From Sphingobacterium psychroaquaticum (GTDB lineage Bacteria > Bacteroidota > Bacteroidia > Sphingobacteriales > Sphingobacteriaceae), in NCBI RefSeq assembly GCF_900177625.1, contig NZ_FXAU01000003.1, forward strand, positions 124,001 to 188,000: a stretch of DNA of 64,000 bases, given 5' to 3'. The notes beneath the pieces are model-generated. The model did no database searches and was not told the origin of the DNA. It saw only the letters and a list, made by a program, of their open reading frames with translations. Both the position numbers and the translations under genes were made by a program. Shown piece after piece: positions 1 through 64,000 of the stretch. The stretch's first letter is position 1, and each line of letters starts with the position of its first letter.

Positions 1-1733
1 CCGTTGCGGAGGCAAATTATCTGATTTTAAATCGGCAGTCGGATCACGAAAGTAACCCGAGGTTCCTACGTGTAAATACCACGAAGGGTACGAGCAAGCC
101 TATTGGACTCCAGAATGAAGGTTTCCGTGGGATGGGAGTCAAGACGGGCGTTGGCTATGAGTTTTCCGTGATGTATAGGCAAAAAACGAGTGGTGTTAGC
201 CTACGCGTAGAGCTGGTCGATACATTAGGCAATGTGTTGGGAAAAGGGATGCTTATCCCTTCGAATACAGGTACAGGTTGGCATAGCCAAAGTATGACGT
301 TTACCTCCAATAAAACCGATGCAAAAGCAAAGCTGAATATTTGGTTTGAGGGGCAAGGAGAAATAGACCTGGATATGATTTCGCTATTTCCTACGGATAC
401 GTGGAAAGGACGTAAAAAGGGCTTGCGCGCTGATATGGTACAGGCGTTGGCGGATCTGAAACCAGGTTTTTTACGATTCCCCGGCGGGTGTATTGTCGAA
501 GGGTTTGACTTGTCACAACGCTTTCAATGGAAGAAGACTGTTGGTGCTATAGAAGACCGTCAACTCATTATCAATCGCTGGAATTTTGAATTTGGACACC
601 GTTTGACCCCTGATTATTTCCAGACCTTTGGGTTAGGTTTTTATGAATACTTTTTGTTGGCGGAAGATATTGGAGCAGCACCTTTGCCAATCCTAAATTG
701 TGGTATGGCGTGCCAGTTTAACACGGGGGAGCTCGTTCCTTTGGAAGAGCTTGATCCCTATGTGCAGGATGCACTTGATCTGATTGAGTTTGCGAATGGC
801 GCTGTAACCACAAAATGGGGAAAATTACGTGCAGACATGGGGCATCCTGAGCCGTTTAACCTTAAAATGTTAGGGGTAGGGAATGAAAACTGGGGGCCAC
901 AATATATTGAACGCTTAGCTGTTTTTCAAAAAGCGCTTAAAGCTCAACATCCCGAAATTGAGATTGTAGCCAGCTCGGGCACAGACCCTGAGGGAGAACG
1001 TTTTGTATACCTGGATAAAGAGTTGCGGGCGATGGGTATTGATATTATTGATGAGCATTATTATAGATCCCCGGATTGGTTCTTGAATAATGCAAAACGC
1101 TACGATAACTATGATCGTCAAGGGCCAAAGGTTTTTGCTGGGGAATATGCTTCACACAGTAAAAACATGTTCCGTTCAGAGTATCGGAACAATTGGGAAG
1201 CCGCTTTATCTGAGGCTGCTTTCCTGACCGGATTAGAACGGAATGCGGCGGTGGTACAACTCGCATCTTATGCACCTCTATTTGCGCATATCGACGGTTG
1301 GCAATGGACACCCGATTTGATTTGGGTGGATAATTTAAAGACATATCTCACCCCAAGTTATTATGTGCAAAAGCTGTATTCAACAAACAAAGGCACACAT
1401 GTACTGCCCTTATTGTCCGAAGGCCAAGCAGTGGCAGGTCAGGATGATTGTTATGCTTCGGCTGTCTTAGATAAAGAGCGCGATGAACTTATTATCAAAT
1501 TAGCCAATACGAGCGCAACGGAGAAAAGTATAGTATTCGATATCCGGGGAGTGAAAAAATTAAATGGAGAAGCGATTCATATCGTATTACAACATGATGA
1601 TCCATTAGCAATCAACGAAGTGGCGAAAGCTCCATTGGTGCTGCCACAAGAGCGTAAGTTTCCGATAAAGGGTTCAAAAATTTCGGTGCTAGCTAAAGCA
1701 CAATCTTTTAATGTGATTAAAATTAAACTATAA
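1..1733 (+). CDS. Alpha-L-arabinofuranosidase, GH51 (5' truncated by window edge)
   Basis: The reading frame is open from base 3, so the gene starts upstream of the window and the internal ATG at 132 is not the real start. GH51 enzymes are retaining hydrolases that release alpha-L-arabinofuranose from arabinan, arabinoxylan or arabinogalactan. The visible part opens with a beta-sandwich, CBM-like segment (to about base 400), then the (beta/alpha)8 domain beginning near RFPGGC. The acid/base Glu is in GNEN (codon 885-887) and the nucleophile Glu in AGEYA (codon 1143-1145); a C-terminal beta domain follows. The next gene starts 7 bp downstream, so the two are probably co-transcribed. The family call is firm; substrate is inferred from the PUL context. 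Confidence 0.93.
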   Translation, partial: VAEANYLILNRQSDHESNPRFLRVNTTKGTSKPIGLQNEGFRGMGVKTGVGYEFSVMYRQKTSGVSLRVELVDTLGNVLGKGMLIPSNTGTGWHSQSMTFTSNKTDAKAKLNIWFEGQGEIDLDMISLFPTDTWKGRKKGLRADMVQALADLKPGFLRFPGGCIVEGFDLSQRFQWKKTVGAIEDRQLIINRWNFEFGHRLTPDYFQTFGLGFYEYFLLAEDIGAAPLPILNCGMACQFNTGELVPLEELDPYVQDALDLIEFANGAVTTKWGKLRADMGHPEPFNLKMLGVGNENWGPQYIERLAVFQKALKAQHPEIEIVASSGTDPEGERFVYLDKELRAMGIDIIDEHYYRSPDWFLNNAKRYDNYDRQGPKVFAGEYASHSKNMFRSEYRNNWEAALSEAAFLTGLERNAAVVQLASYAPLFAHIDGWQWTPDLIWVDNLKTYLTPSYYVQKLYSTNKGTHVLPLLSEGQAVAGQDDCYASAVLDKERDELIIKLANTSATEKSIVFDIRGVKKLNGEAIHIVLQHDDPLAINEVAKAPLVLPQERKFPIKGSKISVLAKAQSFNVIKIKL

Positions 1734-1740
1734 GAAGTCT

Positions 1741-4113
1741 ATGAAGCATTTACTTCTTCTCGTTCTGATCGCTATAAAGCTCTGTGAGGGGATGGAGAGT
1801 TTTGCACAACCGTCTCCATCCAATAAAATTCAGCTCTTTCCGCTGCATGAGGTGCGCTTATTGGACGGGCCGTTTAAGCACGCGCAGGAAACGGATAAAA
1901 GGTATTTATTACGTTTGAATCCAGATTGTTTGCTGGCGCCGTTCTTGCGCGAAGCGGGTTTGCTGGCTAAGACGGATAGTTATACCAATTGGGAGAACAC
2001 AGGATTGGATGGCCATATTGGAGGACATTATTTGACGGCCTTATCTTTAATGTATGCCTCCACTGAGGATCCAGAGATTTTAGAAAAATTGGTCTACATG
2101 CTGTCCGAATTGAGGCGATGCCAGGAAGCTTTGGGAACAGGCTATATAGGGGCTGTACCGGGAAGTACAACATTATGGTCTGCAATTCAAAGCGGGAATA
2201 TTGCGGCGGGAACTTTTGATTTGAATAAAAAATGGGTGCCCTTGTATAATATTCATAAAACCTATGCCGGTTTACGTGATGCTTATCTGATTGCGGGGCA
2301 ATCTGAAGCAAAGGAGATGCTGGTGAGAATGACCGATTGGGCGATTCGATTAGTTCAGAACCTATCCGAGTATCAGATACAGGATATGCTTCGAAGTGAG
2401 CATGGTGGACTCAATGAAGTTTTTGCTGATGTTGCGGCCATTACGGGCGATACAAAGTATCTCACACTAGCTAAACAGTTTTCGCACCATAGTATATTGC
2501 AGCCACTAGTGGAAGGTAAGGATGCGCTTACGGGCTTGCATGCCAATACGCAAATTCCCAAAGTAATCGGTTTCAAACGTATTGCTGATATGGATAACAA
2601 TAAATCGTGGGATGCGGCGGCACGTTTTTTCTGGGAAACGGTGGTTCAACATCGCACGGTTGCAATAGGCGGAAATAGTGCATACGAACACTTCCATCCG
2701 CAGGATGATTTTTCTAATATGATAAATAGTGTGGAGGGACCTGAAACTTGTAATACCTACAATATGTTAAAGTTGAGTGTACAGCTTTTCCAGACCGAAG
2801 GAGATATACGTTATGTTGACTTTTATGAAAGGGCCTTATACAATCATATTTTATCAACCCAGCATCCAACGCAAGGAGGGTTTGTTTATTTTACCCCGAT
2901 GCGCCCAGGGCATTATCGCGTTTATTCGCAGCCACAGACAAGCTTTTGGTGTTGCGTGGGGTCAGGGTTGGAAAACCATGCGAAGTATGGCGAGTTCATT
3001 TATGCACACGATGAAAAGGATCTGTGGGTCAATCTCTTTATTTCTTCCACCTTAGATTGGAAGGAACGTGGGGTGCAATTACGACAAGAAACTTCCTTTC
3101 CGCAGGAACCATCTACCAAGCTGACAATCGAGACGACAAAAGCACAGAAGTTTGGTCTGAAATTACGCTACCCGGCTTGGGTGCGTTCCGGCGATCTACG
3201 TGTCACCGTGAATGGTGTTGATGTGAAGACAGATGTCATTCCGGGTCAGTATGTGCGTGTGGATCGTATTTGGAAATCGGGTGATCAGGTAGAGCTGCAT
3301 TTTAAAATGCATGTCGATATCGAGCAAATGCCTGATCATTCATCCTATTTTGCTTATTTATATGGTCCTATTGTGCTGGCCGCAAAGACCGATACAGCTG
3401 CGATGGCGGGTATATTGGCAGACGACAGCCGTGGTGGACATATTGCTAAAGGTCCACAGATAGCTGCACAGGATATCCCTGTATTGGTTGGCCCAGCAGC
3501 CGAATTAAAAGAATTCCCCTCGTTGATATCGCCACGGGAGTTACGTTTTCGGTTAGCACATACTTTTGTCGGTGACCAGGAGGTACCGCAGGAGCTTATC
3601 CCTTTTTATCAATTGCATGATTCTCGTTATATAATCTATTGGCCTCAGGTCGACAACCGGGAAGCATTGCGGCAGAAGGATTCTGATCTTCAGCAGTCGG
3701 GATGGGCTAAAGCGGTGGTCGACAAAGTCCAGTGTGGGCAACAACAACCTGAATCGGATCACGACATTGATTATGAACAATCAGAGACAGGTGTGACCGA
3801 TGGCAGACAATGGCGGGAAGCTTCAGGTTGGTTTAGTTATACCATGAAGAATGTGAAGAAGGAGGGGCGTTTTTTGATGGTTCACTTTTTTAAGACAGAT
3901 GAAAAGCGCAATACTGAAGTCCGAATCAATGGTACGCTGGTTTCACCGATCAGGTCGGGGACTCTTGAAGCAAACGAATTATTTGCTGTCTATGCTTTGC
4001 CTGCTCAAAGTCATAATACAGCGTTGGTAACGGTACGGTTTCAAGCAACAGAAAATAACAAGACAAACCGCATGGCAGCGGTCGTGTTGCTTACTCAGGA
4101 TGAGGTAAAATAA
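1741..4113 (+). CDS. Beta-L-arabinofuranosidase, GH127/GH146 (DUF1680)
   Basis: 790 aa with an N-terminal signal peptide (MKHLLLLVLIAIKLC..., ending near SFAQ). The (alpha/alpha)6 domain carries the whole active-site set of the family. Glu316 (YEHF) matches the acid/base. Glu335 and Cys337 (GPETC) plus Cys404-Cys405 (FWCCVGSG) match the zinc/cysteine site of HypBA1, including the two-residue E-x-C spacing; one of the paired Cys acts as nucleophile in this family. After about residue 560 come beta-sandwich domains (YLYGPIVLAAK region and a C-terminal segment near residue 700-790) of the kind seen in Bacteroidota GH127/GH146 proteins. It removes terminal beta-L-arabinofuranose, probably in the periplasm. 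It follows GH51 by 7 bp and precedes a terminator. GH127 versus GH146 cannot be settled by eye. Confidence 0.92.
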   Translation: MKHLLLLVLIAIKLCEGMESFAQPSPSNKIQLFPLHEVRLLDGPFKHAQETDKRYLLRLNPDCLLAPFLREAGLLAKTDSYTNWENTGLDGHIGGHYLTALSLMYASTEDPEILEKLVYMLSELRRCQEALGTGYIGAVPGSTTLWSAIQSGNIAAGTFDLNKKWVPLYNIHKTYAGLRDAYLIAGQSEAKEMLVRMTDWAIRLVQNLSEYQIQDMLRSEHGGLNEVFADVAAITGDTKYLTLAKQFSHHSILQPLVEGKDALTGLHANTQIPKVIGFKRIADMDNNKSWDAAARFFWETVVQHRTVAIGGNSAYEHFHPQDDFSNMINSVEGPETCNTYNMLKLSVQLFQTEGDIRYVDFYERALYNHILSTQHPTQGGFVYFTPMRPGHYRVYSQPQTSFWCCVGSGLENHAKYGEFIYAHDEKDLWVNLFISSTLDWKERGVQLRQETSFPQEPSTKLTIETTKAQKFGLKLRYPAWVRSGDLRVTVNGVDVKTDVIPGQYVRVDRIWKSGDQVELHFKMHVDIEQMPDHSSYFAYLYGPIVLAAKTDTAAMAGILADDSRGGHIAKGPQIAAQDIPVLVGPAAELKEFPSLISPRELRFRLAHTFVGDQEVPQELIPFYQLHDSRYIIYWPQVDNREALRQKDSDLQQSGWAKAVVDKVQCGQQQPESDHDIDYEQSETGVTDGRQWREASGWFSYTMKNVKKEGRFLMVHFFKTDEKRNTEVRINGTLVSPIRSGTLEANELFAVYALPAQSHNTALVTVRFQATENNKTNRMAAVVLLTQDEVK

Positions 4114-4137
4114 TTTTTTAGTTTAGTTTGAAGTGTA

Positions 4138-4168
4138 GGTACAGCGTGTCATGCGCTGTGCCTTTTTT
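4138..4168 (+). terminator. Intrinsic terminator after the GH127/146 gene
   Basis: Arms GGTACAGCG (4138-4146) and CGCTGTGCC (4154-4162), with one G-T pair, are followed by six T. It closes the GH51-GH127/146 transcription unit 25 bp after the stop codon. Confidence 0.75.
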
Positions 4169-4501
4169 GATTTGAACCGTTTTATCCAGTTCTGATAATA
4201 GGGGAACCATTTGATTGTCAGTAGTCAACAAATGTTTTACTTCTTTTTTCAATCTTTTTTTTCAAATAAGGTTATCATATATCAAAAAACGGTGAGAATA
4301 TATGGATAAAAAAAGTTAATAAATTATTAAATGTTTATTTTACATTTAATAATTTTTCAGCATATTTGGAACGGGAAGTATAAACCACCAATAAAATTTT
4401 GAAAAGCTAGTCGAAGTATATCTGAGAGAAGTTATTTTTCAGTCATGAAGAATTTTTCGCAGGGTACGGAGGCTTATTTAAATCAATAACTAAACAAACT
4501 A
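4169..4501 (+). other. AT-rich intergenic region upstream of susC
   Basis: No credible ORF. It holds an imperfect inverted repeat (4272-4309, listed separately). CATATTTG at 4361-4368 is one mismatch from the Bacteroidota -7 element TAnnTTTG; if used, the susC leader would be about 130 nt. No riboswitch was recognised. Confidence 0.5.
4272..4309. promoter_or_regulatory. Imperfect inverted repeat, candidate operator of the SusCD unit
   Basis: Arms TTATCATATAT (4272-4282) and ATATATGGATAA (4298-4309) pair with a single one-base bulge across a 15-nt spacer. There is no T-run after it, so it is not a terminator. It lies about 50 bp upstream of the candidate -7 element, where an activator of the PUL could bind. 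The assignment is inference. Confidence 0.35.
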
Positions 4502-7500
4502 ATGAACAACCTACAGCTTATTTTTATTGGTATGTTGATGTGGATTATTCCAAATCTAACATACGCACAAGAGAAGATTTTCGGTCATGTTCTCAACAAA
4601 GACAATGCGCCCGTAATGGGGGCAACGGTCATTGTGGAAGGAGCAACATCCGGAACGACAACAAATGAAAAGGGAGAATTTCAATTAAATGCAGAAAAAG
4701 GTTACTTATTGATACGATCGATAGGCTATCAAAGTCAACGTATACTAATTCCGGCTAGCGGTCCACTTCACATTGTGTTGGAATCAAATGATCAAACCCT
4801 GGATGAAGTGGTGGTTGTGGGGTTTGGTACGCAGAGGAAGGGAAATCTAACGGGATCTGTGGCCATTGTCGACGCGAAACAGCTTGAAAATCGTCCGGTT
4901 CAAAATGCTGCCCAAGCGTTACAAGGTTTGGCTCCTGGCTTAAATATTTCGCAAAATAGTGGCTCTTTAGGGAGTAGCCCAAGCATAAACATTCGTGGTA
5001 TTGGTACGATTGACGAAACATCATCATCGGCACCATTAGTCTTGATTGATGGTTCGGAAGGTTCACTGACGGCTTTAAATCCGCAAGATATAGAAACCAT
5101 CTCCATCCTTAAAGATGCGGGAGCCGCTTCTATTTACGGGGCAAGAGCCGCTTTCGGTGTTATCTTGGTTACGACTAAATCAGGTAAAGCCGGAAAAACT
5201 GCCGTAAACTACAACAATAGTCTTCGGTTAAATGCCCCAACCCTCATGCCTAAAATGATGGATTCGTATTCTTTTGCACAATACTTCAATCAAGCTGAAG
5301 TAAATGGTAACGGAAACCCACACTATTCTGCGGAGCACTTACAACGTATTTTGGACTATCAGCATGGTGTGAATAAAAATTCAACCATTATTAACCCCAA
5401 CAACAAATCGCAATGGGGTGAAGGTTATGCCTATGGAAATGATAATGTAGATTGGTTTGACGTCATGTACCGCGACCATGCTTTTGCGCATGAACATAAC
5501 TTGAGCCTCAATGGAGGTTCAGAAAAAACAACCTACTACTTGTCAGGTAACGTTATGAAACAACAGGGGTTGATGGCTTTCAATACAGATCATTATGATC
5601 GGTATGCAGTGTCAGCAAGAATCAATTCGCAGGTTTCGGATATTTTTACAGTAGGTTATACTGCTCGTTTAGTACGCGAAGACTACGAAAGACCGGCAAA
5701 TCTTACAGACTCATTTTATGATGATCTAGGACGTCAAGGCTGGCCAACGTTACCGCTATATGATCCTAATGGTTATTTGTTTAGCTCGCCATCTCCAGCT
5801 TTAGGCATGCGCGATGGTGGAAGCGATCGTTCGACCAAAGACTTTATTTACCAGCAATTGCAGCTTATATTAGAGCCGATCAAAGGGTGGAAAACATACA
5901 CAAATTTAAATTATAGAACAACGACCGAGTTTAGACATTGGGATTCTCAGAGACTTTATAATCACGATGTCAACGGAGTTCCTTATTTGTACAAAAATAC
6001 ATCTAATGTGTATGAGTTTGGCTGGAAGGAAAATTACTACAACATCAATATCTATTCGGAGTATGATAAATATTGGGGCAACCATCACCTAAAAGGTATG
6101 GGTGGTTTCCAAACGGAGAATTTAGCTTTTAGAAATCTGTCCGTACAACGCGACGGCATTATTTTACCCAATCAGCCTGTCATTAATTTAGCATCAGGCA
6201 CTGATATTAACGGAAACCCAGTGGTTCCTGCTGTATCCGGGGAATATCAAAATTGGGCGACAGCAGGTTTCTTTGCACGCGTGAACTATGACTACGATAG
6301 TCGTTACCTGCTGGAAGTAAATATGCGTTATGATGGTTCCTCTCGTTTCCGGTCTGATAGCAGGTGGGGATTTTTTCCTTCGGTTTCTGCAGGATGGAAT
6401 GTTTCCAGAGAGCACTTTTTTCAGCAAGCTTTACCATTTGTCAATCTGTTTAAAGTAAGAGCTTCCTATGGGGAACTGGGAAATCAAAATACAAAACCAT
6501 TGTACCCAACTTATGTTGTGATGCCTACGGGGACAGCAAATGGCGGGTGGTTGATAAATAATACGAGACCTAACACCGCAAGTGCACCTGGTCTAGTTAG
6601 TGCCCTGCTGACGTGGGAAACTATCCGTACACTCAACATGGGCTTAGATTTTGCTTTTTTAAGCAACCGGTTGTCTGGCTCTTTTGAAGTTTTTAGTCGA
6701 AGAACAGATGATATGGTTGGTCCCGCTCCGCAACTCCCTGTCGTATTGGGTACACCTGTGCCGCGTACAAACAATACGGATTTGAAAACCACGGGATTTG
6801 AAGCGTCGATCGGATGGAACGATCGTACGAAGGGTGGGGTAGGTTACGGCGCTAAATTCCTTTTATCCGACTATTCCACGACGGTTACGCGTTATCCGAA
6901 TCTGATTGGAACGCTACCGGCATCAAACATGTTTTTAGAAGGACAGAAGCTGGGCGATATTTGGGGGTACACCACCTTGGGTATTGCTAAATCGCAGGCC
7001 GAAATGGATGCCCATTTAGCCAGTCTACCGAATGGTGGACAGGATGCGCTAGGTACGCAATGGGGGGCTGGTGATATTATGTATAAAGATATGGATGGGG
7101 ATGGTAAAATTGGATTCGGTAGTGATACCGAAGGAAACCCTGGTGATAAACGCGTCATTGGAAACAACACCCCACGTTATACGTTCGGCCTTAATTTAAA
7201 TGGTGATTACAAAAACTTCGATGTCAGCTTATTCTTCCAAGGGGTTATGAAGCGTGATGTATGGCAAGGTGGATATTATTTCTGGGGGGCGACATCCAAT
7301 AAATGGTGGTCAACAGGCTTAACGGATCATTTGGATTACTTTAGAGATGCAAATAATGCTTTGGGTGAAAATCTAGATGCGTATTATGCACGCCCGGTTT
7401 TTGGTACCAGCAAAAACCAACAAGTGCAGACACGTTACCTACAAGATGCATCTTATATACGTCTAAAAAATATTCAGGTCGGATATACTATACCTGCGAC

Positions 7501-7675
7501 AACGACATCTCGTTTTGGGGTATCTAGATTGCGGATTTATTTGTCTGGGGAGAATGTCTGGACAAGTTCTAAAGTGGCAGGGATGTTTGACCCTGAGACC
7601 ATCGATGGTGGTAAAAATGGTACCGTTTATCCACTCCAAAAGGTATGGTCAGCTGGTTTAAGTCTTACATTTTAA
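4502..7675 (+). CDS. SusC/RagA-family TonB-linked outer membrane protein
   Basis: 1057 aa. A signal peptide ends near TYAQ (about residue 23). A CarboxypepD_reg-like domain (about 25-100; KIFGHV...GATVIVEG) follows, then the typical SusC linker DEVVVVGFGTQ, a plug domain (about 110-230; NPQDIETISILKDAGAASIYG) and a long beta-barrel with a C-terminal aromatic residue (SLTF). SusC proteins import oligosaccharides through the outer membrane using TonB energy, capped by the SusD lipoprotein, whose gene starts 11 bp downstream. Here it should take up the glycan released by the PUL's surface enzymes. The length is normal and no frameshift is seen. Confidence 0.97.
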   Translation: MNNLQLIFIGMLMWIIPNLTYAQEKIFGHVLNKDNAPVMGATVIVEGATSGTTTNEKGEFQLNAEKGYLLIRSIGYQSQRILIPASGPLHIVLESNDQTLDEVVVVGFGTQRKGNLTGSVAIVDAKQLENRPVQNAAQALQGLAPGLNISQNSGSLGSSPSINIRGIGTIDETSSSAPLVLIDGSEGSLTALNPQDIETISILKDAGAASIYGARAAFGVILVTTKSGKAGKTAVNYNNSLRLNAPTLMPKMMDSYSFAQYFNQAEVNGNGNPHYSAEHLQRILDYQHGVNKNSTIINPNNKSQWGEGYAYGNDNVDWFDVMYRDHAFAHEHNLSLNGGSEKTTYYLSGNVMKQQGLMAFNTDHYDRYAVSARINSQVSDIFTVGYTARLVREDYERPANLTDSFYDDLGRQGWPTLPLYDPNGYLFSSPSPALGMRDGGSDRSTKDFIYQQLQLILEPIKGWKTYTNLNYRTTTEFRHWDSQRLYNHDVNGVPYLYKNTSNVYEFGWKENYYNINIYSEYDKYWGNHHLKGMGGFQTENLAFRNLSVQRDGIILPNQPVINLASGTDINGNPVVPAVSGEYQNWATAGFFARVNYDYDSRYLLEVNMRYDGSSRFRSDSRWGFFPSVSAGWNVSREHFFQQALPFVNLFKVRASYGELGNQNTKPLYPTYVVMPTGTANGGWLINNTRPNTASAPGLVSALLTWETIRTLNMGLDFAFLSNRLSGSFEVFSRRTDDMVGPAPQLPVVLGTPVPRTNNTDLKTTGFEASIGWNDRTKGGVGYGAKFLLSDYSTTVTRYPNLIGTLPASNMFLEGQKLGDIWGYTTLGIAKSQAEMDAHLASLPNGGQDALGTQWGAGDIMYKDMDGDGKIGFGSDTEGNPGDKRVIGNNTPRYTFGLNLNGDYKNFDVSLFFQGVMKRDVWQGGYYFWGATSNKWWSTGLTDHLDYFRDANNALGENLDAYYARPVFGTSKNQQVQTRYLQDASYIRLKNIQVGYTIPATTTSRFGVSRLRIYLSGENVWTSSKVAGMFDPETIDGGKNGTVYPLQKVWSAGLSLTF

Positions 7676-7686
7676 CTATTATTCTC

Positions 7687-9684
7687 ATGAAATTTCTTAA
7701 TCATTATATATATAAAATAGTCGGTGGAGTAGCGCTAATAACCGCTGTTACTTCATGTAATAAATATCTAGATATAGCGCCTCCTTCCCAGATTATTCCG
7801 GAGGTATATTTACAAGATGAAGCCCAACTTGGGGCTTATACGATTGCGCGTTATACCGATATCTTATCCTCTCATGGGAATTGGTCTTTTGGAACATTCG
7901 GAATAGATGGGAACACCGATAATATGGTTATCCCAAACTTGGACAATCGGTTTATTCCAGGACAGTGGCGGGTTGGGGCTACCGGTGGAGAGTGGTCATT
8001 CACCAACATCTACCAAATGAATTATTTCATTAACGATGTTGTTCCGAAATGGAAGAACAACAAAATTACGGGAAGTGCGGAAAATATTGGACATTACCTT
8101 GGTGAAGCTTATTTCTTAAGAGCACATGAGTATTTTAAAAAACTACAGGATCTAGGCGATTTTCCAATCGTAAAAAATGTAATGTCAGATAAAGACAAGC
8201 AGATTTTAGTAGAGGCGAGTAAACGTTCTCCGCGAAACGAAGTGGCACGCTTCATCTTATCCGATTTAGACTCTGCTATTACCTTAATGAAATCGAGTTC
8301 ACCTGATGGACGGAAGCAACGGTTATCCAAAAATGTAGCCTTGTTATTGAAATCGCGTGTTGCACTGTATGAAGGTACCTGGCTAAAGTATTTTAAAGGA
8401 ACAGCTTTTGTTCCAAATGGCGCAAATTGGCCTGGAGCAAGCAAAGACTATAATGCCGGTTATCAATTTCCATCCGGAAGTATTGACGGTGAGATTGACT
8501 TCTTCCTTACGCAGGCTATGGAAGCGGCTGCATCTGTAGCAGATAATATTCCGTTGGTCAACAATACGGGGATAATCGAATCTGCGAACAATGAAAATCC
8601 ATATTTCAGTATGTTTGGCGCTGTCGATATGTCTACTTATGGAGAAGTGCTCTTATGGCGACAATATAACCAAAGTTTGGTAACACATAATGTACCTGTT
8701 TATGCACAATCGGGAAATTATGCCGTTGGATTGACGCGAAGCATGGTTGAAAGTTTCTTAATGCAGAATGGATTACCAATCTATGCAGCAGGTAGCGGCT
8801 ATCATGGAGATGATTATATTGCCGATGTCCGTAAAGAGCGGGATGGTCGTTTGCAATTATTTTTAAAGGAACCGGGACAGAAAAATGTTCTTGTAAATAT
8901 CGGTTCCGGAACACACTTTACTTTGGTGGAGCCTATCCCAAGAATTTGGGAATCGAACTGGGAGCAACGCTATACCTCAGGATACACGATTCGTAAGGGC
9001 ATTTCATATGATGGTCTACAAACGAATAATGGAGGTGCATTTACAGGAAGCATTACCTTCCGTGCGACAGAGGCTTACCTAAATTATATGGAAGCATGTT
9101 TCGAGAAAAACGGAAGTCTGGATAACAAAGCACAGGCTTATTGGTCCGCATTACGTACGCGTGCTAAAGTCGATCCCGACTTTAACAAAACGATTGCGGC
9201 AACGGAAATGTCTAAAGAGAAACGCGATTGGGGAGCATATTCAGGAGCTAATTTAATATCGCCAACATTGTACAATATTCGCCGGGAACGACGCAATGAG
9301 CTGATGGCCGAAGGTCTTCGATGGATGGATTTGAAGCGCTGGCGAGCTATGGACCAGCTAACACAAACGCCGGATCATATCGAAGGATTTAAATTATGGG
9401 GACCGATGAAAACGTGGTTTACAGATGCTCAATTGGTGTATGGAGCCACGAACGATAAAGCTGTGGTATCAGACCCTGCACGGAGTACATACTTACGCCC
9501 CTTAGAGATTCGCAGTAATGCGCTATCTTATGCGGGAGTTAAGTTTGCTATGGCACATTACCTTGCACCAATTGCTATTGAACACTTCCTGATTACTTCC
9601 TCGAGCAATAGTGCAGACCAGTCTGTTGTTTATCAAAATCCAGGATGGCCGGTGGTAGGTGGTAGTGGTGCAATCGGTTTTTAG
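7687..9684 (+). CDS. SusD/RagB-family nutrient-binding outer membrane lipoprotein
   Basis: 665 aa from ATG 7687. An in-frame upstream start at 7645 would overlap the susC end and bury the signal peptide, whereas 7687 gives a classic lipoprotein signal with lipobox TSC (cysteine about residue 24), followed by NKYLDIAP, typical of SusD. The TPR-rich SusD fold is visible: GEAYFLRAHEYFKKLQDLGDFP in the N-terminal half and RRERRNELMAEGLRWMDLKRW in the C-terminal half. It binds glycan at the surface and forms the lid of SusC. It ends the second transcription unit; a strong hairpin follows. Confidence 0.96.
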   Translation: MKFLNHYIYKIVGGVALITAVTSCNKYLDIAPPSQIIPEVYLQDEAQLGAYTIARYTDILSSHGNWSFGTFGIDGNTDNMVIPNLDNRFIPGQWRVGATGGEWSFTNIYQMNYFINDVVPKWKNNKITGSAENIGHYLGEAYFLRAHEYFKKLQDLGDFPIVKNVMSDKDKQILVEASKRSPRNEVARFILSDLDSAITLMKSSSPDGRKQRLSKNVALLLKSRVALYEGTWLKYFKGTAFVPNGANWPGASKDYNAGYQFPSGSIDGEIDFFLTQAMEAAASVADNIPLVNNTGIIESANNENPYFSMFGAVDMSTYGEVLLWRQYNQSLVTHNVPVYAQSGNYAVGLTRSMVESFLMQNGLPIYAAGSGYHGDDYIADVRKERDGRLQLFLKEPGQKNVLVNIGSGTHFTLVEPIPRIWESNWEQRYTSGYTIRKGISYDGLQTNNGGAFTGSITFRATEAYLNYMEACFEKNGSLDNKAQAYWSALRTRAKVDPDFNKTIAATEMSKEKRDWGAYSGANLISPTLYNIRRERRNELMAEGLRWMDLKRWRAMDQLTQTPDHIEGFKLWGPMKTWFTDAQLVYGATNDKAVVSDPARSTYLRPLEIRSNALSYAGVKFAMAHYLAPIAIEHFLITSSSNSADQSVVYQNPGWPVVGGSGAIGF

Positions 9685-9716
9685 CCCGCTATTAGATATC
9701 AAAAATAAACTCTTTA

Positions 9717-9750
9717 CGAGGCTTAGGTTTCCGTAATCTAAGCCTCGTTT
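9717..9750 (+). terminator. Hairpin after susD, probable terminator
   Basis: Perfect 10-bp arms CGAGGCTTAG (9717-9726) and CTAAGCCTCG (9738-9747) with an 11-nt loop, followed by only three T and an AT-rich stretch. It may allow some readthrough into the GH43 gene. Confidence 0.7.
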
Positions 9751-9849
9751 ATATGATAAGTTAATAGGGGGAACAAAAGAGGCCGGGACTGACGAATTTG
9801 ACCTCTTTGAATGAAGAAAATCCCCCTGTTAATGACCATGAATGATTCC

Positions 9850-9857
9850 TAGATTTG
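9850..9857 (+). promoter_or_regulatory. -7 promoter element inside the PUL
   Basis: TAGATTTG is a perfect match to the Bacteroidota -7 consensus TAnnTTTG, 19 bp before the GH43 start codon and after the susD terminator. No clear -33 TTTG lies at the usual spacing. It suggests that the downstream enzyme genes form their own unit. Confidence 0.5.
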
Positions 9858-9876
9858 TTTACTAAAGAAAATAGAA

Positions 9877-11793
9877 ATGCTGAAGATAACGCTAGCACTG
9901 AAAAGTATATTGTTGCTCACGCTTATGCTACCTAACCTAAACCTTTACGCGCAGTACAAACAAGGACCCGCACCGAAGGATTTTGCCGGATATTTATTTG
10001 CGTACTTCAAAGGTAATGCAGTGGCGGACGAAGCGGTATGTTTTGCCATCAGTACAGATGGATACACCTACAAGGCACTGAACAGCAATCAACCTGTTCT
10101 TTCCTCTGAAGTAATCAGTACGACCGGAGGTGTACGTGATCCGCATATCTTGCGGGGGGAGCACGGCGATGGTTTTTATATGGTATTAACCGATATGACA
10201 TCCTCGAAGGGCTGGGATTCCAACCGTGCGATGGTGTTACTGCGGTCGGATGACCTCGTGAACTGGAAGCATTCCGTTATTAATATTCAAGAACGGTACC
10301 GCGGACAAGAGGATTTAAAGCGAGTATGGGCCCCACAAACGATTTTCGACCCCGTAAAAGGAAAGTATATGGTATACTGGTCTATGCAACACGGTGCCGG
10401 ACCAGATATCATATACTACGCATACGCCAATGCGAGCTTCACGGATTTTGAAGGTGAACCGCAAGTATTATTCTTACCGAAGAACGGGAAGTCTTGTATT
10501 GATGGCGATATCATTAATAAAAATGGACTGTACTATCTTTTTTATAAAACGGAAGGACATGGTAACGGTATCCGATTAGCCCTAACCGATGATTTGACCG
10601 GCGGAAAATGGATTGAACAACCCGGATACAAACAACAGACAAAAGATGCCGTTGAAGGATCAAGTGTATTCAAATTAAATCATTCGGATACATATATCTT
10701 GATGTATGATGTATATGGAAAAGGAAAATATCAGTTCTGCGAAAGTCGTGATCTGGATGTCTTCCATGTGATCGATCACGACGTGAATATGGATTTTCAT
10801 CCGCGTCATGGTTCCATCATTCCACTTTCCAGAAAGGAACTTAAAGCAGTAACTGATCGCTGGGGGCTGCCGGAAGGAATAACTTTGCCTGAAACGAAGA
10901 ATCCAGTCTTAGAAGGTTTCTATGCGGATCCAGATGTATTATATTCCAATAAGACAGGTCGGTATTATATCTATCCAACAAGCGACGGTTTTGACAGTTG
11001 GGGAGGATATTATTTTAAGACTTTCTCATCCGATAATCTTAAAGACTGGAAAGATGAGGGGGTAATTCTCGATTTAAAAAGAGATGTATCATGGGCAGAC
11101 CGTAATGCATGGGCACCGACCATCACGGAGAAAAAGATAAAAAATAAATATCAATACTACTATTATTTCACGGCAGCGCAAAAAATAGGTGTGGCCGTTT
11201 CGGATCTGCCAACAGGCCCTTTTGTGGATTCAGGAAAGCCATTAATTGATTTTAAGCCGACAGGTGTGCAAGGTGGACAAGAAATCGATCCTGCTGTTTT
11301 TACAGATCCCAAATCGGGTAAAAGTTATCTCTATTGGGGCAATGGCTATCTGGCTGTGGCTGAGCTGAACAAAGATATGGTGTCAATAAAACAAAATACG
11401 GTGCAAACGATAACCATCGATAAAACGTTCCGGGAAGGGGTATACGTGATTTATAGAAAAGGTACCTATTACTTCTTCTGGTCAGAAGATGATACGCGAA
11501 GTCCTAATTACAGTGTCCGTTACGGAACGTCCAAGTCCCCGTTAGGTCCTGTTGAGATTCCTACGAACAATCTTATTCTCTCGAAAGATGCGCATAAAGG
11601 GATTTATGGTACTGGGCATAATTCGGTATTGCTAATTCCGGGCAAAGATGAATGGTACATCGTGTATCACCGCTTCAACTCGCCTGATGGTATCCATATG
11701 GGAGAAGCTGCGGGATTTCATCGAGAGGTATGCATGGATCCTATGTATTTTGATGCCCAAGGTCATATTGTACCTATAATACCAACGAACTAA
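9877..11793 (+). CDS. Tandem GH43 protein (two five-bladed beta-propeller modules)
   Basis: 638 aa, signal peptide ending near LYAQ (about residue 26). Two complete GH43 modules lie in one chain, each with the three acidic catalytic residues. Module 1 (about 30-335) has Asp88 (RDPHI), Asp209 (IDGDII) and Glu260 (VEGSS). Module 2 (about 345-635) has Asp351 (ADPDV), Asp471 (IDPAV) and Glu520 (REGVY). GH43 enzymes are inverting arabinofuranosidases, xylosidases or exo-beta-1,3-galactanases. Both modules look active. In an arabinogalactan PUL, arabinofuranosidase or galactanase activity is plausible, but the subfamily cannot be told by eye. The gene is probably first in the third transcription unit; the GH2 gene follows after 38 bp. 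Confidence 0.93.
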   Translation: MLKITLALKSILLLTLMLPNLNLYAQYKQGPAPKDFAGYLFAYFKGNAVADEAVCFAISTDGYTYKALNSNQPVLSSEVISTTGGVRDPHILRGEHGDGFYMVLTDMTSSKGWDSNRAMVLLRSDDLVNWKHSVINIQERYRGQEDLKRVWAPQTIFDPVKGKYMVYWSMQHGAGPDIIYYAYANASFTDFEGEPQVLFLPKNGKSCIDGDIINKNGLYYLFYKTEGHGNGIRLALTDDLTGGKWIEQPGYKQQTKDAVEGSSVFKLNHSDTYILMYDVYGKGKYQFCESRDLDVFHVIDHDVNMDFHPRHGSIIPLSRKELKAVTDRWGLPEGITLPETKNPVLEGFYADPDVLYSNKTGRYYIYPTSDGFDSWGGYYFKTFSSDNLKDWKDEGVILDLKRDVSWADRNAWAPTITEKKIKNKYQYYYYFTAAQKIGVAVSDLPTGPFVDSGKPLIDFKPTGVQGGQEIDPAVFTDPKSGKSYLYWGNGYLAVAELNKDMVSIKQNTVQTITIDKTFREGVYVIYRKGTYYFFWSEDDTRSPNYSVRYGTSKSPLGPVEIPTNNLILSKDAHKGIYGTGHNSVLLIPGKDEWYIVYHRFNSPDGIHMGEAAGFHREVCMDPMYFDAQGHIVPIIPTN

Positions 11794-11831
11794 GGGAAGT
11801 AGGATAACTTTTTCCGTTTAAATAAAAAACG

Positions 11832-14330
11832 ATGAGAAATTTAATAAAATATACCATAGTCGGTTTTGTCGCGGCTTTATTCAGTGCCGGAACCGCTTTC
11901 GGACAGCTTGGTTTTGGCCGTGCTGAGAAAATCAATACAGATTGGGCTTTTCATTTAGGCGATACCGATGGACAAAATCAAGCAAATACAAATAATCGGG
12001 GATGGCGACGTGTACAGTTGCCACACGACTGGACTGTTAAACAGCAGCTGAGCCCCACCTTGGCCAGTGCTACCGGTTATTTACCAGGTGGAATTGGTTG
12101 GTACCGGAAAAATATTCCGATGACTTTCGAAAACAAGGATGAAAAAGTATTTATTTATTTTGAAGGAGTTTATAACAGAAGCGAGGTTTTTATTAATGGA
12201 AAAAGCCTGGGAAAGCGGCCTAATGGTTACATCTCTTTTATGTATGAGGTAACACCGTATCTGAAGCCGGGCGATAATATGTTGGCCGTGCGCGTAGATC
12301 ATAGTCAGGATGCCGATTCCCGTTGGTATACCGGCTCCGGCATTTACCGCGATGTGTGGTTGGTGCGGTCCAATCAAGTGCACCTTGATCAGTGGGGCGT
12401 GTATGCCTATCCGGAGCTGAAAGGTACGAAGGGAACACTGCAGGTGGAGGCCACGGTAAATAATGAGTCCATGCAAGTGGTACAGGTATCCGTGCTGGGC
12501 GAGTTGCTCGACCCTAAAGGAGAGGTTGTGGCGAAGAAGGTGACCAAGGCGCAAGTTGCAGCGGGAAAGCAACATGCTATTCCTTTTTCGATCGATGTAT
12601 CACGTCCCTTGCTATGGAGCCTAGACCAACCGAACCAATATACGTTGCGGACGACTGTCCTCCACAATGGAACGACGATTGATCAGTCCACAGTGAAAAC
12701 AGGCTTTCGGTCTTTTACTTTTGATCCCAATACAGGCTTTGCCTTAAATGGCGAACGCATGAAAGTGAAAGGCGTTTGCTTACACCACGATGCAGGTGTA
12801 TTGGGGGCGGAAGTGTATCCTGAGGTGTGGCGCCGCCGTTTATTGACCTTAAAGGAGCTGGGGGTAAATGCGATCCGTACAAGTCATAACCCACAAGCAA
12901 CATCCCTGTACGATCTGTGTGATGAGTTGGGGCTATTGGTGATGGATGAGGCTTTTGACGAGTGGGAGTTCCCGAAGCGAAAATGGCTTCAAGGGTGGAA
13001 TAATGGCAGCCCAGGCTTTCAGGGAGCATACGATTTTTTTGAAGAGTGGGGAGAGCGCGACCTGGCGGATCTGGTAAAGAGAGATCGTAACCATATTTCC
13101 ATATTTGCCTGGAGTATCGGTAATGAAGTGGATTATCCAAATGACCCTTATTCACACCCCATCTTAGACGGAGAGAAGAAAGAAGGAGGCTTTACGCAAG
13201 CATCCTATGGCGGATATAAAAAAGAGGCGCCTGATGCCATGCGTCTAGGCGATATTGCCAAGCGTTTAGCAGCTATCGTACGTCAATACGACCAAAGCCG
13301 TCCGGTCACAGCTGGGTTGGCCGGTGTAGCGATGTCTAATGAGACCGCTTATCCGGGGGCCTTGGATATTGCAGGATATAATTATACAGAAAGCAGGTAC
13401 CAGGAAGATCATAAACGCTATCCCGATCGGGTTATTTTTGGTAGTGAAAACAGACACGATTTTGGTGCATGGAAAGCAGTTGCAGATCATGAACATATCT
13501 TTGGGCAGTTTCTGTGGACGGGCATTGACTACCTGGGCGAATCCGGACGTTGGCCTTCGCGTGGTTTCTATTCGGGATTACTGGATTTTGCTGGTTTTAT
13601 TAAGCCTCGTGGTTACTATCGTCAATCGCTTTGGTCTAATAAGCCGATGGCCTATTTGGGTACTTATCCTTTGCAAGGAGGGGGCGCTGCGACCGATGTT
13701 TGGTCTGTCCTGGAGGCGGAGCAAGGCGATAGGAAAGACCATGCACCATCTATGGATGCATGGCCTGTATGGAATTATCAACCGGGACAGCAGATTCGCG
13801 TTGTTTGTTATACCAATGCCGCTTTTGCGTATTTAACTTTGAATGATAAGGTCGTGGGAGAGAAGAAGGCATATAATGAACAATATGGCATTACGCATTG
13901 GGATATTCCATATGAGGCAGGGCGACTGGAGGTTGTTGGGGTCGATATAAATGAAAAGGAAGTGGCGCGTTATACCATCGAAACGAACCAACGGCCTCAG
14001 TCTATCCGCTTGGTACAGCAAGGGCCGATTACGGTCGATGCAAAAGGAGGGGTAGCACAAATAGAGTTGCAAATAGTTGACGAAAATAATAATCCAGTTA
14101 TTCTTGCCGATAATGAGATTACATGCCAGGTTCTAGGGCATGTGAAATTATTGGGAATGGAAGCGGGGAACAATGCTGATATGGGTGATTACACGGATAA
14201 TAAGCAACGCGTTTTCCACGGGAAGATGATCGTGTATGTCCAAGCTAATGGCACCCCAGGTGAGCAGGCTTCAATTCGATTTACAACACCATGGTTAGGG
14301 AATGCAACGCAGGAACTGATTTTGCGCTGA
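11832..14330 (+). CDS. Glycoside hydrolase family 2, beta-galactosidase-like
   Basis: 832 aa with a signal peptide ending near TAFGQ. The GH2 domain order is visible: sugar-binding jelly roll (about 35-195; YFEGVYNRSEVFINGK), Ig-like domain (about 200-305), TIM barrel (about 310-600) and C-terminal DUF4982/Ig-like domains (about 640-832). Catalytic residues are acid/base Glu432 (SIGNEVD) and nucleophile Glu539 (FGSEN). Substrate motifs such as RTSHNPQA are intact. Beta-galactosidase is the most common activity of this architecture in PULs and would suit beta-1,6- or 1,3-linked galactose of arabinogalactan, but beta-glucuronidase is an alternative. It is followed 14 bp later by the GH105 gene. 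Confidence 0.92.
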   Translation: MRNLIKYTIVGFVAALFSAGTAFGQLGFGRAEKINTDWAFHLGDTDGQNQANTNNRGWRRVQLPHDWTVKQQLSPTLASATGYLPGGIGWYRKNIPMTFENKDEKVFIYFEGVYNRSEVFINGKSLGKRPNGYISFMYEVTPYLKPGDNMLAVRVDHSQDADSRWYTGSGIYRDVWLVRSNQVHLDQWGVYAYPELKGTKGTLQVEATVNNESMQVVQVSVLGELLDPKGEVVAKKVTKAQVAAGKQHAIPFSIDVSRPLLWSLDQPNQYTLRTTVLHNGTTIDQSTVKTGFRSFTFDPNTGFALNGERMKVKGVCLHHDAGVLGAEVYPEVWRRRLLTLKELGVNAIRTSHNPQATSLYDLCDELGLLVMDEAFDEWEFPKRKWLQGWNNGSPGFQGAYDFFEEWGERDLADLVKRDRNHISIFAWSIGNEVDYPNDPYSHPILDGEKKEGGFTQASYGGYKKEAPDAMRLGDIAKRLAAIVRQYDQSRPVTAGLAGVAMSNETAYPGALDIAGYNYTESRYQEDHKRYPDRVIFGSENRHDFGAWKAVADHEHIFGQFLWTGIDYLGESGRWPSRGFYSGLLDFAGFIKPRGYYRQSLWSNKPMAYLGTYPLQGGGAATDVWSVLEAEQGDRKDHAPSMDAWPVWNYQPGQQIRVVCYTNAAFAYLTLNDKVVGEKKAYNEQYGITHWDIPYEAGRLEVVGVDINEKEVARYTIETNQRPQSIRLVQQGPITVDAKGGVAQIELQIVDENNNPVILADNEITCQVLGHVKLLGMEAGNNADMGDYTDNKQRVFHGKMIVYVQANGTPGEQASIRFTTPWLGNATQELILR

Positions 14331-14344
14331 TAGAATGAAATAAT

Positions 14345-15472
14345 ATGACAATTCAAAAGTTCTTTTTATGCCTATTTCTTTTATGTAACGCAGGGTACTT
14401 CCAGGGAACAGCACAGCCGTTAGATAAAAAGGATGTCTTGATAACGCTCAAAAAGGTGAACGACCACTGGCAGGCGCATCAAAAACCGGAGATGTGGGCG
14501 TTTTGGGATATTGCCGCATATCATACCGGAAATATGGAGGCTTATAAACTCACAAAAGATAAGAGATATTTAAATTATAGCTTGAAGTGGGCGGAGCATA
14601 ATGTATGGCAAGGGGCACGGTCGACTGATCCAGCAACATGGAAGTATAGCTATGGGGAGAAAGATGACTATGTGCTGTTTGGTGATTGGCAGATATGTTT
14701 TCAGACTTACATCGACCTGTATAAACTCGAACCCGATCCAAAACGGATACAACGGGCTAAAGAAGTAATGGAATATCAAATGAACACATCAAATACCGAT
14801 TATTGGTGGTGGGCCGATGGTTTGTATATGGTCATGCCGGTGATGACTAAGTTATACCAGCTGACAGATGATATCCGTTATTTGGATAAATTACATACTT
14901 ACTTTCTATTTGCCGATAGCCTGATGTTCGATAAGGAAGCGAATTTATACTATAGGGACGGTAAATATATTTATCCAAAACATAAGAGTTCAAACGGTTT
15001 AAAAGACTTTTGGGCCCGTGGGGATGGTTGGGTGTTGGCAGGCTTGGCAAAAGTCCTTGCCGATCTACCACCAGATTACGTACACCGTCGTTTTTTTGAA
15101 GAACGGTTTGTGCAGCTGGCTCAAGCCGTAGCTAAATGTCAGCAGCCTGAAGGTTATTGGACACGTAGTTTATTGGATCCGAACCATGCTCCTGGTCCAG
15201 AGACCAGCGGTACGGCTTTTTTTACCTATGGTATACTGTGGGGGATTAATCAGGGATACTTAGCAAAAGAAGTTTATTTCCCCGTGGTTGAACGTGCGTG
15301 GCATTACATGCGGTATGAAGCCCTGCAACCTGATGGTGCATTAGGATACGTTCAGCCAATCGGAGAAAAGGCTATCCCGGGACAAATTGTTGATAAAAAA
15401 TCGACGGCTAGCTTTGGCGTGGGTGCGTTTTTACTGGCTAGTGCAGAGCTCTATCGTTTTTTGGATAAATAA
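14345..15472 (+). CDS. GH105/GH88-family unsaturated glucuronyl hydrolase (YteR-like)
   Basis: 375 aa with a signal peptide ending near GTAQ. The (alpha/alpha)6 barrel motifs of the family are clear: WWWADGLYM with the catalytic Asp158, and WARGDGWVLAGL near residue 225. These enzymes hydrate the 4,5-double bond of unsaturated uronic acids left by polysaccharide lyases, releasing the sugar. The presence of this gene implies that a lyase acts on the same substrate; the BNR_4 lipoprotein two genes downstream is the obvious candidate. It is tightly packed, 14 bp after GH2 and 11 bp before the DUF2264 gene, so one operon is likely. Confidence 0.92.
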   Translation: MTIQKFFLCLFLLCNAGYFQGTAQPLDKKDVLITLKKVNDHWQAHQKPEMWAFWDIAAYHTGNMEAYKLTKDKRYLNYSLKWAEHNVWQGARSTDPATWKYSYGEKDDYVLFGDWQICFQTYIDLYKLEPDPKRIQRAKEVMEYQMNTSNTDYWWWADGLYMVMPVMTKLYQLTDDIRYLDKLHTYFLFADSLMFDKEANLYYRDGKYIYPKHKSSNGLKDFWARGDGWVLAGLAKVLADLPPDYVHRRFFEERFVQLAQAVAKCQQPEGYWTRSLLDPNHAPGPETSGTAFFTYGILWGINQGYLAKEVYFPVVERAWHYMRYEALQPDGALGYVQPIGEKAIPGQIVDKKSTASFGVGAFLLASAELYRFLDK

Positions 15473-15483
15473 AAGAACAGCAA

Positions 15484-16719
15484 ATGAAAAAGTGTTTGGT
15501 GATACTTGTATGTTGGTTAAGTTGGATCTGTACTACGGCACAAACGGTACACCAAGCAGTACATATAAGGGAGACAGATCGTGCTTTTTGGTTGCGGGAG
15601 ATGGATCGGTTAGCGCGGCCAGTTCTGGAAAGTTTAGCGCAGGATAGTTTGCGTATTAACATGCCACAGGTGACTTCCGTAAATGTCGATAATCGGGACC
15701 ATCGTATTCAGGTGCAATACCTGGAGGTTTTAGGTCGTGTTTTATCTGGAATAGCACCGTGGTTGCAGCTGGAAGGAGGCGATGCTGAAGAGGTGCAGTT
15801 GCGGATGCAATATCGGAAGTGGACGATCCAGGGATTGGAAAATGCCCTAGATAGTGCTGCGAATGATTTTATGCGTTTTGATATTGGCGGACAGCAATTG
15901 GTAGATGCCTCCTTTTTGGCAATAGCGGTGGTACGCGCGCCGTGGATATGGGAAAATTTACCTGTTAAATATCAGAAGCAGCTCGTGGAATCGATAAAAA
16001 CAACACGTCGCTTTCGTCCTGTCTACTCCAATTGGTTGCTTTTTTGTGCGATGAACGAGGTTTTTTTGGCGAAATATGGTCTCGATTGGGATGTGGTACG
16101 TGTCGATTACGGCTTGCGCCAACTGGAGCAATGGTATGTGGGGGATGGGATGTACCAAGATGGGGTACATTATGCATTTGACTATTACAACAGCTTTGTT
16201 ATCCATCCCTATCTTGCGGCTATAGTCGATGTTTTGGAAAACAAAACAGAGGCCTATAAGGATATGTTTGGGAAGATCAAGAAAAGAAACCTGCGGTATG
16301 CTGCTATTTTAGAGCGATTGATCAATACGGACGGTACATATCCACCTTCAGGACGGTCAGTTATCTATCGGGGTGCGACATTTCACCATCTAGCCGATAT
16401 GGCATGGAAAGGGAGGCTTCCTCAGGAATTAAAGCCAAAACAAGTTCGCGGTGCGCTCACCGCCGTCCTGCGAAAGACGATGGAGGCACCGACAACCTAT
16501 GAGAAGGGTTGGCTTACTATAGGTTTATATGGTGCACAACCCAGCTTAGGTGACTTTTATAACAACCAAGGCAGCCCTTATATTTGTGCAAATCTCTTTT
16601 TGCCCCTGGGTTTACCGGCAACAGATGACTTTTGGACCGGGGACAGTTTGCCTTGGACTGCGCAGCAAATTTGGTCGGGTGCGGCTGCGGTCAAAGATTA
16701 TGGTGTAGATCTGCGATAA
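15484..16719 (+). CDS. DUF2264 protein, putative GH154 beta-glucuronidase
   Basis: 411 aa with a signal peptide ending near CTTAQ. The family is recognised from the N-terminal [17 protein letters not shown] stretch and from [36 protein letters not shown] and the [23 protein letters not shown] block, all characteristic of DUF2264. From memory, members of this family in Bacteroides arabinogalactan PULs were assigned to GH154 as beta-glucuronidases; I could not check that here. An (alpha/alpha)6 fold is expected. The location between GH105 and the BNR_4 protein supports a role on glucuronate-capped side chains. No truncation is seen. Confidence 0.85.
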
Positions 16720-16733
16720 ACATAGATAATGCG

Positions 16734-18056
16734 ATGAAGAATATAGCGTTACAACGAACTCAGTTCTCTAGGATCCCCCTATATATCTGGTGGTTTTTCC
16801 TATTGACATCTTGCGCGGGGATACAGCAATCCGTTGTCGGGGAGGGATGGGCTGGAAATACAATTAATACGGCTGTCTTTAGAAAAAATGCGTTGGTTAG
16901 TGATGCAGATTTTCAATATACAGCCTACTACAATCAAGAAGGGTTTGTGGCATTAGGAAAGCGTCGCTTGGGCACAGATCTGTGGGAAACCCAGGTGACA
17001 AATTACAAAGGTAATATCCGTGATGCACATAATGTAATTGCTATCATGGTGGATGCACATGGTTACCTTCATGTAGCCTGGGATCACCATAATACCCGTT
17101 TGCGTTATGCCCGTAGCATCACACCAGGCAGTTTAGCCCTTTCTTCGGAACAGCCGATGATCGGATTGAATGAAGGACAGGTAAGTTATCCGGAGTTTTA
17201 TGCCTTACCCAACGGATCTTTATTGTTTTTATATCGAGACGGAGGTTCTGGCAACGGCAATCTTGTAATTAATAAATATAATCCGGAGACAGAAAGATGG
17301 TGTCGTATTCACAATAACTTGATTGATGGGGAAGGAAAACGAAATGCATATTGGCAGGCCTATGTTGATAATAAAGGAGCAATCCATCTATCCTGGGTAT
17401 GGCGCGAAACTCCGGATGTGGGGAGCAATCATGACATGGCCTACGCTTGCTCGACCGATGGTGGTGTAACGTGGATGCGTACAACAGGAACACCGTATAC
17501 GCTGCCGATTACGGCGGAGAATGCAGAATATGCAACACACATTGCGATGCAGCATGAGCTTATAAACCAAACGGCTATGGCTGCGGACGAAGACGGAAAT
17601 CCATTCATCGCATCCTACTGGCGTTCGCCAGGTGCGCTGGTGCCGCAGTATAAGCTGATTTACCATATCCATGGACAATGGCAAGTGCGCTCGTTAGATT
17701 TTAGGAAAACTGCTTTTTCACTGCGCGGAGGCGGGACAAAAGAAATCCCAATCGCACGGCCACAACTGATGGTTAAAGGAAAGGGAGAAGATGCTGCTGT
17801 ATATCTCTTGTTTCGCGATAACGAACGGCGCAATAGACCCTCGCTCCTACGGATCGATAAATTAAAGGACAAGGGGTTTAAATTGATGGATTTGGATAAA
17901 ACATCCTTAGCTTCTTGGGAACCTAATTACGATACAGAGCTATGGCGAAGAAATCATATACTTCATGTATTTATACAGACCACTGCGCAGAAAGATGGAG
18001 AAGGCGTGTTGGATGTACCCTCGACCCCTGTCCGTATTTTGCAGTGGAAACCTTAA
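16734..18056 (+). CDS. BNR_4 beta-propeller lipoprotein, GH145/PL42-like
   Basis: 440 aa from ATG 16734, chosen because it gives a lipoprotein signal with lipobox LLTSC (Cys27) and starts 14 bp after the preceding stop; an upstream in-frame start at 16632 would overlap that gene. The BNR_4 fold (seven-bladed propeller) is visible from about residue 40 ([18 protein letters not shown]). Two histidine motifs, DAHN (His99) and WDHHN (His118/His119), have the about 20-residue spacing of the catalytic His pair in related ulvan-lyase propellers (PL24/PL25). Relatives in arabinogalactan PULs cleave the Rha-alpha-1,4-GlcA cap either as GH145 rhamnosidases or as PL42 lyases. A lyase would explain the GH105 gene. 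It is lipid-anchored, possibly at the surface. Exact activity is inference. Confidence 0.85.
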
Positions 18057-18115
18057 GTAATTAAAACCATTCCTTGCAGTTACTTGTTGGTCTATTAATC
18101 AAATAAAGACTATAC

Positions 18116-19138
18116 ATGATAGGTTGCGCATTACATCCCGATAACGATTCTCGTGAAACATCACCTTTTAAAAGAGCAGATTCAGCTGTTGGTCCTTTGA
18201 CCTACATTGATACCCATGCACATTTATGGAGTGTCGAATATTTAGATGCTATAGCTACCTTAGGTGCTAAAGACACTGCTGTCGCTCGAAATATACGAGC
18301 GACCAATAGTGCATCGGATCTAAAAGACCGTTTGCAAATGATGGATGATGCCGGTGTTAAATGTCAAGTATTATCTGCTACGCCGCAGCAGCCTCAGTGG
18401 GGAGATAACCGAGATGCACATCAACTGGCACAATCTATTAACGATTTATATGCGACCTTAATTAAGCAATATCCGGGAAGATTTATGGCGTACGGTGCTG
18501 TGCCCTTACCTCATGTTGATGAGGCGATAAAAGAAGCCCGACGGGCGATTACTAAGCTAAATTTTCAGGGTATTGGATTGAACACGTTGGTTCAAAATAA
18601 GTATAGTCTGGCTGATCCTCGATTTTTACCCTTCTTCGAGGAGCTTAATCGGTTAAAGACTGTTGTTTATATCCATCCCACCGGCTGTGGTGCGAATAGT
18701 CGTATGATAAATGACTACCATTTAGAGTGGGTTATAGGCGCTCCAATGGAAGATACAATCGCTGTCTTACAGCTTTTGAAAGCCGATGTACCCCGTAGAT
18801 TCCCCCATATTCGCTTTCATGTCGCACATTTAGGCGGCGTGTTGCCCTTTTTGATGCAACGCATTGAAGATAATTATACAGATTGGAATGCCTTTCAGTC
18901 TAGCCCATGGGAAACGCTCCGTAACTTCTGGTTTGATACGGCCAATTTTCATAAAGAATCATTGCGATGTTCACGTGATACTTTTGGTTTCGCGCAACTT
19001 CTGTTAGGAAGTGACTTTCCTTATTTCCAGGACGATAAATATACACGTGCTGTGCGTTACATCCAGTCAAGTGCCTTAGATACCTACGAGCAGGAGGCTA
19101 TTTTAATAACCAATGCGAAGCGACTGTATGGACTATAA
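18116..19138 (+). CDS. Amidohydrolase-superfamily protein (COG2159, ACMSD-like)
   Basis: 340 aa. The metal-dependent amidohydrolase fold is shown by THAHLW (His34, His36), YIHPTG, FHVAHLGG and LLGSDFPY (Asp300), which match the metal ligands and catalytic Asp of the ACMSD/gamma-resorcylate decarboxylase group. Members decarboxylate or hydrolyse small cyclic acids and lactones; no specific substrate can be given. It follows the BNR_4 gene by 59 bp in the same direction and is closed by a terminator, so it seems to belong to the PUL. The start is fixed by an in-frame stop at 18104. It begins MIGC, which resembles the end of a lipobox with no signal peptide before it. Confidence 0.85.
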   Translation: MIGCALHPDNDSRETSPFKRADSAVGPLTYIDTHAHLWSVEYLDAIATLGAKDTAVARNIRATNSASDLKDRLQMMDDAGVKCQVLSATPQQPQWGDNRDAHQLAQSINDLYATLIKQYPGRFMAYGAVPLPHVDEAIKEARRAITKLNFQGIGLNTLVQNKYSLADPRFLPFFEELNRLKTVVYIHPTGCGANSRMINDYHLEWVIGAPMEDTIAVLQLLKADVPRRFPHIRFHVAHLGGVLPFLMQRIEDNYTDWNAFQSSPWETLRNFWFDTANFHKESLRCSRDTFGFAQLLLGSDFPYFQDDKYTRAVRYIQSSALDTYEQEAILITNAKRLYGL

Positions 19139-19175
19139 AAGGTGCTTCAGTACATGATACCTGCTAGAAAAAGAA

Positions 19176-19202
19176 AAGATTACCCTATATAAGGGTAATC
19201 TT
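19176..19202. terminator. Bidirectional terminator between amidohydrolase and sigma factor
   Basis: Perfect 11-bp arms AAGATTACCCT (19176-19186) and AGGGTAATCTT (19192-19202) with a 5-nt loop. A-rich sequence lies before and T-rich after it, so it can act in both directions between the convergent genes. Confidence 0.75.
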
Positions 19203-19238
19203 CCTACTTTTTGTAATTTATAGTTGGGTGGTATGTGT

Positions 19239-19748
19239 CTACTGGTGATAATTGACCAATTTCTTGCGTAAGCTTTTTCGTATAATATGAATACGTGATT
19301 TTATTGTCCCTTCAGGCATGTTATAGTAATCAGATAACTCACTGTATTTGTAACCATCAATAAATTTAGTGAACATTTCTCCATATTGCTGTGGAAAGCG
19401 CTTCAATAGATTATAGATATCTTTTACAATAAGCGTGCTTTCCACGTGGCTGACAATAAACGGTTCGATACAGCCTGCATCCTGGTATTCCGATGTTTTA
19501 AAATTCTCGTAGGTATATTTCTGTTGTTGTTGTCTAAACTGATTAATGTACACATTTTTCATAATCACATAAAGCCAAGGAATTAATCTTGGGTTCTGAA
19601 AAAACTGATCCACATATTTTAATGCGCGGAATAGTGTTTCCTGCACTAAATCTTGAATATCTTCTGGATCATTGGTGAATTTGTAAGCCAATTTTTGAAG
19701 TGTACTTCGACATTCGTTCATCTGTAAATTCATTTCTCTGTTTTCCAT
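19239..19748 (-). CDS. ECF-type RNA polymerase sigma factor
   Basis: 169 aa. Region 2 (about 12-80) contains the -10 recognition helix pattern DPEDIQDLVQETLFRAL and WLYVIMKNVYINQFR. Region 4 (about 110-165) contains an HTH, YSELSDYYNMPEGTIKSRIHIIRKSLRKKL. Sigma-70 regions 1 and 3 are absent, as in ECF factors. No FecR-type anti-sigma gene or SusC partner lies next to it, so it is unlikely to be a PUL regulator of the classical kind. The neighbours to the right are small stress-like genes and an SDR. No TAnnTTTG element was found in its upstream region (19749-19860), so its promoter may be of another class. Confidence 0.93.
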   Translation of the reverse strand: MENREMNLQMNECRSTLQKLAYKFTNDPEDIQDLVQETLFRALKYVDQFFQNPRLIPWLYVIMKNVYINQFRQQQQKYTYENFKTSEYQDAGCIEPFIVSHVESTLIVKDIYNLLKRFPQQYGEMFTKFIDGYKYSELSDYYNMPEGTIKSRIHIIRKSLRKKLVNYHQ

Positions 19749-19933
19749 GTGATGTAGTTTTAATGTATCCAGAGTACTACAAAAAGGAGGCTGAAATTCG
19801 CGATTTCGGGTATTTCAGGTATTTGTTGTATTATTTATGTTACATTTTACGATCGGGAGTAGGATAAGTAACCGGTGTTACTAAGTATTTATACGTATAG
19901 ATGTCGGTCCTGATGTCAGACTCGGTTAAAATA

Positions 19934-19965
19934 ACACGAACCAGCCGGAGTGGACTGATTCGTGT
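19934..19965 (-). terminator. Terminator of the acidic small protein gene
   Basis: 11-bp arms 19934-19944 (ACACGAACCAG) and 19955-19965 (CTGATTCGTGT), with one G-T pair. Read on the minus strand, the stem is followed by TATTTT. It lies 30 bp after the stop of the minus-strand gene at 19995 and supports that strand as the coding one. Confidence 0.65.
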
Positions 19966-19994
19966 ACGTTTAGGGAGAGTACCTCCGTTTAGCC

Positions 19995-20324
19995 TTATAA
20001 TCCTCCTTCAATTTCTCGATCGGGATCCGGATCTATTTCATCGATGTCGGGTACAGGTGTTTCAAGTGGGATATCTGTCTCGGGATGTTCTTCAGGTACA
20101 TTCTCATCCAATCCTTCAATTTCAGGTGTGCTCTGCTCCGGTGGATACATATCGGGAGACGGGAGAGGAGGTTGCTCTACTGGATCTTTATCGCGGGTGT
20201 GATCCGGTCGTTCCTCTCTCTCCGGATCTGGCCGATCACTGTCACTATCGCGAGGAGCTTGTTGCATGGTCATAGCAATAACAACATCTATGCTGTGAAT
20301 TGCTTTTCTTGTTCGCTTTTCCAT
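19995..20324 (-). CDS. Acidic, proline-rich small hypothetical protein
   Basis: 109 aa, extremely rich in Asp, Glu and Pro (for example DPDREIEGGL at the C-terminus, SDSDRPDPEREERPD near residue 30). No signal peptide or membrane segment. It is probably intrinsically disordered. A later start at the ATG of MTMQQAP (about 20270) is possible. I prefer this strand over the overlapping plus-strand frames because composition is coherent and a terminator follows at 19934-19965. The function is unknown; it lies between the sigma factor and a small lipoprotein gene. Confidence 0.6.
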   Translation of the reverse strand: MEKRTRKAIHSIDVVIAMTMQQAPRDSDSDRPDPEREERPDHTRDKDPVEQPPLPSPDMYPPEQSTPEIEGLDENVPEEHPETDIPLETPVPDIDEIDPDPDREIEGGL

Positions 20325-20490
20325 TTTTTTGATTTTGTATGTTATTATACGAACAGGTTGGCTATGGTTTCGTTCAAGGGAAAACTACGTGAAATAGACC
20401 TGCGGCGATACGTAATATTACCCCATTTTATATTTTGTCCAACTATTTGGTTGATGGGTTTGTTCGAGAGGTACAACAACACAGAAAATT

Positions 20491-20727
20491 ATGCAAAAGA
20501 TAAAAATCAAAAACGTGTTAGGGTTGGCTATGTTTCTACTCTTAAGTTGTACGGATCAGTCAACAAAAAATGATAACAAGGCGCCTCGCGCTATATCGGA
20601 ATCGGATAGGTCGCGTTATAATTTAGAAGAGAAAGATAACCTTCTCTATGGAACAATTGATTCGGTGGCGCGTGATTCCATGCGTAAGGATAGCATTCGT
20701 AAAGCGAGAGGTCATTCGGATAAATAA
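20491..20727 (+). CDS. Small lipoprotein of unknown function
   Basis: 78 aa. The N-terminus is a lipoprotein signal (KNVLGLAMFLLLSC, cysteine about residue 20). The mature part is short, polar and probably disordered, with a heptad-like DSMRKDSIRKARG repeat near the C-terminus. It ends 24 bp before the next small gene and is likely co-transcribed with it. No family was recognised. Confidence 0.75.
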   Translation: MQKIKIKNVLGLAMFLLLSCTDQSTKNDNKAPRAISESDRSRYNLEEKDNLLYGTIDSVARDSMRKDSIRKARGHSDK

Positions 20728-20751
20728 TGGATGAGATAAAAACGTTTAATT

Positions 20752-20985
20752 ATGGAAAATTTAGAAAAAGTAAAGCAGCTTCTCGAAGATGAGATGATGC
20801 GGAAAAAAGGAAATACGGCTGGGCACAAAAAAAAGAAAATTATTATGTGTGCTATTGGCGCTATGGCGTTAACCGCTATTGGCTTAAAATATATGGGATA
20901 TGGAAGTGCCATGATGCGATTGGCGGCACCTTTATTCTTACTTAAAATTGGTGAACAGTCCATGAAAAACAAGGATACCTGCTAA
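20752..20985 (+). CDS. Small membrane protein of unknown function
   Basis: 77 aa. A charged N-terminal helix (ENLEKVKQLLEDEMMRKK) is followed by a lysine-rich stretch and hydrophobic segments (about residues 30-45 and 53-67: IIMCAIGAMALTAIGL and MMRLAAPLFLLKIG). It resembles small stress-induced membrane proteins in layout only. The operon context (lipoprotein upstream, SDR downstream) suggests a shared response. Confidence 0.75.
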   Translation: MENLEKVKQLLEDEMMRKKGNTAGHKKKKIIMCAIGAMALTAIGLKYMGYGSAMMRLAAPLFLLKIGEQSMKNKDTC

Positions 20986-21054
20986 CAATAGAGGTAGGAG
21001 AGCGAGATGGATGGCCATTGAAATTGAACCCTAATTAGCGATAACTAGAGCATT

Positions 21055-21945
21055 ATGAAAAAGGACAAAACAAAAAATCCGAGTGAGAAATATGCCAAAC
21101 CGCCGTTTGAAAGCCAACCGCAACAACCGCCCGGGGTGGAGCATATGATGTCTCCTATTCCAGACCATGGCGAATACAGTTATGAGGGAAACGGACTTTT
21201 GAGAAATAAAGTTGTCGTGATTACGGGAGGTGATTCCGGAATTGGTAAAGCAGTGGCTATCGCTATGGCACGCGAAGGCGCAAACATCGTTATTGTTTAT
21301 AAGGATGAAATCGAAGATACAGATGCGATGAATACGCTAAATTGGGTAGAGCAAGCAGGAGGAAAAGGGCTACTTCTTCGAGGAGATATCCAAGAAGAAA
21401 CGTGGTGCAAGGCCATCGTGGAAAAGACTATAGCCGAGTTTGGACGAATCGATGTATTGGTGAATAATGCGGCTTATCAGATGACCTATCAAAAACTAGA
21501 AGATATTACCGCAGCGGAATGGAATAAAACATTTGAGGTAAACTTGAGTGCTATGTTCTACCTCATCAAATACGCAATGCCCTACATCCCGGAGGGCGGT
21601 TCTGTCATCAATACCACGTCTGTTAATGCATATGATCCCAATCCCACATTGTTGCCTTATGCTGCATCAAAGGCGGCAATTCAGAATTTTACAGCTAATC
21701 TCGCGCAGAAGTTAATGGAAGATGATACCGGCATACGTGTAAACGCTGTTGCTCCCGGTCCGGTATGGACGCCCTTGATACCATCCACCATTCCGGATCA
21801 TGAGAACTTCGGGGCTAAAGATCCTATGGGACGCCCTGCACAGCCTGCCGAGCTAGCGCCTATATATGTATTCTTAGCGTCTACTGGAGCCTCTTTCGTG
21901 TCTGGGGCGACAATTCCGGTAACGGGTGGGCGAATTAGCTTTTGA
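21055..21945 (+). CDS. SDR-family oxidoreductase (YghA-like)
   Basis: 296 aa. After an about 45-residue polar N-terminal extension typical of YghA/YhxD-type stress dehydrogenases comes the Rossmann nucleotide-binding motif TGGDSGIGKAVA (about residues 58-69), then NNAAY, the catalytic Ser in NTTSVNA, and Tyr202-x3-Lys206 (YAASK). The C-terminal SGATIPVTGG closes the fold. It should use NAD(P)H to reduce a carbonyl or oxidise an alcohol; the substrate is unknown. It is convergent with the phytochrome-like kinase gene, 30 bp away. Confidence 0.94.
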   Translation: MKKDKTKNPSEKYAKPPFESQPQQPPGVEHMMSPIPDHGEYSYEGNGLLRNKVVVITGGDSGIGKAVAIAMAREGANIVIVYKDEIEDTDAMNTLNWVEQAGGKGLLLRGDIQEETWCKAIVEKTIAEFGRIDVLVNNAAYQMTYQKLEDITAAEWNKTFEVNLSAMFYLIKYAMPYIPEGGSVINTTSVNAYDPNPTLLPYAASKAAIQNFTANLAQKLMEDDTGIRVNAVAPGPVWTPLIPSTIPDHENFGAKDPMGRPAQPAELAPIYVFLASTGASFVSGATIPVTGGRISF

Positions 21946-21975
21946 TGTCCTGTTCGATTTAACGTGCGCGACGTA

Positions 21976-24162
21976 TTACAGGTGTTGCATCATATTAACA
22001 GGAAACGAAGTAACCAGGGGAAAAAAGAGGTCGACTCGTGTGCCAGATGGATCTGAATTGATTTTTATTGTGGCACCGAGTCTATCCATAATTCGTTTAA
22101 CCAGTGTTAATCCGATACCCGATCCCTGATGATTCAGGGCATTATCTGCCCGGTTGAACATGTCAAAAACCGCATTTATTTGTCGGTCGGGAATCCCAAT
22201 ACCATTGTCCGTGATGTAATAGTGTATATGATCCTCTTTTAGTGCGCTAGTAATAAAGATTTGAGGATTTGCTTTGGAGGAAGAATACTTCAAAGCATTA
22301 CTGATAATATTCATGAATATTTGATAGAGCGCACTCTTTTCACCCCAGATGGGGTATAATTTTCCGTATTTAATTTGACAATGTTGCGCTTGATGCAGAA
22401 TAATGGATTCCTGAACAATCCGACGGATGTAGTAGTTCATCGGTATCGGGTCTTTGGTGAACGTCTTAATTTTATTTTGACTTAGAAAGACGATGTTGTT
22501 TACAATATCTGAAATATTGTCAATGCTATTTAGCAGATTCTTGTGCCATTGATGAAGTTTTTCGGCTTGTAATGTGTGTGCTTTGTCCGTTAAGTAATAT
22601 AAACCACTATGAAGCACCGATAATGGGTTTTTGAGATCATGAGATAATGTAAAGGTGAGCATCTCTAGCTCATTGTTGGCTGTCTCTAGTTCTTCGGTAA
22701 TTCGTTCTTTTTCTTTGACTTTCTGTATAATGGATGTGTTGATCGCTTCCCGCAAAGTGTAGACAAAGTTTAGATCCTTATCGTCCCACGGTACAGCTGT
22801 GTCATGTATGTTTTCCTCCGAAAAATGCAATGTTGTTGACGCGCCAGCATCTCGATTTTGCTTTTTATTGGGACGAGGATATACCTGCGTTAGTTGAATT
22901 TGCTTTTCCTCTCGAAACCAGAGGATGTAGTAGCTACCTTCTTCATCCAATCTGTAGGATAAGATTCCAGCGAACGGAAGCTTACTTTTAAAGTGCTGAC
23001 GATGGTTGAGTCGAAAATTATGATCTTTGAAAATAGCTTTTCGGGTGTGCCTGCCCAGATAATTCACTAAAGCGTGTAGAGTTTGCCTGTTGGGTGTGTG
23101 TCCATGTAGGTACAATTCTCCTTCATTGTAGATTGCAACCCCATCGGCGGTGGTCATTTCACGCAGGATATCCAAACTTTGTATCATCGCACAATTGACA
23201 GTTTTGTTTTGGTATAAGCGTTCTTTGAGTATATCCTCAACCTGTTTAAGGTGGGTGTTTTCTGCGAGGATACGCTGCCCTAAGCTGCTTTCATATTTAC
23301 TGGATGCATTTTGTACGAAGAAAGCGCAGAGTTTTCTGTTTTGTAGATCAAGCGGCTTTTCTTGGGTGTTATGACCAATGATCATTCCCCAAAATTCGCC
23401 ATTGATAATAATCGGGAAAAAGATAACAGATACAATGCCATGCGACAATAAATGTTGCTCATGAAGAAAAGGCATCGCCGCCAGTTGCGTTGTATGCATA
23501 TCAAAGTCCGTATCGTGAATGTATAGTTCCTGCTCCCGTTTGCGGAGATTCGGAATATAGCGATACGCTGCACGATTGTAATAGGAAAGAAGATCAGGCG
23601 GCAGGAATGTTTCGGCAAATTCTTTGTGCATCGAGAAGGCGGGCGCTCCTGGCTTATCTTCCGCAATTACACGGGCCTGTCCTGTTTCGAATATCCGGAT
23701 AGTAAATACGCGATCATACTTTAAGAAACTGTTGACTGCCTTACAGATCATGTTCCAATTATTTGGATAACTGCGTTCGAGCAAGAACCCCAGCTCATTG
23801 AGCTTGGAAGCGGATACATATTTTTTTAATTGAGGTTCCCATTCCAGATAAATCATTTCACCTTGCCTATGGCATTTAAAGTAATAGTTCCGACCGCCAT
23901 AGCGAAGTGATATAACTTGCAAAGGGAGATCACGCAAGACGACCGATTTCACGAGTTTAGTGAGTTTACCGTCGATAGAAGGAAAAGCTTCGTGAAAAAA
24001 TGTTTGCATAGAAATCCCTATGAAGGTCGTCGTATTATAGGCTGTCAGATGCAGCGCCTGTGCGCTTATCCCTACAATATGATATTGTAAATCAAGAAGG
24101 ATAAGACCCCCAAATTCTTGAAGGAAAAGAGGAGAGACACAAGCAGATTCATTTTTTTTCAT
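21976..24162 (-). CDS. Phytochrome-like sensor histidine kinase
   Basis: 728 aa with order PAS (about 10-110), GAF (about 130-290), PHY (about 320-480), HisKA (about 495-570) and HATPase (about 610-720). Kinase motifs are intact: His508 in SHDLKNP, an N-box at ISNALKYSS, DNGIGIP and GSGIGLTL. The photosensory core is recognisable but divergent. FLPPD (Asp190) replaces PASDIP. His234 and His264 align with pocket histidines of bacteriophytochromes. The PHY part keeps ILWFREE and VPWDDKDL but has no clear PRxSF tongue motif. The only N-terminal cysteine is Cys8, with fewer residues than usual before the QPHG-like QEFG. No heme oxygenase gene is in the window. A divergent response regulator starts 344 bp away and may be the partner. 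Confidence 0.88.
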   Translation of the reverse strand: MKKNESACVSPLFLQEFGGLILLDLQYHIVGISAQALHLTAYNTTTFIGISMQTFFHEAFPSIDGKLTKLVKSVVLRDLPLQVISLRYGGRNYYFKCHRQGEMIYLEWEPQLKKYVSASKLNELGFLLERSYPNNWNMICKAVNSFLKYDRVFTIRIFETGQARVIAEDKPGAPAFSMHKEFAETFLPPDLLSYYNRAAYRYIPNLRKREQELYIHDTDFDMHTTQLAAMPFLHEQHLLSHGIVSVIFFPIIINGEFWGMIIGHNTQEKPLDLQNRKLCAFFVQNASSKYESSLGQRILAENTHLKQVEDILKERLYQNKTVNCAMIQSLDILREMTTADGVAIYNEGELYLHGHTPNRQTLHALVNYLGRHTRKAIFKDHNFRLNHRQHFKSKLPFAGILSYRLDEEGSYYILWFREEKQIQLTQVYPRPNKKQNRDAGASTTLHFSEENIHDTAVPWDDKDLNFVYTLREAINTSIIQKVKEKERITEELETANNELEMLTFTLSHDLKNPLSVLHSGLYYLTDKAHTLQAEKLHQWHKNLLNSIDNISDIVNNIVFLSQNKIKTFTKDPIPMNYYIRRIVQESIILHQAQHCQIKYGKLYPIWGEKSALYQIFMNIISNALKYSSSKANPQIFITSALKEDHIHYYITDNGIGIPDRQINAVFDMFNRADNALNHQGSGIGLTLVKRIMDRLGATIKINSDPSGTRVDLFFPLVTSFPVNMMQHL

Positions 24163-24506
24163 AGGAATGGTTTTCTGTAGCTGACATAAATTCTAACGAT
24201 AGTTATTTAAAAAAATTGTAATTTTTATTGTTTGATTCGAAATGTTGCCTGTTGTAATGTGTTATTTCTTCTATGTTTTAGCCCTCTATTTCTCTCGTTT
24301 TGGCGTTAAATAGAGGTTTTTGTGTATAGACAATTAAACCCGTAAATTGCACGTTATACTAACACGTATAAACCGCAACTTAAAATATAAATCAAGTATT
24401 TATTGCCTTTAAAAAGGTCTAGTTTTTGAGGTATTTTATCCTCAAGAAAGGTAGTGCATGATTGATTATAATCTTCTGGCGTCGGTAAATATATAGATAA
24501 AAAAGT
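24163..24506. other. Divergent intergenic region between kinase and response regulator
   Basis: AT-rich with no convincing ORF. It contains a plus-strand terminator-like hairpin (24283-24321), a small inverted repeat TTGAGG/CCTCAA at 24426-24445, and an imperfect GTTATAC/GTATAA repeat around 24352-24371. No perfect TAnnTTTG element was found on either strand. Confidence 0.5.
24283..24321 (+). terminator. Orphan intrinsic terminator upstream of the response regulator
   Basis: Perfect 9-bp arms CCTCTATTT (24283-24291) and AAATAGAGG (24308-24316) are followed by TTTTT on the plus strand. No plus-strand gene ends before it, so it may end a small RNA or act in the leader of the response regulator gene 186 bp downstream. 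Confidence 0.55.
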
Positions 24507-25163
24507 ATGATAAAGATAATTTTAGCAGATGACCATTTGTTGGTTCGAAATGGGATAAAGATGTTACTCGATACCGATGAAAATATTGAAGTAATTGCAG
24601 AGCTTGACAATGGGCGCGAAGTGGTTGATTTGTTAAAGGGTGGGGTCGATTGTGATATGATTATTAGTGACATCAGTATGCCAGAAATGGATGGGATGGA
24701 ACTCGCTGATCGACTGCGTTCCGATTATCCCTTGATTAAGCTTGTATTGCTTTCTATGCTGAACGATCAAGCCCACTTGCTCCAAGCGTTCGAAAAAGGG
24801 GCAAGTGGATATCTGGTTAAAAATATAGATTATGAGGAACTTCTTTTTGCGGTGAAGCATGTACATAAAGGTGGGCGGTATCTTTGTGATGAACTGTCCC
24901 AACTTCTCATTACCTACTTACGCGAGCAACCACAATATGGATTAGATAACACACGAGCCCTCGATCAAATAGAAATAAGCGATCGAGAGCTCGAGGTTTT
25001 GCATTTAATTGGCGAAGGTTTTACCAATCAAGAGATTGCTGATCAACTGTTTTTAAGTAAACGAACCGTCGAAGGACATCGTCAAAATCTGATCGATAAA
25101 ACAGGTGCAAAAAATTCAGCCTCTTTGATAAAGTACGCCGCAATGCGAGGGCTGATCAATTGA
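24507..25163 (+). CDS. NarL/FixJ-family response regulator
   Basis: 218 aa. A receiver domain (1-120) has acidic residues Asp8-Asp9, phospho-acceptor Asp55 (ISDISMP) and the conserved Lys in GYLVKN. A LuxR-type HTH (about 152-215) has ISDRELEVLHLIGEGFTNQEIADQLFLSKRTVEGHRQNL. Such regulators bind DNA as dimers after phosphorylation. The gene is divergent from the phytochrome-like kinase, which is the likely cognate sensor by position. It is convergent with the threonine aldolase gene, leaving only 6 bp between stop codons and no obvious terminator. Confidence 0.95.
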   Translation: MIKIILADDHLLVRNGIKMLLDTDENIEVIAELDNGREVVDLLKGGVDCDMIISDISMPEMDGMELADRLRSDYPLIKLVLLSMLNDQAHLLQAFEKGASGYLVKNIDYEELLFAVKHVHKGGRYLCDELSQLLITYLREQPQYGLDNTRALDQIEISDRELEVLHLIGEGFTNQEIADQLFLSKRTVEGHRQNLIDKTGAKNSASLIKYAAMRGLIN

Positions 25164-25169
25164 TGTTTT

Positions 25170-26192
25170 TTAGTGCGGTATTGCCCGAATAAATTCATCA
25201 ACAATAGACTCGGGAGTGGCCCAGGAGGTTACGATACGTACTGCCGTTTTATCCCTGTCTACCTTTGCCCATTCTAAGAATGAATAATTCGTTCTTAGCG
25301 TTTCACTAACCCGATTGGGAAGAATGGGAAATACTTGGTTGGTCGTGGACTCGAGTAAGAATTCGTAACCTTTTTCTTTAAAAGCGTGACGAATCTTCAT
25401 CGCCATTTTATTTGCATGATCTGCTAGCTCATAATATAAATTATCGGTGAACAATTCCAAGAATTGTATCCCCAACAGTCGTCCTTTAGCTTGCAAAGCT
25501 CCTTTTTGTTTTAATAGGTAATCAAATTCCGGATAGGTTTCAGGGTCATTGAAGATAAGGGCCTCCCCAAGGAGGGCTCCATTTTTTGTGCCACCAATAT
25601 AAAAGGCATCTGTTAGTCGACTCATATCTTGTAGCGTCAAATCATTATCCGTTGCCATCAGCGCATTCCCCATCCGTGCACCATCCATATACAAAAGCAG
25701 ATTGTTTTCTTTACAGCAGGCAGCGAGTGCAATCAATTCTTCTTTATAGTAAATGGAACCGATTTCGGTCGCGTTGGTAATGTAAACCAATCGGGGTTTT
25801 ACGACATGCGGTCGTAGCGTATGTGCGTGACAAATTTTGATTATGTCTTCAGGTCTGATTTTTCCATCTGTTGTTTCGACCGGAATAATACGGTTTCCGA
25901 GGCTTTCAATGGCTCCCGTTTCATGTACTTGAATATGCCCCGATTTGGCACTGATAACCGCTTCATGTGACTTCAGGAGACAGGATATCGCAAGCTGGTT
26001 GGTCAGTGTTCCTGTGGCAATAAAATAGATCGATGCGTGTGGATTGCCAATCTCTTTTCGGATGGCTTTTTTGGCTGCTATAGAATACTGGTCTTCGCCA
26101 TAGCCCGTCTGCTGTTCGAAATTGGTGTCTAGCATCTTTTGAAGGATCGCTGGATGCGCACCTTCCGCATAGTCGTTGGTGAAAATGTACAT
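25170..26192 (-). CDS. Low-specificity threonine aldolase (beta-eliminating lyase family)
   Basis: 340 aa, fold type I PLP enzyme. Lys203 (YIGGTKNG) is the PLP lysine, Asp170 (LYMDGAR) contacts the pyridine nitrogen, and His90 (VHETGA) stacks on PLP. The N-terminal FTNDYAEGAHPAIL is typical of the family. It cleaves threonine or allo-threonine to glycine and acetaldehyde in the cytoplasm. The start at 26192 matches the usual N-terminus. A TAAGTTTA element, one mismatch from TAnnTTTG, lies close upstream on the minus strand. Confidence 0.93.
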   Translation of the reverse strand: MYIFTNDYAEGAHPAILQKMLDTNFEQQTGYGEDQYSIAAKKAIRKEIGNPHASIYFIATGTLTNQLAISCLLKSHEAVISAKSGHIQVHETGAIESLGNRIIPVETTDGKIRPEDIIKICHAHTLRPHVVKPRLVYITNATEIGSIYYKEELIALAACCKENNLLLYMDGARMGNALMATDNDLTLQDMSRLTDAFYIGGTKNGALLGEALIFNDPETYPEFDYLLKQKGALQAKGRLLGIQFLELFTDNLYYELADHANKMAMKIRHAFKEKGYEFLLESTTNQVFPILPNRVSETLRTNYSFLEWAKVDRDKTAVRIVTSWATPESIVDEFIRAIPH

Positions 26193-26341
26193 TCTTTTTT
26201 TTATAAACTTAGATAATTTTCTGGGATAACACCAATTCGTTTCGCAGGAAATATAAAAATGTATGCCGCTAAAATGTATTTCAGATGCGAAAAATGTACG
26301 ATTTTAAGTATCTTGTGAACCTACGATACGAATGGATTTAT

Positions 26342-26833
26342 ATGGACTATCAGATACAGTATAAAAAATATGAAGAAGGAGATTTTGATACTTTCTTTGA
26401 ATTAGTACAGCGAGATGAGGTAATGAAATACGTAACCGGAAAAGGTTTGACAGAAGCGGAAGCGCGTGCTAAATTTGATTCAGATCTACTCGTGAATAAG
26501 GGACACCCATCGCTAGGTTATTTTTTGGTTATCGATGGAAACACGGGTGCGGTTATGGGCGATGCGAAGTTGGAGTTTAACAAGAGGGATCCGCAATATT
26601 TTGAAGTTGGTTATCTACTGAAAGAAGCATATTGGGGACAAGGTCTCGGAACGAAGGTCTGCGCAGCGATGCTGGAGTTAGCCGCCCAGATAGACCCCAC
26701 GCGCGATATTATCGGTATTATCGACCCGGAGAATGGTGCGTCCAAAAGATTGCTCGAAAAATTCGGCTTTACGAGCTATTTTATCGGGATAGAGGATGAT
26801 TTGCCAACAGAAAAATTGATACTGAAGAAGTAG
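26342..26833 (+). CDS. GNAT-family N-acetyltransferase
   Basis: 163 aa from ATG 26342 (MDYQIQYKKY). An in-frame ATG at 26285 would add 19 residues that do not belong to the fold and lie in the probable promoter region. The acetyl-CoA binding motif YWGQGLGTKV and the following ENGASKRLLEKFGF segment are typical of RimJ/RimL-like GNAT proteins. It transfers acetyl from acetyl-CoA to an unknown amine. It is divergent from the threonine aldolase gene. Confidence 0.85.
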   Translation: MDYQIQYKKYEEGDFDTFFELVQRDEVMKYVTGKGLTEAEARAKFDSDLLVNKGHPSLGYFLVIDGNTGAVMGDAKLEFNKRDPQYFEVGYLLKEAYWGQGLGTKVCAAMLELAAQIDPTRDIIGIIDPENGASKRLLEKFGFTSYFIGIEDDLPTEKLILKK

Positions 26834-26836
26834 GGG

Positions 26837-26935
26837 GTAGTTAGTAGAGGATAGTTAGTAGTAGGTAGTTGTAGGAGCTGGGCATGGCCCCGGCCAAGGA
26901 GCGAGCAGGAAGTAGTTGGTTTGAGGTGTAAAATA
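26837..26935. repeat. Short TAGTTAGTAG-type repeats with GC-rich core
   Basis: Between the GNAT and UbiD genes, the motif GTAGTTAGTAG and variants (GATAGTTAGTAG, TAGGTAGTTG, AAGTAGTTGG) recur, flanking a GC-rich core GGGCATGGCCCCGGCC. The composition differs from surrounding DNA. It may be a copy of a dispersed intergenic element. Confidence 0.4.
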
Positions 26936-26953
26936 TTAGAGAATTAGGATATA

Positions 26954-28792
26954 ATGGGATATAAAAGTTTAGAGGAGTGTGTGGTTGATCTGGAAAGACA
27001 CGGACACCTTATTCGCATCAAAGAGGAAGTTGACCCCTATCTGGAGATGGCAGCCATACACATGCGTGTCTTTGACGTCGAAGGACCTGCTTTATATTTT
27101 GAAAATATTAAAGGAAGTAAGTTTCCAGCCGTGTCAAACTTGTTCGGAACATTAGATCGCTCTAAATTTATGTTTCGTGATACGCTGGAGCACGTGAAGA
27201 AACTAACGGATGTAAAGATGGATCCTTCACGTGTTTTAAAAAAACCATTCGATTATATCGGATCATCGATGGTCGCTTTAGGGGCACTACCTTGGAAGAA
27301 GAAGTCGGGAGCACCGATTTTACATGGAAGAACGACGATTTCGGAACTACCACAGATTGTAAATTGGCCGATGGATGGAGGGGCCTTCGTGACGATGCCG
27401 CAGGTATACACAGAAGATGTGACCAAGCCTGGTATTATGCAGGCCAACTTAGGTATGTATCGGATTCAATTGTCCGGTAACGAATATATCCCCGATCAAG
27501 AGATTGGTCTACATTATCAGCTGCATCGCGGTATAGGGGTGCATCAAACGAAGGCAAACGCGCTTGGACGCCCTTTAAAGGTAAGTATATTTGTTGGTGG
27601 GCCTCCATCGCATCCGTTATCAGCGGTCATGCCACTGCCCGAAGGGTTATCTGAAATGATTTTTGCGGGTGCACTTGGAAATAGAAGGTTTCGATATTTT
27701 TATGACGAGGAAGGTTTCTGTTTGTCCGCAGATGCGGACTTTGTGATTACAGGTACCGTGTATCCCAACGAGAACAAACCCGAAGGACCTTTTGGAGATC
27801 ATATTGGTTATTATAGTTTAACACACCCTTTTCCATTGATGAAGGTACATCGGGTGTACCACAAGAAGAATCCAATATGGTCATTTACTGTGGTAGGAAG
27901 GCCACCGCAGGAAGATACGAGCTTTGGTGCGTTGATCCATGAAATTACGGGAAATGCAATTCCCCAGCAGATTAATGGCCTCCATGCGGTTCATGCTGTC
28001 GATCCAGCAGGGGTACATCCTTTGCTTTTCGCCATTGGAAGTGAGCGTTATACACCGTATCAGGAGGTTGAAAGACCGCAAGAGCTGCTCACCATTGCCA
28101 ATCAGGTGCTTGGTACAAATCAATTAAGTCTAGCAAAGTATCTCTTTATTGCGGCACATGAGGATAATCCACAACTTGATATTCATGATATATCAAGTTT
28201 TATGATGCATATTCTCGAACGAATCGACTTTAGTCGAGATGTACATTTTTTAACCAATACGACCATTGACACCTTGGATTATTCCGGAGATGGTCTCAAT
28301 GCTGGTTCTAAAGTAACTTTTGCCGCTGTAGGGAATAAAAAAAGAACATTAGCACAAGAGGTACCCGTGGATTTACGTATTCCGCGACCTTTTGATCAAG
28401 GGAAGATGGCCATGCCGGGAGTCTTGGTTTTGGATGGACGTGCCTTTATCTCGTATGACGATGAAGTTGCTTTCTTGGACAAGTGGTGTGCAGAAGCTAA
28501 AAATCAGGATTGGACAGGTATCCAATTGATCATTTTAGCGGATGATGCTGGTTTTACGGCAGCGAATCTTAACAATATGGTCTGGGTTACTTTTACGCGT
28601 AGCAACCCGGCATATGATATTTATGGAATTGATAGTTTTACGGCATTTAAACACTGGGGCTGCCATGGGCCTTTGATTATTGATGCGCGGACCAAACCGC
28701 ACCATGCACCCGCGTTGATTAAGGATGAGTCGGTGGAACGAAGAGTGGACCAGCTGGCGGTCAAAGGAGGCTCCCTACACGGTATTTTATAA
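26954..28792 (+). CDS. UbiD-family (prenyl-FMN-dependent) decarboxylase
   Basis: 612 aa, longer than E. coli UbiD but normal for this Bacteroidota subgroup. The N-terminal LERHGHLIRIKEEVDPYLEMAAI and central regions (HYQLHRGIGVHQTKANALGRPLKVSIFVGGPP; PNENKPEGPFGDHIGYYS) are diagnostic. Glu and Arg residues in these blocks bind prenylated FMN and metal. It performs reversible non-oxidative (de)carboxylation of an aromatic or alpha,beta-unsaturated acid. The substrate is unknown; quinone biosynthesis is possible. No UbiX partner is in the window. A strong terminator follows. Confidence 0.93.
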   Translation: MGYKSLEECVVDLERHGHLIRIKEEVDPYLEMAAIHMRVFDVEGPALYFENIKGSKFPAVSNLFGTLDRSKFMFRDTLEHVKKLTDVKMDPSRVLKKPFDYIGSSMVALGALPWKKKSGAPILHGRTTISELPQIVNWPMDGGAFVTMPQVYTEDVTKPGIMQANLGMYRIQLSGNEYIPDQEIGLHYQLHRGIGVHQTKANALGRPLKVSIFVGGPPSHPLSAVMPLPEGLSEMIFAGALGNRRFRYFYDEEGFCLSADADFVITGTVYPNENKPEGPFGDHIGYYSLTHPFPLMKVHRVYHKKNPIWSFTVVGRPPQEDTSFGALIHEITGNAIPQQINGLHAVHAVDPAGVHPLLFAIGSERYTPYQEVERPQELLTIANQVLGTNQLSLAKYLFIAAHEDNPQLDIHDISSFMMHILERIDFSRDVHFLTNTTIDTLDYSGDGLNAGSKVTFAAVGNKKRTLAQEVPVDLRIPRPFDQGKMAMPGVLVLDGRAFISYDDEVAFLDKWCAEAKNQDWTGIQLIILADDAGFTAANLNNMVWVTFTRSNPAYDIYGIDSFTAFKHWGCHGPLIIDARTKPHHAPALIKDESVERRVDQLAVKGGSLHGIL

Positions 28793-28814
28793 TGTACCAT
28801 GATCCGAAGGATAG

Positions 28815-28853
28815 AAGCCTTCACGAGCATCATCTGCTTGTGAAGGCTTTTTT
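28815..28853 (+). terminator. Intrinsic terminator after the UbiD-family gene
   Basis: Stem AAGCCTTCACGAGCA (28815-28829) with TGCTTGTGAAGGCTT (28835-28849) has one G-T pair and a short loop, followed by a T-run. It is a strong classical terminator. Confidence 0.88.
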
Positions 28854-29019
28854 AATTTACAATGATTCTGTCCTTTTAATGTTAAATTACTAATGATTCA
28901 TTGTTTAATTTGTGTTATTTTCAATAAAAAATAAAAAACATTATGATTTTAATTTTATTATTCATTTATTTGTGTCATTATTTGAACAAAACATATAGAA
29001 CATTAGTAAAATTTTAATT

Positions 29020-30708
29020 ATGTGTGGAATTGTTGGTGCTTTTGAATTAAAGCCATCCTCTTTAGAAAAGCTTAGGCCGCAGGTCTTAGAAATGTCAAAG
29101 CGTATTCGTCATCGTGGGCCAGATTGGTCCGGCATCTATACGCATGAGCGCGCTATCTTGGCACATGAACGATTGGCTATCGTCGACCCAAAATCGGGTA
29201 GTCAGCCATTGTTCAGTCCAGATGGAGCTGTTGTGTTGGCGGTGAATGGTGAAATTTATAACCATCAAGAGTTGCGCAATTCCTTGCCTGATTATAATTT
29301 TTCGACCCAATCGGATTCTGAAGTTGTTTTGGCCTTGTATCTAGCACACGGACCTAAGTTTATTGAGCAACTGAACGGTATTTTTGGTTTCGTTATTTAT
29401 GATAGTCGAAATGATTCATTTCTTGTTGCCCGAGACCATATGGGGATTATTCCGTTGTATTATGGGAAGGATGTTGATGGACAGGTTTTTGTGGCTTCCG
29501 AGCTAAAATCTTTGGAGGGGTTTTGTGAAGAAATAGAACAGTTTCCTCCAGGTAGTTATTGGTATAGTAAGGAAAGCGATGTGCCAGTGCGCTGGTATAC
29601 GCGAGAGTGGGAATCGTATGATACCGTTAAAGGAGTGGAGACTGATATGCAGAAGCTTCGTCAAGCATTAGAGGATGCGGTTCAGCGGCAGCTGATGTCG
29701 GATGTTCCTTATGGTGTATTGCTATCTGGCGGATTGGATTCGTCGGTGATTGCGGCGATCACAAAGAAATTCGCTGCTAAACGTATTGAGACCGGAGGTA
29801 AGGAAGATGCGTGGTACCCGCAGTTGCACTCTTTTGCTGTGGGATTAAAAGGAGCTCCGGATTTGATTGCGGCACAAAAAGCGGCGGACCATATTGGTAC
29901 GATACACCATGAGATAAACTTTACGATTCAAGAAGGTTTAGATGCTATTCGTGATGTGATCTATCATTTGGAAACCTATGATGTAACGACCGTGCGGGCA
30001 TCGACACCGATGTACCTCTTGGCACGCGTTATTAAATCGATGGGAATTAAGATGGTATTATCTGGCGAGGGTTCGGACGAGCTGTTTGGTGGGTATCTTT
30101 ACTTTCATAAGGCACCTAATGCAAAGGAGTTTCACGAGGAAACCGTTCGAAAATTGAAAAAACTATACTTATATGATTGCTTGCGTGCTAATAAATCGTT
30201 GGCTGCATGGGGTGTTGAGGGGCGGGTTCCGTTCTTGGACAAAGAGTTTATGGATGTAGCGATGACGTTGAACCCCGATGATAAAATGATTCGAGAAGGT
30301 CGCATGGAGAAATGGGTAGTGCGCAAGGCATTTGAGGACTATTTACCAGAAAGCATCGCATGGCGCCAGAAAGAGCAATTTTCGGATGGCGTGGGGTACA
30401 GTTGGATTGATACCTTGAAGGAGCAAGCGGAGCAGCAAGTGAGCGATGTTGTGTTTGAAACAGCAGCGTCTCGTTTTCCGATCAACACACCGAAAAATAA
30501 AGAGGAATTTTTGTATCGTACTATTTTTGAATCGCACTTTCCTTCCGAGGCTGCAGCAAAGACCGTTCCTTCGGTGAAGTCTGTTGCTTGTAGTACGCCT
30601 GAAGCCTTAGCTTGGGATGCTTCCTTTCAGCATCTGAATGATCCGTCAGGCCGCGCAGTAGCGGCTGTGCATAACGATGGTTACGCTAAAACATCCGTAG
30701 GGGTGTAA
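29020..30708 (+). CDS. asnB: Asparagine synthase B (glutamine-hydrolysing)
   Basis: 562 aa. It begins MCGIVG, so Cys2 is the glutaminase nucleophile after Met removal. The class II glutamine amidotransferase domain spans about 2-190 (RHRGPDWSG, AVNGEIYNHQELR). The synthetase domain has PP-loop SGGLDSS near residue 236 and the GEGSDELFGGYLYF motif. It makes asparagine from aspartate, glutamine and ATP. Length is as in E. coli AsnB (554). The upstream 165 bp are very AT-rich. It ends in a strong bidirectional terminator facing the DPP-IV gene. Confidence 0.97.
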   Translation: MCGIVGAFELKPSSLEKLRPQVLEMSKRIRHRGPDWSGIYTHERAILAHERLAIVDPKSGSQPLFSPDGAVVLAVNGEIYNHQELRNSLPDYNFSTQSDSEVVLALYLAHGPKFIEQLNGIFGFVIYDSRNDSFLVARDHMGIIPLYYGKDVDGQVFVASELKSLEGFCEEIEQFPPGSYWYSKESDVPVRWYTREWESYDTVKGVETDMQKLRQALEDAVQRQLMSDVPYGVLLSGGLDSSVIAAITKKFAAKRIETGGKEDAWYPQLHSFAVGLKGAPDLIAAQKAADHIGTIHHEINFTIQEGLDAIRDVIYHLETYDVTTVRASTPMYLLARVIKSMGIKMVLSGEGSDELFGGYLYFHKAPNAKEFHEETVRKLKKLYLYDCLRANKSLAAWGVEGRVPFLDKEFMDVAMTLNPDDKMIREGRMEKWVVRKAFEDYLPESIAWRQKEQFSDGVGYSWIDTLKEQAEQQVSDVVFETAASRFPINTPKNKEEFLYRTIFESHFPSEAAAKTVPSVKSVACSTPEALAWDASFQHLNDPSGRAVAAVHNDGYAKTSVGV

Positions 30709-30713
30709 CAAAA

Positions 30714-30776
30714 AAAAGCCTTCTTTTTCCGGTTATCCTGGTCTGTCTAAGGATAAAGAGGAAAAAGAAGGCTTTT
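30714..30776. terminator. Bidirectional terminator between asnB and DPP-IV genes
   Basis: Perfect 17-bp inverted repeat: 30714-30730 (AAAAGCCTTCTTTTTCC) and 30760-30776, with A-run and T-run edges, serving both convergent genes. Confidence 0.88.
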
Positions 30777-30796
30777 AGATATTCTCTTCTGTTGTT

Positions 30797-32974
30797 TTAC
30801 TTTTTCAAGTGAATATCAAAGTATTTCGCTATTTTCTCATACATATGTACGCGATCTTTACCAGAAACATTGTGTTCGTGGGTTGGGTACAGGAAGTAAT
30901 CTACCTGCTTACCCGCTTTGATACAAGCTTCAACGAATTCCATGCTGTGCTGTTGTACTACAACAGGGTCTTGTGCACCATGTATAATCAAAAGATTACC
31001 TTTTAATTTATCTGCTTTATTGAGTAAGGAGGTTTGGTTGTATCCTTCAGGATTCTCTTGCGGGGTGTCCATGTAGCGCTCGCCGTACATGATCTCATAA
31101 TATTTCCAGTCCATTACAGGGCCTCCAGCAACGGCTGTATGAAACACTTCAGGGTGATGTGTCATGAAGGAAGTGGTCATAAAACCACCAAAACTCCACC
31201 CGAAAATACCCATACGTGTTTGGTCTACAAAAGGTTTGGTTTTTAAGAACGCAATACCTTGCATCTGATCGGCCATCTCCGCTTGTCCGAGGTGACGGTG
31301 CGTGACACGGGTAAAATCTCTTCCACGGGCATCGGACCCACGGTTATCTAGGGTGAAAACAATATAACCTTGTTGCGCCATATAGAGATCAAAGTAGCCT
31401 GCGCCGTATAACCATTTGTTTTGTACAAGCTGCGCATGTGATCCGCCATATAGATAAACCATAACGGGATATTTCTTGCTTGGATCAAAGTTATTTGGAT
31501 AAATTATACGACCGTTAAGAGCAGTGGTGCCATCCGGGGATGTCAACGATACCGCTTCAATCCTTGGAAGGTCAATCTTGCCTATAAATGGATTTTCGGC
31601 CGTTACCATGTTCACTTTGGTTTTGTTGCCAACCGTGGTTAAGTCGACCTTGTTCGGCGTGGTGATATTGCTGTACTGATCAAAGAGATACTTTCCGGAG
31701 CTGCTTAATGACGCGGTATGGAATCCCGATTCACTTGTTAGCTGCGTTGTTTTCCCGGATGGGATCTGTACTTCAAAAAGCTGACGATCTAGACCTTTAT
31801 TGGTGATGCCGGTGTAAACTAAACGATCTCCTTTTGTATTGAACTCATGTATCTTGTCAACGATAACATCCTCGAACCCTAACTGTTTTACCAACTTACC
31901 TTCTGTTGTGTAAAGAAATAGTTGGTTAAAACCATCTTTGTCCGTTTGGTACAAGAACTGCTTCGGGTTGTTCGGTAAAAAGGTTAGCGCATGTTGCGGC
32001 TCTACCCAGGTATTGGATTTTTCTTCAAATAAAGTTTGAACAAAATCACCTGTTGTCGCTTGATATTTGTTTAATTTTAAGTGATTCTGCTCGCGGTTTA
32101 AGACACCGACATAAATGTACTCACCTGACGGGTCCCAGGTGCAGATAGTGAGGTACTGCTCTTTAGGCTCACCGGTTTTAAGGGTTGTCTTTTGTCCGGT
32201 TTTACTATCGTACACAACAAGCGTTACTTCTTCACTTTTCATCCCCGACATGGGGTATCGAATGTCTTTTACAGTGGCTACACGCTCGTTCCATTGAATA
32301 AGTGGGTAATTGGATACCATTGTTTCATCCTTGCGGTAATAGAGAAGCTTATCATTTTTTGGACTCCACCACATTCCTTTTTTTATGCCGAATTCTTGGC
32401 GATGCGTATAGTCGCTTCCGTTTACGATACCTTTATTACTATCGTTAGTTACTGTCGTTTTTTTGCCATTGTTGTCGATTATAACAATGTTGTTCTCAAT
32501 TAAATAGGCTGTTTGTGTTAAATCAGCGTTGTACTCGATGTTGTTCGCATCGGTAGGCGTGCTTGCTAAAAGTGTTGCCTGTTTACTTGCTGTATTGTAG
32601 TTTATAACATGTTTGCCGCTTGCGTTTTGTACGGCAAATTGAAGTGTATTGCTGTCTTTCCACTGGTAATCATAAGGGAACATAGCTAGTTTAGCGCCTT
32701 CTTTGCTTGGTAGAATCGTTGGTAGGATCTCCATTATTCGAGCCGCATTGATGGCTTCCCTTTCTGTCCAGTTGGATTTTGCGTCGCGTACCATAAGACG
32801 TTGGTAGGTGTCGTCCAGGTAGGTGAAAGCATCTTGTCCCGGAATCCATTGTTGAGCCATAATTGCTTTGGGAGCGTACTGGCGCGGGCCAAAAACCGTT
32901 TCGTTAATGTTGAAGTTGCGTTGGCCGTAGGCGAACGAAGAACCGAACAAAAACAGTACGAGTAGTTTCTTCAT
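30797..32974 (-). CDS. Dipeptidyl-peptidase IV (S9 family)
   Basis: 725 aa, signal peptide ending near FAYGQ. An N-terminal eight-bladed beta-propeller (DPPIV_N, about 80-440) carries HRQEFGI, the likely counterpart of the Glu motif that binds the substrate N-terminus. A C-terminal alpha/beta hydrolase (about 470-725) has Ser594 (GWSFGGF), Asp669 (HGAQDPV) and His701 (THEHN). It removes X-Pro or X-Ala dipeptides from peptides, probably in the periplasm. Such genes are common in peptide-using Bacteroidota. It lies 80 bp downstream of the DUF1080 gene in the same direction. Confidence 0.95.
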   Translation of the reverse strand: MKKLLVLFLFGSSFAYGQRNFNINETVFGPRQYAPKAIMAQQWIPGQDAFTYLDDTYQRLMVRDAKSNWTEREAINAARIMEILPTILPSKEGAKLAMFPYDYQWKDSNTLQFAVQNASGKHVINYNTASKQATLLASTPTDANNIEYNADLTQTAYLIENNIVIIDNNGKKTTVTNDSNKGIVNGSDYTHRQEFGIKKGMWWSPKNDKLLYYRKDETMVSNYPLIQWNERVATVKDIRYPMSGMKSEEVTLVVYDSKTGQKTTLKTGEPKEQYLTICTWDPSGEYIYVGVLNREQNHLKLNKYQATTGDFVQTLFEEKSNTWVEPQHALTFLPNNPKQFLYQTDKDGFNQLFLYTTEGKLVKQLGFEDVIVDKIHEFNTKGDRLVYTGITNKGLDRQLFEVQIPSGKTTQLTSESGFHTASLSSSGKYLFDQYSNITTPNKVDLTTVGNKTKVNMVTAENPFIGKIDLPRIEAVSLTSPDGTTALNGRIIYPNNFDPSKKYPVMVYLYGGSHAQLVQNKWLYGAGYFDLYMAQQGYIVFTLDNRGSDARGRDFTRVTHRHLGQAEMADQMQGIAFLKTKPFVDQTRMGIFGWSFGGFMTTSFMTHHPEVFHTAVAGGPVMDWKYYEIMYGERYMDTPQENPEGYNQTSLLNKADKLKGNLLIIHGAQDPVVVQQHSMEFVEACIKAGKQVDYFLYPTHEHNVSGKDRVHMYEKIAKYFDIHLKK

Positions 32975-33054
32975 TTTTCTTGTTTTTAAAGAGTGCTAAA
33001 TTAGAAAAATGTAAGCTAAACTAAAACCTCGTTCTGTTTTCGTTTATGATAAAG

Positions 33055-33792
33055 TTACAAAGGTCGGATCCAGATATTGCGAAAACTAACGAGGTCGCCA
33101 TGGTCTTGTAGAACGATGGGGCCAGCGCCGTGTGCATTTATTTTCGGAAGCCCAATATATTCGGTTGTACCTTCGATCTGTGTGTTGTTTTGTACGAGTA
33201 CACCGTTATGTAAAATAGTGACGCGTCCTTTGCTAAGTAGAATGCCGTCTTTATTGAATCGTGGGGCCGTGTATATGATATCATAGGTGTGCCAGCGATC
33301 TGCATTTGCCTGTACCTCTGCTAAAGGCGGTTGTTGTTTGTAGATGCTTCCTGCCTGACCGTTTACGTAGGTGGGGTTGTTCTGGTTGTCCAGGACTTGA
33401 ATTTCATACAATCCTTGCAGGAAGACGCCGCTGTTGCCTCGTCCTTGACCATTGCCTTTGACGATCTCCGGACTCCGCCATTCGAGGTGAAGTTGGAAAT
33501 CTTCGAATGTTTGTTTGGTCTTTATGTTACCACTTTTGGGTTTTACCGTCAAGATGTTATTGTTGATGGTCCAATCTGCTTTTCCACCAGATTTTCCATC
33601 GCTCTCCCATTGATCGAGATTTGTGCCGTTAAAAAGTGAAATAGCATCACTCGGAACATGGTTTACTAGCGTCACGACTGGTGGTTTAGGGCTGTAAAAT
33701 TCGGTGTCCTGTGGTTGGAATTTTGTTTGGGCTGTCGTAGCGAGGCTGATGATGCAGCCTGCTAGAGGTAGAATAAAAAAACGCTTTCTCAT
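33055..33792 (-). CDS. DUF1080 (3-keto-disaccharide hydrolase-like) exported protein
   Basis: 245 aa with signal peptide ending near TTAQ. The concanavalin-like DUF1080 domain covers most of the mature chain: SLFNGTNLDQWES at the start, LEWRSPE, GRGNSGVFLQGLYEIQVLD in the middle, and a final VSFRNIWIRPL. Some members hydrolyse 3-keto-glycosides in periplasmic sugar-oxidation pathways; no 3-dehydrogenase gene is adjacent, so the role is open. Divergent from folB. Confidence 0.92.
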   Translation of the reverse strand: MRKRFFILPLAGCIISLATTAQTKFQPQDTEFYSPKPPVVTLVNHVPSDAISLFNGTNLDQWESDGKSGGKADWTINNNILTVKPKSGNIKTKQTFEDFQLHLEWRSPEIVKGNGQGRGNSGVFLQGLYEIQVLDNQNNPTYVNGQAGSIYKQQPPLAEVQANADRWHTYDIIYTAPRFNKDGILLSKGRVTILHNGVLVQNNTQIEGTTEYIGLPKINAHGAGPIVLQDHGDLVSFRNIWIRPL

Positions 33793-33804
33793 GCGGATGT
33801 GCTA

Positions 33805-33853
33805 TAGGTTTGTGCAATATTAAACAAATAATTCCAAGTTTTTTCTATGTTTG
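33805..33853 (+). promoter_or_regulatory. Two candidate -7 elements upstream of folB
   Basis: TAGGTTTG (33805-33812) and TATGTTTG (33846-33853) both match TAnnTTTG perfectly. The first would give a leader of about 40 nt. The second ends four bases before the ATG and would give an essentially leaderless mRNA. Neither has a clear TTTG -33 box. Confidence 0.45.
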
Positions 33854-33857
33854 TTGC

Positions 33858-34223
33858 ATGGGGACAACAACACAGGAAGTGGCACTACGCGATATGCGTT
33901 TCTTTTCGCCAATCGGTTTTTATGAGGAAGAACAACTGCTAGGGAACGAGTTTTTTGTCGATCTCATTGTTTCTTTTCCCTTTACGATGGTAGACAAGGA
34001 GGATTTGGGGCATACCTTAAATTATGAAGAACTCTTCGCGCTTCTAACGGCGGTTATGCGCACCAAGCGTAAGCTTTTAGAGTCTGCGGCTGCAGAAATT
34101 TTGGAAGGAGTATGCTCGCGTTTCCCTTTTGTCGAGCAGGTGCGAGTTGTCGTGCGCAAGACGACGCCTCCTTTTGGCTGGGATACATTAAACTCAGAGG
34201 TGACGCTTTGCTATAAAAAATAA
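33858..34223 (+). CDS. folB: Dihydroneopterin aldolase
   Basis: 121 aa from ATG 33858 (MGTTTQEVALRDMRFF). An earlier in-frame start at 33810 lies inside the promoter region and adds a non-homologous tail. Family features are the N-terminal strand with FSPIGFYEEEQLLGNEF, the substrate-binding Glu (LLESAAAEI region) and the catalytic Lys in VVVRKTTPPF. It converts 7,8-dihydroneopterin to 6-hydroxymethyl-dihydropterin and glycolaldehyde in folate synthesis. Length is typical (about 120 aa). Confidence 0.93.
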   Translation: MGTTTQEVALRDMRFFSPIGFYEEEQLLGNEFFVDLIVSFPFTMVDKEDLGHTLNYEELFALLTAVMRTKRKLLESAAAEILEGVCSRFPFVEQVRVVVRKTTPPFGWDTLNSEVTLCYKK

Positions 34224-34227
34224 AGAA

Positions 34228-34278
34228 AAATGACTTTTTGTCATTGTGTTTGTATGGTGTGATGACAAAAAGTCATTT
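34228..34278. terminator. Nested palindrome between folB and hsp20
   Basis: Perfect 17-bp inverted repeat: 34228-34244 (AAATGACTTTTTGTCAT) and 34262-34278. Each arm is itself a palindrome of the form TGAC-N5-GTCA. It could be the folB terminator, but no long T-run follows, or a double operator for the heat-shock gene. Confidence 0.6.
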
Positions 34279-34357
34279 AATTATGGCCGTATATCCTTCG
34301 GTAAGGCATTTGATAACCTATTGATGTAATACAATAGAAATAATTAGCTAAAAAAAC

Positions 34358-34363
34358 AGGAGG
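34358..34363 (+). promoter_or_regulatory. Strong Shine-Dalgarno of hsp20
   Basis: AGGAGG lies 8 nt before the ATG at 34372. Full Shine-Dalgarno sequences are uncommon in Bacteroidota, and I noticed no comparable one elsewhere in this window. It suggests high translation of the heat-shock protein. Confidence 0.75.
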
Positions 34364-34371
34364 ATATAAAA

Positions 34372-34815
34372 ATGGCATTATTAAAGTTTCCAGCAAAGTC
34401 AATTCATTCCGGTTCTATGAACCCGTACGTGAACAGTATTTTTGATAATTTTTTCGACGATTCTTTTGTTGCGGATCGTTTGACGACCCGTGTTCCAGCA
34501 ATTAATATCTCGGAAACCGATGTGGCTTTCAAGATTGAAATGGCGGCTCCAGGTTTGCAAAAATCAGATTTTGCAATTAACGTAGATAAAGATTTGATTA
34601 CTGTTTCTGTAGAGAAGAAAGAAGAAGAAGTGAAAGAAGAAAAACTTTACAGTAAAAAGGAATTCAGTTACACTTCGTTTACCCGTTCTTTCGCGTTGCC
34701 AGAATCGGTAGATTATAACAATATCGATGCGGCCTATACGGATGGTATCTTAACGATAACGGTAGGGAAGAAAGAAGAGGCGCAAATAGCGAAGCGTTTG
34801 TTAGAAGTGAAATAA
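34372..34815 (+). CDS. Small heat-shock protein, Hsp20/alpha-crystallin family
   Basis: 147 aa. The alpha-crystallin domain spans about residues 38-140: VPAINISETDVAFKIEMAAPGL, then FSYTSFTRSFALPESVD and DGILTITVGKKEE. The N-terminal arm is short (FDNFFDDSF). These ATP-independent chaperones hold unfolding proteins in the cytoplasm as oligomers. The gene stands alone, between a nested palindrome and a terminator, with a strong ribosome binding site. Confidence 0.95.
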   Translation: MALLKFPAKSIHSGSMNPYVNSIFDNFFDDSFVADRLTTRVPAINISETDVAFKIEMAAPGLQKSDFAINVDKDLITVSVEKKEEEVKEEKLYSKKEFSYTSFTRSFALPESVDYNNIDAAYTDGILTITVGKKEEAQIAKRLLEVK

Positions 34816-34846
34816 ATAGTTGTAAGTGTTTAGGTTTTAAGGTGAG

Positions 34847-34881
34847 ACAGTCTCCACGCTTTTGTGGGGGCTGTTTTTTTT
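34847..34881 (+). terminator. Intrinsic terminator after hsp20
   Basis: Arms ACAGTCTCCAC (34847-34857) and GTGGGGGCTGT (34864-34874) with two G-T pairs, followed by a run of T. Confidence 0.8.
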
Positions 34882-34980
34882 ATTCCTAAAATTAATGTGA
34901 ACGCTTCTTTTTATTCTAACAGAAAGGAAAATTCCTCGTGGATTGTTTACCTTGCAACAATAAATTATAGAAGTAGTCTG

Positions 34981-35556
34981 ATGAAAAAACACTTTTTTTG
35001 CCTCTTGTTGTTGTCCCTTTTTGTAGGAGGTGTCCTTGGACAAGATCGTATGTTTGTTGTAAAGTTTATTCAAGAGGGGAAAGTGATTTCTGTGGACCGA
35101 ACGGGGGAAATCACTTTGCGTAAACAACCTTTTCAAATACAAATAGAACACATTATCGATGAAGGTGTGTTGGTTGGCGCAACATTGGACGACGATCTAT
35201 ATCGTTCGGCGATAGGGGAAGCTGATCTAGAAGTGTCGTGGTACGAAAATACAGGGATGGCTGATGCGTTATTTAATGATGATAAAGCAGTAATGGTATC
35301 GAATGATGCACCCAATTATTGGTTTTATTCATCTGCAGAAGAACATCGCTTTGATCGGGATCCACGAGAGAGTCGGGGACGCTACGTCGGTAAGCGAACC
35401 ATTGCCAATATTGCTCTTTTAGATCCGTACAGGAAGATTCCGATCCAGCAAATAAAGAAAGATTTATATTTTGTTTTTTATGAATCTACCTACGATATGA
35501 CGAAAGATGAGTTTAATCGCGGGGAGCCTCTTGGGGTTCATATTCGTTGGAAGTAA
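34981..35556 (+). CDS. Exported protein of unknown function
   Basis: 191 aa from ATG 34981, chosen because it gives a clean signal peptide (KKHFFCLLLLSLFVGGVLGQ); an earlier in-frame start at 34864 lies inside the hsp20 terminator. The mature protein is mixed alpha/beta and acidic, with no known motif seen. TACCTTGC shortly upstream resembles a -7 element. It stands alone, followed by a terminator. No family recognised. Confidence 0.75.
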   Translation: MKKHFFCLLLLSLFVGGVLGQDRMFVVKFIQEGKVISVDRTGEITLRKQPFQIQIEHIIDEGVLVGATLDDDLYRSAIGEADLEVSWYENTGMADALFNDDKAVMVSNDAPNYWFYSSAEEHRFDRDPRESRGRYVGKRTIANIALLDPYRKIPIQQIKKDLYFVFYESTYDMTKDEFNRGEPLGVHIRWK

Positions 35557-35567
35557 TTGATTTATGG

Positions 35568-35600
35568 AAGCCTGCAGATGAATAATCGCAGGTTTTTTTT
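35568..35600 (+). terminator. Intrinsic terminator after the exported protein gene
   Basis: Arms AAGCCTGC (35568-35575) and GCAGGTTT, one G-T pair, followed by eight T (35593-35600). Confidence 0.75.
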
Positions 35601-35742
35601 ATTTTTTTTATTGAATTTAGAGTTAAATTTTTTAGTTTTGCTCCGCTATGAAGTTGCGCTCCATATATACCAGCCAAAGACAACGTGACAGATTTGTTGC
35701 GTAGCTACTATATAGATTTAATTTTATATAGGTAGTAGTCTC

Positions 35743-35770
35743 TTCAACAAACGGTCTCTAGTTTGTTGAA
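35743..35770. promoter_or_regulatory. Perfect inverted repeat upstream of the MFS gene
   Basis: TTCAACAAAC (35743-35752) and GTTTGTTGAA (35761-35770), 10-bp arms with an 8-nt spacer, 60 bp before the MFS start codon. No T-run follows directly, so an operator is more likely than a terminator. Confidence 0.45.
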
Positions 35771-35829
35771 TAATTCATTTTATTATTTTTATTGATTGAT
35801 AAAACCTGTGTTTACAGTGTTTTAAACTA

Positions 35830-37065
35830 ATGCTTTTTTTTATGCAAGATTCGTGGAAAAAGAAATTTCTATTTATATGGGTGGGGCAATTTATTTCCCT
35901 AATCAGTAGCTCTGCCGTAAACTTTGCCATCATAATATGGTTAAGTATAGAGCACGGTTCAGCGGAGGTGTTGGCATACGGCGCGATAGCGGGTATGCTA
36001 CCGGCGGCATTGATCGGACCTTTTGCCGGCGTTTTTATCGATCGATGGGATCGAAAGAAAACGATGATGCTTGCTGATGGGTTTGTGGCACTCTGTACCT
36101 TGGTCATGTCAGTAAGCTTCTATTACGGTAATGAGAGCTTGCTTTTAATTTATGTTATGCTTGGCTTGCGGTCGGTAGGATCGGCGTTTCACATGCCAGC
36201 GATGCAGGCCGCAGTGCCAATGATCGCGCCTGAAAGTGAACTTTTGCGCATTGCGGGTGTAAATCAGATGATTCAGTCGATATCAGCTATCGCGGGGCCG
36301 GCTTTGGGGGCTTTGGCCATCTCGTTAATGTCAATTGGAAATGTGTTGTTATTGGATATTGGAGGTGCCATAATAGCTATTATCTCCCTGTTGTTTGTGT
36401 TTATACCGAATCCAGAAGGTGATGAAAAAGCAAAGACCAGTTTTAAACAGGTTACGGATGACCTGATGGTTGGTTTTCGAGAGATTTTGAACAATAGGGG
36501 ATTAAGTTGGTTGTTCTTTTTTTCTACCATAGCGACATTCTGTTTGATGCCTGTTGCTGTCTTGTTTCCGTTGCTTACACTCAACCATTTTGGTGGAGGC
36601 AAGTGGGAGATGAGTGTCATAGAAATCGCCTGGGGAGTAGGCATGTTATTAGGGGGGAGTGTTCTTGGTTTTTTTAAACCAACGATTTCTAAAGCATTTA
36701 TGATTAACTTAACGATAGTTTTATTGGGCTTGAGTTTAGCACTTTCAGGCTACTTGTCTGCTTCGATGTTTTATCTATTTACAGGTCTGACTATTCTGGG
36801 TGGAATTGCGGCTTCTGTTTATAACGCTAGTTTCGTCACGCTGCTACAGGAAGAGGTTCGGCCCGAGGTTATGGGGCGTGTTTTCTCCATGTATTACAGT
36901 ATTGCGGTTATTCCTACAATTTTCGGTTTATTGGGAACAGGTTGGGCTGCGGATTTAGTTGGAGTGAATAATGTCTTTATTATCTTAGGCTGTGCTATTA
37001 TTTTGGCAGGTGTTTTCTCTTTGTTAAATAAGCATGTGATGCGCCTGGGGGTGAAGAAAGTTTAA
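35830..37065 (+). CDS. MFS transporter (MFS_3 / EntS-like exporter)
   Basis: 411 aa with about 12 hydrophobic segments. The MFS loop-2 signature appears as GVFIDRWDRKKTMM (about residue 65-80). The QFISLISSSAVNFAIIIW start and QEEVRPEVMGRVFSMYYS late loop are typical of the MFS_3 group, which exports siderophores, macrolides or other small molecules by proton antiport. An alternative start is ATG 35842 (MQDSWKKKF). It stands alone with a perfect inverted repeat upstream, and is convergent with smc across a shared terminator. The substrate is not predictable. Confidence 0.92.
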   Translation: MLFFMQDSWKKKFLFIWVGQFISLISSSAVNFAIIIWLSIEHGSAEVLAYGAIAGMLPAALIGPFAGVFIDRWDRKKTMMLADGFVALCTLVMSVSFYYGNESLLLIYVMLGLRSVGSAFHMPAMQAAVPMIAPESELLRIAGVNQMIQSISAIAGPALGALAISLMSIGNVLLLDIGGAIIAIISLLFVFIPNPEGDEKAKTSFKQVTDDLMVGFREILNNRGLSWLFFFSTIATFCLMPVAVLFPLLTLNHFGGGKWEMSVIEIAWGVGMLLGGSVLGFFKPTISKAFMINLTIVLLGLSLALSGYLSASMFYLFTGLTILGGIAASVYNASFVTLLQEEVRPEVMGRVFSMYYSIAVIPTIFGLLGTGWAADLVGVNNVFIILGCAIILAGVFSLLNKHVMRLGVKKV

Positions 37066-37069
37066 TAAC

Positions 37070-37109
37070 AACAAAAAAGGTCTTGCATATGAGCAAGACC
37101 TTTTTTGTT
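37070..37109. terminator. Bidirectional terminator between MFS and smc
   Basis: 17-bp perfect stem: AACAAAAAAGGTCTTGC (37070-37086) and GCAAGACCTTTTTTGTT (37093-37109), 6-nt loop. Its right arm runs into the smc stop codon. Confidence 0.88.
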
Positions 37110-40100
37110 AGGCAACGTCGCGTAAATCGACGGCTACCACGCGGGAGACACCTTGCTCCACCATGGTGACACCGTAAATAATATCGGTGCTGGCTATTGT
37201 ACGTTTGTTGTGTGATACCACGATAAACTGTGAATTTTTCGAGAAGTCGCGAATAATATTATTGAATTTATCGATGTTAGTGTCATCTAAAGGTGCATCG
37301 ACCTCATCGAAGATACAGAACGGTGCTGGTTTCAATAGGTACAAAGAAAATAGCAGGGCTGTCGCGGTCAATGTCTTTTCTCCCCCTGAGAGCTGATTGA
37401 TCGATAACGGACGCTTTCCTTTTGGGAGTGCGATGATATCAATATCAGATTCTAGTGGGTTGGCTGGGTCAGTCAGGATCATATCACACGAATCTTCTTG
37501 GTTGAACAGGGAACGGAACACTTGGATGAAGTTATCACGAACACTATTAAATGCATGCATGAATTTTTCGTTTGCCGTTTGGTCGATTTCACTGATTGTT
37601 GCCATTAAGGATGCCTTTGCTTCCAACAGGTCGTCTTTTTCCTTGGTGATAAAAGTGCTACGCTCTTCCATCTCGTCATATGCTTCCTTGGCCATCGGGT
37701 TGATCGTGCCGTAGCTGTCTAGTTGTTTTTTGAGTTTATCGCACGCTTCGACCAGCTCCTCTTGAGAGTATGCTATCTCTGGCATTTCGCCTTCCAGCAA
37801 TTCGTTGATATCGATGTTGAATTCGACCGATAGCCTTTCCTTCAAGGAGTTTAGGTCAATCTGTAAAGCTGTCTTTTTGTCTTTTAATTGTGAAAGCAAG
37901 AAATCGTTTTGATCTTTATTGCGACGCAGTTGGGTGATATCTTCTTCCATATCATTAATCAGCTTGCGCGAGCTGTAAAAATCCTCCTCGATCTCCTGTA
38001 GACCTTTCTCTAAAGCTTCTTTCTGTGTGTACATCGCAACCAAGTCCTCGTCATTGTGGTCTACAAATTGGATCGCGTCCTTCATTTCTACTTTCACCTG
38101 TTCATATTCCAATGAGTTTTTTTCCAGACGAGATTCGAAAGCATCTTGTTGACTTTCTCGATATTCCAAGTCTTTCTGTAGGCTGGAAACCTTATTCTGT
38201 TGTTGGTGGAAACGAATATTCTCCTGGTTGAAAACAGAAGACTTTTCATTCAATGTTTCATGAATTTCATTGTACACCGCCTGTAGTTCGTTCAGCTGTT
38301 TTTGGTGGCTTTCGCTTTCTACTTTTAAAATTTGTAACGCAGGCTCCGCTTTTTGAAGGTCGTAGCTGATCACCGTAATCTTACTTTCGATATCTTGTTT
38401 TCGGTTCAGACTCGTGGTGATAAAGGTCTGATACTGTTCCTGCTTGGTCTTTACAGAGATAAGCTCATTGTTCAACCGATTCAATACCGTCCGTAGCTCG
38501 TCTATCGTCTCTCTCCGTGAATTGACGCGCAGGGTTGCTAACTGATCGACATCGTGATCTTCCTGTTGCTGCAGTGTTTCGATCTGTGCATTCAGTGCTT
38601 TTATCTCTTTAGCCAGGTTTTCAAGGTTTTTTGCACGTCCGATACGCTTCCCTTCAAATAAGCCGACCGAGCCACCACTTACGCCCAGTTTGTATTTCGC
38701 AAATTTACCTTCCGGATGAAGGATTACAAGTTCTCCATTCGGTAGATCCTCCTCCAGGGTGTCGGTTGCTTCTGGTTTTAGGAGGTATACATGTTGAAGC
38801 AGTTGTTGACATAAAGCTTCATATTTTTTATCTACTTTGATTACATCCAGGGCAGGAATAACCTTGTCCAAGTAACGGTCTTCAACAGTTGTAGGTTTTG
38901 CTGGTTGAATAGCATCTAGAACAAAGAAGTTTGCACGACCACGGGACGCGCTGCTTAAAAGCTGGATTGCTTGAACGGCATCTTGCTGATCGTCCACCAC
39001 ATAGTGGTTCATAATCGATTCGAGGTAATTCTCGATCGCGACGCGGTAATCTTCCTGACAGAATAAAATGTCCGAAAATAAAGGGTAAGGTTTTTTCCAT
39101 CCCGCATTTTTACGGAGAAATTTGATGGATTCCGGAAACCCTTCCAGGTTATCTACCAAAGATTTTGTCAGGTTGTACTCGTTTTGCTTGGCATCCACCA
39201 ACCTCGCTTCGCGGTTTAGCTGCTCCCGAGTTTCTTGCAAGCGCTTTTCTATAATCTGCATTTGTGTTTGCAACTCTTCTTCTGCTTGCAGGGCGTTGTC
39301 AAACTGCTCTTGTTGTTGCGCCACACGTTCTTCCAAATCGTCTACGACAATGTTGAATTCACTTAGCTCGGCCTCTTTCGACGAGGTATCACTTATGGTG
39401 CGTAAAGACTCTTGTTGTAAGGCTTCCTTTTGTATGTTCAGGACCGCTATGTCTTTCTCTAACTTATAGATATTGTTTTGTATTTCACTGCTTTCTCGTA
39501 CAAAATTGTCTAGTTTCGCTTTAGAAGAAGTTTGCTGTGCGCGAAGCTCTTCTACCTCGTTTTTATCTTTTTCGATATCCAGTTGATACACATCCAACTT
39601 CCCCTGTTCCTCAAAGAGTTCTTCGTTCAGTCGTTTGATCGTGTACAATACGTGCTCCAATTGCTTTTTGTCATTGTTGAGCTCCGCAGTAAGCCGCATC
39701 TCCTTATCTTGAAGGTGACGCATCTGCTCGTTCTTGATTTTCTTATCCGATTCGTAGGCCCGTATCTTGTTGATATGCTCGTTTGTACTTTTCTGTTGCG
39801 TGGCTAAGTTTTTTTCTTTCGCTAAGATATCATTACGCAAGGTACGAAGCAGATTTTCTTGCTTCTCAATTTGCTCGGACGTACCGGTAAGCACATTTTG
39901 TTGCGCATTTTCCTGCTCGCTAATGCGATCTAATTCTCCGCTAAAACCATCCAATCGATAGTAAGCAAGTCCAATGCTCGATTCGCGGTATTCGCCTTTA
40001 AGTTGGAAATATTTGTCTGCTTTTTTTGCTTGCGTTTCCAGTTGTTTCAGATTTTTTCCAATCTCAAACAAAAGATCGTCGACACGGGAGAGGTCTAGTT

Positions 40101-40653
40101 CGGTATCTTTAAGTTTAGATAACGTTTGTTTTTTGCGGACTTTGTATTTGGAGATCCCAGAAGCCTCTTCGAAAAGATTACGACGTGAGTTTTCCTTATT
40201 ATTGATGATTTCGTCAATCATTTTTAACTCAATGATGGAGTAGGAGTCGGCTCCGATACCGGTATCCAAGAATAGATCCGTTATATCTTTCAATCGACAT
40301 TTTACATCATTCAATCGATACTCGCTGTCACCGTTACGGTATAGTTTACGGGTGATCGTGACCGTTGAAAATTCGGTGGGTAGTAACTTGTTGTTATTTT
40401 CAAAGGTTAAAGATACCTCTGCCAGGTTCGCAGGTTTACGGTTTGCTGTTCCATTAAAAATAATATTTTCCATCTTCTCTGAACGTAGCATACGTGTGCT
40501 CTGTTCCCCCAATACCCAGCGTATGGCGTCTACAACATTGGACTTGCCGCAACCATTAGGACCTACAATCGCGGTAACACCCTCATTAAAATTAATGGTA
40601 ATCTTATCCCCGAAGCTCTTAAAGCCCTTTATCTCTAACTTTGTTAATTGCAT
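37108..40653 (-). CDS. smc: Chromosome segregation protein SMC
   Basis: 1181 aa. N-terminal ATPase half with Walker A GPNGCGKSN (31-39), then a coiled coil (about 165-500), a hinge (about 520-670), a returning coiled coil (about 680-1010) and the C-terminal half with the ABC signature LSGGEKTL and Walker B FCIFDEVDAPLDD. SMC dimers with ScpA/ScpB compact and resolve the chromosome; the scp genes are not in this window. The length is typical and the frame is intact. Confidence 0.98.
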   Translation of the reverse strand: MQLTKLEIKGFKSFGDKITINFNEGVTAIVGPNGCGKSNVVDAIRWVLGEQSTRMLRSEKMENIIFNGTANRKPANLAEVSLTFENNNKLLPTEFSTVTITRKLYRNGDSEYRLNDVKCRLKDITDLFLDTGIGADSYSIIELKMIDEIINNKENSRRNLFEEASGISKYKVRKKQTLSKLKDTELDLSRVDDLLFEIGKNLKQLETQAKKADKYFQLKGEYRESSIGLAYYRLDGFSGELDRISEQENAQQNVLTGTSEQIEKQENLLRTLRNDILAKEKNLATQQKSTNEHINKIRAYESDKKIKNEQMRHLQDKEMRLTAELNNDKKQLEHVLYTIKRLNEELFEEQGKLDVYQLDIEKDKNEVEELRAQQTSSKAKLDNFVRESSEIQNNIYKLEKDIAVLNIQKEALQQESLRTISDTSSKEAELSEFNIVVDDLEERVAQQQEQFDNALQAEEELQTQMQIIEKRLQETREQLNREARLVDAKQNEYNLTKSLVDNLEGFPESIKFLRKNAGWKKPYPLFSDILFCQEDYRVAIENYLESIMNHYVVDDQQDAVQAIQLLSSASRGRANFFVLDAIQPAKPTTVEDRYLDKVIPALDVIKVDKKYEALCQQLLQHVYLLKPEATDTLEEDLPNGELVILHPEGKFAKYKLGVSGGSVGLFEGKRIGRAKNLENLAKEIKALNAQIETLQQQEDHDVDQLATLRVNSRRETIDELRTVLNRLNNELISVKTKQEQYQTFITTSLNRKQDIESKITVISYDLQKAEPALQILKVESESHQKQLNELQAVYNEIHETLNEKSSVFNQENIRFHQQQNKVSSLQKDLEYRESQQDAFESRLEKNSLEYEQVKVEMKDAIQFVDHNDEDLVAMYTQKEALEKGLQEIEEDFYSSRKLINDMEEDITQLRRNKDQNDFLLSQLKDKKTALQIDLNSLKERLSVEFNIDINELLEGEMPEIAYSQEELVEACDKLKKQLDSYGTINPMAKEAYDEMEERSTFITKEKDDLLEAKASLMATISEIDQTANEKFMHAFNSVRDNFIQVFRSLFNQEDSCDMILTDPANPLESDIDIIALPKGKRPLSINQLSGGEKTLTATALLFSLYLLKPAPFCIFDEVDAPLDDTNIDKFNNIIRDFSKNSQFIVVSHNKRTIASTDIIYGVTMVEQGVSRVVAVDLRDVA

Positions 40654-40722
40654 GAACTAAACCTATTTGGTCATAAAAATTGAAATACGAAAATAGCTAA
40701 TAAAATTTACTTTTTTAATAAG

Positions 40723-40749
40723 AAAAGAGCCCACCGAAGTGCGCTCTTT
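40723..40749 (-). terminator. Terminator with UUCG loop after the DUF4397 gene
   Basis: Read on the minus strand: AAAGAGC-G-CAC-TTCG-GTG-G-GCTCTTT followed by T-rich sequence. The stable TTCG tetraloop makes it a convincing terminator. Confidence 0.78.
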
Positions 40750-40779
40750 CCAAAACTAAAATTTTATAAAAATGAAGGA

Positions 40780-41481
40780 CTACTGTACAGCCACAACGCC
40801 AATGTATAATGGTGTTTTTGTGTCATCCTTCTTGCCTGTAAGGATGATTGTGTAGTAACGACCTTTTTGGAAAACAAAATCACCACGTGTTGCGAGTGTT
40901 GTTCCTGCATTATCCTTAACCGTTAGTTTTATAGTGCCGGAAGCAGTTGCTTGGAACGCTTCGTTGGCAACCACAGTAGCGCCTGTTTCGATTGGTCTTT
41001 TCGCAAATAAAGGTTCTGTTGCATCGCCTAAGAATAGGTTTGTTTCACCTGTACCATTTGCAAAATTGAAATAACGAACACCAAACTTATCGCCTAAATT
41101 TTCAATTCCTTTGTCCGTTGTCATGGCAAACTTAGGAAGCTCCTTGGTGCCGTATACAAACGATGTATACGCGGTTGTGTCCTTTACCGTAATATTGGAA
41201 TCAATTAATACTTTGTTTTCGTCCGCTGATCCGATACGTAAGTTTCGTTTGCCAACAAATAGACGGCTTCCTACATAACTTTGAAAAGGTGTCGGGACAT
41301 AACCATTGATATTGCGTCCATCTAAGTTATAAATTACCCCGCTAGCTTCTGGGAAGGCGTTGACAAATACCATGTAGCCTTCAGGCATTGGAACGTAATC
41401 GTTATCATCTTTCAAGCAGCTGGTGAAAGCAAATACTCCAGCCACTACGCATACTAATAATCTGATTGAAAACTTTTTCAT
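40780..41481 (-). CDS. DUF4397 domain lipoprotein
   Basis: 233 aa. Lipoprotein signal with lipobox TSC (cysteine about residue 22), then SCLKDDND, a polar linker, and a beta-rich DUF4397 domain (about 35-220; GYMVFVNAFPEASGVIYNLDG ... RYFNFANGT). The fold is Ig/transthyretin-like and the function is unknown. It is likely anchored to the outer or inner membrane. Not operonic with smc: a terminator lies between them. Confidence 0.9.
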   Translation of the reverse strand: MKKFSIRLLVCVVAGVFAFTSCLKDDNDYVPMPEGYMVFVNAFPEASGVIYNLDGRNINGYVPTPFQSYVGSRLFVGKRNLRIGSADENKVLIDSNITVKDTTAYTSFVYGTKELPKFAMTTDKGIENLGDKFGVRYFNFANGTGETNLFLGDATEPLFAKRPIETGATVVANEAFQATASGTIKLTVKDNAGTTLATRGDFVFQKGRYYTIILTGKKDDTKTPLYIGVVAVQ

Positions 41482-41748
41482 GTCTAATCTCTTTGTGTTT
41501 ACTTCCTTTAATACGAATCGAATGAACCACTTGCTACAGTGTCACTTAAAAAAATAGCAATTGGGTGTATCGATTTTTTTTACTTCTTGTTAAAACAATT
41601 TTCACTTTTTCTGTATTTAAATCGTTGTGAAGTGTTTTGATATTTCTTTATACGTAATTTTATTGTAGTTTCGTGACTACAAAAAGTGATTTAAAGCGGT
41701 TTTTATATTTGAATAATCAAAAATAAGGCTGAAATTTAACCTTGAGTT

Positions 41749-41756
41749 TAATTTTG
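41749..41756 (+). promoter_or_regulatory. -7 element of the 37-aa ORF
   Basis: TAATTTTG fits TAnnTTTG and ends 14 bp before the ATG at 41771. No TTTG -33 box at standard spacing. Confidence 0.45.
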
Positions 41757-41770
41757 TAATAGAAATAGAT

Positions 41771-41884
41771 ATGATTAGATTTTTAGGTTTCCCTTTGTGG
41801 TTGAGGGTATCCATCTGTGTTTTGGCGGGCGTAGCGATAGGTTGCGCGCTAGGGGAAGTTTTGTTTCAGACGATTGGCGCATAA
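41771..41884 (+). CDS. Putative 37-aa single-pass membrane peptide
   Basis: The ORF runs from ATG 41771 to TAA 41882-41884. The peptide begins MIRFLGFPLWLRV and contains a hydrophobic, small-residue-rich helix SICVLAGVAIGCALGEVLF. It is supported by a -7 element 14 bp upstream and by a hairpin 10 bp after the stop codon, so it looks like a complete tiny transcription unit. The GxxxG-like spacing (AGVAIGCALG) suggests helix packing. The function is unknown. Confidence 0.5.
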   Translation: MIRFLGFPLWLRVSICVLAGVAIGCALGEVLFQTIGA

Positions 41885-41893
41885 GGACAATAG

Positions 41894-41924
41894 GTCTGTG
41901 CAAATCCATAGAGATTGCACAGAC
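41894..41924 (+). terminator. Hairpin after the 37-aa ORF
   Basis: Arms GTCTGTGCAAATC (41894-41906) and GATTGCACAGAC (41913-41924) with one bulged base, then a weak T-rich stretch (GTGTTTTATT). It may also serve the convergent EamA gene. Confidence 0.6.
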
Positions 41925-41930
41925 GGTGTT

Positions 41931-43067
41931 TTATTCCTCTTCCGACAGGGCGGACGACTGTGGCTTTGGTTGTTTCTCTGTTTTTTCCTTTTTCTTCTCG
42001 TGCTTGCTGTTGAAGTTTGAAATTTCAATAATCCGCGGAATACTACTCTTTGGTGCCATTTCACGTAGTTTCTTCATCCGTTTTGCACGTTTATAGACTT
42101 TGAATTTTTTATTGTCTTTATAGAGCTCCCAGTTCATAAGCATTACACTGCATAAAACGACAACGAGTCCGAGTATTTGCATACTGGTTACTTGGTGGCT
42201 GGTAAAGAAATGTGCCAGCAATAGCGCAACAATCGGATTGATGTAGGCATAGGTGCTTACTTCGGTTGCCGGTCTATTTTGTAACAACCAGATATAGCTA
42301 CCAAAAGCGAGTATCGAACCCATCGTGGCTAGATAAGCCATTGCTCCCCAGTCGGCTGTAGTGACCGCTGAAATATCAAAGCGCGCATACTCACCGCTTA
42401 AAAGGGCGACAATGGTAAACGAGACACCCGCAGAGACCATCTGCCAGGCAGTCTTCACCATGACATGGAGGTCTTCTTCGTCCTTGTCTTGGTTTTTCTT
42501 TTCTTTACTGTATTTGGAAATTAATGAACCAATAGTCCATCCGATTGTACCAAAGATCAAGACAATCATGGCCGTAAGTTTCATGCTCTTATCTTCCGTA
42601 TCTGTTGTTCCGGAAAAAATCTGTTCTGCAAAAAGCATAAACACGCCAATAAATCCGAACAGTAAACCTAATACTATGGGAAGGCTGGAGAAATTTTGTT
42701 TCCATTTGGGTTTGTCAAAAACAATAAACCAAATCGCTGTTGCTGCAGAAAGAATGGAGACAATTCCACTTGATATATACTGTTCCGACCAAATGATGGC
42801 CGCCATATCCACAAATAAAAGAAGAAAACCAATAAACAGTGCATCTTTTACAGCGGATTTAATATAGAGTTTATAGCCCCTAAGCTTACAGTAGCTCATG
42901 AGCAGGGTACCAGCAATAATAAACCGCACGGAGCCAAGTACAAAGGGACTGAAGCTTCGCAATGCTTTTTCAATAAAGAAAAAGGTGGAACCCCATACAA
43001 TGTACACGACTAAGTAAGCGAATACAATACTCGCCACGCTAGGTGTTTGTTGATTTGCTTTTACCAT
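41931..43067 (-). CDS. EamA/DMT-family transporter
   Basis: 378 aa with about ten hydrophobic segments forming two EamA repeats (about 15-145 and 180-315): VYIVWGSTFFFIEKALR and LATMGSILAFGSYIWLLQNRPATEVSTYAYINPIVALL are family hallmarks. The C-terminal about 65 residues are an unusual, highly charged cytoplasmic tail (KKKEKTEKQPKPQ). DMT exporters of this type often extrude amino acids or metabolites. It starts one base after the lrp-like gene, so the pair is an operon, which favours amino-acid export under Lrp/AsnC control. Confidence 0.92.
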   Translation of the reverse strand: MVKANQQTPSVASIVFAYLVVYIVWGSTFFFIEKALRSFSPFVLGSVRFIIAGTLLMSYCKLRGYKLYIKSAVKDALFIGFLLLFVDMAAIIWSEQYISSGIVSILSAATAIWFIVFDKPKWKQNFSSLPIVLGLLFGFIGVFMLFAEQIFSGTTDTEDKSMKLTAMIVLIFGTIGWTIGSLISKYSKEKKNQDKDEEDLHVMVKTAWQMVSAGVSFTIVALLSGEYARFDISAVTTADWGAMAYLATMGSILAFGSYIWLLQNRPATEVSTYAYINPIVALLLAHFFTSHQVTSMQILGLVVVLCSVMLMNWELYKDNKKFKVYKRAKRMKKLREMAPKSSIPRIIEISNFNSKHEKKKEKTEKQPKPQSSALSEEE

Positions 43068-43068
43068 T

Positions 43069-43548
43069 TTATTTTTTAGCCGGAATCACAAGCTTTTGTT
43101 CTTCCTTTACTGTTTCTAATACAATTGTTGTTCTTGTCGATATAATACCTTCAATTTTACCCAACGTATTGCGCATTAAATCAACCAGGCCGGCAGCATC
43201 GTTTGTGCGCACCTTAACGAGGTAACCATCGTCACCAGCGATATCATGAACTTCTTGAACTTCGGGGATTTCGGCCAGTAAAAAACCTACTTTTTGAACA
43301 CCGATAATATCTTGCGCTTTGATGAAGATAAAAGATAACATTTTTTGATCGAGCGCATTTGGGTTTATTTTTGCATTGTATTGCAGGATAACCTCTTTTT
43401 GCTCTAATTTTTTTACCCGTTCTAAAATGGCAGATGGAGCCATACCTAGCTCACGCGCAATATCAGCGTTGTTTGTACGTGCATTGTCTTGCATGATGCG
43501 TAAGATCTGATAGTCGATTTGGTCGAGATTGTATTCCATTTTTCCCAT
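43069..43548 (-). CDS. Lrp/AsnC-family transcriptional regulator
   Basis: 159 aa. An N-terminal HTH (LDQIDYQILRIMQDNARTNNADIARELGMAPSAILERVKKL) is followed by an AsnC/RAM ligand-binding domain (about 70-150) with the GDDGYLVKV segment. Lrp proteins form octamers that wrap DNA and respond to amino acids. The start is 43548 or, by the position of the promoter, 43539 (MEYNLD). A near-ideal promoter and a perfect inverted repeat lie directly upstream, suggesting autoregulation of this gene and the EamA gene that follows it. Confidence 0.95.
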   Translation of the reverse strand: MGKMEYNLDQIDYQILRIMQDNARTNNADIARELGMAPSAILERVKKLEQKEVILQYNAKINPNALDQKMLSFIFIKAQDIIGVQKVGFLLAEIPEVQEVHDIAGDDGYLVKVRTNDAAGLVDLMRNTLGKIEGIISTRTTIVLETVKEEQKLVIPAKK

Positions 43549-43555
43549 AATGCTG

Positions 43556-43614
43556 CAAAAGTAAGGTTTTTTGAATAAAATTCAAAATTATATTTAAAAT
43601 TTAGAATTTTATTC
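43556..43614 (-). promoter_or_regulatory. Promoter and candidate operator of the lrp-eamA operon
   Basis: On the minus strand, TTTG (43583-43586) is followed after exactly 19 nt by TACTTTTG (43556-43563), a full Bacteroidota -33/-7 promoter. A perfect 11-bp inverted repeat, GAATAAAATTC (43573-43583) and GAATTTTATTC (43604-43614), overlaps the -33 box. The arms are 31 bp apart, three helical turns, which suits Lrp-type wrapping. Confidence 0.7.
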
Positions 43615-43750
43615 GATATGAATCGTTTATTGTCGAAGTTTAGGTAGTTTATCTAGTTTGTAATCGTTTACTTATAAGCTTGTTTGTGCGTGTTTTGAAA
43701 ACAATCATGAATAATAACTCAAAACACTAGAAACTTCAGCGCTATTTTTT

Positions 43751-43758
43751 TAGATTTG
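43751..43758 (+). promoter_or_regulatory. -7 element of the FAD/Fe-S oxidoreductase gene
   Basis: TAGATTTG fits TAnnTTTG perfectly and ends 22 bp before the GTG start. Confidence 0.5.
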
Positions 43759-43780
43759 TTTTTATAAAAATAGTAAATAC

Positions 43781-46705
43781 GTGCAAATAATTGATAAACT
43801 AGCGCAACTTTCTGTTGCTTTGAAGGGTGATTTGTTTTACAATCCATCGAATGTAAAGCACCAAACGATGCGTTTGGCTTACGCTACGGATGCTTCTGTA
43901 TATCAGGAAGTGCCATTGGCTGTTGCTATCCCACAAGATGTAGCAGATCTAAAGGCATTAATTAGTTTTGCGAGCAAGGAGGGAGTTACCTTGATTCCGC
44001 GTACAGCAGGGACATCCTTGGCCGGGCAGGTGGTTGGTAGCGGTATTGTGATGGATATCTCTCGTTTCTTCAACCAAATATTGGAAGTTAATGTCGAGGA
44101 GCGATGGGTGCGTGTGCAGCCTGGCGTTATCCGCGACGACCTTAATAATTATTTAAAACCCTTCGGACTGATGTTTGGTCCCGAAACGTCAACGGCTAGT
44201 CGCGCCATGATAGGTGGGATGATCGGGAATAATTCATCGGGATTACATTCTATTGTTTGGGGCGACACCCGAAAAAACCTTCTTTCTGCACGTGTGCTTA
44301 TTAATGATGGTTCTGAGGTTGTTTTTGAAGAGTTACAGGAGCAGCAATATTTTGATAAGTTACGACATAAGTCGCGAGAGGGAGATATCTATCGTGCGGT
44401 GAATACCTTGATCACCGATCCGCAGAATATTACGGCTATACAATCGGGTTACCCGAAGAAGACATTGACACGTCGAAATACGGGGTATGCGCTCGATTTT
44501 TTGGTGGATCGAGATCAACCTTTTAATATGTGTAAGCTGTTGGCAGGTTCGGAGGGTACAATAGGTATCGTTACAGAAGCTAAGCTACAATTGATGCCTT
44601 TACCTCCGAAAGAAATAGGTCTTTTATGCGTGCATTTTGAAGATATGATTTCCTGTATGCACGGAAATAATGTGGCGTTGAGCCATGGGCCGGAAGCATC
44701 GGAGCTGGTTGATAAATATATTTTGGATTTCACGGTTGGACATCCGACATACCAGCATAATCGTTTTTTTATAGAGGGTGATCCGCAAGCGTTATTGATT
44801 GTAGAGTTCCGTTCCGATGATCCGGTGCTGTTACAGCAAAAGGCGGAAGCGCTGAAAAAAGATCTAATAGCGAAAGGACTGGGCTATGCATATCCTTTTA
44901 TAACGGGAGTGCAAGAGACAAATTTGGTGTGGGATGTGCGTAAAGCAGGGTTGGGGCTTATCCGAAACCTGCCAGGCGATGAGCAGCCGGTGAACCTGAT
45001 TGAGGATTGTGCTGTCTCGCCTGAAGATTTACCGGATTATGTACGTGATGTGCAAATGCTGTTGGCGGAGGAAGGTGTGCACGCTTCATACTATGCGCAT
45101 GCTGGTGCAGGGGAGTTGCATATCGAACCGTTTATCAACTTGAAGACAGCTGATGGCAAACGTAAGTTTAGAACGATCTTGGAAAAGACGACTGATCTTG
45201 TCTTGAAATATAATGGATCCCTTAGTGGCGAACATGGTGATGGGCGTTTGCGAGGTGAGTTTATTGGTAAAGTGTTGGGTGAAAAAGTGTATGAGTTACT
45301 CGTTGAAACTAAAGATATTTTTGATCCTTTAGGTGTTTTTAATGCCCAAAAGATTGTAAATACACCGCCGATGGATACTGCTTTACGGTATGATCAGGTG
45401 ACGGATGGAAAAACCATTAAGACATACTTTGACTTTACCAAACAAGAGAGTATTCTACGGTTGGCCGAGAAATGTTCGGGGTCGGGCGACTGTCGGAAAA
45501 CAGAAATCACAGGTGGTACGATGTGCCCTTCGTTTATGGCGACGCGTGATGAAAAGGATACGACGCGAGCACGAGCCAACATGTTGCGTCAATTTTTAAC
45601 CAATTCGACGCAGAAAAATCGTTTTGATCACGAAGAAATTAAGGAGGTCATGGACCTTTGCCTAAGCTGCAAGGCTTGTAAAAGTGAATGTCCATCCAGT
45701 GTGGATGTGGCAAAAATGAAGGCAGAATTTTTACAGCATTACTATGATGCGCATGGGGCATCGTTCCGTGCTTCGGTAATTGCGAATTTTACGAAAAGCC
45801 AAGTGCTTGGTTCTTATGTCGCGCCCTTGTATAACTTGGTGGTAAAGACGCCATTTTTGGCTGGAATTGTCAAATCTGTTGTTGGCTTTGCACCGAAAAG
45901 GTCGCTGCCGACGGTTAGTTTTACCACCCTTTCTGGCTGGGTAAAAAAACAGGAGAAATTGACAGTGCCGAAGCGTAAGGTGTACCTATTTAGTGATGAG
46001 TTTACGGAATATAACGATACGGCAATAGGTATAACGGCTTACAAGCTGTTGACTGCATTGGGGTATGAAGTTGTTGTGCCAAAACATATTGAAAGTGGTC
46101 GGACCTATCTTTCTAAGGGTTTTGTCAAAGAAGCGAAGCGCATTGCTAATCGAAATATTGAGCTGCTTGATGGGCTTATTTCGGAAGATACACCATTGAT
46201 AGGCATTGAACCATCGGCTATTATTACGTTTAGAGATGAGTACCTGGATCTGGTGGATTCGAATAAGCACGCTGCTGCGCAGGCTATTGCAAAACATGCG
46301 TTGATGATCGATGAGTTTTTGGTGGCGGAAATAGCGGCAGGGCGTTTGCATCCAGAGCAGTTTTCGAACGAGAAGAGACATATAAAGTTGCATGGCCATT
46401 GTTATCAGAAAGCCTTCCATCTGGTTGGATTTACTGAAAAGGTATTAACATTACCACAAAACTATACGGTCGAAGTTATCCCTTCAGGCTGTTGTGGTAT
46501 GGCTGGATCGTTTGGCTATGAAAAGGAACATTATGAGGTATCGATGAAGGTGGCGGAATTGGTATTGCTTCCAGCGGTACGTAATGCCGAGGAGAATACC
46601 ATTATTGCGGCGGCAGGTACGTCATGTAGGCATCAGATTAAAGATGGAGCGAGTAAGAAATCCTACCATCCGGTTGAGATTTTGTATGACGCTTTAATAA
46701 AGTAA
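43781..46705 (+). CDS. FAD-linked oxidase / Fe-S / CCG-domain dehydrogenase (YdiJ-like)
   Basis: 974 aa. A GTG start is required: the frame is closed by a TAG at 43751 and has no ATG until residue 30. Domains: FAD_binding_4 (about 45-185; TAGTSLAGQVVGSG, MIGGMIGNNSSG), FAD-oxidase C-terminal domain (about 270-530; SGEHGDGRLRGEF), a ferredoxin-like region with CSGSGDC and CLSCKACKSECP, and a CCG domain at the C-terminus (SGCCGMAGSFGYE). Such fusions oxidise D-2-hydroxy acids (D-lactate, D-2-hydroxyglutarate) and pass electrons to the respiratory chain. The exact substrate is not known. It stands alone. Confidence 0.93.
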   Translation: MQIIDKLAQLSVALKGDLFYNPSNVKHQTMRLAYATDASVYQEVPLAVAIPQDVADLKALISFASKEGVTLIPRTAGTSLAGQVVGSGIVMDISRFFNQILEVNVEERWVRVQPGVIRDDLNNYLKPFGLMFGPETSTASRAMIGGMIGNNSSGLHSIVWGDTRKNLLSARVLINDGSEVVFEELQEQQYFDKLRHKSREGDIYRAVNTLITDPQNITAIQSGYPKKTLTRRNTGYALDFLVDRDQPFNMCKLLAGSEGTIGIVTEAKLQLMPLPPKEIGLLCVHFEDMISCMHGNNVALSHGPEASELVDKYILDFTVGHPTYQHNRFFIEGDPQALLIVEFRSDDPVLLQQKAEALKKDLIAKGLGYAYPFITGVQETNLVWDVRKAGLGLIRNLPGDEQPVNLIEDCAVSPEDLPDYVRDVQMLLAEEGVHASYYAHAGAGELHIEPFINLKTADGKRKFRTILEKTTDLVLKYNGSLSGEHGDGRLRGEFIGKVLGEKVYELLVETKDIFDPLGVFNAQKIVNTPPMDTALRYDQVTDGKTIKTYFDFTKQESILRLAEKCSGSGDCRKTEITGGTMCPSFMATRDEKDTTRARANMLRQFLTNSTQKNRFDHEEIKEVMDLCLSCKACKSECPSSVDVAKMKAEFLQHYYDAHGASFRASVIANFTKSQVLGSYVAPLYNLVVKTPFLAGIVKSVVGFAPKRSLPTVSFTTLSGWVKKQEKLTVPKRKVYLFSDEFTEYNDTAIGITAYKLLTALGYEVVVPKHIESGRTYLSKGFVKEAKRIANRNIELLDGLISEDTPLIGIEPSAIITFRDEYLDLVDSNKHAAAQAIAKHALMIDEFLVAEIAAGRLHPEQFSNEKRHIKLHGHCYQKAFHLVGFTEKVLTLPQNYTVEVIPSGCCGMAGSFGYEKEHYEVSMKVAELVLLPAVRNAEENTIIAAAGTSCRHQIKDGASKKSYHPVEILYDALIK

Positions 46706-46760
46706 TTTCGGAAAACACTTTTTGTTTTTATTTGTTATTATTCAATAAATGGTGAAAATT

Positions 46761-47402
46761 ATGAAAAATAACTTTATGAAAGCCTTGGGTTTATGTGGGA
46801 TGGTGTCTGTTTTATTCAGTTGTACTGGAACTAATTCAGGTGGTGGTAAAGATGGCCAGGCAGGAAAACTAGAGCAAAATCTAAGTCAGTTTAACGTGCC
46901 AGCGGATCGGGAGATACCAACGGTATTTCTTTCGTTGGTGAAAACGGAAAAGACTGACTCTTCTGTCGTGTATACAGCTAAGTCGCTGAATGACAAAGAT
47001 ACTATTGGTGTTAATGTTGAAGTTATAAATAATCTGCCGGCAGGCATCTTTTTGGATGGAAATCCAAATAATGACCGCGGTTTTACGCCGGGAGCGATGA
47101 AATTTAGCTCGATCGGTTCGCAGTCAGATGCCTTTGTTCGAGCTCTTGCTCAGGTGTATGGTTTGCCTGCGGGAGGGGCAATGACGAAGTCCACGTTGTT
47201 ACCCTTAGTTTTTTCATCGAATAAGAAGGTGGTAAATTTGGATGGAACAGATACATATACCTTTAAACTGTTTTTTAGAAATAAGGCAGACGATGAAGCG
47301 GAAGTGTTCGCGGTCTTGGATCTCTATAAACGTCTCTTTGAGTTTCGGGCAAAGGACTCGACACAATTTACACGAATTGTATCCGCATTTGAAGGAAAAT
47401 AA
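46761..47402 (+). CDS. Lipoprotein of unknown function
   Basis: 213 aa from ATG 46761; an ATG four codons earlier (46749) is possible. Lipoprotein signal with lipobox LFSC, then a glycine-rich linker (GTNSGGGKDG). The mature part has mixed beta strands and ends KDSTQFTRIVSAFEGK. No family recognised. Its stop codon lies inside the bidirectional terminator shared with the HAD gene. Confidence 0.75.
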   Translation: MKNNFMKALGLCGMVSVLFSCTGTNSGGGKDGQAGKLEQNLSQFNVPADREIPTVFLSLVKTEKTDSSVVYTAKSLNDKDTIGVNVEVINNLPAGIFLDGNPNNDRGFTPGAMKFSSIGSQSDAFVRALAQVYGLPAGGAMTKSTLLPLVFSSNKKVVNLDGTDTYTFKLFFRNKADDEAEVFAVLDLYKRLFEFRAKDSTQFTRIVSAFEGK

Positions 47403-47441
47403 CATAAAAAAAAGAGAGCTTAGCTCTCTTTTTTTTATGTT
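47401..47441. terminator. Bidirectional terminator spanning two stop codons
   Basis: Perfect 19-bp inverted repeat with 3-nt loop: AACATAAAAAAAAGAGAGC (47401-47419) and its complement (47423-47441). It begins within the TAA of the lipoprotein gene and ends within that of the HAD gene. Confidence 0.9.
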
Positions 47442-48228
47442 ATACTATACCAAAGTGTTTTAAAGCATTGGCTATGCCGTTACTGTCGACATCGTCTGTG
47501 ATGTAATCTGCTATCTCTTTTACTTCAGGATTAGCATTACCCATGGCGACACCAATTCCAACATGCTTCAGCATGCTGATGTCGTTCCCGCCATCTCCAA
47601 AAGCCATCGTTTCTGCAATGTCAATATTGAAGTGTTTACAAAAGATGTCAATCCCGACTTGTTTACTCTGTCCTTGTGGATTAACGTCCGCAAAGAGCGG
47701 GGTCCAGCGCGAAGCGAGTGAGTTGGGCATCACGGTTTCCATAAAGACCTTTTCCTCTTCCGGTCCCAAAAAAATATTGGTTTGCAGGATGCTGGCTGTA
47801 TCAACCTGATCAAATTCCACCAAAGGAGGGACGGGAAGATTAACATGCGCGTACATGCCTGCAATTTCCGGTGTTACATCATGGATGCTTACCGCTTTTT
47901 CGGACATAAGAGAGAAGCTTAACGAGTTGCTTTGCGAATAATCTAAAAGCGCTTGGATATCTCGGGGGTCGATTGCTTGTCGGAAAAGGATCTCTCCTTC
48001 TTTGCTGACGCAGTACCCACCATTAAAAGTAATAAAGCCGTCGAATCCCAAAAACTTGATATGATCGATACTGTTGATGGATCGCCCGGTAGATACGATT
48101 ACTTTAATGCCTTTTTCTTGGAGTGCTTGGATTGCTTCTTTTGTGGAGGTCGGAACTTCATGCGTTTTGAAGCTGAGCAAGGTTCCGTCGATGTCAAAAA
48201 AAACAGCTTTGATGTTAGGATTTTGCAT
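47440..48228 (-). CDS. Cof-type HAD-IIB family phosphatase
   Basis: 262 aa. HAD motif I FDIDGT (Asp12, Asp14), motif II VSTGR, and motif IV FGDGGNDISML; a type IIB cap (about 85-185) lies between II and IV. These soluble enzymes dephosphorylate sugar phosphates or cofactors such as PLP and FMN; the exact substrate is not predictable. The terminator of the upstream TonB receptor gene lies just before its start. Confidence 0.94.
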   Translation of the reverse strand: MQNPNIKAVFFDIDGTLLSFKTHEVPTSTKEAIQALQEKGIKVIVSTGRSINSIDHIKFLGFDGFITFNGGYCVSKEGEILFRQAIDPRDIQALLDYSQSNSLSFSLMSEKAVSIHDVTPEIAGMYAHVNLPVPPLVEFDQVDTASILQTNIFLGPEEEKVFMETVMPNSLASRWTPLFADVNPQGQSKQVGIDIFCKHFNIDIAETMAFGDGGNDISMLKHVGIGVAMGNANPEVKEIADYITDDVDSNGIANALKHFGIV

Positions 48229-48249
48229 ATTGTAAATGTAGGAAATAAA

Positions 48250-48280
48250 AAAATCCTCGACAATGAATGCCGAGGATTTT
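48250..48280 (-). terminator. Terminator of the TonB receptor gene
   Basis: Arms AAAATCCTCG (48250-48259) and CGAGGATTTT (48271-48280), an 11-nt loop and a T-run on the minus strand, 27 bp after the receptor stop codon. Confidence 0.82.
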
Positions 48281-48306
48281 GATATGTTTAAGACAAAAGA
48301 TTTGTT

Positions 48307-50862
48307 TTAGAACGTGAATTTAATTGAACCGTTCCACGTACGTCCCATACCGATCAATACGGTGTTGGCTGTATTGATGCCGTTCCATAAATTCTTAGCG
48401 CCGTCAGCAAATGTGTTGGTGGTTGCTTCAGAGATATAGAACTTATCGAAGAGGTTGTTTACGTTAACACGGAAGCTCAATGTATTTGTTGGACTCAATA
48501 CGATTTTGTATGAAGTACCAACATCGAATAATTGATAGGAAGGAAGTTGTAATACTTTTCCTTCTCCGGCTTGTAGTGACGAGTACAGTCTGTCATATGA
48601 TCTAAAGTCTGCATCGATAGAAAGGTTTCTGATGATGCTGTATTTTGCGCCTACACCATATGATGTTTGTGCGGCATCACCTACTTTACCATTGTTTACA
48701 TCTTTATTTTCAGTAGCAAGTTCTACGCGGTCTTCGTTACGCACGATTGTTGTGGCGTTGCCTTTGTATCTCCAGTCGCCAATCGATCCGAAACCTTTTA
48801 CTTCCAGGCCTGTGAATGGACGCGCTGTGAAATCTAATTCCACACCTTTGTGATCTTGCTTTACACCGTAGTTAGAGAAGTAAAGGAAGTCTCCTTCTTG
48901 AAGGATATCTGGATTACCTGTAGGGTTGTACTTTGTAACGTCTGCTGCGTTTGCGTTACGCGAGCTACCCGTTACACGGTTTTCCCAAGTTGTACGGTAT
49001 GCGTTAACATTTACGTCAATGTATTCCGACGCAAATTTGTACCCTAATTCTAAACCTAAGATTTTTTCGTTTTCAGCATATTCGTTTACATCATTACGGT
49101 AATTCATAAAGATGTTGTTCTGGTAAGGCTGGCGTGAGTAATAACCGGCATTACCGAATAGGCTGTGTTGTCCTAAAGTATAGCTTACGCCACCTTTGGT
49201 GTTATAGCCAAAATTATTGACTTTTTCGGATCTTCCTTCTCCTAGCTTGTACAAGAAATAATCTTCACGAATATTCTGTTGTTCAGATAATGATCCTTGG
49301 AAGAAAGCGGTGAAGCCATCTTTTGCATATTCAATTTGCCCAAATAAACCAGCGTAACGAACGATTTGATCATAATCCCATGCTAGGCGATCTTCCGCGT
49401 TTTTAGGTTTGTCGGTAAATGTTTTCCATGGGTTGGTCGAGTATGAGTTGGATGTTGTCAATGGACCGCTGTAGTTTACGTTTCCAGTGTGAACAATGCT
49501 ATTTGCACCCAAAAGGTCTGTTACCTGTCTGTAGTGCTCCCCTTTATAGTCTCTTAAGTCAAAACCTACGTTAAACGTTAAGTTGTCGTTCAGTTTACGG
49601 TTGTAGTTTGAAACGATACCGTACCATTGGTGATTGTTTACGTCAGCAGCTAGGTAAGGAACTTTCGCTGTTGAGTTGTCATTGCGTCTTGATTGACCGC
49701 CGCCGCGAGCCATAGAAGCGTAGATTACCGTAGATAACGATGAGCGATCACTGATTTCCCAATCCCAGTTGAAGTTAGCAACAGGTTTGTGGTAGTAGTT
49801 TTTACGTGGGTTCATTTCGACACCGTTGATCGTTTCGATATTACGGTTGTATTTACGGCCTTTATCCAAGTAGGTTTGTAGCGTCGCTGTACCACCTTGC
49901 TCGTGCCATTGCGGCGCACCGGTAACCATCAGGTTTAAGTTGTGCTTGTCATTTACTTTGTACCCTACTGATAGGAAGTAGTTCTGGCCCGCACCCGCTG
50001 TTGCGTTCATATATCCATCACCTTGCCAATGTGTAAACATCGCTGAAACGGCAAAGCCGTTTTTCATTAGGCCTGTATTGTAACCCAATGTTGATTTTAC
50101 GAACATGTCATTACCAACCGTATGTTTTAGGAAGCCGCCTTTTTTCATGTCGGTGGATTTGGTGACGAAGTTTGTTGTTCCGCCGACCGAAGAGATCGCT
50201 AATTTAGATGAACCTAAACCGCGTTGTATTTGAATAACTGAAGCAATATCAGATAATCCAGACCAGTTTGACCAGTAAACACGACCATTGTCCATACCGT
50301 TGATCGGCTGACCATTTAATAAAAAGGCAGTGTTTGATTGGTCGAAACCACGCGTATTCATGGATGATTCCCCAAAACCTTTGGCTTGCCCTGTAATGTA
50401 TACAGAGGGCGTATTCGCTAAAGTGGAGGTGATGTCTAGTGAACCAACTTTTTCTTCAATTGCTGCCTGGTGGATAGTGGAAACCGCAATCGGTGTCATG
50501 CGACCCTCCGCGATATCGATTACACCACGACCAACAACAACGATTTCATCCAGAGACTGTTCTTTTGAAGGAGCCAAAACAATCGTGCCTAGGTCGTTAT
50601 TCTTGCTGAACTTAACCAGTTGGGTAAGGTACCCTAAGAATTTGATTTCTAGCTGACCATTTTCTTGATTGGTAGTCAATGCAAAATTTCCTGCTGCATC
50701 AGTCGAAGTTCCGGTCTGTGTACCAGAAACAAGGACAGAAACACCAGCGATCGGGTTGAATCCGTCCGAAACTTTACCAGTAAGAATCCGTTGAGCAAAG
50801 GAAGCGTTACTGATAAGCATGAATGCCAAGAGGGACATCCATAGAATAGAGCTTTTTTTCAT
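48307..50862 (-). CDS. TonB-dependent receptor (siderophore/cofactor type)
   Basis: 851 aa with signal peptide ending near SFAQ. CarboxypepD_reg-like domain (about 25-105; ILTGKVSDGFNPIAGVSVLVSG), linker DEIVVVGRG, plug (about 115-225; NTRGFDQSNTAFLLNGQPINGM) and barrel ending KFTF. No SusD partner follows, so it is probably a substrate-specific receptor outside carbohydrate PULs. The barrel size fits siderophore, metal chelate or peptide uptake; the ligand is unknown. A -7 element lies 28 bp upstream. Confidence 0.93.
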   Translation of the reverse strand: MKKSSILWMSLLAFMLISNASFAQRILTGKVSDGFNPIAGVSVLVSGTQTGTSTDAAGNFALTTNQENGQLEIKFLGYLTQLVKFSKNNDLGTIVLAPSKEQSLDEIVVVGRGVIDIAEGRMTPIAVSTIHQAAIEEKVGSLDITSTLANTPSVYITGQAKGFGESSMNTRGFDQSNTAFLLNGQPINGMDNGRVYWSNWSGLSDIASVIQIQRGLGSSKLAISSVGGTTNFVTKSTDMKKGGFLKHTVGNDMFVKSTLGYNTGLMKNGFAVSAMFTHWQGDGYMNATAGAGQNYFLSVGYKVNDKHNLNLMVTGAPQWHEQGGTATLQTYLDKGRKYNRNIETINGVEMNPRKNYYHKPVANFNWDWEISDRSSLSTVIYASMARGGGQSRRNDNSTAKVPYLAADVNNHQWYGIVSNYNRKLNDNLTFNVGFDLRDYKGEHYRQVTDLLGANSIVHTGNVNYSGPLTTSNSYSTNPWKTFTDKPKNAEDRLAWDYDQIVRYAGLFGQIEYAKDGFTAFFQGSLSEQQNIREDYFLYKLGEGRSEKVNNFGYNTKGGVSYTLGQHSLFGNAGYYSRQPYQNNIFMNYRNDVNEYAENEKILGLELGYKFASEYIDVNVNAYRTTWENRVTGSSRNANAADVTKYNPTGNPDILQEGDFLYFSNYGVKQDHKGVELDFTARPFTGLEVKGFGSIGDWRYKGNATTIVRNEDRVELATENKDVNNGKVGDAAQTSYGVGAKYSIIRNLSIDADFRSYDRLYSSLQAGEGKVLQLPSYQLFDVGTSYKIVLSPTNTLSFRVNVNNLFDKFYISEATTNTFADGAKNLWNGINTANTVLIGMGRTWNGSIKFTF

Positions 50863-50890
50863 TACGAGAACGATTTTTTTAAATTGGTTG

Positions 50891-50898
50891 CAAAGGTA
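50891..50898 (-). promoter_or_regulatory. -7 element of the TonB receptor gene
   Basis: Minus-strand TACCTTTG (CAAAGGTA on the plus strand) matches TAnnTTTG perfectly, giving a leader of about 25 nt. Confidence 0.6.
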
Positions 50899-51301
50899 AT
50901 AATTTTTTGTGTCTAAATACTTGTCTTGAAACCTTTTATTTGCTGTTTTGCGTGGTTTTTATTCGTTTAGGACATATTTTTATTTGTTTAAGGTTGTTTC
51001 GGCAATTGTTTGTTTGGTGCACTTTTTTTACGTATAATTTTAAAAAATTGATGTTACCGATTCATGTTGTCGTAAAACGGGTGATGTAAATATTTATCCA
51101 CATTTTTAAAATGTTAATTATTGTTAAAATTGTAATCTGAACGCGGAACTGTTGCTAGTTTTTGAATTTTTATTGTTTAAATCATTAACCTGTTATTGTT
51201 AGTTTAAAAAGTTTAAGAAATTGATATATGACGCTTTCTAATGGTTTGTGAATGTGTGTATTAAGTTTGTGTTAACTTTTATAAACATTAAGTTGTATTC
51301 C
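50899..51301. other. AT-rich intergenic region between divergent TonB receptors
   Basis: About 400 bp with no credible ORF, strongly AT-rich, with several TTGTTA/TTAAC-like stretches around 51110-51210. No terminator, palindrome or riboswitch was recognised. Confidence 0.45.
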
Positions 51302-51309
51302 TAACTTTG
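51302..51309 (+). promoter_or_regulatory. -7 element of the Oar-like receptor gene
   Basis: TAACTTTG matches TAnnTTTG and is followed by CA, 32 bp before the ATG at 51342; a T-rich segment (51276-51280) sits near the -33 position. Confidence 0.6.
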
Positions 51310-51341
51310 CATTATTAATTCTAAACAGAAACAAATTGAGT

Positions 51342-54300
51342 ATGAAAAAATCTCTACTTTTCTTTGCTTTAGTTCTCGCTAGCTACGGAACTATTCAGGC
51401 ACAGGTTACAACAAGTAGTATGTCGGGGGTGGTCACCCAATCCACTGGGCATGCTACCGCTGGTGCAACGATCAAAGCGACCCACACACCGTCAGGAACC
51501 GTCTACTCGGGTTCGGCGAATGTTGCGGGTCGTTTTAGTTTACCGAACATGCGTGTCGGTGGTCCGTACCGGATTGAAGTAAGCTATGTAGGGCAGTCGC
51601 CGCTAATCTATGAAGATGTTTATTTGCAATTAGGGCAACCCTTTGTTTTGAACCCTGTTTTTGGAGATAATGCAACAGCCTTAGACGAGGTTACTGTGAC
51701 GGCTTTGAAAAAGGCGCAAAGCTTAAAGACGGGTGCAGAAACATTTGTTTCACGCAAACAAATTGAAAATCTGCCTACGGTGTCCCGTGGTATTCAGGAT
51801 TTTACACGCTTGACTCCTCAGGCAGATCTCAAAGGTACTTCTTTATCCATAGGGGGGAGTAATAATCGTTTTAATCAGTTTACAGTAGATGGTGCTGTTT
51901 CTAATGATGTTTTTGGTTTGAATGCTAGTGGTATGAATGGAGGAGGAACAAAGACGAATCCAGTTTCATTGGATGCAATCGATCAAATTACGGTGCAGAT
52001 AGCTCCGTTTGATGTGCGTGCAAGTGGTTTTGCTGGTGGTGGAATTTCTGCTGTAACGCGTTCGGGAACAAATAATGTTGAAGGATCAGTCTATTACTAT
52101 ACGCGTAATCAGAATCTAACAGGTAAAACACCGAAGGCGCTAGTTTCAGGTAGTGAACAAAGGTCTAGATTAGAGGATTTCACAGAGAAGCAATATGGTG
52201 TGCGTCTTGGTGGTCCAATTATAAAAGATAAATTATTCTTTTTTGCGAATTACGAAAGAACAGAATCGAATACTCCTTTGAATTATCCAATAGGTTCTTC
52301 TTCCTCTAATTTAACGGTAGAAGAGGCTGATAAAATTTATAGTATTGCTACCGGTACTTATAGCTACGAACCAGGATCGTATAGTGATTTAGCCAATACG
52401 AATGAGTCAAATAAAATTTTTGGACGTTTGGATTGGAATGTGAATGCACAACATAAATTCTCCATCCGTTACGGTTATACAAAAGCAAACGACGCTTCGA
52501 ATTTTAGGAATGAGAACAGCGTTACCTTTGCTAATGGCGGTACGCTGAAAGATTACAAAAATCATACGCTAACCGCAGAGCTAAATAGTCGTTTTAACAA
52601 TTCGTGGTCTAATAATTTGGTTGTTGGTTATAACTCAGTACGTGATTTTCGTAGTTTTAATGGCGATTTATTTCCTCGTGTAGCTATTCGTACGAGTAAC
52701 GGAACCTACAATTTAGGTACAGATGCGGTGGCAAATGTCAATCAGTTAGATCAGGATATCTTCACGTTAACAAATAACTTAACGTGGTATAAAGGCGTGC
52801 ATACAGTGACTTTTGGAACGCATAATGAATTCTACAAAGTTTATAATGGTTATATTAATAACTCAAATGGCGCATATACCTTCTCCGATTCGCCAGCGAC
52901 AGATATTAATCCTGTTACAGGAGTGGCTTATACAGCAATAGAGAACTTTGCTCGTGGTAAAGCATCTTCGTATGCGCATCAATACAGTAATACGGATGAT
53001 CCTCGACAAGGAGCGAAATTTAGTGCTATGCAACTTGGGTTTTACGTGCAGGATGAGTACCAGATGCAAGATAATTTGAAAATAACAGCCGGCGTGCGCG
53101 TAGATATTCCTATCTATAATGATGTGCCGATGGAAAATACTGATTTTAACAATTCTATCCTGGCGAAGATGTACGATGTACAAACGAATAGAATGCCAAA
53201 GGCGCAGTTGATGTTTTCTCCACGTGTCGGTTTTAACTGGGATGTGAACTCCGATCGTTCAACTATTGTTCGTGGTGGATTAGGGATCTTCACATCAAGA
53301 TTTCCTTTGGTGTGGGCGTCAGGTGCCTTTACACAAAGTGGTGCGCTCTTAGGTGGGCACTCTTTGGGTAACGGGACAGTAGCTAATGTGGATTTTGTTG
53401 CTGATCCATATAATCAACCGAAGTTTAATGGAACAGTATCGCCTTCAGGAAATATTTCTGTATTAGACAAAAACTTAAAGTTACCTCAAATCGCTAGGTT
53501 TTCTGCAGGTGTAGATCAACAGTTGCCTTGGGGAGTTAAGGGTACTCTTGAGTTTATGTACTCGAAGAATTTAAGTTCATTCCGTTTTACAGATCTTAAT
53601 TTGGAACGTCCTACAGGTGTGTTGGAAGGAGCTGATAATCGCGTTGTTTACGACGTTAATAACAATAATAGACGTGTATTAGATAACTATACGGAGATTA
53701 TCTATATCGATAATGTGAGTCAAGGTTATTCTTGGTCGACAACTGCTTCTTTGGCGAAAAACTTTGATTTCGGGCTGAATGCATCCTTTGCATATACGTA
53801 CACCGAGTCAAAAGATATTACCTCGGGTGCTTCTTCGCAGAATCAGTCAAATTTTTATCGGGTAGCGACCGTGAACGGTTCGAATAATGCTCGCTTAGCA
53901 CATTCTCCTTTCAGTACAGGTAGTCGTTTGTTAGGTGTTGTGTCATATTCTAAAGAATATATCAAACATTTAGGAACAACAGTCTCTTTGATTTATTCAG
54001 GACAAAGCGGACCGCGCTATTCTTACATGGTGTCAGGGAATCTAATTGGATATGCTGCTTCTAATGGTAATCAGTTTCAATTAATGTATATACCGAAAGA
54101 GCAATCTGAAATCACTTTTGTTCAGAATGGTAATAAAACACCTCAACAGCAGTGGGATGAGCTTAATGCATTTATAGAATCTGATAAATACCTAAAATCA
54201 CGTAGAGGTAAATACGCAGAAAGAAATGCTGCTAGAACACCTTTTTCGCATCAGTTCGATTTGAAAATTGCGCAAGATTTGTTTACAAACATTGGTAAAA

Positions 54301-54557
54301 CCAAAAATAAGTTACAGCTTTCTATTGATATCATGAATGTAGGTAATTTGATAAATGGTAATTGGGGTAAACAATATAGTGGTTCAGATAGTTTCTGGGA
54401 TAACAGTTTTAAACCTGTTACCTTTGCTGGTTATGAAAGTGGTACAAAGAAACCAACATATCGTCTAAATAACCTAAACAATAATGTTCCTTATTACTAT
54501 CAAGATATTCCATCTAGATGGTCTGCACAAATTGGTGTGAGGTATATTTTTAACTAA
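51342..54557 (+). CDS. Oar-like TonB-dependent outer membrane protein
   Basis: 1071 aa from ATG 51342 (a TTG two codons earlier is unlikely). Signal peptide ending near TIQAQ, CarboxypepD_reg domain (about 25-105; SGVVTQSTGHATAGATIKATH), linker LDEVTVTAL, a plug (about 120-235; LSIGGSNNRFNQFTVDGAVSNDVFGL) and a large barrel ending in Phe-Asn. The plug wording (AVTRSGTNNVEGSVYYY) matches Oar/OmpA-related receptors, which in other bacteria are linked to protein or peptide traffic across the outer membrane. No SusD partner. Followed by a strong terminator. Confidence 0.94.
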   Translation: MKKSLLFFALVLASYGTIQAQVTTSSMSGVVTQSTGHATAGATIKATHTPSGTVYSGSANVAGRFSLPNMRVGGPYRIEVSYVGQSPLIYEDVYLQLGQPFVLNPVFGDNATALDEVTVTALKKAQSLKTGAETFVSRKQIENLPTVSRGIQDFTRLTPQADLKGTSLSIGGSNNRFNQFTVDGAVSNDVFGLNASGMNGGGTKTNPVSLDAIDQITVQIAPFDVRASGFAGGGISAVTRSGTNNVEGSVYYYTRNQNLTGKTPKALVSGSEQRSRLEDFTEKQYGVRLGGPIIKDKLFFFANYERTESNTPLNYPIGSSSSNLTVEEADKIYSIATGTYSYEPGSYSDLANTNESNKIFGRLDWNVNAQHKFSIRYGYTKANDASNFRNENSVTFANGGTLKDYKNHTLTAELNSRFNNSWSNNLVVGYNSVRDFRSFNGDLFPRVAIRTSNGTYNLGTDAVANVNQLDQDIFTLTNNLTWYKGVHTVTFGTHNEFYKVYNGYINNSNGAYTFSDSPATDINPVTGVAYTAIENFARGKASSYAHQYSNTDDPRQGAKFSAMQLGFYVQDEYQMQDNLKITAGVRVDIPIYNDVPMENTDFNNSILAKMYDVQTNRMPKAQLMFSPRVGFNWDVNSDRSTIVRGGLGIFTSRFPLVWASGAFTQSGALLGGHSLGNGTVANVDFVADPYNQPKFNGTVSPSGNISVLDKNLKLPQIARFSAGVDQQLPWGVKGTLEFMYSKNLSSFRFTDLNLERPTGVLEGADNRVVYDVNNNNRRVLDNYTEIIYIDNVSQGYSWSTTASLAKNFDFGLNASFAYTYTESKDITSGASSQNQSNFYRVATVNGSNNARLAHSPFSTGSRLLGVVSYSKEYIKHLGTTVSLIYSGQSGPRYSYMVSGNLIGYAASNGNQFQLMYIPKEQSEITFVQNGNKTPQQQWDELNAFIESDKYLKSRRGKYAERNAARTPFSHQFDLKIAQDLFTNIGKTKNKLQLSIDIMNVGNLINGNWGKQYSGSDSFWDNSFKPVTFAGYESGTKKPTYRLNNLNNNVPYYYQDIPSRWSAQIGVRYIFN

Positions 54558-54580
54558 TTCCAAATAGTAAGTTTTTGAGA

Positions 54581-54611
54581 AATAGCCACCCGCAAGGTGG
54601 CTATTTTTTTT
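54581..54611 (+). terminator. Intrinsic terminator after the Oar-like gene
   Basis: Perfect arms AATAGCCACC (54581-54590) and GGTGGCTATT (54596-54605) with 5-nt loop and T-run. Confidence 0.9.
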
Positions 54612-55349
54612 ATTCACTCTTTTTATAAGTGATCTAATCGTTTTTTACAGCTTGTTCGGTACTGGGTGTTTGTGGCAATGACTGGCTTTGTGTGTCGATT
54701 GAAATTGTTGTTTGATATTTTGTGTATATCATTTGCTTGTGGTTTTGGTGAAGGAGATAACCAAATATAAAGAGATTCAGCGGTAGCGGTTCTCGTGTTA
54801 GTGATTTCTATGCCGTATGGCTATAGGGGCTTCTGTCTTATAAAAAAAAATATTATAGATTAATATTTTAAACTCAAATATATCGAGGGTGGACATGCGG
54901 CGATCCCCGTGGACTTGTCCCCTAAAAACTTTCCTAGTTTACAGTAAATCAGAATAAATACGGGACAAATCATGTGTTCCTTTTTGTATTTGTAGTGCTA
55001 CTATGCGACATTTTTGTAGTTGTTAAACTACAGTAAATTAACTTGTTTGAAGTAAATTAATTATTGGTGTTAATTATTTCTTTATATTTTCAATTTGAAA
55101 AAAAAACTATCTACTTGTTCTTGTCTAGTTTAAATTAGTTATGAAATTATATAATAATGATAGCCTGATTTCATTCATAATTCTTTGTGTTTGATAATTG
55201 TTTGTATAACTTAATTAATGTAACTTAATTTATAATTGTGATATATGACGTTGTGTTGTAAAAAAAATATTTCGTCTTTCTTTTTTTATTTCTGTCATAT
55301 ATTCCAAAATTGGCGCCATCGTCAGGTGCAGCCTATTATAAATAAATTA
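54612..55349. other. Long AT-rich regulatory region upstream of the surface-protein cluster
   Basis: About 740 bp without a credible ORF. It contains GGACA/TGTCC half-sites (54891-54895, 54916-54920, 54963-54967), two TTGTAGT copies 24 bp apart (54990-54996, 55014-55020) each within a small palindrome (GTAGTGCTAC at 54992-55001; TGTAGTT-GTTA-AACTACA at 55015-55032), and two copies of TACAGTAAAT. An in-frame ATG at 55245 precedes the preferred start of the next gene but adds no signal peptide. A clear -7 element was not found. Confidence 0.45.
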
Positions 55350-57590
55350 ATGAAGTGTTTGCTTCATCTGCCTCTCTGTTTTTTTTTCGCGCTTCATTTT
55401 ACAGGATACGTTGCAGCCCAAGAGCGAAATAAGGTTTATCCATCGGCTTATGCAATCAGTTCTACGGGACTTTTGGGCTCCGTAACAACACCGGAAAATA
55501 CTGTTGGTGCAGAAGCAAGTCAGGGAAGTACGGCTACAATGACTCCTGGCACCTTAGGATCAGCGACATTAGTGCTTAAGTTTCTGCAATTATCTGCTCC
55601 GCTACCTGTATCTGTTCCGTTATATGTTAAGCTTAACACGGGGGTGACCACGGCAAGTATGACTTTTACGGTACTTTCCGGAACGACTACGCAAAATTCG
55701 ACCAGTGAAGGGACCAATCTTACAACAAGCGTAACGACTTTACCTAGTAATGGTCCTGTTAAACTTACTGCAACGACGACCGGAGGTGTTAGTACATACA
55801 ATGGCGTGCGACTGTATACCACTGCTACAAAAGAAGTAATCACCTCTTTCTTCTACGCACAAGATGTTCCATTGACCTTTAAAGCGGCAAGCATCACAGC
55901 TTGTGGTTCCTATAATTTATTGGATAATCTAACACATAAATTCACGAACGAGTTAAGTTATGAGGTTTTTAATGATGTAGGCGTGAAGCAGGTCGGAACT
56001 TCGATCGCACAAACGGGTCGGTACAAGATTGTTGCAAAGGATAACGCCGTACCTACGGCAGCAGCGATCGAATCTCCTTTTATTAATGTTACGATTAATA
56101 GTCTTCCTGTTCCTTCGAGTTTTACTTCCTATTACCACCTTCCGATCAATCAAGCACAAAGTTTTCCGTCGATTACTTGTTCGGGGGGCTGTACCACGGT
56201 GTGGCGCAACAGCGCGGGGGCGACGGTTACGAGTATATCGGCACAGACGGTGCCTGGTATATATACATACACAGCAACGATTAGTAATAGTACGTGTTCC
56301 GTGGAACGCTCTGTGGTGGTGGAGGTGTATGATCCGCTCAATGAATGTGCCCGGACCAAAAGAACGTATGCGACCGTTTCTGTAGATCAGTCAGGTACAA
56401 CAAATCCCGGTAATGCATCAGATGCAGACCCGTTAACCAGCTCGTTGATATCGGCGCCCATTTCTTTGCTAGGGCTAGGCTCACATCAGACTGTTGGTTG
56501 GACGAAGAAAATCCCTATAGGAACCAAGGTGTATGTGAAGCTCGGTATAGGTAGTAACCTGCTAGGGTTGATCAGTAGTTTAACCGTACGTGCAAAAAAT
56601 GCAACAAGTTATGTCGGTGCGACCATGTCAGTGAGTGGTGAGTTAATCGGTCTGGCGGTAGGTGAAAATGATATGATCTATAGTTTCACGACCACTGCAG
56701 AGATGGATGCCGTGGAAGTAAAGGTCGCTGGGGTGCTTTCTTTGGGGTTATCCGCAAATCTATATGGAGTTTGGGTTGAAGAAGCGACGACCAGCTTATC
56801 AGACTGCCCTCCAAACGATGAAATTGACGTATTAAAAGGGTCGGAGGAATTGTTGAAAGGTGTGCTTAATGCAGCGACAGCGACCGTTGGTGTGGATAAT
56901 CCTTCCTGGGCGATTGATGGAAGTTTGACAACAAAGGCGACTATGCGTGCTGCGGTGGGGGTTGCCGCACAAGCAAAGCTGGATATTATCTTCCACACGA
57001 TGAGCCAACCGGGCGATTCTATTTTTATCAAGGTACAAGATTTAGGTGTTTTAACGCTTTTGGATGGTTTTTCGATCCAGCGATACCTCAAAGGGGCTCC
57101 TGTGGGGGCGCCAATTTATATGGGAGGTAGTGTGCTATCCTTACTTAAAGTTGGAACCAATAGCCAGATTATTTTTACGACCACCACGGAACCTTACGAT
57201 CAGATTTCCATTAGACTAGGTGGGGTGCTGAATGTGCTGAGTACGTTGGAAATATATGATATTGAACGGAGACCTTTTATTAAAACGGTAGCAAATGTCG
57301 ATAAACGTGTGTATGTGTGTGAGGGAGATCCTGTTGCTGTAGGTGTGGTAAGTCCATGCTTAGTGTACGATTGGTATGACAGCTTATCGGCAACGACGCC
57401 ACTTTTTTCTGCGGGTGGCGTACGGGATGGAAGTAATCCCTATCACCCAACCGGCACATTGGGTCAGCGAATATTCTACATCCAACAAAAGGTAAACGGT
57501 TGTGTGGTCGGTTCTCGTGTTCCGATAAAGGTTTATCTGATGCCGAAGGCGGGTAAGCCACATTTAAGTATTAGCAATGTAGTAAACTGA
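55350..57590 (+). CDS. Large secreted repeat protein with G-K-P-H C-terminal tail
   Basis: 746 aa from ATG 55350, which gives a good signal peptide (CLLHLPLCFFFALHFTG, ending near VAAQ); the longer frame from 55245 has a basic, aromatic leader instead. The mature protein shows three diverged copies of an about 150-residue beta-rich unit (about 25-195, 345-480 and 500-665), each with YVKLNTG/YVKLGIG/FIKVQDLG-like strands and ending in a VxVxGVLxL-type strand. An Ig-like segment lies between copies 1 and 2. The last residues are PKAGKPHLSISNVVN. No sorting domain is visible. It is the first gene of a three-gene operon ending in a T9SS protein; a surface structural or adhesive role is inferred. 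Confidence 0.85.
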   Translation: MKCLLHLPLCFFFALHFTGYVAAQERNKVYPSAYAISSTGLLGSVTTPENTVGAEASQGSTATMTPGTLGSATLVLKFLQLSAPLPVSVPLYVKLNTGVTTASMTFTVLSGTTTQNSTSEGTNLTTSVTTLPSNGPVKLTATTTGGVSTYNGVRLYTTATKEVITSFFYAQDVPLTFKAASITACGSYNLLDNLTHKFTNELSYEVFNDVGVKQVGTSIAQTGRYKIVAKDNAVPTAAAIESPFINVTINSLPVPSSFTSYYHLPINQAQSFPSITCSGGCTTVWRNSAGATVTSISAQTVPGIYTYTATISNSTCSVERSVVVEVYDPLNECARTKRTYATVSVDQSGTTNPGNASDADPLTSSLISAPISLLGLGSHQTVGWTKKIPIGTKVYVKLGIGSNLLGLISSLTVRAKNATSYVGATMSVSGELIGLAVGENDMIYSFTTTAEMDAVEVKVAGVLSLGLSANLYGVWVEEATTSLSDCPPNDEIDVLKGSEELLKGVLNAATATVGVDNPSWAIDGSLTTKATMRAAVGVAAQAKLDIIFHTMSQPGDSIFIKVQDLGVLTLLDGFSIQRYLKGAPVGAPIYMGGSVLSLLKVGTNSQIIFTTTTEPYDQISIRLGGVLNVLSTLEIYDIERRPFIKTVANVDKRVYVCEGDPVAVGVVSPCLVYDWYDSLSATTPLFSAGGVRDGSNPYHPTGTLGQRIFYIQQKVNGCVVGSRVPIKVYLMPKAGKPHLSISNVVN

Positions 57591-57625
57591 TAAGTAACAA
57601 TATTTTTAACCAAAAACTGATTTAT

Positions 57626-58684
57626 ATGAAATTAATTCTTAGAACAGCACGAGTAGGATTAGGCCTTATGCTCCTATTTAGTACGTTGACCACGTTGGGC
57701 CAAACGGGCACAGCGCAAATTTCCAAACCACCTGTAAGCGTAGGGCCTTTTACAGCCGTGGATAATGCTGGACGAACAACAGCTTTGGGTTCGAATTTGG
57801 TACCTGCCTATGAGAACACCAATACAATCTTGTTTTTCAATCCAAATGCACCAGGATCAGGGCTTACGTTGGTTGCTTCAACGAAAGAAGATCACCCGAC
57901 GCGTATCGGTGCCGATGCGCTTGCATTTACTTCGTATAAATGGTTCTATATGGGGCAAAACCCTGCGTCACCGACAGCAACCGCTTTGGGTAGCATTCCT
58001 GCTTTGGGGTTAGATCAACCGTCCAATAAGTTGCAAGTTCAGGGGTTGACAGAAGGATACCATGTTTTTAAAGTACAAGGTTTTATTTTGCCTGCGGGTG
58101 CCGATGCGAGCGCAATCTGTCCGCCAGATAAAGAAGAAACTTATGTGGTATATGTATTGCCTCGCTTGAAAGTTGATATTACACGTGAAGCCGGCGGTAC
58201 GACCCCATTGCAGTATTGTGAAACGGAGGCCGCTACGCAAACCAAGGTGCAGATGCGTGTTGCAACCTCTTTTGAGACTCCGGGAGTTCTTCCTGCGGTC
58301 GCAAGTTTCGAGTTGAAGTATACGTGGTATGCTGTAAAAGCCGATGCTGCTGGTAATTTTCCAACGATCGATGCAACGAAAGTTAATTTGACTGGAGCCA
58401 CCAAAGTGAAGGAAGTTGTTGTTCCGGCTTCTGCGACAGACCCAAATATCTTTGCGCCAACAATCGCTGATATCGGTAAATACAAGTTCTTTGTGGAGGT
58501 CGAGCATACATTAAAATCAAGAACTTACGACGGTGCAGATGCCGATGCGGTAACGAATCGTAAACGTGCATATACGTTATACAGAGGGTGGTATGCCGGA
58601 ACAGATCAAGCAAGTTCACCTGTTATTATTGTAACACCTGCACCAGGTAAACCACACATTACTATTGAAGCTATTCAGGATTAA
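57626..58684 (+). CDS. Secreted protein with G-K-P-H C-terminal tail
   Basis: 352 aa with signal peptide ending near TLGQ. The mature chain is beta-rich, with two Ig-like parts (about 60-180 and 185-330; YKWFYMGQNPASP, YTWYAVKADAAG). It ends PAPGKPHITIEAIQD, closely resembling the end of the preceding gene product. Only 35 bp separates it from that gene and 18 bp from the next, so the three are an operon. No known family was recognised. Confidence 0.85.
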   Translation: MKLILRTARVGLGLMLLFSTLTTLGQTGTAQISKPPVSVGPFTAVDNAGRTTALGSNLVPAYENTNTILFFNPNAPGSGLTLVASTKEDHPTRIGADALAFTSYKWFYMGQNPASPTATALGSIPALGLDQPSNKLQVQGLTEGYHVFKVQGFILPAGADASAICPPDKEETYVVYVLPRLKVDITREAGGTTPLQYCETEAATQTKVQMRVATSFETPGVLPAVASFELKYTWYAVKADAAGNFPTIDATKVNLTGATKVKEVVVPASATDPNIFAPTIADIGKYKFFVEVEHTLKSRTYDGADADAVTNRKRAYTLYRGWYAGTDQASSPVIIVTPAPGKPHITIEAIQD

Positions 58685-58702
58685 TCTGAAGCATAAATAA
58701 AG

Positions 58703-59662
58703 ATGACACCTACACTGCCTATAAGAGTATATATAACTTTTCTCCTTGGAGCCCTACTTGTCTTTGGACAAGTAAGGGCCCAGGTGGGGCAGGTATTGCA
58801 GGTCGTAAAGGGAAAGAAAGTCACCCTGCGCGCCGATGCGGATCATGCATTATCTTATGTTTGGTTTAAAGATGATGTCCCTCTTTCCGGTACCCACGAG
58901 CAGCGTATTATTGTTACCGATCCGGGCGTATATACCGTTATGGCATTGGGCGATGATTGTATTTCTGACCTTTCCGATCCTGTTCGTATTGTGTTAGATG
59001 ATCGTGGGACTGATGTAGAGGTTGATCTGGAGATTAGGAATTTGCCGGATAAACGAACTATTGGTGTTGGTAATACGGTGGCGGTACAGTTGATAATTTT
59101 TAATAAGGGCGTGGAAACAGCCGAGGATGTTGTCGCAACGTTCACGATTCCACCTGAACTGTCTTACAGTCGTATTATTGGGAGCTACCCTGGGGAGGTG
59201 AATTATGTAGAGTCAGAACGAAAATTATATTGGCGTCAGCCCAGTTTGGAGGGTAAATCATCAGCTATGTTATGGCTTGAAGTGGTGGGAGCGGCCAATG
59301 GATCTGCTGTTACCTTAGCCGCGGTATCGGCTAAGCAACGAGATCGTATGCAAGGAAATAATACCGATGATGCACGTATAGATATCGTGCAGTTGATTAT
59401 TCCTAATGTATTTACGCCGAATGGGGATGGTCTGAATGATTATTTCCGTATAGTTGGTTTGTCTTTGTTTCCTGGTAGGCGCCTCACAATTTATAATCGG
59501 TGGGGTAATAATGTGTATCGCAGTGAGCAATACGAAAACGATTGGGGAGGTTCGGGATTGTTGGAGGGAACCTATTTCTATGTTCTGGAGTTGACGGATG
59601 AAACAGGGCGATCGTCTACTTACAAAGGTGCTGTGCTCATTATTCGTGACCGGATACAGTAG
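58703..59662 (+). CDS. Surface protein with T9SS type-B (CHU_C) sorting domain
   Basis: 319 aa. Signal peptide ending near VRAQ, an Ig-like domain (about 32-110; VTLRADADHALSYVWFKDD), a DUF11-like domain (about 110-230; IRNLPDKRTIGVGNTVAVQLIIFNKG), then the CHU_C/gliding-motility C-terminal domain (about 233-319) with the hallmark NVFTPNGDGLNDYF, YNRWGN and GTYFYVLEL. CHU_C domains direct secretion by the type IX system and attachment to the cell surface. It ends the operon and probably supplies the surface anchor. It is convergent with the regulator gene; a short AAAACATGTTTT palindrome lies between them. Confidence 0.93.
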   Translation: MTPTLPIRVYITFLLGALLVFGQVRAQVGQVLQVVKGKKVTLRADADHALSYVWFKDDVPLSGTHEQRIIVTDPGVYTVMALGDDCISDLSDPVRIVLDDRGTDVEVDLEIRNLPDKRTIGVGNTVAVQLIIFNKGVETAEDVVATFTIPPELSYSRIIGSYPGEVNYVESERKLYWRQPSLEGKSSAMLWLEVVGAANGSAVTLAAVSAKQRDRMQGNNTDDARIDIVQLIIPNVFTPNGDGLNDYFRIVGLSLFPGRRLTIYNRWGNNVYRSEQYENDWGGSGLLEGTYFYVLELTDETGRSSTYKGAVLIIRDRIQ

Positions 59663-59683
59663 TGTAAAACATGTTTTTTATAT

Positions 59684-60400
59684 TTAATGCAGTGCCGTTA
59701 AACTGCAGTTCTCATAATCGGCAATTTTCTTTTTTAGACGTTGTTTCGCTTTTTTGATACCATCGACCGATATCGATAGCTTGTCAGCGAGGTCTCGATT
59801 GGATAAATTGAGATATACCAAAGAAAGAAGTCGTAAATCTCCTTCAGAAAAGGGAATTGATGAGGCTTTTAAGTCGTCGTAAAAATTTGGGAAATCTTGA
59901 CTGAAAAGCACCTTGAAATCACCCCAGCTACGATCATTTACAATATGTAAGGCTAGAAAATCTTTTAATTCCAGACTTACCTGAGGTGGGATACTATTTT
60001 GTGCTGCATAGGGTTTTCTATTCGCCATTATATCGCCTGGTTTATATTTTCTTTCTACAGGGGTATCAATCTCTTTATCTAACAGGGTCATACTTCTGTA
60101 AACAATTTTTTTGCGACGTAAACGGAGGTAAAACATTGTTCCTAAACATATATTGATTAATAAAGCCGCTAAAAGTCCGTGGATAATAGCTTTATTTCTC
60201 TTGCTTTCTAAAAAGAAATCTTCAATTTGTTTTTTTTCCTCTTCGAGTCTGAGTTGTTCTAAATTAATGCTATTTGCTACGGATGTTGTTTCTTGGAATA
60301 TGCGATGTCTGGGGGCTGAATCTTTTTCTTGGGATGCGTCAGCAAGTAATGTGTAATATGACAAAAGTAACGACAGAACAAAAAATAGAAGCGTTTTCAT
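59684..60400 (-). CDS. Membrane-anchored LuxR-type HTH regulator (minimal)
   Basis: 238 aa from ATG 60400, which gives a signal-like first hydrophobic segment (KTLLFFVLSLLLSYYTLL); an ATG seven codons earlier (60421) is possible. A short extracytoplasmic stretch with a coiled coil (LEQLRLEEEKKQIEDFFLESKRNK) follows, then a transmembrane helix (about 78-98; IIHGLLAALLINICLGTMFYL), a linker, and a C-terminal HTH (about 185-230; EGDLRLLSLVYLNLSNRDLADKLSISVDGIKKAKQRL). Bacteroidota have many such membrane HTH regulators, usually with TPR repeats outside; here those repeats are missing. The position next to the surface operon suggests it controls it. Confidence 0.85.
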   Translation of the reverse strand: MKTLLFFVLSLLLSYYTLLADASQEKDSAPRHRIFQETTSVANSINLEQLRLEEEKKQIEDFFLESKRNKAIIHGLLAALLINICLGTMFYLRLRRKKIVYRSMTLLDKEIDTPVERKYKPGDIMANRKPYAAQNSIPPQVSLELKDFLALHIVNDRSWGDFKVLFSQDFPNFYDDLKASSIPFSEGDLRLLSLVYLNLSNRDLADKLSISVDGIKKAKQRLKKKIADYENCSLTALH

Positions 60401-60484
60401 AATGGGGTTAATAGCATGCAAGAAACAATCGTATCTTCCTTATAAGCGTATTATATGTGCTTAAAACCTCGGATTTATCTTCGT

Positions 60485-60513
60485 GTTATTTTTTGTGAGT
60501 CACAAATAATAAC
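60485..60513. promoter_or_regulatory. 29-bp near-perfect palindrome upstream of the membrane regulator
   Basis: GTTATT-T-TTTGTGA, a central G, then TCACAAA-T-AATAAC: 13 of 14 arm positions pair. It lies 85-113 bp upstream of the regulator start. No T-run follows on either strand in a terminator-like position, so it is probably a binding site for a dimeric regulator. Confidence 0.55.
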
Positions 60514-60782
60514 GAAAAGAAGTTTTCAGGAAAGGCTAGCACTGAGGTAAGTTGCGTTGGCTTTGTTGAAAGAAAAAATGCCTTTTATACAATTGTCTCA
60601 TTTGTTAGGCGAATTTTGGTATTATTATCCTTTTTCCGAAAAATAGAAGGGTACTTTTAGGTGGACAATTTAAATAAATAGGGGACACGGCGGGAAAAAC
60701 AGGGGGAATGTGTCCCGATAGAGGTGAGTACGATACTTAGTTGCTGTCTTGGGAATGATTTTGACTTGTTTATGGTGTGGTC
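60514..60782. other. Intergenic region with GGACA/TGTCC motifs
   Basis: No ORF recognised. It contains GTGGACAATTT (from 60661), GGGACAC (60682-60688) and GTGTCCC (60710-60716), the last two forming a 7-bp inverted repeat with a 21-nt spacer. The same GGACA half-site occurs upstream of the surface-protein operon. Confidence 0.4.
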
Positions 60783-61736
60783 TTAACCTTGACTGATCTC
60801 GCTTTTATTCGCCACATATTTTTTCAACACATAAATGGTCGATAAAATGAACAAAGCCATTAGAAATACCTTTATGGTAAAATGTAGCGGTGGCTGTGTC
60901 GGAAGTATTAGGGGCAGAAGCGCCATGGCATATGCCGGCGGAAGTTTAAATTTACTGATATGAAGTACCAGGTAGATGGCCAGAAAGCTGGTGGATGCGC
61001 CGAGTATCATATTACTGAAATACGTTGTCGTGAGACTGCCGATCAGGGCGGCAATAGTCAATAGGAAGATTTGCTTTAGCCATACTTCGCGCGTATACAT
61101 TTGTTTTTGTATGCTTTCAAAAGCGACAACAAGAACTGGGGGTGTGGCAGCCATATCCATTCTATCGGTATAGAAACAAAATCCCATCCAGCCGATAATA
61201 ATCGCTAAGTAGGCAGCTATGTCGCCTTTTTGTAGGTTGAATTGTGGTGTTTGAGCAGGTGTAGATATGTTTTTCGTTTTGAAAGACGCCACTGCCCAAG
61301 CTAAGAGGAATGTTAGAATAAAAATGGCAGCTAGAAAGGTGGGGGATGTTGCGTTGGTAATTACAGGCAATAGTCCGGTTGCAAGCGCGGGGGCTAGATA
61401 GTTTCTTAGCCATGTAAGAACCAAGAGCATAGCTGAAACAACTAGTATTAACTTTACGACCAAGGAGAATGTGGTCATGTTGATTCCGAAGCCAATGATA
61501 GCTGTGATCGACGGTAATTTAAAAAGCTCCCAAGGTCGTGAAGTCCACTCCGGTTTCATGTAAACAAAGCATCCCGTAGCAAGCGCTGCTAGCTCTGGTA
61601 AGATGATCTCCCGATCTTGGAGAACAATGGCCGCGCAGATCATCAATAAAATAAGAGCAATGCCAAATGTATAACTTTGTATGTTTTTTTTATGATGGAC
61701 CAGTTGAAGACTGGCTGCTTTAAAAGCTTGTTTCAT
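60783..61736 (-). CDS. Integral membrane protein with internal duplication
   Basis: 317 aa with about ten hydrophobic segments. Two halves look related: YLAPALATGLLPVITNATSPT (about residues 112-132) parallels KLPPAYAMALLPLILPTQPPL (about 268-288), each followed by a hydrophobic helix, and each half starts with an acidic/proline segment (PELAALATGCFVY; TPPVLVVAFES). The layout recalls HPP/FUSC-like membrane proteins, but I cannot assign a family. It lies 162 bp downstream of the BtuB-like receptor gene in the same direction and may be functionally linked. Confidence 0.8.
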   Translation of the reverse strand: MKQAFKAASLQLVHHKKNIQSYTFGIALILLMICAAIVLQDREIILPELAALATGCFVYMKPEWTSRPWELFKLPSITAIIGFGINMTTFSLVVKLILVVSAMLLVLTWLRNYLAPALATGLLPVITNATSPTFLAAIFILTFLLAWAVASFKTKNISTPAQTPQFNLQKGDIAAYLAIIIGWMGFCFYTDRMDMAATPPVLVVAFESIQKQMYTREVWLKQIFLLTIAALIGSLTTTYFSNMILGASTSFLAIYLVLHISKFKLPPAYAMALLPLILPTQPPLHFTIKVFLMALFILSTIYVLKKYVANKSEISQG

Positions 61737-61842
61737 AGTGGGAATCTCCAGCGTGTTCGAAGCACTCTATATGTGTGAAACAAAGCTACGACCTACGGCC
61801 TGAAATTACAAATCGACTTGGTAACAATCGTATCGGGTTTTA

Positions 61843-61889
61843 TTTCGTTGCTCGACCTGCTGAGTATATCAATAGGTCGAGCAACGAAA
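61843..61889. repeat. 16-bp hairpin between receptor and membrane protein genes
   Basis: TTTCGTTGCTCGACCT (61843-61858) and AGGTCGAGCAACGAAA (61874-61889) pair perfectly around a 15-nt loop. No T-run follows in either direction, so it is not a classical terminator; an attenuator or mRNA-stabilising structure is possible. Confidence 0.55.
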
Positions 61890-61898
61890 GAAACTTGT

Positions 61899-63773
61899 TT
61901 ATTTTTTCGCATTCCATTGGTAGCGTAAGCCCATGTTGTACCAACGACCCGGCATCGGGATCGCCATACTCTCAATATAGGTAACATCGAATAGATTTTG
62001 AAAATCTGCATATACCTGGAAGGCACCTGCGGTATAACTTAAACGCGCATCAGAAAGGAAGTAGCTTTTGTTTGAAATACGTTGATTCAACCGATTTGCA
62101 AGAGAAATGGACCAACGATCCTGCGTTGCCGATAGTACTAATTTTGCCTGATGTTTCAGGTTCTCCATTTGATATTTTGAAATCAAATTGGGATCGGTCT
62201 CCATACTCGGGTGTAGATAATTATAACCTAGGTTAATTTGATAGAACCAATGATTGACAGAGCCTAATGTGTAGTTGATATTCGTGTTTACCCCATTGAC
62301 AATATTGTTGCCCATGTTAAAGGGTTGATATGGTTGTGTGTTGTCGTTGCGAACCCAGTCAATGAAACTTTTTATACGACGATGGAAATATCCTGCATGT
62401 GCGGTAACACCTTTATGCTGATATTTTATGGCCCCTTCTATTTGCCATGCATTCTCGGGGCTTAACGCTGCATTTCCCACATTGCTGGGTTGTTTCAGAT
62501 ATAGATCGGTAAAGGATGGTATACGTTGACTCGAGCCGGCATTAAGCACTAACTTCCATCGGTTATCGAGTTGGTACCCCATATCAATACCAGGGTACAA
62601 TTGCCAGCCATATTGACTATTGTAATTTAAATAGGCGCCGATATTGACGATTAATTTGTTTAATTTTTCGGTGCGAAATTCGGCATAAGCACCATGGTTG
62701 TTGCGGTCGTGTTGACCAATATTTGAACTACTTATGCGCTCCAATCGACTTTCCCAGCCCAATCCAAAATCACCGAATGACGTTTGGTATCTACTGTTTA
62801 ACTCCATACTGAACGCATTGTTGTAATGGCGGCTACGTGCGCGGGATAGATCATTTCTAAAATAACGATAGTCGTCCTCATTATAACGATTGCTAATGCG
62901 TGGGTTCAACGAAAGATTGTCGGTCAGTTGATGCCTGGTAGCAAGGCTTGCCAACACTGTTTCTACAATCTCTTCCGATTCTTTATCACCGGGAGCAGCA
63001 TAGAACCCATTTGCGCCAAATTTGTTATACATATAACTACCCATCCACTCGGCCTGGTGACGGCTGTCTATTGTTAGATTTCCTTGGTAATGTATTTTGT
63101 CGTTTTGTGCTGCGGTGTTATACCGCTGTCCATTTGTTTTTTCCTTACTGTAGTATAGCTGATGTTGATGTTTTTCTTGGTACCAGGCAGCCCCCAGTTG
63201 TGCGCCCGCACCATAATAGATTCCATCCTTTTCTTCTTCATCTCTGTTTTTAAAGGAAGAGCCACCATAAATATGTGCTGTGATACTGCTGTTTTCAACG
63301 CGCTTGGTTACGATGTTAATGGCACCTGTCAACGAATTGATACCATAAATGCGGGCAGCGGCGCCACGGATTACTTCTATCCGTTCGATCGACTCTAATG
63401 GAATAGGTAGATTTAAATTGTGGTGTGCCGTTTGTGGATCGGAGACCTTAATTCCGTTCAGTAAGATGAGTGTTTGCTCAAAGCTGCCTCCATCTATGCT
63501 CACATCAGCTTGTGTGCCAAAAGGGCCACGTTGGCGAACATCCACACCGTTTAAGAAAGGGAGAACTTCATTTAATGAGCGAGCCGGTAGCTTTTTGATA
63601 TCGGCAGCTGTCATTATTTCGATATTTCTATTGTCTTTACTAAAAGGTATTTGTAGTCTGTTTTCTGTGATAATTATTTCTTTAATACTGTCCTGCTTTA
63701 CATTTTGTCCGGTGCCAATGAATGGAATCAAAGCGGCGGATGTTAGTAAATATGTTTTTATTTTATTGTTCAT
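61899..63773 (-). CDS. BtuB-like TonB-dependent receptor
   Basis: 624 aa, short for a TonB receptor and close to BtuB. Signal peptide ending near GTGQ, a TonB-box-like stretch (KEIIITENR, about residues 31-39), plug (about 40-160; LNEVLPFLNGVDVRQRGPFGTQADVSIDGGSFEQTLILLNG) and barrel with C-terminal GLRYQWNAKK. The plug resembles BtuB, but no cobalamin riboswitch can fit in the 52-bp gap upstream, so vitamin B12 is only one option. It is divergent from a MocR/GntR regulator gene. Confidence 0.92.
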   Translation of the reverse strand: MNNKIKTYLLTSAALIPFIGTGQNVKQDSIKEIIITENRLQIPFSKDNRNIEIMTAADIKKLPARSLNEVLPFLNGVDVRQRGPFGTQADVSIDGGSFEQTLILLNGIKVSDPQTAHHNLNLPIPLESIERIEVIRGAAARIYGINSLTGAINIVTKRVENSSITAHIYGGSSFKNRDEEEKDGIYYGAGAQLGAAWYQEKHQHQLYYSKEKTNGQRYNTAAQNDKIHYQGNLTIDSRHQAEWMGSYMYNKFGANGFYAAPGDKESEEIVETVLASLATRHQLTDNLSLNPRISNRYNEDDYRYFRNDLSRARSRHYNNAFSMELNSRYQTSFGDFGLGWESRLERISSSNIGQHDRNNHGAYAEFRTEKLNKLIVNIGAYLNYNSQYGWQLYPGIDMGYQLDNRWKLVLNAGSSQRIPSFTDLYLKQPSNVGNAALSPENAWQIEGAIKYQHKGVTAHAGYFHRRIKSFIDWVRNDNTQPYQPFNMGNNIVNGVNTNINYTLGSVNHWFYQINLGYNYLHPSMETDPNLISKYQMENLKHQAKLVLSATQDRWSISLANRLNQRISNKSYFLSDARLSYTAGAFQVYADFQNLFDVTYIESMAIPMPGRWYNMGLRYQWNAKK

Positions 63774-63825
63774 GCTGCAAAAGTGCTATCTTTCCGGATT
63801 GTTTAACTGATCCGTTTTTTAAAAT

Positions 63826-64000
63826 ATGAGTAGTCCGGTTGAGAATTTATTACTAACCATTGTGAAGTTGGATAGAAAGGCACAGATGCCGATTTACTTA
63901 CAAGCCGTACAACAATTGGTTAATGCTATTCAACGGGGCTATCTTTTGGTTGGGACAAAAATGCCGGGAACACGGGTTTTAGGGCATTTATTGGTGGTGC
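63826..64000 (+). CDS. GntR/MocR-family regulator (3' truncated by window edge)
   Basis: Only the first 58 codons are visible, from ATG 63826. The start of a GntR winged-helix domain is clear: MPIYLQAVQQLVNAIQRGYL, then VGTKMPGTRVLG, which matches the PIYxQ...I..G.L..GTxLPxxR pattern. The Bacteroidota version of this motif is usual in MocR proteins that carry a PLP-binding aminotransferase-like domain, but that part is outside the window. It is divergent from the BtuB-like receptor gene with 52 bp between them and probably regulates it. Confidence 0.8.
   Translation, partial: MSSPVENLLLTIVKLDRKAQMPIYLQAVQQLVNAIQRGYLLVGTKMPGTRVLGHLLVV

Follow-up and report, generated by a model that had tools for sequence, protein, structure and literature searches.

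A conserved C-terminal tail in a three-gene T9SS-linked cassette of Sphingobacteriaceae as a putative docking strand of a split Ig-like chain

The P1-P2-P3 cassette and its T9SS context

The window, a 64,000-nucleotide stretch of Sphingobacterium psychroaquaticum DNA (NCBI RefSeq GCF_900177625.1, contig NZ_FXAU01000003.1, positions 124,001 to 188,000), contains three neighbouring genes, here called P1, P2 and P3 (Table 1). As the first-pass annotation had noticed, the first two products share a C-terminal G-K-P-H tail, and the third lacks this tail and ends in a CHU_C sorting domain, which we matched with both CHU_C and TIGR04131 (87.7 bits against a cut-off of 27 and 48.8 against 35). Both tailed chains stop 8 residues past the His, and not 10 as first counted, the latter being the distance from the preceding Pro. 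Comparison of P1 and P2 with Pfam and NCBIfam returned no family match at E<=1; neither protein therefore has a known T9SS C-terminal domain, of type A or of type B, that would class it as a T9SS substrate. Judged by its C-terminal domain, P3 is a type B T9SS substrate. The body of P1 is related to stretches within giant proteins of 3000-4800 aa, and a recurring domain without a Pfam match (AIDGDPxTYSTL ... SLLGL ... FDRVxIxLGG), which may be a binding module, is common to P1 bodies (window positions 55350-57590 and loci L018-L037) and these giants.

Table 1. Genes and features of the cassette (positions in the window)
Feature	Position	Strand	Description
P1	55350..57590	+	Secreted, 746 aa; Sec signal; without T9SS C-terminal domain
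P1 tail PKAGKPHLSISNVVN	57543..57587	+	C-terminus of P1; linker plus orphan strand-A-like segment
P2	57626..58684	+	Secreted, 352 aa; two Ig-like domains; without T9SS C-terminal domain
P2 tail PAPGKPHITIEAIQD	58637..58681	+	C-terminus of P2; most conserved window in the P2 family
P3	58703..59662	+	319 aa; Sec signal, N-terminal Ig-like domain, DUF11, CHU_C type B T9SS signal
P3 N-terminal Ig-like domain	58781..59002	+	Starts at strand A' (residues 30-35), without strand A; proposed acceptor
P3 DUF11 domain	59024..59377	+	Domain match
P3 CHU_C / TIGR04131 type B T9SS C-terminal domain	59396..59638	+	Domain match

Type B substrates of F. johnsoniae need PorP/SprF shuttles, which are usually encoded directly downstream (PMC12618676), and PorP-like proteins bind type B substrates at the surface (PMC9143113). 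P3 shares its CHU_C/TIGR04131 domain with the substrates of such pairs (SprB/SprF, Fjoh_3952/Fjoh_3951, PG1035/PorP), and in many related cassettes outside the window's genus a PorP/SprF gene likewise follows P3 within a few bases. The present arrangement differs from these systems in that two secreted proteins with strand-like tails and without a T9SS C-terminal domain precede the substrate, and in that the window has no PorP/SprF gene next to P3, such adjacency being common rather than universal. P3 is thus an orphan in its genome, which carries seven PorP/SprF genes, one of them (G000:C12:292852-293748) on a contig without a CHU_C match. This last gene is comparable to the shared shuttle Fjoh_1677 and may be an orphan shuttle serving type B substrates that, like P3, are themselves orphans.

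A search with P2 found relatives in 14 of the 93 genomes of the window's genus, and when 399 genomes of the window's family were searched with a profile, 37 matches were obtained at E<=1e-3, spread over 7 of the 25 genera; at least one of these, at L103, is a chance hit. In this family we identified 38 P1-P2-P3 cassettes in 37 genomes (32 complete and parsed, and six, L058, L105, L113, L116, L125 and L126, read by eye), with one P1 and some flanks cut off by contig ends. P1, P2 and P3 are neighbouring, co-directional and in the same order in all 38, and because the genomic neighbours vary, the cassette itself is a unit. P1 ranges from 280 to 1318 aa across the cassettes, many of its bodies having no detectable homology to one another. 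A class-wide sample of 395 genomes contained no stand-alone P2 outside the window's family, the weak matches with good coverage sitting in long multi-Ig or similar open frames, and no P2 relative was found in the named genomes that were searched. One genome carries two full cassettes near each other (L119:6182-15100), and those at L050:7671-13802 and L056 adjoin a large CHU_C protein, a PorP/SprF protein and an OmpA/PD40 protein, a set that resembles PorP-PorE anchoring groups (the Pfam check covers L050).

Sequence and conservation of the tail

The tail is present at the end of every readable P1 and P2 in the 38 cassettes, and absence from homologues, which the first-pass annotation had named as grounds for discarding its significance, was not encountered. 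In approximately 314,000 residues of open frames, giant multi-Ig proteins included, GKPH is found at 19 distinct C-termini and at no internal position, and the looser pattern G[KR]P[HTSVQ][ILVM][TS][ILV] at 30 C-termini and likewise nowhere inside a chain; the exclusively terminal position of GKPH indicates that the tail is not due to chance. A looser regular expression, composed after the sequences had been seen, fits 61 of the 64 P1 and P2 C-termini from the cassettes versus 14 of 232 other frames, six of which proved to be genuine P1 or P2 proteins from cassettes that the parser had missed.

The original emphasis on G-K-P-H was too narrow. It is the local form in the window's closest relatives, and more distant cassettes have lost the His and the Gly-Lys; across the family the tail reads P-x-P-x-x-[PA]-x-[ILV]-x-[ILV], with the chain ending 5-17 residues past the last Pro/Ala. 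Family-wide, the end of P1 frequently carries His and that of P2 Thr, and outside the genus the residue following the anchor Pro is His in 8 of 16 P1 tails and in none of 16 P2 tails.

In an alignment of 27 P2 members, the eight best-conserved 10-residue windows all lie within the tail, the highest (VTPKPGKPTI) reaching 79% versus a mean of 40%. For 31 P1 pairs of the genus group without body homology (E<1e-3), identity of the tail 10-mer is 63% versus 7% for random 10-mers. The tail thus persists in P1 where relatedness of the bodies is no longer recognisable and, on this comparative evidence, is under selection. The lengths of the P1 and P2 tails correlate (Spearman 0.90, kinship between cassettes ignored), as expected if both tails fit similar grooves.

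The proposed co-occurrence of the tail with CHU_C neighbours holds within the P1-P2-P3 cassettes and not beside other CHU_C genes, where none of six readable upstream genes (two genomes) encodes a tail. The tail therefore marks this cassette and not CHU_C neighbours generally, and these same genes gave no instance of the tail occurring widely without such a setting, another outcome that would have spoken against its significance.

The P2 tail ends in Phe (IITF, VISF, TSTF, QANF, PVTF, AVTF) in several cassettes outside the genus (L111, L112, L115, L118, L119, L126). Many tails end in Asn or Asp, and a SpyTag-like isopeptide linkage was considered and rejected, as this residue is not conserved family-wide.

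Equivalence of the tail to a linker and strand A

A junction profile was built from 418 Ig domains with covalent junctions. The P1 and P2 tails cover the part of covalent tandem Ig proteins that runs from the last strand of one domain across the linker into strand A of its successor, and then stop, mostly at profile positions 22-26, within strand A; 23 of the 64 tails score no higher than the 99th percentile reached by shuffled versions. In P3 the first Ig domain starts mostly at profile positions 23-28, while 93% of the 366 Ig domains at internal positions begin no later than position 20, a comparison to be read with the caveat that any protein must start somewhere on the profile after its signal peptide and that the control comprises three clear ordinary N-terminal Ig domains. 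Similarly, Pfam Ig_7 matches two P3 proteins only from position 10 or 11 of 84 and a covalent domain from position 2. At the equivalent of the P1 end, several giant proteins continue with a proline linker and a strand that lead into a further Ig domain (e.g., VNETPAAPVVADQTVCET).

AlphaFold models of P2 and P3 as single chains agree with this assignment. The P3 model opens with strand A' (residues 30-35) and shows no earlier strand, so that the N-terminal Ig-like domain is without one strand. The P2 model shows at its internal junction a strand (171-177), the residues LP and a further strand (181-187), and at its C-terminus a last strand at 334-337 with no strand beyond 337, leaving the conserved tail free and unpaired in the monomer; this model is of modest confidence (mean pLDDT 65) and cannot be relied on over its first ~75 residues. 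Foldseek searches with both models returned generic Ig-like matches only. Together, profile, Ig_7 and model evidence identify the tail as an orphan strand A. It is not the ordinary final strand of an Ig domain, as had been allowed for at the outset, since it lies beyond the final strand, at the place of the following domain's strand A.

The position of P2 as an acceptor is less clear. In many cassettes outside the genus the mature P2 starts directly at strand A' (e.g., QTYQVYACKGTAVTL), and in the window's genus P2 has ~45 extra N-terminal residues, which may provide a strand of their own. Matches of the P2 N-termini to the Ig profile are weak, and their starting positions scatter between 15 and 47. 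On account of this extra N-terminus and these weak, scattered matches, docking of P1 to P2 is less certain than docking of P2 to P3.

Proposed assembly, alternatives and implications

The tail is real, conserved and cassette-specific, and a docking strand is its best-supported reading, of which we infer the physical step. Among the roles first suggested for it, this one has gained good indirect support from the conservation of the tail, its equivalence to a linker plus strand A and the lack of strand A in P3; a processing site and a new sorting signal have gained no such support. We propose, with a degree of confidence slightly better than even, that P1, P2 and P3 form a split, strand-complemented Ig chain held by P3 through the T9SS and PorP/SprF. 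The three genes would encode a single surface structure made as pieces, in which both P1 and P2 finish with a linker and an unpaired β-strand equivalent to strand A of the next Ig domain, and P3, less clearly P2, opens with an Ig-like domain without strand A. By strand complementation, the P1 tail would complete the first domain of P2, and the P2 tail that of P3; the head-to-tail chain so formed would mimic the covalent giant adhesins of the same bacteria. With P1 as donor only, P2 as donor and possible acceptor, and P3 as acceptor only and bearer of the export signal, the product may be a chain or a short fibre. Since the T9SS signal lies on P3 alone, P3 would carry or capture P2 and P1 at the surface, probably with a PorP/SprF partner holding P3. 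What the analysis establishes is the cassette, the conservation of the tail, its match to a linker followed by strand A, the lack of that strand in P3 and the restriction of the T9SS signal to P3; from these we infer docking, its order and the co-export of the three proteins. The broader notion of a T9SS-anchored strand-complemented assembly as a class, in which proteins without a C-terminal domain exit by docking a C-terminal strand into a type B substrate, forming either a chain of three fixed parts or a fibre whose shaft is P2, is put forward tentatively, at somewhat less than even likelihood.

Among the systems closest to the cassette are the giant multi-Ig CHU_C adhesins of the same genomes, single chains that contain P1 regions, Ig_7, DUF11 and CHU_C in this same order; in the cassette the chain is split into three proteins after strand A. 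In chaperone-usher pili, a donated strand completes the Ig-like fold of the neighbouring subunit; there an N-terminal extension replaces strand G, while the donor strand of the cassette is C-terminal and stands for strand A, and genes for a chaperone or an usher are absent from the cassette. For the type V pili (FimA/Mfa1) of Bacteroidia, too, strand donation from one secreted subunit to another has been proposed (PMC4789730). The cassette differs from these in that the signal peptides of P1 and P2 look like ordinary Sec signals and in its link to the T9SS type B pathway, and neither P1 and P2 nor their relatives matched the fimbrillin families in Pfam, which gives no indication of a type V pilin fold. 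A search of openly licensed papers on the T9SS with donor strands, piggybacking or missing C-terminal domains, and split Ig domains (a weak form of evidence) gave no description of this arrangement.

Several other arrangements were weighed. The P1 and P2 tails could each dock on P3, at separate sites or in alternative complexes, an unlikely hub for which the close likeness of the two tails in the window's genus can be cited, as can the absence of strand A being clear in P3 and less so in the P2 of the genus; most P3 proteins, however, have a single Ig-like domain, many P2 proteins of the family likewise begin at strand A', and the different residue after the anchor Pro in P1 and P2 tails outside the genus suggests different sites. 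That same difference argues for a fixed order and against a polymerising fibre with P1 as tip, P2 as shaft and P3 as anchor, which we consider slightly less likely still, even though the set of donor-only, donor-and-acceptor and acceptor-only proteins is what a strand-complemented fibre needs and CfaB pilin-fusion chains are among the Foldseek matches of P2, weak as these are (probability 0.6 or less).

The remaining readings dispense with docking. A minimal export signal read by the T9SS or PorP/SprF would account for proteins that have a Sec signal, a conserved C-terminus and a T9SS-linked neighbour but no known T9SS C-terminal domain; it is improbable, given that the tail bears no likeness to CHU_C, that known type B signals span ~100 residues or more (PMC12618676), and that the tail corresponds to an Ig linker and strand A. 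The existence of covalent giants with the same domains in the same order would fit a vestige of gene fission, or an ordinary linker without function, but the tail is the best-conserved part of P2, outlasts recognisable homology of the P1 body and has a sequence specific to C-termini, with no internal occurrence, all of which makes this explanation very improbable. Least credible is cleavage by a protease at or near the tail: a short conserved C-terminal motif on exported proteins is compatible with it, yet no cleavage-like residue is constant across the family, the length from Pro to chain end varies from 5 to 17, and the hydrophobic residues alternate as in a strand. A split, strand-complemented chain remains the best explanation, and the evidence is accommodated less well by a new sorting signal, by a vestige or by an ordinary final strand.

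Because recognition of T9SS substrates relies on a C-terminal domain of the substrate itself, export predictions miss surface proteins that do not have this domain. Should P1 and P2 indeed travel with P3, predictions of the surface proteome in these bacteria would leave proteins out, and the 10-residue tail would be a searchable marker of such cargo. The tail could also act as a small docking tag. The proposal, if true, would mean a carrier-cargo route for the T9SS together with a non-covalent construction of giant Ig adhesins, in which a giant multi-Ig adhesin could be built from exchangeable parts, the P1 bodies varying widely and the tail being retained.
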